A DNA stretch of 33,257 nt. It comes from Clostridia bacterium. Lineage in GTDB: Bacteria; Bacillota; Peptococcia; DRI-13; SV3-B141. Below are positions 1 through 33,257 of this stretch, in pieces. The stretch spans positions 1 to 33,257 of the forward strand of contig JAHDSB010000014.1 of the NCBI GenBank assembly GCA_018433015.1, written 5' to 3'. Below the pieces are notes generated by a model that searched no databases, was not told where the DNA came from, and saw only the letters and a program-made list of their open reading frames with translations. Each line of letters starts with the position of its first letter. Position 1 is the first letter of the stretch. The position numbers and the translations under genes are program-made.

Positions 1-2
1 AA

Positions 3-413
3 ATGCAGCAATCAGTTGCCAACGATCATGTATTAAGTGAAGAAATACCTAAGGAAACCCACATGATAACCAAGGAAGAACCCCAAGAATCTATTGAAGA
101 AGCTCTAAAATATATTAAAGAACATTTTAAGGAAAAATTAACTCTAGAAATGGTTGCATCTAAGATCTTTATGAATCCCAAATATTTTAGCCGTGTTTTT
201 AAAAAGGAAATAGGTATTACATTTAGTAAGTACATCGTTCAACTGCGAATCCAATGTGCTTGTAGGTTATTAGAAACAACCAATTACCAAGTTTATCGAA
301 TTTCTTTTGAATGCGGCTTCTCAGATCCCTCTTATTTTAATAGGGTATTCTGTGCCCAAATGAATATGACGCCGCAAAATTATAGAAAATGTATGTGTGC
401 CAAAACAGAATGA
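3..413 (+). CDS. AraC-family transcriptional regulator, C-terminal part (5' end cut by window)
   Basis: The visible 136 residues contain a complete AraC/XylS-type DNA-binding domain with two helix-turn-helix units. The first is around residues 45-75 (LTLEMVASKIFMNPKYFSRV) and the second around 95-130, with the family signature VYRISFECGFSDPSYFNRVF. About 30 polar residues precede it. AraC proteins normally carry a sensor or receiver domain of 100 or more residues upstream, so the reading frame probably continues left of the window and the ATG at base 3 may be internal. A rho-independent terminator follows the stop. The ligand and target genes cannot be told. The downstream rubrerythrin has its own promoter and need not be a target. 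Confidence 0.85.
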   Translation: MQQSVANDHVLSEEIPKETHMITKEEPQESIEEALKYIKEHFKEKLTLEMVASKIFMNPKYFSRVFKKEIGITFSKYIVQLRIQCACRLLETTNYQVYRISFECGFSDPSYFNRVFCAQMNMTPQNYRKCMCAKTE

Positions 414-446
414 GATTATATCTGATGAAAACCGTTAAACTTAAGG

Positions 447-474
447 AAAACCCCACCTCGTTTGGTGGGGTTTT
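447..474 (+). terminator. Rho-independent terminator after the AraC-family gene
   Basis: An 11-bp perfect stem (AAAACCCCACC / GGTGGGGTTTT) with a 6-base loop; the right arm ends in a T run. It lies 34 bases after the AraC stop and separates this gene from rubrerythrin. Confidence 0.85.
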
Positions 475-534
475 ATAATGTCAATAATAATTGTGTTTGT
501 GATAAAGATAAATCAAAAAGTCATAACGAAGTGC

Positions 535-563
535 TTGACAATATGGTATTCATTTGTTATTAT
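535..563 (+). promoter_or_regulatory. Sigma-A promoter of rubrerythrin
   Basis: A perfect -35 box TTGACA (535-540) lies 17 bases before TATTAT (558-563). A perfect TATAAT overlaps it at 561-566, but with a 20-base spacer. Transcription should start near 570, giving a leader of about 40 bases. Confidence 0.7.
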
Positions 564-564
564 A

Positions 565-587
565 ATAGTAACGATAATTATTACTAT
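565..587 (+). promoter_or_regulatory. Palindrome at the rubrerythrin transcription start, possible PerR/Fur-family operator
   Basis: Arms ATAGTAA (565-571) and TTACTAT (581-587) flank a centre that reads CGATAATTATTACTA at 572-586. That centre matches the 7-1-7 Fur box (TGATAATNATTATCA) at 11 of 14 positions and the PerR box at about 10 of 14. The site overlaps the predicted start point, a typical repressor position. Rubrerythrin is PerR-controlled in some clostridia, which fits. The assignment to PerR or Fur is inference. Confidence 0.4.
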
Positions 588-611
588 GTATTGTAAATAG
601 GAGGAATTACT

Positions 612-1100
612 ATGAGTACAGAAAAAAACTTACGCGAAGCCTTTGCTGGAGAATCTCAAGCAAATAGAAAATATTTAGCTTTCGCAAAAAAAGCTGAACA
701 AGAAGGTTTCACTAGTATTGCTAGACTTTTTAGAGCTACTGCTGAAGCTGAAACCATTCACGCTTTAAGTCATTTAAACGTACTGGGAGATGTAAAATCA
801 ACGGAAGAAAACTTAAAAGCCGGGATCAAAGGAGAAACCTTTGAGTTTGAAGAAATGTATCCCAAATTCATAGAAGAAGCTAAAAAAACTGATGACAAAA
901 AAGCTGTAAAAACCTTCACTTTTGCTAATGAAGCAGAAAAAGTACATGCTAAACTATATGAAAACGCTATAAAAGAGTTAAATAGTAAAACAGAACATAC
1001 ATATTACTTATGCCCTATCTGCGGAAATATTGAAGTAGATGGTGCCCCCGATAAATGTCCTATCTGTGGTGCAGCCGGTGATAAGTTTATAAAATACTAA
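612..1100 (+). CDS. rbr: Rubrerythrin (non-haem di-iron peroxidase)
   Basis: Rubrerythrin reduces hydrogen peroxide to water in the cytoplasm of anaerobes, taking electrons from rubredoxin or NAD(P)H-dependent partners. The 162 residues are the normal length. Residues 1-125 form the ferritin-like four-helix domain with iron ligands at E14, E47xxH50 and E109xxH112. The C-terminus is a rubredoxin-like iron site with C134xxC137 and C149xxC152. AGGAGG (599-604) is 7 bases before the ATG. The gene has its own promoter and terminator, so it is monocistronic, and a Fur/PerR-like palindrome sits at the start point, consistent with induction by peroxide. The family call is secure; the regulator is not. 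Confidence 0.96.
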   Translation: MSTEKNLREAFAGESQANRKYLAFAKKAEQEGFTSIARLFRATAEAETIHALSHLNVLGDVKSTEENLKAGIKGETFEFEEMYPKFIEEAKKTDDKKAVKTFTFANEAEKVHAKLYENAIKELNSKTEHTYYLCPICGNIEVDGAPDKCPICGAAGDKFIKY

Positions 1101-1116
1101 TTTAGATGATTATAAG

Positions 1117-1146
1117 GCCCTAGCTCAAATTAATTTGAGCTAGGGC
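1117..1146 (+). terminator. Rho-independent terminator of rubrerythrin
   Basis: A 30-base perfect palindrome (arm GCCCTAGCTCAAATT) begins 16 bases after the stop and is followed by TCTTTTGTTTTT. Confidence 0.85.
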
Positions 1147-1192
1147 TCTTTTGTTTTTCTGAGATAGTTAATTAATATATTTATTTTGCACA

Positions 1193-1222
1193 AAAAAACC
1201 GCCCCCAAAAGGGCGGTTTTTT
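1193..1222 (-). terminator. Terminator of the PLP/cobalamin operon
   Basis: A 12-bp stem AAAAAACCGCCC / GGGCGGTTTTTT with loop CCAAAA. Read on the minus strand it lies 11 bases past the stop of the PLP enzyme gene and ends in a T run. It is symmetrical enough to act in both directions, so it would also stop residual rubrerythrin transcripts. Confidence 0.85.
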
Positions 1223-1233
1223 GCTGTCTCGAA

Positions 1234-2724
1234 TTAGTCGAGGATACCAGCATATTTGCAAGTGATTTTGATAAGAGCAACAAGACCTTTAATAGCAAGT
1301 CTAGTTCTGTCTTCAATCAAGTTACCTGCATCATCTAAGGTGTTCAAACCTGTGGAGATGTAGATGTTACCATCATAAGCGATTGTGGGAACCATTCCCA
1401 TAGCTCCGATACCTTCTTGGAAGATGTTGGTTCCGCCGTACATATCTTCAATTGAGAAGATAGGAACACCCATCTTGCCATCGGCCCAAGTTTTTTCGTA
1501 GTTAACTTCAACTGCACAGGAGTTGTAGGACTTAGTGAAAGTGAAGCCCTTCAGAATTTCAGCAGGAAGACCCTTCTGGAATTCATCTACAACAATGTCA
1601 TACATTCCATCAACAGGTTTAGTCATGATTTCAGGTTTGTCTTTCAGTACACGCATAGCAGCAAGAGCACCGAGTAAACCTTCTTTACCAGGATCAAATG
1701 CAACGCTTACAGCCTTACCATAGGAAGAAAGAGAACCATAACGGTTACCATGGAAGCCCATAGCACGACGAGCGTTAACCATAACGTCTTCTTTACCGAT
1801 AATCATACCGCAAATGGAAGAACCAGTAGCTTTATCCATGGAGTAAACAATAGCGTCAGCACCAGTCTTACGAATGTCATGACCAACGAAAGGCAGTCCC
1901 CAAGCGCAGTCAACAACGTAAGGTACATCGTATTTATGAGCTACGTCAGCAAGAACTTTTTGCAGAATAGGAGTTCCTTCTGCGTCATGATCTCCATAAC
2001 CGTAACCAGGAGTGTCATAACCGATAGAAGTAATACCGGAAAGCATAGTAGCATGACGTGCAGCATATTCTTCGATAACAGCTCTGTTAGGTTCACCCTT
2101 TACATCAGAAAGTAAGGGAGCTGGGAAGTATTGGATACCATGGTTATCATAGTTAGCACCCTCTAAAGGAGTAACAACAACATCTAATCCATTTTGTCTC
2201 TTACCTTGCATGCTCAGTTCACCAGCGGTACAACCTCTGTTAGCAATGATATCCTTATATTTTGGAGGGAAAGGACGTCCATATCCACCTTGGTGATGGA
2301 AATGTTTTTCTAGAGGAGCCAGGTAACGAGCACGATAAGTTTCACCAGAACCTACGATAGGAGGCATAAACATACTTGTGTAGCATACGTTGATACCAGC
2401 TTCACATGTAGCAGTGGGGCATACATCATATTCTGCACCATAGAAATCTTTAACCATGTAACGCATTTCTTCTACGTAGCCAGCAAGACCCTTAACAGCC
2501 TTAGCTTCTTTATGAGTGTATTCCAAAACGTCATCACGTAGAGGAGCAGGACAACCGGAAACACCACCAGTTAAACCAAAAGTTCCGCGGCCTTCTGCTT
2601 TTAATTTAGCAAGTTCGTCGGCAATACCGATTTTTTTTGCTTCTTCAGCAGCGTCAGCATAAATGTTCTTGATGTTAGCATGCAAATTGCTATACATTTG
2701 AGTTTTGTACTTAAATTTTGCCAC
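1234..2724 (-). CDS. Fold-type-I PLP-dependent enzyme, function unknown, in a cobalamin mutase operon
   Basis: A 496-residue protein with the layout of the aminotransferase / beta-eliminating-lyase superfamily. A small N-terminal domain contains a Gly-rich stretch (GTFGLTGGVSGCPAP, 47-61). The PLP-ring aspartate is probably D272 (VVDCAWGLP). K298, in SMDKATGSS, is the likely Schiff-base lysine, followed by the typical CGMIIG strand. The region around residues 140-175 is rich in His and Gly (KHFHHQGGYGRP) and looks family-specific. I cannot place it among aminotransferases, tyrosine phenol-lyase/tryptophanase-like lyases or SelA-like enzymes. The start is GTG, with AGGAG (2735-2739) 10 bases upstream. 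It is the last gene of the operon, 81 bases after the mutase-like gene with a hairpin between. The context suggests it acts on the substrate or product of the mutase, probably an amino acid (inference). Confidence 0.75.
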   Translation of the reverse strand: MAKFKYKTQMYSNLHANIKNIYADAAEEAKKIGIADELAKLKAEGRGTFGLTGGVSGCPAPLRDDVLEYTHKEAKAVKGLAGYVEEMRYMVKDFYGAEYDVCPTATCEAGINVCYTSMFMPPIVGSGETYRARYLAPLEKHFHHQGGYGRPFPPKYKDIIANRGCTAGELSMQGKRQNGLDVVVTPLEGANYDNHGIQYFPAPLLSDVKGEPNRAVIEEYAARHATMLSGITSIGYDTPGYGYGDHDAEGTPILQKVLADVAHKYDVPYVVDCAWGLPFVGHDIRKTGADAIVYSMDKATGSSICGMIIGKEDVMVNARRAMGFHGNRYGSLSSYGKAVSVAFDPGKEGLLGALAAMRVLKDKPEIMTKPVDGMYDIVVDEFQKGLPAEILKGFTFTKSYNSCAVEVNYEKTWADGKMGVPIFSIEDMYGGTNIFQEGIGAMGMVPTIAYDGNIYISTGLNTLDDAGNLIEDRTRLAIKGLVALIKITCKYAGILD

Positions 2725-2769
2725 TCTCTAACAACTCCTTTTAATATATGTTTAATTTTTTCTTATATA

Positions 2770-2794
2770 AAGTGAACATAATTGGGGTTCACTT
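2770..2794 (-). other. Hairpin between the mutase-like and PLP enzyme genes
   Basis: Perfect 8-bp inverted repeat AAGTGAAC (2770-2777) / GTTCACTT (2787-2794) with a 9-base loop. Downstream on the minus strand comes TTTATATAAG rather than a T run, so it is a poor terminator. It may be an operator, a partial attenuator or an mRNA-stabilising or processing stem that changes the ratio of the two products. Nothing in the sequence decides between these. Confidence 0.4.
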
Positions 2795-2805
2795 ATTAAG
2801 CATAA

Positions 2806-4620
2806 TTACTTTTTAATGATCGAATCTCTTCCAGCTCTACCAGGATATGCACCTTCAGCCACACTTCCCAGTAAACCATCATATAAGGAATCTACATAAC
2901 TGCCTTTTTCTACAATAGTCTCTAAAACGCCTTGAATACCTTTAACTATTCCTTCGGCCATTTTATCGGCATTATCAGTAGCTTGTATTCCAGCTTTACC
3001 AAAGAAGCGGAATGCTTCTTTTAAAGCACGTAGAGTATCGATACGAGATGGTGCTGCAATAGGACCACCCGAATAAGCCTCATCTGAAGATGCTATTGAA
3101 ATTGCTTCTACACCCAAGGATGCAGCTAATGCACCGTGCAGTGCAGTAGACATAGAGGACTGAACTCTATCTTCAGTCTGGGTCAAGAAGCCAATAGGTG
3201 CTCCTGGCCAGATGGGGGCATCGACAATACTACGCAATGCTCTAATCTTAGCAGCATTGAAATCTATATAGTTATCTTCCATATCACCAGACACCATTAC
3301 TTCAGGTGAATAACAGAAGAGAGGTTGCAACATCGGTCTGCCACCAAGGCGTATCCCTAAATGAGCAGTAATCAACATACCAGCAAAAGCCTTATATGCC
3401 GGTACTCCACATAACTCTTCATTTGTTACTACATCAAAGGAGAGATTATACTTAGTAGCATATTTTATAGCTTGAATAGCATCTATAGTCAAACGTGACG
3501 GATCTGTTCCCCCACCTAAAGAACCATAGGCTATATTAATCTTTGTCATATCGGCACCCATTGCTCCAGCTAACAATACTGTTTCCGGAGTGTTAAGTCC
3601 CCGGTGAGCCCTGACCTGCCATAAAGTATGATCACATAAAGAACCTTTAATACGCATCAAGTTTTCCGGCGTAATAATGGACCCATCCTCTTCATGGGTT
3701 AAGTAGCCTTCCAGAAAACCTTCTGTACGTGCACCCCAAGAGGGATCGAAGTGTACTACTCCATCTGCTCCCCATGCTTCACACGCTTTGATATGGGCGA
3801 TATCCATAAAGGGACATCCAGTTCCATATTGAATGAAGACAGTAGGTTTTTTTCTGGTATGCTGGATTTTTTGAACAGACATTCTCTCTTGAGTTACTTT
3901 TACGTATTCTGCCAGTTTATCCAGTTCTTCCTGTGCTAACGCCCTAGTCTTAGGAGGTAATACTCCATCTTTGTAATAATCCTTGATTTTCTGGTCACAA
4001 TATGACAAGTACTCATCTAAAAGCTCAGTTCTATCTTGTCCATAAGGTACTTCCAGAAGTTTTTCTCTCACTTCGGCACGTTTTATACCAGGTGATGTCT
4101 TGTCTTTTGCCCAATCAAGAATATTATCTACAATCTTGTCTAACAGTTCGCCTATTTCTTTGTTCTTATATTTATAACTAAAAGGTTCTGTGATATCAGA
4201 TTTTTGTTTGTTAGCTCCGGCAGCCTCAGGAACATATTCTACTCCTTCTAGAAAAGCCAGCAGCTCTTCTGCTTTTGTTCCCGGTCCAAAGCCTGCATCA
4301 TAGCCAAGCTCTTGCGCTAACTCAGGACGCACTCCCATGCCGCCCATAACTAGTGTAGCTTTTTCTCTTAAACCTGCTGCTTCTGCTAAATCAGCAAATT
4401 TAGAAAGTAATTCTGCTACTCCATAGCCCAGGGTACGGCTTACTAGGATGGCTCCTGTATCATTTTCTAAAGCAACTTTAATTATTTCTTCCGATTGATA
4501 ATCCGGAGGTAAAAGTACTGTTTTATAACCTGCCTCATCTAAGGCTCTTTTCATTATCTTTAAACCAATATCATGAACAGGGTCTAAAGGAGCTAATAAG
4601 ATCGTCTTTTCTTTATTCAT
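2806..4620 (-). CDS. Cobalamin-dependent mutase-like protein (B12-binding domain fused to a glutamate-mutase/aminomutase-like barrel)
   Basis: A 604-residue protein. Residues 1-130 form a Rossmann-type B12-binding domain: D13-P-V-H16-D-I-G19 supplies the probable lower-ligand His, with VSRTLG (60-65) and MGGMG (92-96) as the later S and GG elements. Residues 145-255 are helical and charged. Residues 258-590 look like the TIM-barrel catalytic domain of AdoCbl mutases (GADMTKINIAYGSLGGG; AISIASSDEAYSGGPIAAPS), loosely resembling glutamate mutase E. In lysine and ornithine aminomutases the B12 domain lies in a separate subunit or at the C-terminus; here it is N-terminal, and D and H of the motif are one residue further apart than in DxHxxG. 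The ATG overlaps the preceding gene by 8 bases (ATGAATAA), so translation is probably coupled. The reaction is unknown; a carbon-skeleton or amino-group shift on an amino acid is my best guess. Confidence 0.75.
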   Translation of the reverse strand: MNKEKTILLAPLDPVHDIGLKIMKRALDEAGYKTVLLPPDYQSEEIIKVALENDTGAILVSRTLGYGVAELLSKFADLAEAAGLREKATLVMGGMGVRPELAQELGYDAGFGPGTKAEELLAFLEGVEYVPEAAGANKQKSDITEPFSYKYKNKEIGELLDKIVDNILDWAKDKTSPGIKRAEVREKLLEVPYGQDRTELLDEYLSYCDQKIKDYYKDGVLPPKTRALAQEELDKLAEYVKVTQERMSVQKIQHTRKKPTVFIQYGTGCPFMDIAHIKACEAWGADGVVHFDPSWGARTEGFLEGYLTHEEDGSIITPENLMRIKGSLCDHTLWQVRAHRGLNTPETVLLAGAMGADMTKINIAYGSLGGGTDPSRLTIDAIQAIKYATKYNLSFDVVTNEELCGVPAYKAFAGMLITAHLGIRLGGRPMLQPLFCYSPEVMVSGDMEDNYIDFNAAKIRALRSIVDAPIWPGAPIGFLTQTEDRVQSSMSTALHGALAASLGVEAISIASSDEAYSGGPIAAPSRIDTLRALKEAFRFFGKAGIQATDNADKMAEGIVKGIQGVLETIVEKGSYVDSLYDGLLGSVAEGAYPGRAGRDSIIKK

Positions 4621-4852
4621 CTTTCTTACCCCCTTCTAACCAGCCATAACGATCACCTGCACGATGAATATATCCTCTAGCACGAACTCTAGCTCCAGGT
4701 CCTTCATATTGAATAAAAACAATATCAGTATCTTTCAGACCAAAGCTTTCCAGAAGCTTTAAAGCAAGGGTTCTGCCTTCTTCTTCATCTTTGCAGGCAA
4801 AGAAAGTTTCAATGTCAACAGCATCAACAATCTTCTTGTAGCACTCTTCCAT
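4613..4852 (-). CDS. Small protein of unknown function, probable small subunit of the mutase-like enzyme
   Basis: A 79-residue acidic, soluble protein with no signal peptide. It has an N-terminal helix pair (residues 1-35) and a likely beta region IVFIQYEGPGARVRARGYIH. I do not recognise the family, and it does not resemble OraS, the small subunit of ornithine aminomutase. The frame is open upstream to a TTG at 4876, but GGAGG lies 8 bases before the ATG at 4852, so I take that start. Its stop overlaps the start of the 604-residue mutase-like gene by 8 bases. Such tight coupling suggests that the two products form a complex, as small S subunits do in glutamate and ornithine mutases (inference from arrangement only). 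Confidence 0.7.
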   Translation of the reverse strand: MEECYKKIVDAVDIETFFACKDEEEGRTLALKLLESFGLKDTDIVFIQYEGPGARVRARGYIHRAGDRYGWLEGGKKDE

Positions 4853-4908
4853 TATTCCTTCCTCCCACCTCATCAATGATGAGCAGTATTAATCAAAAAA
4901 ATAAAGAG

Positions 4909-5637
4909 TCAATTCCCTTCCACTAAATCCCAATATCTCTTTACGTCTCTTATTATATTTTCTAGATGATCAACCATAGCTTTTTCTGCTAAATCAGGAT
5001 CGCGCTTTTCTATAGCCGTAACTATTTTGGCATGATCAAGTGACACTACACTGTGAACTTCTTTACGAATAAATTCCAACACCGGAGCAAGCTGTCCATC
5101 CTGTCGAATGAGTTCCATGGCCCCTTCTAAGACTTTATTACGTGAAGCCTTAGCCACAATACGATGGAATGCTACATCCTGTTCAGCAGCTCCTCCTCGG
5201 ACATGGGCCACACGTTCCTTTTGCATACGCTGTATATGCCACAATCCTTTTATTTCATCTTCTGTAGCATTACTAGCAGCTAAACGAGCTATTTCCCTTT
5301 CAATGGCCCGACGGGCTACCAAAATATCAATTAACTCATCTTTCGTTCTACTTTCTAAAGCCCTAAAAAATTCTTGTCCTTGGTCAGAACGAATTTTTTT
5401 CTCTTCCAACTCTTTCAGTCTTTCGGTTCCTTTACTCGTTAAAGTCCTTCCTTGATAGCCTATTCTATTAGTATAATTCAAACTATCCATTTGAGCAAGG
5501 ATTCTACCAGCTGTAGCTTCACTGACATCAAGGCCGTAATTTTTAAATTCTCGACTTAAATAACCCGACCCAACAGGAGATTGACTTTGGTTGATTATTA
5601 GCAACGTCAGGTATTCCTGTCTTTCTTTATTTACCAA
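4909..5637 (-). CDS. Transcriptional regulator with winged-helix N-terminus and FCD ligand domain
   Basis: 242 residues. Residues 1-75 form a winged helix of the type found in NrpR/RNase-R-like regulators (REFKNYGLDVSEATAGRILAQM). Residues 95-235 are an all-helical FCD domain as in FadR/GntR regulators. The metal-site pattern D-x3-H...H...H is present: D154, H158, H202 and H224. FCD domains usually bind carboxylates through the metal, so the effector may be an organic or amino acid used by the downstream enzymes. The start is TTG, with AGGTGG (5645-5650) 7 bases upstream. It is the first gene of the operon, 56 bases before the small subunit gene, which suggests self-regulated control of that pathway. 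A TTGT-N5-ACAA repeat lies in its leader. Confidence 0.82.
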   Translation of the reverse strand: MVNKERQEYLTLLIINQSQSPVGSGYLSREFKNYGLDVSEATAGRILAQMDSLNYTNRIGYQGRTLTSKGTERLKELEEKKIRSDQGQEFFRALESRTKDELIDILVARRAIEREIARLAASNATEDEIKGLWHIQRMQKERVAHVRGGAAEQDVAFHRIVAKASRNKVLEGAMELIRQDGQLAPVLEFIRKEVHSVVSLDHAKIVTAIEKRDPDLAEKAMVDHLENIIRDVKRYWDLVEGN

Positions 5638-5660
5638 CTTTAGTCCACCTTAAATATAGA

Positions 5661-5673
5661 TTGTTGAACACAA
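5661..5673 (-). promoter_or_regulatory. Possible operator in the leader of the FCD regulator operon
   Basis: Inverted repeat TTGT-TGAAC-ACAA, 24 bases before the regulator start. GntR/FadR relatives often bind T-N-G-T...A-C-N-A half-sites. A TATAAT-like -10 on the minus strand (5688-5693) lies just upstream, without a convincing -35. The repeat is short and could be chance. Confidence 0.25.
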
Positions 5674-5837
5674 CTTAAGAAAACAAAATTATAAATCTAA
5701 ATTAATAGTATCATTTAATTCGTATATAATAATTCTCCAAAGGTATATCATATTCCTTCTTTTTATTCTAAAAATATTTTATCTCATTTGGCTCACATAT
5801 TCCAGTACTTTCTGTATAAAAAATAAAAAAAAAATTA

Positions 5838-5858
5838 AAGGGGATTTTTATTCCCCTT
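5838..5858 (-). terminator. Terminator of the small cysteine-rich gene
   Basis: Stem AAGGGGA (5838-5844) / TCCCCTT (5852-5858), followed on the minus strand by a long T-rich run (5819-5837). It overlaps the stop codon of the small gene. The T- and A-rich rest of 5638-5837 shows no further gene. Confidence 0.75.
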
Positions 5859-5994
5859 AACAACAACCGCTCACATCAATTTCCTGACCCTTTTTTTTCA
5901 GTACTTCTTGACAAGCCCCTTTATCAAAAACTTCAGATCCGGGACAATCATTCGTAAGGAATTTTTTGCACGCGCGACACTCTTTACATGTCAT
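5857..5994 (-). CDS. 45-residue cysteine-rich protein, unknown function
   Basis: The protein starts MTCKECRACKKFLTNDCPG and ends SGCC. It has seven cysteines: C3, C6, C9, C17, C28, C44 and C45, in a C-x2-C-x2-C...C...C...CC arrangement. This pattern suits binding of zinc, an iron-sulfur cluster or a thiol-reactive metal. There is no signal peptide, so it should be cytoplasmic. The gene is supported by GGGAGGT 7 bases before the ATG, an in-frame stop and a terminator at the stop. It is 101 bases downstream of rodA, with no clear terminator between them, so it may share that transcript. I do not recognise the family. It is short enough to be missed by usual gene-finding cut-offs. Confidence 0.7.
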   Translation of the reverse strand: MTCKECRACKKFLTNDCPGSEVFDKGACQEVLKKKGQEIDVSGCC

Positions 5995-6095
5995 CTACAC
6001 TACCTCCCAAACTATTTACTTTTCAGTACATAGCTTGAACAAAGGCAGCAAATTTTATCCCACTTCTCTACGGAAGAAAATTTTTACATGCCGGC

Positions 6096-7226
6096 TCAAA
6101 AAAGGACATGATCATGGTAAACATATACATTCATAAGTAGCCCCAAAGCAATCATATTTGCTAAAAGGGAACTTCCCCCATAACTAACAAAAGGAAGAGG
6201 TATTCCCGTTATAGGCATAATCCCTATTGTCATACCAATGTTCTGTAGCACGTGAAAGGCAATCATAGAAACAACACCTATGGCAACTAAAGAGCCATAC
6301 GTATCTTTAGCTTTTGTAGCAATTTTAATTCCCCTATATAAGAGGACAAAAAATAAACTTAATAAAACAACGGATCCGATGAAACCAAATTCTTCCGCCA
6401 ATACACTAAAGATAAAGTCTGTCCACTGTTCCGGTAAGAAATCATACTTGGTTTGGGAACCACTCTGCCACCCTTTGCCAAAAATACCCCCAGACCCTAC
6501 TGCAATTTGAGATTGAATAACATTCCAACCCCATCCTCGCGGATCCACCATAGGATCGACAAATACAATCAAACGCATTAATTGATAATCTTTGAGGGGA
6601 AGCCACCAATCCCATGTATAATGACCGTAAATAACAAGTACTATTAAGGCTATACCACCTGCTACTAAAGAAAATAACAGCGCCGGGGAAGCTCCGGCGG
6701 CCAAAAGCATTCCCAACATGATAGCTACATATACAAGACCTGTTCCCAAATCAGGTTGTTTCAAAATTAAAAGCAAGGGTATGGCAACATATATAAACAC
6801 CGGAAATAAATCTCTTAAGCGATTTAACTTACCCACCCGACTACTTAAAAAATTTGCTAAACCTAATATCAATAAGGTTTTAACTATCTCGGCGGGTTGT
6901 AATTTAAATGGTCCTATAGGTATCCAGGCTTGAGCACCTTTTGTTTCTTCCCCGAGAATAAGTACAGCTAAAAGCAGGACTATATTAAGTATATAAAAAT
7001 AGTTACTATATTTGGCAAGTTTACTGATATCTAACAGAAGAACGGAAAAAAATGCTATTAGACCTACAACTACCCACATTCCCTGACGAAGAACATAGTT
7101 CATATTATATTTTATGCTGGCATTGTATGTGGCACTTTGTAAAACAAAAAACCCTACTACCAAAATTAGCATCACTGTAATTAGCAGAATATAATCTATG
7201 CTTTTAAATATCTTAGAAAATCGCAT
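6096..7226 (-). CDS. rodA: RodA, SEDS-family peptidoglycan glycosyltransferase
   Basis: RodA polymerises lipid II into glycan strands for side-wall growth, working with PBP2 (mrdA in this window) and MreBCD in the membrane. The 376 residues show about ten membrane helices and SEDS signatures: GAQAWIPIGPFKLQPAEIVK, KQPDLGTGLVY and the C-terminal GIPLPFVSYGGSSLLANMIALG. The Rod-system neighbours favour RodA over FtsW or SpoVE. The frame is open to 7295, but that ATG lies inside the terminator of minE. An ATG at 7226 has GAGGTG 6 bases upstream and a TATAAT box at 7249-7254, so I chose 7226. Confidence 0.92.
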   Translation of the reverse strand: MRFSKIFKSIDYILLITVMLILVVGFFVLQSATYNASIKYNMNYVLRQGMWVVVGLIAFFSVLLLDISKLAKYSNYFYILNIVLLLAVLILGEETKGAQAWIPIGPFKLQPAEIVKTLLILGLANFLSSRVGKLNRLRDLFPVFIYVAIPLLLILKQPDLGTGLVYVAIMLGMLLAAGASPALLFSLVAGGIALIVLVIYGHYTWDWWLPLKDYQLMRLIVFVDPMVDPRGWGWNVIQSQIAVGSGGIFGKGWQSGSQTKYDFLPEQWTDFIFSVLAEEFGFIGSVVLLSLFFVLLYRGIKIATKAKDTYGSLVAIGVVSMIAFHVLQNIGMTIGIMPITGIPLPFVSYGGSSLLANMIALGLLMNVYVYHDHVLF

Positions 7227-7248
7227 TTTTTCACCTCTTCCTTGTATC

Positions 7249-7254
7249 ATTATA
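7249..7254 (-). promoter_or_regulatory. Probable -10 box of rodA
   Basis: TATAAT on the minus strand, 22 bases before the rodA start and after the minE terminator. No good -35 box is visible at 16-18 bases, so the promoter is either weak or needs an activator. Confidence 0.4.
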
Positions 7255-7282
7255 TCCTGACTATTACATTTACGAAAGTATA

Positions 7283-7316
7283 AAAAGCTTTCCATATTAA
7301 CTAATGGAAAGCTTTT
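7283..7316 (-). terminator. Terminator of the minCDE operon
   Basis: Perfect 13-bp stem AAAAGCTTTCCAT / ATGGAAAGCTTTT with an 8-base loop, followed on the minus strand by TTTTTATAC. It lies 21 bases after the minE stop and splits minCDE from rodA. Confidence 0.88.
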
Positions 7317-7337
7317 AGAAATTAACTGAGCTAAGAA

Positions 7338-7607
7338 CTATCGAGAAGATAATCTATTAATTTTTATAACAGGTATACTCGCGGATAATGCCACTGAATT
7401 GTCATCACTATTTAGAGTCACTTCTGTTTCACCACTATCTATTTCCATATAATTCGAGATTACTTTAATTAAATCTTCTTTTAGATTTTCTAAAAGTTGT
7501 GGTGATATTGTAGTACGATCGTGTACAAGCACTAAACGCAGCCTTTCTTTAGCTACATTTTTGCTAAGCGAAGCCTCCCTTTTTAGTAGCTTGCTAAATA
7601 AATCCAT
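7338..7607 (-). CDS. minE: MinE, topological specificity factor for septum placement
   Basis: MinE stimulates the MinD ATPase and confines the MinC/MinD division inhibitor to the cell poles. The 89 residues are the usual length. An amphipathic N-terminal helix for membrane contact (MDLFSKLLKR) is followed by the anti-MinCD helix region (AKERLRLVLVHDRTTISPQLLENLKEDLIKVISNYM) and a beta-rich dimerisation part. GGGGGG lies 7 bases before the ATG. It is the last gene of minC-minD-minE, 18 bases after minD. Having MinE rather than a DivIVA/MinJ-only arrangement is common in Clostridia, unlike in Bacillus. Confidence 0.94.
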   Translation of the reverse strand: MDLFSKLLKREASLSKNVAKERLRLVLVHDRTTISPQLLENLKEDLIKVISNYMEIDSGETEVTLNSDDNSVALSASIPVIKINRLSSR

Positions 7608-7625
7608 ATCTTGGCCCCCCTTACC

Positions 7626-8423
7626 TTAGCTTTTAAAGCCCATTAATTTTTTAAATTTAGAGAATATAGTTTCATCTACTTCGAAAGACATCAATGGTAT
7701 ATCTTCTCCCATTATTCTCTTAGCAATATTTCGATATGCTTGTCCCGCCTTAGAATTAACATCAAGAACGGCAGGTTCCCCTTTGTTGGTAGAGATAACG
7801 ATGGTTTGATCTTCAGGTACAACGCCGGCCAGTTCTATAGCTAAAATATCAATCATATCATTGATATCCATCATATCACCAGTTTTAACCATATCTGGAC
7901 GGATACGATTAATTATTAATTTAGGGCTAGGTAATTCAGCAGCTTCTAAAAGCCCTATTATGCGATCAGCATCACGAACTGCTGCTATTTCCGGGGTAGT
8001 TACAACCAAGGCCTTATCAGCACCAGCTATTGCATTTTTAAATCCTTGTTCAATTCCGGCAGGACAGTCAACTAAAACGTAATCATAATCTTCTTTTAAT
8101 TGCTGACATAATTTGAACATTTGCTCCGTATTGACAGCGGTTTTGTCCTTAGTTTGAGCTGCTGGCAAAAGTGCTAGATGATCGAATCTTTTATCTCTTA
8201 TTAAAGCCTGCTTAAGACGACAATTACCATGGGTCACATCAACCAAATCATAAACGATTCTATTTTCTAAGCCCATAACCACATCTAAATTACGCAAACC
8301 TATATCTGTATCCAGCAATACAACCTTTTTATCCATAGATGCTAAAGCTGTTCCAATGTTAGCTGTAGTTGTTGTTTTTCCTACTCCACCTTTACCAGAA
8401 GTAATAACAATAACTTCTCCCAT
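7626..8423 (-). CDS. minD: MinD, septum-site-determining ATPase
   Basis: A membrane-associated ParA/MinD-family ATPase that recruits MinC and is released by MinE. The deviant Walker A motif GKGGVGKTTTTANIG is near the N-terminus, with the switch region VLLDTDIGLRNLD, Walker B VLVDCPAGIE and a C-terminal amphipathic membrane helix (ETIFSKFKKLMGFKS). The frame is open to a TTG at 8429, but the ATG at 8423 has a G6 Shine-Dalgarno 7 bases upstream, so the protein is 265 residues. It starts 2 bases after the minC stop, so the two are translated together. Confidence 0.95.
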   Translation of the reverse strand: MGEVIVITSGKGGVGKTTTTANIGTALASMDKKVVLLDTDIGLRNLDVVMGLENRIVYDLVDVTHGNCRLKQALIRDKRFDHLALLPAAQTKDKTAVNTEQMFKLCQQLKEDYDYVLVDCPAGIEQGFKNAIAGADKALVVTTPEIAAVRDADRIIGLLEAAELPSPKLIINRIRPDMVKTGDMMDINDMIDILAIELAGVVPEDQTIVISTNKGEPAVLDVNSKAGQAYRNIAKRIMGEDIPLMSFEVDETIFSKFKKLMGFKS

Positions 8424-8425
8424 AA

Positions 8426-9121
8426 TCAATCCCCCCTATTAAAATCAATATGGTTGGTGCTTTTTTTCAGCTGCTTCACAACAATCATTCCCTCACTAAT
8501 TTGTGCCAATTCCGGAAGCATCGGTTCCTCTTGCGGAGCTGTGGCAATTAAACCAGCCAATCTAAGCTGTGTAGGTTGTAAATGAAGAGCCGCTACCCAT
8601 GCTTTTTCGTCCCCTGTCGCACCCGCATGCACTGTACCGCGCAAATCCCCCATGATGAGGATAAAACCTGTAGCTTTTATTTCCGCACCTGGATTCACAT
8701 CACCAAAGATAATAATATTTCCATCAAAGGTTATATTCTGTCCGGAACGCATACTACGTTTAATTAAAAGAGTTGGCAACTGATTAGTAGCATCTCCATT
8801 TTCTGTATCTACATCTATTTCTCGGCCTTCTCTTCTACTTATTTCCCTTTTGTTACTGTCAGTTCCTGTTTTAATACTTTTTATTTGTAAACCATTTTTT
8901 TCCATTATGTACCACAGTGCTTGAGCCTGCTCTGATTTTAGGGTACGTGTGCCTAAGTCTACCATAACACGAGCCCCCTCAAAAAAATTACCTTTTTTGC
9001 CCTGCAAACACTCCTTTAATGTATCAAGAATTTCATCCCAAGAGGCCTTTTCATCACAAAGAACTAATAAACCATCTTTGTTCCCCTTAAAAGTAACACT
9101 ACTCTTTTTATCCTTGTTCAT
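8426..9121 (-). CDS. minC: MinC, septum formation inhibitor
   Basis: MinC blocks FtsZ ring assembly away from mid-cell. The 231 residues have an N-terminal FtsZ-inhibiting domain (1-100), a variable Asp/Glu/Arg-rich linker (101-118) and the C-terminal beta-helix (120-225) that binds MinD and self-assembles (GQNITFDGNIIIFGDVNPGAEIKATG, shown in two parts: GQNITFDGNI and GDVNPGAEIKATG; then GDLRGTVHAG). It starts the min operon. AGGAGG is 13 bases upstream, with an extra AAGGA next to the ATG. The 118 bases between this gene and the mrdA terminator hold no evident gene. Confidence 0.93.
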   Translation of the reverse strand: MNKDKKSSVTFKGNKDGLLVLCDEKASWDEILDTLKECLQGKKGNFFEGARVMVDLGTRTLKSEQAQALWYIMEKNGLQIKSIKTGTDSNKREISRREGREIDVDTENGDATNQLPTLLIKRSMRSGQNITFDGNIIIFGDVNPGAEIKATGFILIMGDLRGTVHAGATGDEKAWVAALHLQPTQLRLAGLIATAPQEEPMLPELAQISEGMIVVKQLKKSTNHIDFNRGD

Positions 9122-9239
9122 TCCTTACAACATTCCTCCTGAAGTGAATATGAATAGTTTTGCTAATTGCTTTAATTTAGGGCTACGCTTCTGTTTATCT
9201 TTCTATATACTTTTGCAAATCCCTGCTTAATAAATATGA

Positions 9240-9265
9240 AAAAACGGGGTTTTTTCCCCGTTTTT
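9240..9265 (-). terminator. Terminator of the mre/mrdA operon
   Basis: Stem AAAAACGGGG / CCCCGTTTTT with a 6-base T loop, 72 bases past the mrdA stop; on the minus strand the T run ends the transcript. The interval 9266-9337 shows nothing else. Confidence 0.85.
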
Positions 9266-9337
9266 CTGCGCATTTATGACATACTATCCCATAAGACAAC
9301 TAATCTTTTACTAATATTCCTTAATTAGCCTAGATAT

Positions 9338-11398
9338 TTATTCTGAGCTAGTTCCCAATTCTGTTTGAGTAATATTTGTTTCTTCTTTGTTTAATCCAAA
9401 GTATTCTTCAAAAACTGCTTGAGCTACTAGACCAATGGAACCCGAACCACTATAGCCATGTTCAATTACTCCAGCAAAGGCTATCTCCGGATTATCAGCC
9501 GGTGCAAAGGCTATAAACAGACCATCAAAATCTTTATTCTTTATATATCCTGTCCTCCCAGGCTGGGCAGTACCGGTTTTGGCTGCAACCTTTATCTCTT
9601 CAGGAAATTTATAAAATAGATAGTGGGCTGTACCACCAGGTGCCGTAACAGCAGTCATAGCTTTTTGGGTTTCAGTAATGGTTTCGGGGGAAACCGATAC
9701 TGTGCCTAATAATTCCGGTTTAGTATCTTGTACAACGGTACCGTCGGGACCGATGATTTTCTGAACAGTATATGGTTTGTAATGCTTCCCTCCATTAGCT
9801 AATGTAGCTGTATAATTTGCTAATTGAATAATTGTATATTGATTATAACCCTGTCCAATCCCAGTATTGTATGTGTCAAAATCATGCCATTGTGTATAAT
9901 AATCTAATTCTATCTTTCTTTGTTGTTCCAATAATCTTTTCCTATTAGTTAATTCCCTTTCTTTTCTGCGTTTTTCTGAATCACTTTCTGCATTAGCAAT
10001 TTTTTTCTGATATTCTTTTTCTAAAGTATCAACTTGTTTGTCAAATCGTTCATTAATTTTTATAGCACGTAAGTCAAATTCATTTTTTTGCCATTCTCGA
10101 TGGGGCAATAGTCCCGAACTTTCAAAAGGTAGGTCAATCCCTGTACGCTCACCTAAACCAAATTCTTGCCCAACACTACCTATCAGACCCATCCCTGCCC
10201 TTCTAGCCACTTCCTGAAAATACACGTTACATGATTTGGCCATAGCTGAATAATAGTTAACATTCCCATGAACCCCGGTACATTTAATGTAAGGTGGGTA
10301 CCAATATCTTCCTGAACATGTTACTGTCCCTTCCGGGGAAATAACACCCGCTTCAAGGGCTGCCATCCCTGTTATAGGTTTAAATGTTGAACCAGGTACA
10401 TAATTTCCTTGGATGGCCCTGTTTCGTAAGGCAGGAGGAGAATTGCGAAAATAATAATCCACCCGTTCCTGTTGAAGAGGCTTTCCATTGAAATCATCGG
10501 GATCCAAAAGGGGGCGACTGGCCATGGCCAGTACTTTACCGGTATTAACATCTAATAAAACTGCTGCACCGGCTTGAGCCTTGGGATGCTTTTTTTGTAC
10601 ATTTTCTAAAACTTCATCAAAGGATTTTTCCATAACTTGCTGCAATTTTAGATCAATGGTCAGCTCAATATTATTACCCGGCACAGAAGGTTTCTCTCGC
10701 ACTTCCCGTACGGGACGATTCTTAGCAGTTACCTCCATCTGCCGAAAACCATTTTCTCCCCTCAGCTCATGTTCATAAGTTTTTTCGATACCTGTCTTTC
10801 CTACCAAATCTCCTAATCCATAATCTTCAAAACCTGATTGTTCCAGTTCCTCTTTGGTAATAGAATGCACATAGCCTAAGAGATGCCCTGCCAAACTCCC
10901 ATAATTATAGGAGCGTTGGGGCTGAGTAATAATACTTACTCCTGGCAGTTCACGGCGATGTTCCTCGATAGCTGTCACAAGTTCGATAGATATATCTCTT
11001 TTGATAATAATCGGTTCAAATAACCTATTGCTTTGTGATTTAATAGCATTTTTAATATTATCAAAAGTTATTTCCGGATCATCCAATATTGCAACAAGTT
11101 TCTTGATAATCTCATCATAACCTTCTTCATCATTTAGACCTAGATAATCTAAAGATAAATTAAAAACAGGCCTGTTTGTCACCAGCACCTGACCGTTTTT
11201 ATCCGTTATTTCACCCCGGGAAGCAGTCTCAGGAATCAAGCGCATTGTATTTGATACTGCCCTAGTTTTGTAAAAACCAGTTTTAATTATTTGTAACCAA
11301 GCGAGCCGCAAAAAAAGAGCAATAAAAATGAGAATTATTACAATCAAATATAAGCGTAACGTCCGTTCCATTAAAACTTTTGCTCGCTGCTGTTCCAT
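9338..11398 (-). CDS. mrdA: Penicillin-binding protein 2 (transpeptidase of the Rod complex)
   Basis: A membrane-anchored D,D-transpeptidase that cross-links side-wall peptidoglycan with RodA. Of 686 residues, 12-32 are the single N-terminal membrane helix. The dimerisation domain (55-240) includes the TASRGEITDKNG motif. The catalytic domain has S337-T-F-K340, S389-C-N391 and K607-T-G609. Between residues about 440 and 505, after the GLLPHREW motif and before GIGQGYNQYT, there is a Lys/Glu/Arg-rich helical insertion absent from the PBP2 proteins I know (see findings). The Ser/Thr-rich end (TQTELGTSSE) is likely disordered. It lies 31 bases after mreD and is the last gene of the mreBCD operon before the terminator at 9240. 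Confidence 0.95.
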   Translation of the reverse strand: MEQQRAKVLMERTLRLYLIVIILIFIALFLRLAWLQIIKTGFYKTRAVSNTMRLIPETASRGEITDKNGQVLVTNRPVFNLSLDYLGLNDEEGYDEIIKKLVAILDDPEITFDNIKNAIKSQSNRLFEPIIIKRDISIELVTAIEEHRRELPGVSIITQPQRSYNYGSLAGHLLGYVHSITKEELEQSGFEDYGLGDLVGKTGIEKTYEHELRGENGFRQMEVTAKNRPVREVREKPSVPGNNIELTIDLKLQQVMEKSFDEVLENVQKKHPKAQAGAAVLLDVNTGKVLAMASRPLLDPDDFNGKPLQQERVDYYFRNSPPALRNRAIQGNYVPGSTFKPITGMAALEAGVISPEGTVTCSGRYWYPPYIKCTGVHGNVNYYSAMAKSCNVYFQEVARRAGMGLIGSVGQEFGLGERTGIDLPFESSGLLPHREWQKNEFDLRAIKINERFDKQVDTLEKEYQKKIANAESDSEKRRKERELTNRKRLLEQQRKIELDYYTQWHDFDTYNTGIGQGYNQYTIIQLANYTATLANGGKHYKPYTVQKIIGPDGTVVQDTKPELLGTVSVSPETITETQKAMTAVTAPGGTAHYLFYKFPEEIKVAAKTGTAQPGRTGYIKNKDFDGLFIAFAPADNPEIAFAGVIEHGYSGSGSIGLVAQAVFEEYFGLNKEETNITQTELGTSSE

Positions 11399-11429
11399 GA
11401 CTACCTCCTTTCCTGAGTGTTAGTTTTTT

Positions 11430-11945
11430 TTATAGAAATTTGCCCGTTTTTGTAGAAGCAGATTTTTGGGTTTTTTTAGTAGTCCAATAATAGTAATACG
11501 AATAGATAAAAGGAACTAGACACGTATTATAAAGAGCTAGAGGTATTGTTTTCCAGATCCAGAGTTGAAAATACCAATTAAGACCCATAACCTTTCCTAA
11601 AGCAAATACAATAATTTGATTAAAAAGAGTTCCCACAAAAACTGATATGATGGGAACTAGAAGATTTTCGCAAAATGCTCCTTCGGCTATCCAGCCTACA
11701 AAAGCTGCTGTTATTCCCTTACTTAAAGCATTCATTCCTATAAATCTTCCCCAATACAAATCTTCCAACAAGCCCAGGCTAAAACCACAAAACAGTCCTT
11801 TTTTAGGGCCTGATAACACACTATAAAATACTGCTAGTATTAAAATAATATCAGGCTTTACACCGGCCACAGTAAAATGAGATAAAAGGGTTGCTTGTAA
11901 TATTAGGCCTACAAAAGCAAGAATATATAATAATAAATAACCCAT
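11430..11945 (-). CDS. mreD: MreD, rod-shape-determining membrane protein
   Basis: An integral membrane partner of MreC in the elongation complex. The 171 residues contain about five or six hydrophobic helices and typical MreD features: an N-terminal VGLILQATLLSHFTVAGVKPDII helix (seen as VGLILQATLL and GVKPDIILIL) and the short GLLEDLYWGRFIGMNALSKG region. The frame is open to 11978, but AGGAG is 10 bases before the ATG at 11945. It lies between mreC and mrdA, separated from mreC by 146 bases of unusual structured sequence. Confidence 0.9.
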   Translation of the reverse strand: MGYLLLYILAFVGLILQATLLSHFTVAGVKPDIILILAVFYSVLSGPKKGLFCGFSLGLLEDLYWGRFIGMNALSKGITAAFVGWIAEGAFCENLLVPIISVFVGTLFNQIIVFALGKVMGLNWYFQLWIWKTIPLALYNTCLVPFIYSYYYYWTTKKTQKSASTKTGKFL

Positions 11946-12034
11946 AGGGTTTTCTCTCCTTTGTCCCGGTGAAACCATCTGTCTACCTACTCTTCAGCTC
12001 GTAAGAAGTATTAACGGACGATAACACTCTGATT

Positions 12035-12088
12035 GGTTGACCTAACCCTTAGTGAGGGATGAAGGAAACCCCCACTGCGGGAAGTTTC
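12035..12088. repeat. Structured element between mreC and mreD
   Basis: Three inverted repeats lie close together: GGTT/AACC (12035-12047), CCCT/AGGG (12046-12058) and GAAAC..CCC/GGG..GTTTC (12065-12088). The first two overlap and could be alternative folds. The last two share an AGTG/CACT-centred design. No open frame or T run is evident. The whole mreC-mreD gap (11946-12091) interrupts an otherwise tight operon. This could be a small dispersed repeat, an RNA processing site or a cis-acting RNA. Confidence 0.4.
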
Positions 12089-12091
12089 ATT

Positions 12092-12979
12092 TTATTCTTC
12101 ATTAACTTGTACTTGACTAGTTTCGGCTCCATCAGCTTCAGGAGAAAACACCTGTAAGATTACAAAGACTTCTTCAAGGCGGCTAAAGTCCACAGCAGGT
12201 TTGATAATAGCCGTTTTTATTAAACCACTGGGTTCTAAATTTACACTAGTTACTGTACCAATGCGAATACCCGGAGGATACATTTCACCTAACCCTGAGG
12301 TTACAATGGTGTGACCTTTTTCAATAGGAACATCATGGGGCAAATGTAGCATTTTTAAGGAATCTTCCTTACCTGTACCAGTAACAACACCGGGGGTAAC
12401 CCTGTTTTCAAAAACTCGACCCCCTACAGCCCCTTCACTGTCAAGCAGCAATAGAACTTCTGCTGTATTTTTGGTAACATTAATAACTCGACCTACTAAT
12501 CCCTCATGATTGACAATAGGCATGTCCTTTTTTACTCCTTGATTGCTACCTTTATCGATGGTTATCGTTGTATACCAATTATTAGGACTGCGTCCAATTA
12601 TTTTAGCTAACAGAAGTTGATAGTTATCTATCTTTTCTTCTTTGTATCCTAGTAATTCTTTAAGTCTCTGGTTTTCTAAATCTTTTTCTTGTATATCATA
12701 AAGATTTTCTTCTAACTCCGTAATTCTTTGTTTCATTTTTTCATTTTCTTGCCGCAATTTTTTATTATCACTAAAAAAAGCAAAAAAATCACTCAACTGC
12801 TTAGTGGCAGATGTAATGCCCGTTTGTATAGGCTGCATTACCTCTCTTATTACACCTGAAACGGGAGATAGCGCTGCATTATTTTCTCCTGTAGCACTCA
12901 TAATTCTTAAAGTAACAATAAGAACACATAAAAGAATACCACCTATTAAAAACCGTTTTTTTCCGGTCACATAAGTCAC
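12092..12979 (-). CDS. mreC: MreC, rod-shape-determining protein
   Basis: MreC spans the membrane once and scaffolds PBP2/RodA outside the cell. Of 295 residues, 9-27 are the membrane helix and about 60-110 the coiled coil (KKLRQENEKMKQRITELEEN). The beta-barrel pair follows at 115-275, with the family motifs IGRSPNNWYTTITIDKGSNQGV (seen as IGRSPNNWY and IDKGSNQGV) and TSGLGEMYPPGIRIGTV. The end is acidic. The start is GTG, one base after the mreB stop, with a weak Shine-Dalgarno, so reinitiation after mreB is likely. Confidence 0.94.
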   Translation of the reverse strand: MTYVTGKKRFLIGGILLCVLIVTLRIMSATGENNAALSPVSGVIREVMQPIQTGITSATKQLSDFFAFFSDNKKLRQENEKMKQRITELEENLYDIQEKDLENQRLKELLGYKEEKIDNYQLLLAKIIGRSPNNWYTTITIDKGSNQGVKKDMPIVNHEGLVGRVINVTKNTAEVLLLLDSEGAVGGRVFENRVTPGVVTGTGKEDSLKMLHLPHDVPIEKGHTIVTSGLGEMYPPGIRIGTVTSVNLEPSGLIKTAIIKPAVDFSRLEEVFVILQVFSPEADGAETSQVQVNEE

Positions 12980-12980
12980 C

Positions 12981-14015
12981 CTAACCTATTCTTCTATTTG
13001 GTATAATCAATCTTTTTAAAGTCTCTATATTTTCTAAAGTTTTCCCTGCTCCCACAGCTACTGCCCATAAAGGTTCTTCACTCTTGTGTACAGGCATCCC
13101 TGTTTCTCGGCTAATAAGTACATCAAGCCCCTTCAGTGAGGAGCCACCACCGGCCATCATTATACCTCTATCCATAATATCGGCTGCTAATTCTGGGGGC
13201 GTTTTCTCCAAACAAATCTTGATAGCATCTACAATAGCCGTTACCGTTTCAGATAGGGCAGCCCTTATTTCCTGGGAAGTAACTATTACATGTTTGGGTA
13301 ACCCAGAAACAAGGTCGCGACCTCTTACCTGATATTCCTCATTATCCGGCATCTCATCTAAAGCAATAGCAGACCCAATATTAATTTTGATTTCTTCTGC
13401 AGTTCTTTCACCAATCATTAAATTATAAGTACGTTTAATATAGTTTACAATGGCTTCATCCATTTCGTCTCCACCAATGCGTATGCTTCTGCTGGTTACT
13501 ATACCTCCTAAAGAGATCACTGCTACATCAGTAGTTCCGCCACCTATATCTACAATCATATTACCTGTAGGCTCATGTATGGGCAATCCTGCTCCAATAG
13601 CGGCAGCCATGGGTTCTTCAATTAAGAAAGCTTCCTTAGCTCCGGCTTGTATAGTTGCTTCTTTAACAGCCCGCTCTTCTACAGTGGTAACACCTGCCGG
13701 TACACACACTACAACCCGAGGTCTATTGAAATAGTTAACACTTTTTTTCAGGGCCTTGTTAATAAAGTATCTAATCATGGTATGAGTAACGTCAAAATCA
13801 GCAATGACCCCATCTTTCATAGGGCGAATAGCTACAATGTTACCCGGGGTTCTCCCTATCATTTTTTTAGCCTCTTCGCCTACAGCCAATACTCTACCTG
13901 TATCCTTTTGAATTGCAACTACTGAAGGTTCTATTAAAATAATTCCTTTTCCTCTCATATATACCAAGGTATTAGCTGTTCCCAGGTCAATACCTAAATC
14001 TTTTGAAAATAACAT
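12981..14015 (-). CDS. mreB: MreB, actin-like cell shape protein
   Basis: A cytoplasmic actin-like ATPase whose membrane-bound filaments steer the Rod complex. The 344 residues are the usual length. Phosphate 1 motif [11 protein letters not shown] is at the N-terminus, phosphate 2 [19 protein letters not shown] follows, and the adenosine motif [12 protein letters not shown] is near the C-terminus. The frame is open to a TTG at 14024, but the ATG at 14015 starts the conserved [12 protein letters not shown] and is 12 bases from AAGGAG. It heads mreB-mreC-mreD-mrdA, 49 bases after radC. Confidence 0.96.
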
Positions 14016-14064
14016 GATTGTCAATTTCTCCTTCCTGGATTTGAAATTGTGTTAATAGTTTGCC

Positions 14065-14760
14065 CTAAATATATCCTTTTTCCTTCATACTTAGAAAATT
14101 ATTATTTCCCACAATAATATGATCAATAATTTCAATTCCTAGAAGCTTCCCTGCTTCACATAACCTTTTTGTTATGTGTATATCTTCCACGCTAGGGGTT
14201 GTATCACCACTGGGATGATTGTGAACAAGAATTAAACAGGCCGCACTTCTTTTGATGGGTAGCTTAAAAACTTCTCTAGGGTGGACAATTGCTGCATTTA
14301 AACTACCTACTGATACTGTGTCAATTACCATCACTTGATTCTTTGTATTGAGATTAATAACTCGGAAATTTTCCCGGTCCAAATAGGACATTTCCTGCAT
14401 AACTAGCTTAGCAACATCATGGGGATTTTTAATCACAGGTCTTATGCCTAAACTCTGCCTAGCTAAACGTTTTCCCAGTTCTATGGCCGCTTTTAGTTGA
14501 CAAGCTTTCGCTAATCCCATTCCTTTTATAGAGCTAAGCTCCTCAACACTGGCTTGGGTCAAACCTATTAAACCGTCACTCAATAGCAACTCTTGAGCTA
14601 AATCAAGGGCTGACTTTTCCCTAGTTCCTGTACGCAAAAGTATAGCCAGTAATTCTTGCTCTGACAGGTTTTCCGATCCATTTATCAGTAGTTTTTCCCT
14701 GGGACGCACTTCTTCAGGGTACTCTTTTATAGACAGGCGAGCTTGCCTATTCTCTTCCAA
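14065..14760 (-). CDS. radC: RadC-family JAB/MPN domain protein
   Basis: A 231-residue protein of the RadC family. Residues 30-100 contain a helix-hairpin-helix region (VEELSSIKGMGLAKACQLKA). The C-terminal JAMM metalloprotease-like domain has VHNHPSGDTTPSVEDI with the H-x-H...D zinc ligands. Its role in DNA repair is doubtful and the real substrate is unknown. An ATG at 14793 would overlap maf by 28 bases without a ribosome site. The TTG at 14760 has GGGAGG 7 bases upstream and gives the usual N-terminus, so I chose it. Its place between maf and mreB is conserved in Firmicutes. Confidence 0.9.
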   Translation of the reverse strand: MEENRQARLSIKEYPEEVRPREKLLINGSENLSEQELLAILLRTGTREKSALDLAQELLLSDGLIGLTQASVEELSSIKGMGLAKACQLKAAIELGKRLARQSLGIRPVIKNPHDVAKLVMQEMSYLDRENFRVINLNTKNQVMVIDTVSVGSLNAAIVHPREVFKLPIKRSAACLILVHNHPSGDTTPSVEDIHITKRLCEAGKLLGIEIIDHIIVGNNNFLSMKEKGYI

Positions 14761-14765
14761 CCTAT

Positions 14766-15350
14766 TTACCTCCCTAAAATAGGGATACCGCATCGGCGCA
14801 ATAATTGCATAGTCCTAGATAGTGGTAATCCGACAACATTAAAATAGCATCCCTCTATTTTATCGACTAAAAGTGCTCCTAGACCTTGAATTCCATAAGC
14901 ACCTGCCTTATCTTGACTTTCACCACTGGCAATATACGCTTGTATTTCCTTACTCTCTAAGTCACGAAAATACACTTTAGTAACTTCTACATCTTGGTAT
15001 ATTTTATCAAATTTTCCATTTCCAGCATATTTGGCGACACAAATACCTGTCATAACTTCATGGACAGTACCTGATAAAGCTTGCAACATTTTCTGTGCTT
15101 CCTCAGAGTTTTTAGGTTTTCCAAACACCATATTCTGATGAACCACTATGGTATCTGCTCCTAGTACTACTTGTCCAGAAGCACCAGATACTGCTAAAGC
15201 CTTAGCTTTTGCTAACTTTTGGACTCCATTTGTCCAGGGCTTTTCAAGTTTTCCTTCATTTATACCACTCTTTACTATTTTAAAATGCAAACCCATTTGC
15301 TGCAACAATTTTGCGCGTCGAGGTGACCCTGACGCTAAAATAATTTCCAT
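14766..15350 (-). CDS. maf: Maf-family nucleoside triphosphate pyrophosphatase
   Basis: Maf proteins hydrolyse non-canonical nucleotides such as dTTP/UTP or modified forms to the monophosphate. The 194 residues are full length. The N-terminal motif LASGSPRRAKLLQQMG, the catalytic VVLGADTIV and the family QDKAGAYGIQGLGALLVDKI (20 residues) are all present. It is 5 bases ahead of radC and 17 bases after the DUF4321 gene, so the three are co-transcribed with mreB. Confidence 0.95.
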   Translation of the reverse strand: MEIILASGSPRRAKLLQQMGLHFKIVKSGINEGKLEKPWTNGVQKLAKAKALAVSGASGQVVLGADTIVVHQNMVFGKPKNSEEAQKMLQALSGTVHEVMTGICVAKYAGNGKFDKIYQDVEVTKVYFRDLESKEIQAYIASGESQDKAGAYGIQGLGALLVDKIEGCYFNVVGLPLSRTMQLLRRCGIPILGR

Positions 15351-15367
15351 ATGTTTAGTTCCTCAAC

Positions 15368-15625
15368 TTATATTCTAAAATAAACGAACAATGCCAAAAT
15401 GAAACCGATAATACTGGCAACGTTCAATTTAAAAATCAGACCAAAAGTTATGGTAATAACTTTCAGGTTTATCGTCGTAGGGTTAAGTCCAATAGGATCA
15501 AAACCTTGGTTCAGGATAGGCAGCATATTCCCAAATGCCGCTCCCAAAAGTCCACCTATCAAACCACCTATAACCAATAGAACTAACAGTAACCAGGGAC
15601 TTTTTGGAGAACTATATCCCTTCAT
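15368..15625 (-). CDS. DUF4321-type small membrane protein
   Basis: 85 residues with two hydrophobic helices (about 12-32 and 60-83) joined by a short loop (NQGFDPIGLNPTTINLKV, 18 residues). It matches the small DUF4321 proteins found upstream of maf in many Clostridia; the function is unknown. The frame is open to a GTG at 15631, but the ATG at 15625 with the G6 ribosome site is better. A palindrome TTGTTAACAA (15670-15679) lies in the 81 bases before it. Confidence 0.75.
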   Translation of the reverse strand: MKGYSSPKSPWLLLVLLVIGGLIGGLLGAAFGNMLPILNQGFDPIGLNPTTINLKVITITFGLIFKLNVASIIGFILALFVYFRI

Positions 15626-15706
15626 AAGCACCCCCCTTTTTCCTTATCTCAGTTTACCACCCGCGTTCTTTGTTAACAAGGAATAAGATGATTGTAATAT
15701 TTGGCA

Positions 15707-16246
15707 CTACTGCAATTCTTTTTCTTTTTCCTGCATATAATCTTTTATCCATGCTAAAACTTCGGGATGAGAAATAGGCATGTCTTGTAATACATTTTTT
15801 ATTTCCTTAGTATCAAAGGTAAACTCTTTATCATCACACTTGTGTTGATACAAAAAATTTACATGGGGTGCCCCAGAAATTAAGGCTATTATTGTGGATA
15901 TGATATCACCTAAGGGAGGTCTATCAATATGGCTATGCTGAAATTTAGCCGTCACAACGGTACCTTGTCCTTCCTTTGATAATACGGATAAGTCACCATT
16001 ACATCCTTGAGCATTGGCCTGCAACATAGATAAACCTAAACCAACTTTACGAGTTGTTCTAGTAGTATAAAAAGGATCTAACGCTTTTTTTACTTTTTCT
16101 TCACTCATTCCACAACCATCGTCTTTAATTATTACACAAAATTCATCTTTCGTGGAACTTTCCTTAATTATGATAGTAATATTAGCTGCTTTAGCAGCTA
16201 AAGAGTTTTGGACAATATCCAGAATATGAAGCGATATTTCTCGCAT
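15707..16246 (-). CDS. HATPase (histidine-kinase-like ATP-binding) protein
   Basis: 179 residues. Residues 1-105 are a GHKL ATP-binding domain with N box DIVQNSLAAKA, G1 box IKDDGCGM and G2 box VGLGLSML. There is no sensor, no H box and no membrane segment, so it is not a complete histidine kinase. It may be an anti-sigma-like or partner kinase. Residues 110-179 are a family-specific tail with an acidic Lys/Glu-rich end. AGGAGG precedes the ATG. It is the last gene of the DRTGG/CBS/PHP cluster, 8 bases after the PHP gene. Relatives sit beside [FeFe]-hydrogenase or NuoE-like genes in other Clostridia (from memory). Confidence 0.82.
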   Translation of the reverse strand: MREISLHILDIVQNSLAAKAANITIIIKESSTKDEFCVIIKDDGCGMSEEKVKKALDPFYTTRTTRKVGLGLSMLQANAQGCNGDLSVLSKEGQGTVVTAKFQHSHIDRPPLGDIISTIIALISGAPHVNFLYQHKCDDKEFTFDTKEIKNVLQDMPISHPEVLAWIKDYMQEKEKELQ

Positions 16247-16254
16247 AAGCCCTC

Positions 16255-16998
16255 CTAACGCAAAGTGCGCAATATTCTACCATTTTCCCCGGCAAAGGCC
16301 ATTTTCAATTCTTTTATCGTACATTCCTCCATATAAGCAAAACTATGGGGGGCTCGCATATCTTGAAGATAATGGGCATCTGAAGAAACCACATGAGTTA
16401 TATTATGCTCCTTAAGATAGTCCATTTGAGGTTGGATACGAGGAAGATGGGGCGTTAATTCTACTCCATCCAAGTTAAGATCCAAGGGTATATGCCCAAG
16501 ATGTCCCCATAAACTAAAAGCTTGACGATCTATATGGGCGGCAATAGCTAAACCGCCAATTCTATGGATTTCTTTAACAGCTTCTTCAATAGTTAAATCG
16601 GTACCGACTAATAGCATTCTATCTAAATCCTCAATTTTATTGCCTTCTGCATTAACAATCCATTGTTCACCAAAGCTTTTCTTATTATTTTTAAGAGGGG
16701 GTAAGTGTTGATATACAAAATCCTGCCAAACCATCACCTCTTCTAGACTGTTAAAGAGACACACAATATGGACATCTTCTTGAGTTTGCAATTCCATTCC
16801 CGGAATAACTTTTATTCCCAATTCCTCTCCTTTAGTCATGAAAGCCGCTACATTTTGGGATGTATTATGATCAGTTATGGCAATAGCATCTAAACCTAAA
16901 GCTATTGCTCTCTTCAAAACACTTTCCGGTAGCATTTCATCACTGCCACAAGGTGATAAAATAGTATGGAGATGAAGATCTATAGACCAGTCTTTCAT
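16255..16998 (-). CDS. PHP-domain phosphoesterase
   Basis: 247 residues of the polymerase-and-histidinol-phosphatase fold, which hydrolyses phosphoesters with a tri-metal site. Metal-binding motifs are D7-L-H9-L-H11, ITDHN, IPGMELQT (Glu), AAHID and the C-terminal SSDAH. The substrate is unknown; relatives cleave 3',5'-bisphosphonucleotides (TrpH/RNase AM type) or other phosphates. Its ATG overlaps the stop of the DRTGG gene by 4 bases, so translation is coupled within the signalling cluster. Confidence 0.88.
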   Translation of the reverse strand: MKDWSIDLHLHTILSPCGSDEMLPESVLKRAIALGLDAIAITDHNTSQNVAAFMTKGEELGIKVIPGMELQTQEDVHIVCLFNSLEEVMVWQDFVYQHLPPLKNNKKSFGEQWIVNAEGNKIEDLDRMLLVGTDLTIEEAVKEIHRIGGLAIAAHIDRQAFSLWGHLGHIPLDLNLDGVELTPHLPRIQPQMDYLKEHNITHVVSSDAHYLQDMRAPHSFAYMEECTIKELKMAFAGENGRILRTLR

Positions 16999-17345
16999 TT
17001 TTCTGACCTGCCAACTCCTAAGGAATATAAGGAAGCTGCAATATTGTAAGCAGTTTCTTCAGTGGCAAAAAGATATATTCCTTCCTGTTCCGCTTTCTCT
17101 ATAGTCTCTTGCTGTGGCTTATGTCCATCTACAAAAATAATAGCCGGTAAATTCAAAAGTTGGGCTACTGCTACAACATTTTGGTGGCTTTGGACTGTTA
17201 TCCAAATATCTCCAGATTTAGCATGGGCCATGACGTTGCTTAATAAGTCACCAATATAACATCCCTTTATTACTGTATTATCTTTTATTTCACTATTATA
17301 AACAGCTTCCACCTGTAAATTACCAACAATTCTTCTTAAGTTCAT
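16995..17345 (-). CDS. DRTGG-domain protein (second copy)
   Basis: 116 residues forming one DRTGG domain, the regulatory fold seen next to CBS domains and in phosphotransacetylase-type proteins. It contains the segments GCYIGDLLSNVMAHAKSGDIW and VVAVAQLLNLPAIIFVDGHKP (first 20 residues of each recognisable). The frame is open to an ATG at 17357, but GGAGG 5 bases before the ATG at 17345 decides the start. It is a paralogue of the DRTGG gene at 18251, sharing the DLLSxVxA, ADLL/GDLL and C-terminal YxLGxG patterns. The two copies flank the CBS-HATPase gene, suggesting a common complex or ligand. Confidence 0.83.
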   Translation of the reverse strand: MNLRRIVGNLQVEAVYNSEIKDNTVIKGCYIGDLLSNVMAHAKSGDIWITVQSHQNVVAVAQLLNLPAIIFVDGHKPQQETIEKAEQEGIYLFATEETAYNIAASLYSLGVGRSEK

Positions 17346-17385
17346 TAGAACCTCCATACCGATTTAAAAAAGTATTTTATCACCT

Positions 17386-18264
17386 TTAAGCGATCTTTTC
17401 AGGCATAATTTTAATAATAAGACGAAGACCTTTACAAGTATTTTCAACAAACAATTTATCCGCCGACTTCTTAATGTTGGGTAAACCCATACCTGCACCA
17501 AATCCCATTTGTCGGAATTTATCCGCCGCTGTAGAATACCCTTTTCTCATGGCTAGCGGTATATTGTCAATTCCCGGCCCTTGATCTTCCACAATTATTG
17601 TTATTTCTTGTGGTGATATATTGGCGGTCATTTTCCCTTCCCGGGCATGAATCATTACGTTAATTTCCGCTTCGTAAGCAGCGATTGCACTGCGGCGGAC
17701 TATATCTCTACTTACACCCAATTCGGCAAGAATTTTTTTCAGAGAACTTGCTCCTTCTCCAGTACGATCAAAATCCAAGGCACGTATTGGGTATTCAAAT
17801 ATTTGCGGTATAAATTCTTTGTTTATAGGTTCTTGTTCTTTTTCTTCATCAAGGGGTTCTTCATCTATGCCTAAAAAAACAGCCAGGCGTCCGATTACAT
17901 CACCATGGGTTACAATTCCAACAACTTCACCTTCATTATTAACTACAGGAAACCTACCAAACTTATGGTTGTGAAAAAGCCTTAGAGCTTGACCAACAGA
18001 AGCGTTGGCATTAATTGTAATAACGCGAGAAGTCATATATTCTTTTACTAATGCTTCCAAAGCGTCATTTTCTAAAGCTCGAATAATATCAGCCACACTA
18101 ATAATACCTAACAAACAATTGTCCTTATCAATAACAGGTATTCCTGAAAAACCTCTGCTCCTCATAATATCTTTTGCTTCTTGCACAGAGGCCTCGGGGT
18201 GCACACTAACCACACCCTCATTCATCACATCTTTAATTAATAATTGCTCTTTATTTTTCTTCAA
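17386..18264 (-). CDS. CBS-domain protein fused to a SpoIIAB/RsbW-like ATPase domain
   Basis: About 292 residues. Two CBS domains (about 12-65 and 72-130; VKDVMNEGVVSVHPEASVQE-like and VKEYMTSRVITINANASVGQ) should bind an adenosine nucleotide and sense energy state. An acidic linker (DEEPLDEEKEQEP) leads to a GHKL ATPase domain (about 165-290) with IAAYEAEINVMIHA as N box, VEDQGPGI and GAGMGLPNIKK. That design resembles anti-sigma kinases. The start is uncertain: TTG at 18264 has AGGTGG 8 bases upstream, while GTG at 18276 has only AGGG. The gene overlaps the upstream DRTGG gene by 14 bases. Likely role: nucleotide-gated signalling to redox metabolism (inference). Confidence 0.82.
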   Translation of the reverse strand: MKKNKEQLLIKDVMNEGVVSVHPEASVQEAKDIMRSRGFSGIPVIDKDNCLLGIISVADIIRALENDALEALVKEYMTSRVITINANASVGQALRLFHNHKFGRFPVVNNEGEVVGIVTHGDVIGRLAVFLGIDEEPLDEEKEQEPINKEFIPQIFEYPIRALDFDRTGEGASSLKKILAELGVSRDIVRRSAIAAYEAEINVMIHAREGKMTANISPQEITIIVEDQGPGIDNIPLAMRKGYSTAADKFRQMGFGAGMGLPNIKKSADKLFVENTCKGLRLIIKIMPEKIA

Positions 18265-18619
18265 GAAAGTTACCACCTAACCCTAACTTATATAATAGTC
18301 CGCATGATTCAAACATAGGATAAGCTGTGGAAAGAATAGGAATATTCTTAGTTTTAGCTAGATCAATCATCTCTTGAGAAGGTATTTTTCCTCTGACGAA
18401 GACTACTCCTGCTAAATCCAGCATTTCCGCTGTTCTGATAACTTGTGGATGGATCAGGCCCGATAATAATAATGTTTTTTCCTTAGTAAAGGCCAGTACA
18501 TCACTCAACAAATCTGCACCACAAACTGTCTCAGTATAAATTTCCTCCAAATTATGTTCTGTATAAGATGTGGCTTGTAGCAATTCTTTTATTTCTGAAA
18601 GTTTTCTTTTTACCTGCAT
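18251..18619 (-). CDS. DRTGG-domain protein (first copy)
   Basis: A 122-residue single DRTGG domain, with segments ETVCGADLLSDVLAFTKEKT and IRTAEMLDLAGVVFVRGKIP. It is the first gene of the signalling operon and its end overlaps the CBS-HATPase gene. The start is unclear: ATG at 18619 has GAGG only 3 bases away, and GTG at 18628 has no good ribosome site. In contrast to typical phosphotransacetylase DRTGG domains it stands alone. Similar free DRTGG proteins occur next to hydrogenase subunits in anaerobic Firmicutes. Confidence 0.8.
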   Translation of the reverse strand: MQVKRKLSEIKELLQATSYTEHNLEEIYTETVCGADLLSDVLAFTKEKTLLLSGLIHPQVIRTAEMLDLAGVVFVRGKIPSQEMIDLAKTKNIPILSTAYPMFESCGLLYKLGLGGNFLEEK

Positions 18620-18657
18620 TTTCCTCACTCACTTTTTCACAAATTACTTATGTGTTT

Positions 18658-18686
18658 ATTATACTCAAGAACTGTGGAAAAACCAA
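18658..18686 (-). promoter_or_regulatory. Probable promoter of the DRTGG/CBS/PHP operon
   Basis: On the minus strand, TTGGTT (18681-18686) is 17 bases before a perfect TATAAT (18658-18663). It lies just after the rex terminator, so the signalling operon can be transcribed apart from rex. Confidence 0.45.
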
Positions 18687-18708
18687 GAGACGTCCTTTAG
18701 ACGTCCCT
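18686..18708 (-). terminator. Terminator of rex
   Basis: Stem AGAGACGTC / GACGTCCCT with one mismatch and a 5-base loop, followed on the minus strand by TTGGTTTTTCC. It overlaps the last base of the rex stop codon. Confidence 0.7.
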
Positions 18709-19358
18709 TAATTTTTATTTTTTAAATTAAAGGTTAATACTTCAAGATTTACTGCTAAATCAACATTACGTAGCTCTATCTCCTTAGGTACCGTAATCAC
18801 CCGAGGAGCAAAATTCATAATGGCTTTAATATCTGCTTCTACCAATTTATTAACAACCTCTTGAGCATAGCGAGAAGGAACAGCTACAATAGCCATTTTA
18901 ATTTTTTCTTTACTGATATATTCTTCCATTTCAGATACTGCGTAAATAGGTATATCTCCAAGTTTTGTTCCTATTTTATCTTCGTCATTATCAAAAATAG
19001 CTTTAATAACAAATCCTCTTTCTTGAAACCCCTTATATTGGGTTAATGCAGTACCTAGATTTCCTCCTCCTACAATTATAACTCCCCACTTCTGTTCCAA
19101 GCCCAATATGTTAAGAATTTCCTTGTGTAAATTCTGTACATTGTAACCTACACCGCGTGTGCCAAACTCACCAAAATATGCCAGATCCTTTCTTACCTGG
19201 GCCGGAGAACTGTTAACACCTTCAGCTATTTCTCCTGATGATACTGTTGCAACTCCTTTTTTTACCAGATAATCAAGGTATCGAGAGTATACTGATAGTC
19301 TAATAATTGTTGCTTCAGGTATCTTTAATGCTTTTATTTTCAATGCTTTCACGTCCAT
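18708..19358 (-). CDS. rex: Rex, NADH/NAD+-sensing transcriptional repressor
   Basis: Rex represses fermentation and redox genes and lets go of DNA when NADH binds. The 216 residues are full length. The N-terminal winged helix (15-75) carries SSPAQVRKDLAYFGEFGTRG (20 residues), the Rex recognition signature. The Rossmann domain starts with VIIVGGGNLGTAL (93-105; GGGNLG in place of GAGNLG) and IFDNDEDKIG for the NADH ribose. A C-terminal helix ends in NLEVLTFNLKNKN for domain swapping. AGGGGGAG precedes the ATG. The neighbours are DRTGG/CBS/PHP genes, so a redox-control block is plausible. I saw no convincing Rex site in front of it. Confidence 0.96.
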   Translation of the reverse strand: MDVKALKIKALKIPEATIIRLSVYSRYLDYLVKKGVATVSSGEIAEGVNSSPAQVRKDLAYFGEFGTRGVGYNVQNLHKEILNILGLEQKWGVIIVGGGNLGTALTQYKGFQERGFVIKAIFDNDEDKIGTKLGDIPIYAVSEMEEYISKEKIKMAIVAVPSRYAQEVVNKLVEADIKAIMNFAPRVITVPKEIELRNVDLAVNLEVLTFNLKNKN

Positions 19359-19375
19359 TCTCCCCCTTTGTGAGA

Positions 19376-19384
19376 ATTATAACA
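19376..19384 (-). promoter_or_regulatory. Probable extended -10 promoter of rex
   Basis: The minus strand reads TGTTATAAT (extended -10 TG-n-TATAAT) with no clear -35. The start point would fall about 10 bases before the ATG, just ahead of the ribosome site. Confidence 0.4.
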
Positions 19385-19430
19385 TAATCTCTAACACCAG
19401 TATACTATTTATTAAATATTGACCAGATAA

Positions 19431-20237
19431 CTAGCCAATGAACTGATGATAGTTAAGCAGAAGAGCTAACGCCTTCTGTTGTGCATCCAACAACTTAATA
19501 TCTTGCCAGTTTTCACTTAAGGCTCTCATGCTCTCAGCTCCTAAACGGCAACCTTCTGCTAATCCTTTTATCTGATCTTTTTCCTTTCTATTCTTAGCTT
19601 CTTCGGCAATTTTAAAACCAGTAGTTGCTGTTTTTTCTAATTCTTCAGCAAGGTTAGCATATTTAGTTTTATATTTTAGCATTTCTTCACTCTGCACACT
19701 TATGTCGGAAAACAATAGCACAGCTTTCTTTAGACAAATATCTATCTTACCTAAAAAAGGAGCTATTTTTTGGGCGGCGAACTTGTCTTCTGCTGGAAAT
19801 TTATAAGAACAGTTATTTATTTCCCCCGTTATTACTTGTGTTTCTTGCCCTTCAACCTTTATTCTTTCCGCTAAGGATTGAAGTTTTTCCTTATTATTAA
19901 TAAAACCTAAATAAACCTGATAAGGGGAAGTACTAGAAATTACAGCAGGCCAGCCTTTTTCTGCTAAACGTTCACCTAAAAGCACTGCTGTTTTTTGCTG
20001 TTGATATTGAGCTATTAGGATGCTGTAATATGTTTTTTTTTCTAATCTTAATACTTTCTTCTTTCCAGATGAATGTGCTAGTAAGCGATATGGGTCAGAT
20101 TCAACAACATCATGATTTATTCTGGTCAAATAATATTTACCAATAACCTGTCCAAAACATAAAGAAATAGTAAGGGCACAAATTATAAATACTAATACTA
20201 AAATAGTCTTTTTAACAGATCTCCCTCTGCCCCTCAA
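19431..20237 (-). CDS. SPOR-domain membrane-anchored protein
   Basis: 268 residues. A short basic N-terminus (RGRGRSVKK) is followed by one membrane helix (10-30). Residues about 68-140 look like a SPOR domain, which binds denuded peptidoglycan at division sites (YYSILIAQYQQQKTAVLLGE and YQVYLGFINNKEKLQSLAER). The rest is helical and rich in Lys/Glu/Ala and should lie outside the cell. The TTG start at 20237 has only GGTGG 4 bases upstream, and no ATG fits before the membrane helix, so the start is uncertain. It follows folC by 58 bases. SPOR proteins after valS-folC are common in Peptococcaceae (from memory). Confidence 0.72.
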   Translation of the reverse strand: MRGRGRSVKKTILVLVFIICALTISLCFGQVIGKYYLTRINHDVVESDPYRLLAHSSGKKKVLRLEKKTYYSILIAQYQQQKTAVLLGERLAEKGWPAVISSTSPYQVYLGFINNKEKLQSLAERIKVEGQETQVITGEINNCSYKFPAEDKFAAQKIAPFLGKIDICLKKAVLLFSDISVQSEEMLKYKTKYANLAEELEKTATTGFKIAEEAKNRKEKDQIKGLAEGCRLGAESMRALSENWQDIKLLDAQQKALALLLNYHQFIG

Positions 20238-20295
20238 GGTACCACCCCCATCCCACCTTACATCATATGCTAGGGGGAAGGGACTTTAGAACCTC

Positions 20296-21594
20296 TTACT
20301 GACAATTAAAAAACTTTCTCACTTCACCTAGTAAGTATAAAGAACCGGTAACAAGTACTAAATCATGGGATCCTGCTTCTTCAACAGCTTCTTGTAGGGC
20401 TTGAGGTACTTCTTCTTTTAGAGATACCACAGCTTGCTTTTGTTGAAAGAAATCTTTAATTTTCCACCATTTCTGAGCCCTATATGAATCCGGCTTGGTA
20501 ATAATTATCCTATCAACCAGAGGCTCCAGTAGATAGGCAACTTTTTTTCTATCCTTGTCATCCAACATCCCAATAACTAGTATTATTCTTTCGACCTTTA
20601 CTTTTATTTCTTTAAGCCATTGGTTTAAAGCTTTCATTCCAGCAATATTATGAGCACCATCTATTATTACTAAAGGATTTTCGTTAATAGTTTCTAGTCT
20701 CCCGGGCCACTGGACGTTAACAAAACCTCTTTTTATATCATCATCTGTAGCTTGGAAGCCTCGTACTTTAATTAGCTCTAAGGCCAACAAAGCTGTAGCA
20801 GCATTAACCAGCTGATGATCTCCTTTTAATGATAGAAAAAGTTCTCCATAATTTTTCTGCGTCGTTTTAAATTGGCATAGTTGACCCTTAAGGCTTTTCT
20901 CAAGAATTTTGTAAGTTACCTCCTGTTGTACCTGATAGAAAGGTGCTGCTAATTTCTTCGCCTGTTCCTGTAAAACCTTTAGTACTACATCATCGGTACT
21001 AGCTGTAATGATGGGACATTTTTTCTTGATGATACCACTCTTCTTTTCCGCTATTTCTTTAACAGTTGTACCGAGATAAGCAGTATGGTCTACAGTAACA
21101 TTAGTAATAATTGAAAGTAAAGGGGCTTGAATTACGTTAGTAGAATCCATATCCCCTCCTAACCCTACTTCCAATATTACTATTTCCACCTTTGCAGCAT
21201 GAAAATATAAGAAGGCTAAGGCCGTTAAGACTTCAAACTCCGTAGGACTTTCACCTATTTCTTGTTTAACCTCCTCAAAAGCCGGAACTAATCGGGTTAA
21301 AGTTTCTGCTAAATCTTCTGAAGAGATAGGTTCACCATTAATACATATTCGTTCATTGTAAGAATGGAGGTGGGGCGATGTATATGTCCCCACCTTATAT
21401 CCTGCTTCCTGTAACACAGCAGTAAGCAACGCCGCTGTTGAACCTTTTCCATTAGTACCTCCAATATGAATAATAGGTAAGGTATCCTGCGGGTTATTGA
21501 ATTTTTTTAATAAGCTTCTAATTCTGGAAAGGCCCAGATTTATACCGAATTTTGTTAAATTCTTAATTACTTCTATCGACTGTTCATAATTCAT
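20296..21594 (-). CDS. folC: Bifunctional folylpolyglutamate synthase / dihydrofolate synthase
   Basis: FolC adds glutamate to dihydropteroate and to reduced folates with ATP, keeping folates in the cell. The 432 residues are standard. The P-loop IIHIGGTNGKGSTAALLTA is at 41-59, followed by the folate loop (TYTSPHLHSYNERICINGE), the GGDMDSTNV metal/ATP region, VTVDHTAYLG and the C-terminal LVTGSLYLLGEV. It starts 4 bases after the valS stop with AAGGTGA as ribosome site, an arrangement typical of Firmicutes. Regulation is probably through the valS T-box by read-through. Confidence 0.95.
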   Translation of the reverse strand: MNYEQSIEVIKNLTKFGINLGLSRIRSLLKKFNNPQDTLPIIHIGGTNGKGSTAALLTAVLQEAGYKVGTYTSPHLHSYNERICINGEPISSEDLAETLTRLVPAFEEVKQEIGESPTEFEVLTALAFLYFHAAKVEIVILEVGLGGDMDSTNVIQAPLLSIITNVTVDHTAYLGTTVKEIAEKKSGIIKKKCPIITASTDDVVLKVLQEQAKKLAAPFYQVQQEVTYKILEKSLKGQLCQFKTTQKNYGELFLSLKGDHQLVNAATALLALELIKVRGFQATDDDIKRGFVNVQWPGRLETINENPLVIIDGAHNIAGMKALNQWLKEIKVKVERIILVIGMLDDKDRKKVAYLLEPLVDRIIITKPDSYRAQKWWKIKDFFQQKQAVVSLKEEVPQALQEAVEEAGSHDLVLVTGSLYLLGEVRKFFNCQ

Positions 21595-21598
21595 AGCT

Positions 21599-24271
21599 TC
21601 ACCTTAAAGAAGATATTCTTCCTAATACAGCTTCTTTTTTAGCTTGATAATCTTGCAGTTTTAGTTTTTCTTTTTCCACAACTTCCTGAGGAGCTTTACT
21701 GATAAATCCTTGATTGGATAGTTTCTTTTCCAAGCGAGAAATCTCTTTATCAAGATTAGTATTCTCTTTTTCTAATCGTTCTAATTCTTTCGTGATATCA
21801 ATCAAGTCACGCAAGGGTAGATAAACTTCTACACCACTAACGATGGCTGTTACAGCTTGCTCAGGTTTTTCCGTACTACTTTCCCTTATTGTAAGTTGTG
21901 ATACACTCCCTAAATTATTAATATACTGCTCTCCAGCTTCCAGAACCGCTTTAATTTCCGGTGCTTGCGCCATGAGAATCAACTCTGCTTTTTTACCGGG
22001 AGCCACATTCATTTCACTTCTCAAATTACGAACAGCTTTAATAACTTCCATAATAGTACTCATTTGCTGTTCAATCTTTTCACTAAGCTCTTCTTCCTTA
22101 CCTTGTGGCCATTGAGACAGCATAATTGTTTCTCCCTGATGAGGAAGAAGCTGCCATATTTCCTCAGTAATAAACGGCATAAAGGGATGTAGTAATTCCA
22201 TAGTCTGGCGCAAAGTTTTGGCTAATACATACTGGGCTGTTATTTTACTTTTTTCCGTCTCTTTTCCATATAGACGTGGTTTAATTAATTCTATATACCA
22301 ATCGCAGAATTCGTCCCAAATAAATTCATAGAGTACTCTTCCTGCTTCCCCCAGATCATAACGTTCCATGTTTCTGGTTACTTCCTGAGCAGCTCTATTG
22401 AAACGACTTCTAATCCATCTATCAGCCAAGGTATATTCCAGTTCTTCTGTATTAACTTTATCTTCATCATAATCAGCTAAATTCATCAAGGCAAAACGAG
22501 AAGCATTCCAAATTTTATTGGCAAAGTTTCTTGTTCCTTCTAAACGTTCCATTTGGAAGCGCAAATCATTTCCAGGGGTATTACCTGTTATCAACATAAA
22601 GCGCAGGGTATCAGCACCATATTTATCAATAACCTCAATAGGATCTATCCCATTTCCTAGAGATTTACTCATTTTTCTTCCTTGAGCATCAAGAACTAAC
22701 CCATGTATAAAGACTTCCTGGAAGGGAGCCTCATCCATAAATTCCAGAGCCGTAAATATCATACGAGCCACCCAGAAAAAGATGATATCGCGCCCTGTTA
22801 CCAATACTGAGGTTGGATAATAAGTTTGTAATGCTTCCGTATTATCAGGCCAACCCATGGTGGAAAAAGGCCATAATCCTGAACTGAACCAGGTATCTAA
22901 AACGTCCGAATCTTGTTTCAGCTTTTCACTACCACACTTAGGACAATGGGTAGGATCTTCCTTGGCACAAATAACTTCATTACATTCCTGGCAGTACCAA
23001 ACAGGAATACGGTGTCCCCACCACAGTTGCCTGCTGATACACCAATCTCTGATATTTTCCATCCAATTAAGATAAGTTTTTGTAAAACGTTCCGGTACAA
23101 ATTTTGTCTTGCCGTCCAGCACAGCCTGTATAGCCGGCTCAGCCAAAGGCTTCATTTTTACAAACCATTGCTTCGACACCAGAGGTTCGATAGTAGTGCC
23201 ACAGCGGTAACACTGACCTACGGCATGGTCATGATCTTCCACTTTAACAAGTAATCCCAGATCCTCTAGATCAGCCACTATTTTCTTCCTGGCATCATAT
23301 CTATCAAGACCTTCATATTTACCGGCCAACTCATTCATTTTCCCTTGCCTATCCAGAACATTAATTTGCTCTAATTCATGTCTAAGTCCCATTTCAAAGT
23401 CATTAGGATCATGAGCCGGAGTTATCTTTACGGCACCTGTACCAAATTCTTTATCTACGTATTCATCAGCAATAATGGGAATTTCCCTGTTTACTAAAGG
23501 TAGTATGGCATTCTTCCCTATTAAATGTTTATAGCGATCATCTTCAGGATTTACTGCAATAGCAGTATCACCCAGCATTGTTTCCGGTCTGGTTGTAGCT
23601 ACCATTATATAGCCGTCGCCCTCTTGTAAAGGATAATTGATATACCAGATTTGTCCCTTTTGGTCCTCATGTTCTACCTCTATATCAGATATGGTAGTTT
23701 GGCATTGAGGGCACCAGTTTATAATATAATTTCCTTGATAAATCAGACCCTTTTCATAAAGTCTTACGAATACCTCCCGTACGGCACGGGAACATCCTTC
23801 ATCTAGGGTAAAACGTTCCCTCTCCCAATCACAAGAAGTACCCAGTTTTCTTAACTGTTTAGTAATATGATCTCCATACTGTTTTTTCCATTCCCAGACA
23901 CGTTCTAAAAATTTCTCCCGACCAATATCATATTTTGAGGTTCCTTCTTTAGCTAATTGCCCCTCGACCTTGGCCTGGGTAGCAATACCTGCATGATCTG
24001 TTCCCGGTAACCATAGTGTTTCATAGCCTTGCATGCGACGCCACCGTGTCAAAATATCTTGTAAAGTATTATCAAGGGCATGTCCCAAATGTAAAGAGCC
24101 TGTAACATTGGGGGGAGGCATCACTATCGAAAAAGTTTTTCCTTCTTCTTTAGCTTTTTTTGTTTCTTCGTTAGCCTCTGCCCTAAAATACCCACTCTTT
24201 TCCCAATGTTGATACCATTTTTCTTCCACATTTTTTGGATCATATGTTTTAGATAAATTTTTACCGTCCAA
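21599..24271 (-). CDS. valS: Valyl-tRNA synthetase
   Basis: A class I synthetase charging tRNA-Val. The 890 residues are full length. [20 protein letters not shown] (52-71) contains the HIGH-type motif HLGH (61-64), the class I signature KMSKS occurs in [14 protein letters not shown], and the CP1 editing domain holds [17 protein letters not shown]. Two zinc-type cysteine clusters are visible (CYRCGTT; CQECNE...CPKCGSEK). The C-terminal 65 residues form the ValRS coiled coil. The start is TTG, with AGGAGG 7 bases upstream. It is preceded by a T-box leader and followed 4 bases later by folC. Confidence 0.97.
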
Positions 24272-24306
24272 AGGTATACCTCCTCATTTCTGTTATATTA
24301 AAAAAT

Positions 24307-24349
24307 AAAGCCCTCTTCGTCCATAAATAAAGGACGAAAAGGGCTCTTT
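24307..24349 (-). terminator. T-box terminator of the valS leader
   Basis: Long stem AAAGCCCTCTTCGTCC (24307-24322) / GGACGAAAAGGGCTCTTT (24332-24349) with a 9-base loop, then TTTATTTTTT on the minus strand. Its 5' arm competes with the antiterminator that contains the T-box core. Confidence 0.85.
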
Positions 24350-24580
24350 CCGCGGTACCACCTCATTTCCCTTTTCACCGCATTGCTATAAAAAGGGCTC
24401 TCTAAGCTTTAACGGGCACACCCGGCAGCATTTACTCCAAGTTCAACACTGCACCTCCAGGGCTACAAAAGAACTATCCCTTTAGCAAACCTTTCAGCCT
24501 TGGGTCTGCCTCTCTTAAAAGCTACATAGTTCTCGCTCTCCCCTTCTCAGGTTTTCAGAAAGTATTACTTTCACTTTATC
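24350..24580 (-). promoter_or_regulatory. T-box riboswitch of valS, specifier GUA (Val)
   Basis: The minus strand carries the T-box core AGGTGGTACCGCG (24351-24363), which binds the CCA end of uncharged tRNA, and the distal stem I sequence AGAGAGGCAG with the usual AGAGAG bulge. Helix GAACTAT/ATAGTTC sits above an internal loop closed below by AGGGG/CCCT. The 3' side of that loop reads TTTTGTAG. The codon GTA (24464-24466) followed by a purine is the best specifier, matching valine. Uncharged tRNA-Val should favour the antiterminator and switch on valS and probably folC. Confidence 0.9.
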
Positions 24581-24586
24581 CTCATA

Positions 24587-24615
24587 ATTTTACCTATTTG
24601 TCTTATACTTGTCAA
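24587..24615 (-). promoter_or_regulatory. Sigma-A promoter of the valS T-box
   Basis: TTGACA (24610-24615 on the minus strand), a 17-base spacer and TAAAAT (24587-24592). Transcription should begin near 24580, at the 5' end of the T-box RNA. Confidence 0.8.
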
Positions 24616-24649
24616 GAAAAGGCTAGGCTTTTAGATTACCTTCCCTTTT

Positions 24650-25120
24650 TTAGTAACTCTTTTTATATTTTATCCCCTTTGGTTTCAAATAAGCACCGAT
24701 ATATCCTCCTGTAAATCCCCATAAACCCCAGACCAAAAGATGATGCACTAAACTTCTTAAAGAATATAACTGAGGTATTAATTCCAGATTCATGAAAGTT
24801 CCACACAAACCTAAAATAATTCCTACGCCCAGTCCCTGTCTCCAGCCTTTAGTCTCCGATTTACGTCCGGCCATCATCCCACCCAAAAACACTCCTAAAA
24901 GTCCTGATAAATACAAATATACTGCTAATCCATAGCTTTCTGTGCCTTGCACGGTAATCCATAACAAACCTGCACCTGCTGCCACAAACCAAATAGTCAA
25001 GGCTAAGATAAATCCCCACCATAATGCTTTAAAATCCGACCCAAACCTAGATTTATCATATATTTTCGAGAGAGAAAACCTCGTATTATTGTTTAATTTA
25101 TTCTTTTTTCTAAACAACAT
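24650..25120 (-). CDS. TIGR04086-type membrane protein
   Basis: 156 residues. A charged N-terminus (1-30) is followed by four hydrophobic helices (about 33-55, 65-83, 95-112, 120-145) and a basic tail (LKPKGIKYKKSY). Gly-rich helix ends such as SGLLGVFLGGMMAGRKSETKG (first 20 residues typical) and GFTGGYIGAYL agree with the small TIGR04086/YrzE family of unknown function. GGGAGGT is 6 bases before the ATG. It stands alone upstream of valS, on the same strand but before the valS promoter, and is divergent from the binding-protein gene at 25283. Confidence 0.72.
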   Translation of the reverse strand: MLFRKKNKLNNNTRFSLSKIYDKSRFGSDFKALWWGFILALTIWFVAAGAGLLWITVQGTESYGLAVYLYLSGLLGVFLGGMMAGRKSETKGWRQGLGVGIILGLCGTFMNLELIPQLYSLRSLVHHLLVWGLWGFTGGYIGAYLKPKGIKYKKSY

Positions 25121-25198
25121 CTTATTACCTCCCGCCCCATATTACAGTGAAACTTCAAAAACACCTTTTCTCTATTAATCAATATGCGAGAAAAATAA

Positions 25199-25243
25199 TA
25201 GTATGCTATTTATACTAAACATCCTGGGTAATGAATATATTAC
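25199..25243. promoter_or_regulatory. Two short palindromes in the divergent region
   Basis: TAGTAT-N7-ATACTA (25199-25217) and GTAAT-N6-ATTAC (25228-25243) lie between the TIGR04086 gene and the orphan binding protein gene. Both are AT-rich and short, so they could be operators or chance. No strong -35/-10 pair is evident. Confidence 0.25.
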
Positions 25244-25282
25244 TGAAAAGCCGTAATTTATATGGTGGGGAGGTATGAACTT

Positions 25283-26287
25283 TTGCATAAGTTATTAAAA
25301 GCCTTCTTTATTATAATAGTATGTATAGGGTTAATAACAAACTGTACTAATAAAAAAGACCCTATGCCGGAAGAAATTGTTGCTGTTAAACTTACAGAAG
25401 TCACCCACTCAGTTATCTTCATACCCTTATATATTGCCTTAGAAATGGGATATTTTCAGGAACAAGGATTACAAATAGAATTAGAAACTTATCAAGGATC
25501 AGATACTCCTGCCGAATATTTATTAACAGAGGAGACCGATCTTCTCCTAGCAAGCCCGGAAATATCAATTTACTCCTTACAAAGCAGTGATAATCCCGGT
25601 ATTATTTCTATCGCTCAAGCTGCTCAAAACTGTGGATATCTCCTGCTAGCTAGGGAAACAAATAAACCCTTTAGCTGGCAAGATCTAAAAGGCAAAGTCA
25701 TCATCGGTTGTTATCCCGGAGAAATTCCGGAAATCATCTTAGAATATCTACTAAAAAGTAATGATATTACACCTTTACGTAGTGTACATATCATCAACAA
25801 CTTACCCGAGGAAACGAGAGCGGGAGTATTTGAAAGTGGCACCGGCCATTTTATTATTGTGCCTGAACCACTGGCAACAAAACTTGAAAAAAGCCAAAAT
25901 GCTCATATAGCTACTTCTCTGAGCATACCTACCAAACCAATTTGCGCCTATACTTTTATGGTTACTCCTACATTTATAGAAAATCAAAAAGATGTTTGCT
26001 ACAAGTTTATTAAAGCTTTTTCTCAAGGACTAGACTGGGTAAATAACCATTCACCGGAAGAAATTGCGGAAAAAGGTGCAGCTTATTTTCCTAAGGAAGA
26101 GGAAAAAACTTTACTCAGAGCAATAGGTCGTTATAAAACTTTAAACTGCTGGCCTAATTCCCCTGAAATAGATGAAGAAGCATTCAATAATCTTCAAACA
26201 ATAATGTTGGAACAAAAGGAAATAAATGCCATTAAAGAGTGTAACAAGATTATCAATAACTCTTTGTCATCATGTAATAATCCATAA
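25283..26287 (+). CDS. NMT1/SsuA-type ABC transporter substrate-binding lipoprotein, orphan
   Basis: The 334-residue precursor starts MHKLLKAFFIIIVCIGLITNC, a lipoprotein signal with lipobox LITNC (cysteine 21). The mature part has the NMT1/THI5-like fold typical of sulfonate, nitrate or thiamine-precursor binding proteins: VIFIPLYIALEMGYFQEQGL, then a DLLLASPE loop and LKGKVIIGCYPGE. The frame is open to an ATG at 25262, but the TTG at 25283 lies 9 bases after GGGGAGG and gives a correct signal peptide. No matching permease or ATPase gene is adjacent, so it may use a transporter elsewhere. An EamA exporter gene follows. Confidence 0.78.
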   Translation: MHKLLKAFFIIIVCIGLITNCTNKKDPMPEEIVAVKLTEVTHSVIFIPLYIALEMGYFQEQGLQIELETYQGSDTPAEYLLTEETDLLLASPEISIYSLQSSDNPGIISIAQAAQNCGYLLLARETNKPFSWQDLKGKVIIGCYPGEIPEIILEYLLKSNDITPLRSVHIINNLPEETRAGVFESGTGHFIIVPEPLATKLEKSQNAHIATSLSIPTKPICAYTFMVTPTFIENQKDVCYKFIKAFSQGLDWVNNHSPEEIAEKGAAYFPKEEEKTLLRAIGRYKTLNCWPNSPEIDEEAFNNLQTIMLEQKEINAIKECNKIINNSLSSCNNP

Positions 26288-26367
26288 TTTTCTCACTATA
26301 CCAACTCTTGACTCCTTTCTACACTTATGCAAGAATGGTGCTATTGGCTGAAAGGAGTCATGCTATT

Positions 26368-27243
26368 ATGAAAAAAACATCAATTTGGCAGGCAGATTTA
26401 GCTCTGCTAAGCGTTGCTATAATTTGGGGCACTACCTTTATCGTTATAAAAAAGGCCTTAGCTGATGTAGCTCCTTTTACTTTCATGTCTCTACGCTTCA
26501 CTGCTGCCTTTCTCTTTATGCTACTGGTTTTAATCGTCAAACATTACAAATCCCGCGAGAAATTAATAACGGAAGATTTACTAAAAGCTGGTTCTGTAAT
26601 CGGCCTTTTTGTTTTTTTGGGTTATGCTTTACAAACTATCGGCCTCAAATATACCAGCGCTACTAATGCCGGGTTTTTAACAGGTTTGTCCGTTGTATTA
26701 GTACCTTTGATAAATACGTTCATAACTAAACGTCTCCCTTCAACCTCGGTAATTCTAGGTTGTCTGCTGGCTGCAGCAGGATTAGGTATGCTTACTCTTC
26801 AGGAAGGGCTAACCTTACATAAAGGCGATATTATGATGGTCCTATGTGCCTTGGCTTTTGCTTTTCACATTATCTCCGTAAGTCATTATTCTCAGAAGCA
26901 TAATGCCTTACATCTGGCTACTTTCCAAATTGGCTTAATCGCCCTATTAAGCACCTGTATAACATTGGGACAACCTGAAACCAGCCGCCAGATAATTTGG
27001 TCAAAAGATCTCTGGATAGCTTTGCTACTTACCTCTATACCGGCTACTTCCCTAGCCTTTTTTATCCAGAATACGGCCCAGCGTTTCACATCTCCGTCTC
27101 GTGCTGCTATCATTCTTTCTATGGAACCCGTCTTTGGAGCATTTTTTGCCTGGCTTTGGGGAGGAGAAGTACTTACAACTAAAGAGTTATTAGGGGCTGC
27201 CTTGGTCCTATTAGGAATTTTAATTGCTGAACTTAGAGAATAA
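26368..27243 (+). CDS. EamA/DMT-family transporter
   Basis: 291 residues with about ten hydrophobic helices in two EamA repeats: first repeat IIWGTTFIVIKKALADVAPF, second repeat marked by PATSLAFFIQNTAQRF and AAIILSMEPVFGAFFAW. Such proteins usually export amino acids or small metabolites. The frame is open to 26308, but AAAGGAG lies 10 bases before the ATG at 26368, which also begins just ahead of the first helix. It is 80 bases after the binding lipoprotein gene and could share its transcript. The substrate cannot be told. Confidence 0.85.
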   Translation: MKKTSIWQADLALLSVAIIWGTTFIVIKKALADVAPFTFMSLRFTAAFLFMLLVLIVKHYKSREKLITEDLLKAGSVIGLFVFLGYALQTIGLKYTSATNAGFLTGLSVVLVPLINTFITKRLPSTSVILGCLLAAAGLGMLTLQEGLTLHKGDIMMVLCALAFAFHIISVSHYSQKHNALHLATFQIGLIALLSTCITLGQPETSRQIIWSKDLWIALLLTSIPATSLAFFIQNTAQRFTSPSRAAIILSMEPVFGAFFAWLWGGEVLTTKELLGAALVLLGILIAELRE

Positions 27244-27261
27244 TAATACTTAAATTAAAAT

Positions 27262-27304
27262 AAGCAGAGGAGCATATTATTTCAGTTCCTCTGCTTTGCT
27301 TTTT
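27262..27304. terminator. Terminator between the convergent EamA and opuAA genes
   Basis: Stem AAGCAGAGGA (27262-27271) / TCCTCTGCTT (27287-27296), then TGCTTTTT on the plus strand. On the minus strand ATTTTAATTT follows, so it may serve both genes. Confidence 0.75.
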
Positions 27305-27309
27305 CTATT

Positions 27310-28482
27310 TTAAGTTAAGGCCGATAGTACCGAAACACGCATAATTATTCCCATGAATTTATCGGTTTCATCAACTACAGCAATAGGATATTTGCTGGAA
27401 GAAGCTTTAGAAATTAAATCCTGTACGTAAGTTTCTGGGTCTGTAGTAAAGTAATCCTTAATTAAGATATCTTTTAAGGTCTTGCCATCCTGCATAGCTT
27501 TAATGGTATCATCAATAGTCACCAGCCCTCGTAATTTCCGTTCACTATCCACTACGAAAACACTGGAAATCCCATTAGTTTTCATTTCTTTAACAGCTAC
27601 TTTCAACCCATCTTTTATGGACACAAGGGCAGAAGGTTTGAATAAAATATGCTTGGCCTGGACTACCTTACTCTTATCTACATCCTGTACAAAGTTTTCA
27701 ATATATTCATTTACAGGGTTAGCTAATATCTCTTCCGGAGTACCGATTTGTTCAATTACGCCATCCTTCATAACAGCCACACGATCCCCTAGCTTAAAAG
27801 CTTCATTAACATCGTGGGTTATAAATATAATTGTTTTTTTAAGTTTTGCCTGTATGTCTAGGAGTTCTAACTGCATATCCCGTCGAATGAGGGGATCTAA
27901 CGCGCTAAAAGGTTCATCCATTAATAGTATATCGGGATCGTTAGCCAATGCTCTGGCTAAGCCTACCCGTTGTTGCATTCCCCCGCTCAATTCACTAGGA
28001 TATTTATCTTCCCAACCTTCTAGACCTACAGTAGCCAACATATTTTTAGCTTTCTCATATCTCTCTTCTTTAGGTACTCCTCTTATTTCTAAACCATATT
28101 CCACATTACGGATAACTGTACGATGTGTTAAGAGTCCGAAGTGCTGAAACACCATAGCCACTTTCTTTTGTCTAAACTCTCTTAATTCTTGCTTATTATA
28201 TTTAACAATGTCTTCACCATTAACTTCAATACTTCCTTCAGTAGGCACATTCAGCATATTCAAACAACGAATAAGGGTTGATTTACCACTTCCTGATAAC
28301 CCCATTATTACAAACATTTCTCCATCATTTACATCAAAGGAGACATTATTGATACCTACCGTATGTCCTGTCTGCTTTAAAATTTCTTCTTTTGTAAGAC
28401 CACCCTTTAATTTTTTCAATGTTGCTTTAGGGTGACGTCCAAATATTTTTGTAAGGTTCTCCACTTTCACTTTAACAGTCAT
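27310..28482 (-). CDS. opuAA: Glycine betaine/proline-type ABC transporter ATP-binding protein (OpuAA/ProV-like)
   Basis: The ATPase subunit of a betaine importer of the Opu/ProU family. Of 390 residues, Walker A GLSGSGKS is at 61-68, the Q-loop at Q113, the signature LSGGMQQ at 165-171, Walker B ILLMDE at 185-190 and the switch H223. The N-terminal 40 residues (KIFGRHPKATLKKLKGGLTK) are the family extension. Two C-terminal CBS domains (about 270-330 and 335-390) would sense ionic strength, as in OpuA of lactic bacteria. It follows the permease gene by 56 bases. GGGTG is 7 bases before the ATG. Confidence 0.93.
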   Translation of the reverse strand: MTVKVKVENLTKIFGRHPKATLKKLKGGLTKEEILKQTGHTVGINNVSFDVNDGEMFVIMGLSGSGKSTLIRCLNMLNVPTEGSIEVNGEDIVKYNKQELREFRQKKVAMVFQHFGLLTHRTVIRNVEYGLEIRGVPKEERYEKAKNMLATVGLEGWEDKYPSELSGGMQQRVGLARALANDPDILLMDEPFSALDPLIRRDMQLELLDIQAKLKKTIIFITHDVNEAFKLGDRVAVMKDGVIEQIGTPEEILANPVNEYIENFVQDVDKSKVVQAKHILFKPSALVSIKDGLKVAVKEMKTNGISSVFVVDSERKLRGLVTIDDTIKAMQDGKTLKDILIKDYFTTDPETYVQDLISKASSSKYPIAVVDETDKFMGIIMRVSVLSALT

Positions 28483-28538
28483 ATTTATACACCCATTTCA
28501 CATTTAATATGAATTAGATAAGTTTAATATATTTGTTT

Positions 28539-29393
28539 CTACTGTTGAGGCACTTTATGACGATTTACAATACCCTGAGTTATCCGATCTATGATAATTG
28601 CCAGGATAACAATGCTTACACCAGATTCAAAACCACGAGCTATATCTATACGGTTAATAGCTATTAAAACTTCCATTCCCAGTCCTCTGGCTCCGATCAT
28701 GGAACAAATAACAACCATTGATAGTGCCATCATCGTTGTTTGGTTAATCCCGGTCATAATTGTTGGTAGAGCCTGCGGAAGCTGAACTTTATAAAGTGTT
28801 TGCCAATTTGATGAACCAAAAGAATGAGCTGCCTCCACCATTTCTTTAGAAACATTTTTAATACCTAAATTAGTCAACCTGATTACAGGAGGAATTGCGT
28901 AAACTGTTGTCGCGATAACAGCCGGTACCATACCCATACCAAAAAGTAATACTGCAGGGATTAGGTATACAAAACCCGGCATGGTTTGCATTGCATCTAA
29001 AGTCGGTTTAACAATTATTTCTAACTTGTCTTTATATGTCATTAATATGCCAATAGGAATCCCCACTATTAAAGATATTACTACGGAAGTAAGTACTACG
29101 GATAAAGTAGACATCATATAGCCCCATAGTCCAAAAGATCCTATTAACAATACCAGAAATGCATAAAGAAGTCCTGCTGTAATCTTCTTATATCTCCAGC
29201 CTAATAAAAATATTACTAACAAAATACCCCACCAAGGGACCCACAATAAAAACTCTTCAATTTTTAATAAAACCCATAATATACCATCACTAATAGCATT
29301 AAATATATCACCAAAATTATGCATTAGCCACTTTACTAACCAATCTACATATATACCTACTTTAAAAGTAATTGCTTCTGGAAAACTACCCAT
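28539..29393 (-). CDS. opuAB: Glycine betaine-type ABC transporter permease (OpuAB/ProW-like)
   Basis: 284 residues: an N-terminal region with two hydrophobic segments (about 18-70), then the core permease with the EAA loop EAAHSFGSSNWQTLYKVQLP and the ending GIVNRHKVPQQ. The frame is open to a GTG at 29432, but the ATG at 29393 gives MGSFPEAITFKVGIYVDWLV. By memory this aligns end to end with the Bacillus OpuAB N-terminus (...DIIDRFVDWI). A GTG start has no free ribosome site. For the ATG the Shine-Dalgarno is separated by a 22-base hairpin (see next entry). The gene forms an operon with opuAA under a shared operator-type promoter. Confidence 0.9.
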   Translation of the reverse strand: MGSFPEAITFKVGIYVDWLVKWLMHNFGDIFNAISDGILWVLLKIEEFLLWVPWWGILLVIFLLGWRYKKITAGLLYAFLVLLIGSFGLWGYMMSTLSVVLTSVVISLIVGIPIGILMTYKDKLEIIVKPTLDAMQTMPGFVYLIPAVLLFGMGMVPAVIATTVYAIPPVIRLTNLGIKNVSKEMVEAAHSFGSSNWQTLYKVQLPQALPTIMTGINQTTMMALSMVVICSMIGARGLGMEVLIAINRIDIARGFESGVSIVILAIIIDRITQGIVNRHKVPQQ

Positions 29394-29401
29394 AAATAGC
29401 A

Positions 29402-29429
29402 GTTGTTGCAAAAATGCAACAACCTCCTT
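29402..29429 (-). promoter_or_regulatory. Shine-Dalgarno plus hairpin in front of opuAB
   Basis: AAGGAGG (29423-29429, minus strand) touches a perfect 9-bp hairpin GTTGTTGCA/TGCAACAAC (29402-29423) with a 4-base loop, and then 8 bases lead to the ATG. The linear SD-to-ATG distance of 29 is too long. Folding would bring it to a usable 8. Melting would weaken initiation, so the stem may act as a structural switch. Confidence 0.6.
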
Positions 29430-29499
29430 CACCCCCCATATTTTAGCTTTAAATTTTATTTCAAATAATCTTCAGGTTCTTATAAACATCTTAAAATCT

Positions 29500-29553
29500 T
29501 TAGTAATAATATAGCGAATATTGGAAACATTCTCTCGTGCCAACTAAATACAT
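29500..29553 (-). CDS. 17-residue leader ORF in the opuAB mRNA
   Basis: The predicted peptide is MYLVGTRECFQYSLYYY, with AGGAGG (29560-29565) 6 bases before the ATG. This is a stronger ribosome site than many genes here have. It begins about 30 bases after the predicted transcription start and ends 106 bases before the opuAB start. The final LYYY, with three tyrosine codons next to the stop, could stall ribosomes. It may be a leader peptide, or the ORF may be a chance one with a good SD. The rest of 29394-29587 shows no further gene. Confidence 0.45.
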   Translation of the reverse strand: MYLVGTRECFQYSLYYY

Positions 29554-29587
29554 TTACTTCCTCCTATATTTTACCTAATACTCTTTT

Positions 29588-29623
29588 ATGATACTACACC
29601 TACAACTTCATGTCAAGTTGCAG
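29588..29623 (-). promoter_or_regulatory. Promoter of opuAB-opuAA with shared operator
   Basis: TTGACA (29611-29616), 17-base spacer and TATCAT (29588-29593), read on the minus strand. The inverted repeat CTACAACT-N8-AGTTGCAG (29600-29623) overlaps the -35 box. The same repeat lies at the same offset before binding proteins 1 and 3. Confidence 0.72.
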
Positions 29624-29650
29624 ATTGTCTGTTGTTATTTTCTGTATATA

Positions 29651-29678
29651 AAAAACGGGGGCATAGGCACCCGTTTTT
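29651..29678 (-). terminator. Terminator of betaine-type binding protein 1
   Basis: Stem AAAAACGGG (29651-29659) / CCCGTTTTT (29670-29678), 36 bases past the stop on the minus strand. Confidence 0.78.
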
Positions 29679-29714
29679 CTAATTTTTATATTAAAACCAA
29701 TTATTATAAATAAA

Positions 29715-30734
29715 CTATTTCAAAGCCTCCTCAACTTTCTGAGCTACATCTTCCGTAACCCATTGGCTCCACATATCTTTGTTATTTTTAAGAAACCATA
29801 TGGCTACTTCCTCAGTTCCCACATTATTATCCTGCATATAAGCTAAGGCTCTACTGGTCAAAGCACTACTGGTCTTATATTTTTTTAGAAACTCACAAAC
29901 TTCCGGTGCTTTTTCCGGCATTTCTTTGCTAACACAGATAGTCACGCGGCAGGGAGGAAATTCGCATTTATATCCGTCTCCCCACTTTTCTTTACTAAAT
30001 GCCGGTTCCTCTATAAATGTCATGTCATATTTACCCATTATCCAAGTTGGTTCCCAATAATATCCAACCCAAGGTGTTCCTTCCTCCATTGCTTTCACTA
30101 TGGAGCTGGAAAGTGCTGTATCTGAACCAGGTCTGAATAAATTGTATGTATCACTTAAATTATAACTATCCATTTTGTCTGCAATAATTTCGTCAGCAGC
30201 CCAACCAGGTATTGCTCCATATATTCTGCCTTTAGTCTTATCTTCAGGATCCCGGAAAAGTTCCCAGTATTCAGGCAGATCTTCTACTGATTTTAAATCA
30301 GGAGCTAATGCTTCTATTCCTCGCTCAGGATCACCTTTAATTAAATAAGTGGGCACATAATACCCCTGTCTATTATCACCAAAGTTTACGCCTAATTCTA
30401 AAACATCTCCACTTTCAATAGTTTCGGAATATTTTCCAATATTATCAGACCAGGTCTCCATATAAATATCTATATCCCCCATACTCACTCCTGTAAAGCA
30501 GACAGGGGTGGACCCCATTTTAACTTCTGTTTTATATCCGTATCCTTTTTCTAATATTATTTTAGCAACATCATTATGAAAACGAATACTATCCCATCCT
30601 GAGTCTGCCAACACTAATTTTGGTTTCTCATTGTCGGCCTTATCTTCTTGAGAACAAGCAGTTCCGGCCAATAGTACTCCTATTAACAAAAAAATACTAA
30701 GTATAGCTGCACCTTTTTTGTTTCGTAAAACCAC
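29715..30734 (-). CDS. Glycine betaine-type (OpuAC) substrate-binding lipoprotein 1
   Basis: The 339-residue precursor has an N-terminal signal and a lipidation cysteine at 27 (LAGTAC). The mature part is an OpuAC/ProX-like type II binding protein with the segments DSGWDSIRFHNDVAKIILEKG (first 20 residues characteristic), IDIYMETWSDN and VGYYWEPTW. These supply the aromatic residues that usually cage a quaternary ammonium group. The frame is open to a TTG at 30803, but that codon is the -35 box of the promoter. The GTG at 30734 lies 7 bases after GAGAGGGGA and starts a proper signal peptide. Ligand: glycine betaine or a related betaine (family inference). It has its own operator-type promoter. 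Confidence 0.9.
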   Translation of the reverse strand: MVLRNKKGAAILSIFLLIGVLLAGTACSQEDKADNEKPKLVLADSGWDSIRFHNDVAKIILEKGYGYKTEVKMGSTPVCFTGVSMGDIDIYMETWSDNIGKYSETIESGDVLELGVNFGDNRQGYYVPTYLIKGDPERGIEALAPDLKSVEDLPEYWELFRDPEDKTKGRIYGAIPGWAADEIIADKMDSYNLSDTYNLFRPGSDTALSSSIVKAMEEGTPWVGYYWEPTWIMGKYDMTFIEEPAFSKEKWGDGYKCEFPPCRVTICVSKEMPEKAPEVCEFLKKYKTSSALTSRALAYMQDNNVGTEEVAIWFLKNNKDMWSQWVTEDVAQKVEEALK

Positions 30735-30774
30735 TGTAAAATCCCCTCTCTTCTCATCTAAATGGTCCAGAATT

Positions 30775-30810
30775 ATGATACTATACCTACAACTCTGGGT
30801 CAAGTTGTAG
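30775..30810 (-). promoter_or_regulatory. Promoter of binding protein 1 with shared operator
   Basis: TTGACC (30798-30803), 17-base spacer, TATCAT (30775-30780) on the minus strand. The perfect 8-bp inverted repeat CTACAACT-N8-AGTTGTAG (30787-30810) overlaps the -35, exactly as at opuAB. Confidence 0.75.
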
Positions 30811-30841
30811 ATTGTTAGTTATTTTTTTGCTATTACAAAGA

Positions 30842-30867
30842 AACAGGAGCTATTTAAAGCACCTGTT
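30842..30867 (-). terminator. Degenerate second terminator after binding protein 2
   Basis: Stem AACAGG-a-GCT / AGC-a-CCTGTT with one mismatch and a 6-base loop, then TTCTTTG on the minus strand. Its core resembles the AGGTGCT/AGCACCT stems at 30920 and 32018, so it may be a decayed copy. Confidence 0.4.
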
Positions 30868-30919
30868 CCTATCCTTAATATTTTGGAAATGTATCCCATA
30901 ATTATAACCAATTAAAAAA

Positions 30920-30959
30920 TATAAAACATAGGTGCTTATTTTAGCACCTATGTTTTATA
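30920..30959 (-). terminator. Terminator of binding protein 2
   Basis: A 17-bp stem (arm TATAAAACATAGGTGCT) with a 6-base loop, followed on the minus strand by TTTTTT. It lies right after the stop codon. Confidence 0.85.
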
Positions 30960-30961
30960 CT

Positions 30962-31984
30962 TTATTTTAAAAAAGCTTCCACACTTTTTACCACATCTTC
31001 CGGCACCCATTCATTCCACATATCTTTGTTATTTTTAAGGAACCACTTTGCAGTATCTTCCGTACTGGCATTATTGTCCTGCATATAAGCTAACGCCTCG
31101 CTAGTCAATTCACTACTGGTTTCATATTTCTTCAAAAACTCTACAACATCCGGAGCTTTCTCAAGCATATCCTTATTAACACATACCGTTACTTGGCATG
31201 AAGGAAAGGCACATTTATAGTCTCCTTCTTTCCATTTATTTATATCAAAAGAAGGCTCTCCTAATAAGACCATATCATATTTTCCTATCACCCAAGTAGG
31301 TTCCCAATAATATCCCAACCAGGGTTTTCCTTCTTCTATGGCTTTCACAATTGAGCTGGAAAGAGCTGTATCTGAACCAGGTCTAAATAAGTTGTAGTTC
31401 TCATTTAAACCATAGTTTTTAACCTTTTCTGCCAGTTGTTCGCTAACAAGCCACCCGGGTATAGCCCCATATATTCTGCCTTTAGTCTCATCTTCTGGGT
31501 CTTTAAATAATTCCCAATATTTAGGCAGGTCATATATGGATTTTAAATCAGGTGCTAACGCCTCGATTCCTCTTTCCGAATCGCCTTCAATCACATATCT
31601 AGGTACGTACAGACCCTGCCGATTATCTCCAAAATTTAAGGAAAGCTCTAATATATCTCCTTTCTCAAGGGCTTCGGGATACTCACTAATATTATCAGAC
31701 CAAGCTTCCATATAAATATCTATATCTCCCTGTCTTAGTCCTGTAAATGTTATCGGAGTGGATCCCATCTTAACATCTGTTTTATAACCATACCCTTTTT
31801 CAATAATTATCCTTGCAACATCATTATGAAACCGCATACTGTCCCATCCTGCATCACCTAATACTAGAGTTGGCTTATCATCTGTTGCCTTTTGTTCTGT
31901 CCCAGCGCAACCAACAGATCCTAATATAACGCTAATAAGAACAAACAAACTTATAGTCATTATGGTACTTTTGTGCTTGATCAT
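30962..31984 (-). CDS. Glycine betaine-type (OpuAC) substrate-binding lipoprotein 2
   Basis: A 340-residue precursor with signal peptide and lipidation cysteine 26 (GSVGC). The OpuAC core is clearly paralogous to copies 1 and 3, with DAGWDSMRFHNDVARIIIEK, AWSDN and LGYYWEPTW. It is the most divergent copy in one place: after IYGAIPGW it reads LVSEQLAEKVKNYG, where the others have AADEI(I/M)A. This could change the ligand pocket or the contact with the permease. AGGGTGG is 6 bases before the ATG. There is no operator-type promoter in the 72 bases upstream, which are filled by the terminator of copy 3, so expression probably depends on read-through. Confidence 0.92.
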   Translation of the reverse strand: MIKHKSTIMTISLFVLISVILGSVGCAGTEQKATDDKPTLVLGDAGWDSMRFHNDVARIIIEKGYGYKTDVKMGSTPITFTGLRQGDIDIYMEAWSDNISEYPEALEKGDILELSLNFGDNRQGLYVPRYVIEGDSERGIEALAPDLKSIYDLPKYWELFKDPEDETKGRIYGAIPGWLVSEQLAEKVKNYGLNENYNLFRPGSDTALSSSIVKAIEEGKPWLGYYWEPTWVIGKYDMVLLGEPSFDINKWKEGDYKCAFPSCQVTVCVNKDMLEKAPDVVEFLKKYETSSELTSEALAYMQDNNASTEDTAKWFLKNNKDMWNEWVPEDVVKSVEAFLK

Positions 31985-32017
31985 ACTTGTCCACCCTTCC
32001 TGTGCTAATGTTTTATT

Positions 32018-32051
32018 AAAAAATAGGTGCTTCTTTTAGCACCTATTTTTT
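32018..32051 (-). terminator. Terminator of binding protein 3, possibly leaky
   Basis: Stem AAAAAATAGGTGCT / AGCACCTATTTTTT with a 6-base loop, 5 bases after the stop. Its core is the same as in the terminator of copy 2, as expected if gene and terminator were duplicated together. Confidence 0.82.
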
Positions 32052-32056
32052 ATACT

Positions 32057-33079
32057 TTATTTTAAAGAAGCTTCCACACTTTTTGCCACATCTTCCGGCA
32101 CCCATTCACTCCACATATCTTTGTTGTTTTTAAGGAACCACATTGCGGCCTCTTCTGTTCCCACATTATTATCTTGCATATAAGCTAACGCCCTACTAGT
32201 TAACTCGCTGCTGGTTTTATATTTTTTCAAAAATTCTACTACATCCGGTGCCTTTTCAGTCATATCCTTGTGTACACAAACTGTTACTTGGACAGATGGG
32301 AACTCACATTTATAACCATCTTCCCATTTCTCTTTAGAAAAAGCAGGCTCCTCTATTAAAGTCATATCATATTTACCCATTATCCAGGTAGGCTCCCAAT
32401 AATAACCCAACCAAGGTTTGCCTTCTTCTACCGCTTTAACCATAGAACTGGATAGAGCTGTATCCGAACCAGGCCTGAATAAATTATATTTCTCATTTAA
32501 TCCGTAATTCTTTACTTTTTCCGCCATTATTTCATCAGCAGCCCAACCAGGTATTGCTCCATATATTCTTCCTTTAGTCTTATCTTCAGGATCCTGGAAA
32601 AGCTCCCAGTATTTAGGCAGATCTTCTATAGATTTTAGATCAGGTGCTAAAGGCTCAATCCCTCTCTCCGGATCGCCTTTAATAATATAAGTAGGTACAT
32701 ACATTCCCTGTTTATTATCGCCAAAATTTAAAGATAATTCTAATACATCTCCATTTGTTAGGGCTTCCTGATAATTATTTAAGTTATCGGACCAGGTTTC
32801 CATGTAGATATCTATGTCCCCTTGTATTAAACCTGTAAAAGTAACAGGGGTGGATCCCATTTTAACATCTGTTTTGTAACCATAACCATTTTCAATAATT
32901 ATTTTAGCTACATCATTATGAAAGCGTATACTATCCCATCCTGCATCAGCCATTACTAAAGTAGGTTTTTCCTTAACAGCTGCATTCTGTCCGTCCTGGG
33001 AACAACCGACGCCAAATCCTATCATTATTAGCATTAATAAAAGAACTAACACCGCTCGTGATTTTTTTATTCCAAACAT
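32057..33079 (-). CDS. Glycine betaine-type (OpuAC) substrate-binding lipoprotein 3
   Basis: A 340-residue precursor with signal peptide and lipidation cysteine 26 (GFGVGC). The mature OpuAC domain has DAGWDSIRFHNDVAKIIIEN, IDIYMETWSDN, IPGWAADEIMAEKVKNYG and LGYYWEPTW. It is closer to copy 1 than to copy 2 at the PGWAADEI segment. GGAGGG is 5 bases before the ATG. It would feed the OpuAB/OpuAA importer along with its paralogues. It has its own promoter with the shared operator and is followed by copy 2 after a hairpin that may leak. Confidence 0.92.
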   Translation of the reverse strand: MFGIKKSRAVLVLLLMLIMIGFGVGCSQDGQNAAVKEKPTLVMADAGWDSIRFHNDVAKIIIENGYGYKTDVKMGSTPVTFTGLIQGDIDIYMETWSDNLNNYQEALTNGDVLELSLNFGDNKQGMYVPTYIIKGDPERGIEPLAPDLKSIEDLPKYWELFQDPEDKTKGRIYGAIPGWAADEIMAEKVKNYGLNEKYNLFRPGSDTALSSSMVKAVEEGKPWLGYYWEPTWIMGKYDMTLIEEPAFSKEKWEDGYKCEFPSVQVTVCVHKDMTEKAPDVVEFLKKYKTSSELTSRALAYMQDNNVGTEEAAMWFLKNNKDMWSEWVPEDVAKSVEASLK

Positions 33080-33115
33080 TTTTTCCCTCCATTTTTTCTC
33101 AATTATTATATTAGT

Positions 33116-33151
33116 ATATTACTATTTCTACAACTCGCTGTCAAGTTGTAA
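33116..33151 (-). promoter_or_regulatory. Promoter of binding protein 3 with shared operator
   Basis: TTGACA (33139-33144), 17-base spacer, TAATAT (33116-33121) on the minus strand. Inverted repeat CTACAACT-N8-AGTTGTAA (33128-33151) covers the -35 at the same offset as in the other two promoters. Confidence 0.72.
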
Positions 33152-33180
33152 GTTGTCTATTGTTATTTAATGTATAAAAA

Positions 33181-33202
33181 TAGAGAGCCTCTTAGCTCTC
33201 TA
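33181..33202 (-). terminator. Terminator of a gene lying beyond the right edge
   Basis: Stem TAGAGAGC / GCTCTCTA with a 6-base loop, then TTTTTATAC on the minus strand. Confidence 0.7.
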
Positions 33203-33221
33203 ACATATATAAATCTAGTAT

Positions 33222-33257
33222 TTATCTTTTCACGATTTTTATGCCTCGGTAAAAAAT
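33222..33257 (-). CDS. Possible C-terminal end of a minus-strand gene (cut by window)
   Basis: One minus-strand frame entering from the right edge reads ...IFYRGIKIVKR and stops at 33222, 20 bases before the terminator at 33181-33202. The position fits the end of a gene, but 11 codons prove nothing and no family can be named. Confidence 0.3.
   Translation of the reverse strand: MFYRGIKIVKR

Follow-up and report, generated by a model that had tools for sequence, protein, structure and literature searches.

Transporter genes and promoters of the cluster

The window, that is, the whole stretch of 33,257 nucleotides that was analysed, carries on its minus strand the genes of an ABC transporter with three separate substrate-binding proteins. 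By family membership (OpuAC proteins, a ProW-like permease, and a ProV-family ATPase), the target of the operators described below is a betaine-type osmolyte ABC transporter, and its substrate is probably a betaine-like compound. The features are as follows:

27310..28482, minus strand: proV-like ATPase with CBS domains (Pfam ABC_tran and CBS)
28539..29432, minus strand: proW-like permease (Pfam BPD_transp_1)
29588..29616, minus strand: proWV promoter TTGACA-17-TATCAT (11/12 matches), with the -35 box between the operator halves
29600..29630, minus strand: predicted bipartite operator of the proWV operon, gACAATC-N15-AGTTGTag, spanning the -35 box
29715..30734, minus strand: proX3, a paralogue 75% identical to proX1
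30775..30803, minus strand: promoter TTGACC-17-TATCAT of proX3
30787..30817, minus strand: predicted bipartite operator of the third binding-protein gene (proX3), aACAATC-N15-AGTTGTag
30962..31984, minus strand: proX2, a paralogue 75% identical to proX1, without an operator of its own
32057..33079, minus strand: proX1, OpuAC-family substrate-binding lipoprotein (Pfam OpuAC, 4e-56)
33116..33144, minus strand: promoter TTGACA-17-TAATAT of proX1
33128..33158, minus strand: predicted bipartite operator of the first binding-protein gene (proX1), gACAACT-N15-AGTTGTag, also found at the start of contig C156

Among solved structures, proX1 is closest to 7YLE, which carries the annotation of a betaine/proline-type binding protein (E value, 1e-34). 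The ATPase scores 445.7 bits against NCBIfam TIGR01186, above the cut-off, and the permease falls under the cut-offs of the NCBIfam choline/ProW equivalogs. The binding-protein genes are tandem paralogues with 74 to 80% DNA identity. A gap of 72 bp, containing a perfect 15-bp hairpin, separates proX1 from proX2, which apparently has no promoter of its own and may rely on read-through. Near-identical AGGTGCT/AGCACCT hairpins follow proX2 (30916-30963) and proX1 (32017-32052), a pair that is consistent with the tandem duplication of a gene together with its terminator. The true start of proX3 is probably at 30734; the TTG at 30803, taken as the start by the ORF caller, falls inside the operator. 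The same genome encodes a second, OpuC-like betaine transporter (L154, G000:C180:37890-40916). At the other end of the window (1234-5637) lies a possible aminomutase-like locus that matches no named family well and encodes a 496-aa protein weakly matching PLP enzymes, an FCD-type regulator that carries an HTH_12 domain, and a 604-aa protein with a B12-binding domain and weak similarity to lysine/ornithine aminomutase subunits.

The first-pass annotation had described three near-identical repeats lying over TTGAC(A/C), each with a 17-base spacer to the -10 box, and both the pattern scan and the inspection of the promoters confirmed this description. The repeat CTACAACT-N8-AGTTGTAG matches at 29600-29623 (one mismatch), 30787-30810 (none), and 33128-33151 (one mismatch). 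Allowing up to three mismatches, the window contains no matches but these 3, against 0.10 expected, and none of 100 shuffles of the window contained three. The corresponding minus-strand promoters carry -35 boxes TTGACA, TTGACC, and TTGACA and -10 boxes TATCAT, TATCAT, and TAATAT, with a 17-bp spacer in all three cases. These sites precede proWV, proX3, and proX1, and none stands before proX2. The whole-genome motif scan proposed by the first-pass annotation, carried out over 3.75 Mb, found the compact repeat with at most one mismatch at these three promoters only. A fourth listed match (C156:8-31) is the third site again, as the end of that contig overlaps the end of the window over 137 identical bp, and the two were merged. 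Compact-repeat matches with two or more mismatches were rejected as further targets, those inspected sitting in coding or unrelated DNA; at up to three mismatches the genome holds 45 matches, versus 27 for a reversed-pattern control.

Contig C156 extends the locus upstream into an MTHFR-like gene, followed by an aminotransferase gene, and therefore no regulator gene is adjacent on that side either; the earlier statement that none is adjacent holds in the window and past the contig end. The proposal of joint control of proWV, proX1, and proX3 by one regulator seated at the -35 box is supported.

Form of the operator among relatives

Among relatives, a scan identified the site ahead of proX in two further families belonging to the order. 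Alignment of nine promoters (the three in the window and six from other genomes) showed that three elements are kept in all nine: ACAAY, positioned 7 bp outside the compact left arm, TTGAC, and AGTTG. Of these promoters, only those of the genome of the window, of G014 (the genome of locus L035), and of G004 keep the compact left arm CTACAACT, which is separated from the right arm by 8 bp. This left arm is replaced in L034, L036, L038, and L039, all of which retain the outer half-site. Because the outer ACAAY is kept in all nine promoters and the inner arm is lost in four, we take the operator to be a wider bipartite dyad, ACAAYT-N15-AGTTGT (NAC-N23-GTN), with the -35 box inside it. The sites reported earlier are thus real matches, but their exact footprint needs revision: the compact palindrome was rejected as the core operator, since its left arm is not conserved, and the conserved element is wider. 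The conserved geometry, two half-sites about 21 to 22 bp apart, as for the tetrameric BusR, likewise speaks against the simple dimeric regulator that had been envisaged.

A scan of half-site gaps upstream of proX in 80 genome loci gave a gap of 15 in 13 loci and of 14 in 6 loci. A second peak at gap 22 (5 loci at up to one mismatch) corresponds to a further ACAAY-like repeat 7 bp outward, and every other gap occurred in 0 to 3 loci. With at most one mismatch, 9 of the 10 sites found across the order outside the genome of the window are located immediately before proX or, in the case of G010, before proW. The order-wide pattern gave no convincing site in the BusR-bearing genomes G001, G002, G005, G009, G016, and G020. 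Locus L076 carries an exact GAC-N22-GTC, which links the N22 and N23 forms of the operator. Over the whole genome of the window, the wide dyad with one mismatch occurs 74 times, versus 62 in the reversed-pattern control. Two occurrences with perfect wide half-sites were set aside as probable chance matches: C81:2793, beside phage-tail-like and sigma-factor genes, and C180:39390, within the gene of an OpuCB-like permease that neighbours another OpuAC gene.

The BusR homologue and its co-occurrence with the dyad

A betaine-transporter promoter bearing two half-sites spaced by about two helical turns led us to consider BusR, whose known motif is GAC-N22-GTC and which binds as a tetramer with a coiled-coil ruler (Bandera 2021, PMC8517857). 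The genome encodes one BusR homologue (G000:C172:10393-11028), unlinked to the transporter cluster and located between a gene for a Big_2-domain repeat protein and CvpA-like and HEAT-repeat genes (L144, G000:C172:8000-14000); G004 (L147) and G014 (L150) share parts of this gene neighbourhood. Both of its domains, PF00392 (GntR; 47.1 bits) and PF02080 (TrkA_C/RCK_C; 56.3 bits), score above the cut-off, and its best solved match, nearly over the full length, is the S. agalactiae BusR 7B5T (E value, 1.3e-28). In NCBIfam, no BusR equivalog came out above the cut-off. The winged helix-turn-helix (wHTH) and RCK_C domains are joined by a coiled coil of 50 amino acids, as in S. agalactiae, and the coil has 50 residues without indels in all 49 sequences of our alignment (48 homologues and the S. 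agalactiae BusR), including those from owners of N22-type sites. Coil length was therefore rejected as the cause of the difference between N22 and N23.

Among the DNA-contact residues, the homologue retains Tyr13, Arg38, Arg53, Gly70, and Gly72, with Lys54 replaced by Arg and Lys36, which is needed for DNA binding in S. agalactiae, by Ser. The c-di-AMP pocket keeps Ile153, Asn157, Ala164, Thr165, and Ile166, has Ile for Val158, and is changed by Gly154Ala, His160Ser, and Pro181Ala. The alignment was also searched for the autoinhibition patch Trp159/Pro181/Phe182/Tyr13, of which only Tyr13 is retained, the others being Trp159Arg, Pro181Ala, and Phe182Asp; arginine in place of Trp159 is common to the whole subfamily. 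A DAC-domain protein (diadenylate cyclase) is encoded in the genome.

BusR homologues were then sought in the genomes of all 80 proX loci, in a comparison that spans about 100 other genomes overall. One locus with a decayed BusR copy (L056) was set aside, leaving 79, namely 34 from BusR-bearing genomes and 45 from genomes that lack BusR. All 19 loci with a gap-14/15 dyad (at most one mismatch) belong to BusR-bearing genomes, and none of the 45 BusR-less loci has one. Gap-15 sites alone occur at 13/34 versus 0/45 loci (P = 3.5e-6), and leaving out the five motif-defining loci gives 14/29 versus 0/45 for gaps 14 and 15 (P = 1.7e-7; shuffled sequences gave a mean of 0.69 loci and a maximum of 4), although these P values overstate independence because the genomes are related. 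Dyad-positive loci come from Desulfotruncus, Maledivibacter, Epulonipiscium-like, and other clostridial lineages; the cultured relatives Desulfotruncus arcticus (L050) and Maledivibacter halophilus (L077) have both the site and BusR. Of the loci, 15 of the 34 BusR-positive loci (L037 and L046 among them) have no clear site. This co-occurrence, like the sites, their conservation, and the homologue itself, was computed directly.

A refinement that we consider unlikely, though worth weighing, is that BusR uses three half-sites, the inner arm serving as a lineage-specific extra contact which, with the upstream 7-bp repeats, would give tighter or graded control. ACAAY-like repeats with a 7-bp period do precede the -35 box at all three sites, the second gap peak equals 15 + 7, and gap 22 with up to two mismatches occurs at 13/34 BusR-positive versus 0/45 BusR-negative loci. 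In the S. agalactiae complex, two of the four winged helices touch the DNA with no clear preference for a sequence, but this second helix pair is displaced inward by a quarter turn only, and not by 7 bp (Bandera 2021, PMC8517857), and the inner arm is confined to three lineages.

BetI, of the TetR family, and the MarR-like GbsR/OpuR are regulators of choline or betaine uptake or use. An unrelated dimeric repressor of this sort (GbsR/OpuR-like, BetI-like, or other), acting on the compact CTACAACT-N8-AGTTGTAG with BusR co-occurring through ancestry only, would account for the near-perfect palindrome at each of the three sites and for its presence in G014 and G004 as well. We regard it as very improbable. 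The left arm is missing from four orthologous promoters that retain the outer half-site, the correlation with BusR persists outside the order (the 14/29 versus 0/45 above), and the wide motif is of the same type as the published BusR motif. The half-site geometry fits BusR better than BetI or GbsR/OpuR. BetI itself, a candidate in the first-pass annotation, drops out, the best match in the genome reaching 53.7 bits against an NCBIfam TIGR03384 cut-off of 201.3. That the repeats are mere strong -35 context, bound by nothing and copied along with the tandem duplication of the binding-protein genes, is hardly credible, given that the proWV promoter lies outside that duplication and has the same site, that the half-sites flanking the -35 box are conserved in other families, and that the site is confined to BusR-bearing genomes.

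Proposed regulation and comparison with BusR-busA

The three sites are very probably operators of an unlinked BusR-type repressor acting in trans, which would block the -35 boxes and be released by osmotic stress. The proposed regulator, encoded at G000:C172:10393-11028, would be a tetramer that combines winged helices of the GntR family with a coiled-coil ruler and RCK_C domains, gripping the half-sites NACAAYT and AGTTGTN, which flank the -35 box at a distance of about two helical turns from each other. So bound, it would straddle a near-consensus -35, as BusR does on pAB2 of S. agalactiae, where its site overlaps the -35/-10 region (PMC8517857), and would occlude RNA polymerase. Osmotic stress or solute demand would shift the effector state and release all three promoters together, so that proWV and the binding proteins would be induced jointly. 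We infer that the protein binds these sites physically, that it represses and does not activate, and that c-di-AMP and/or ionic strength control it; repression is the most likely mode of action by analogy with BusR elsewhere.

The assignment of the repressor and its target is well supported computationally, and that of the signal is not. The inducing signal is the least certain part because the patch residues are lost while the pocket core is kept, and in S. agalactiae Trp159Ala uncouples DNA binding from c-di-AMP (Bandera 2021, PMC8517857). As Trp159, Pro181, and Phe182 are here Arg, Ala, and Asp, coupling to c-di-AMP may differ from that in S. agalactiae. The autoinhibition patch being absent, the homologue is therefore filed as a BusR-type variant, predicted to act like BusR on DNA, and not as a canonical c-di-AMP-switched BusR. 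More tentatively, and with the odds in our view against it, a large clostridial BusR subfamily (Arg for Trp159, PGPF motif lost) might have abandoned c-di-AMP-released autoinhibition and regulate ProXWV via a 23-bp ruler and extra half-sites spaced by 7 bp, in response to ionic strength or another ligand.

An orphan operator thereby gains a candidate regulator, and, within a non-exhaustive literature search, the BusR regulon would extend from lactic acid bacteria to strict anaerobes of the Clostridia. The subfamily, which keeps most of the c-di-AMP pocket without the coupling residues, offers a natural test of signal transmission by RCK_C and of the rigidity of the 22-bp molecular ruler.

The closest known system is BusR-busA(opuA) of Lactococcus lactis and Streptococcus agalactiae (Romeo 2003/2007, as cited in PMC10243994; Devaux 2018, PMC5919688; Bandera 2021, PMC8517857). 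BusR repression in these two species is reviewed as dependent on c-di-AMP and ionic strength (PMC10243994), and c-di-AMP promotes DNA binding by the S. agalactiae protein (PMC8517857). The system described here shares with it a protein of GntR wHTH, coiled coil, and RCK_C, equal in protein and coil length, a predicted operator that places two inverted half-sites over the promoter, about two helical turns from each other, and a betaine-type ABC transporter as the target. It differs in that the sites of the window are NAC-N23-GTN, one base wider than the N22 of all characterised BusR sites, with a half-site core ACAAY of variable first base instead of a strict GAC, and in the loss of the Trp159/Pro181/Phe182 patch. 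Further differences are the repetition of the operator at three promoters of one gene cluster and the ProXWV layout with three separate binding proteins and an unlinked busR. We regard it as a variation on known biology, not as a new system.
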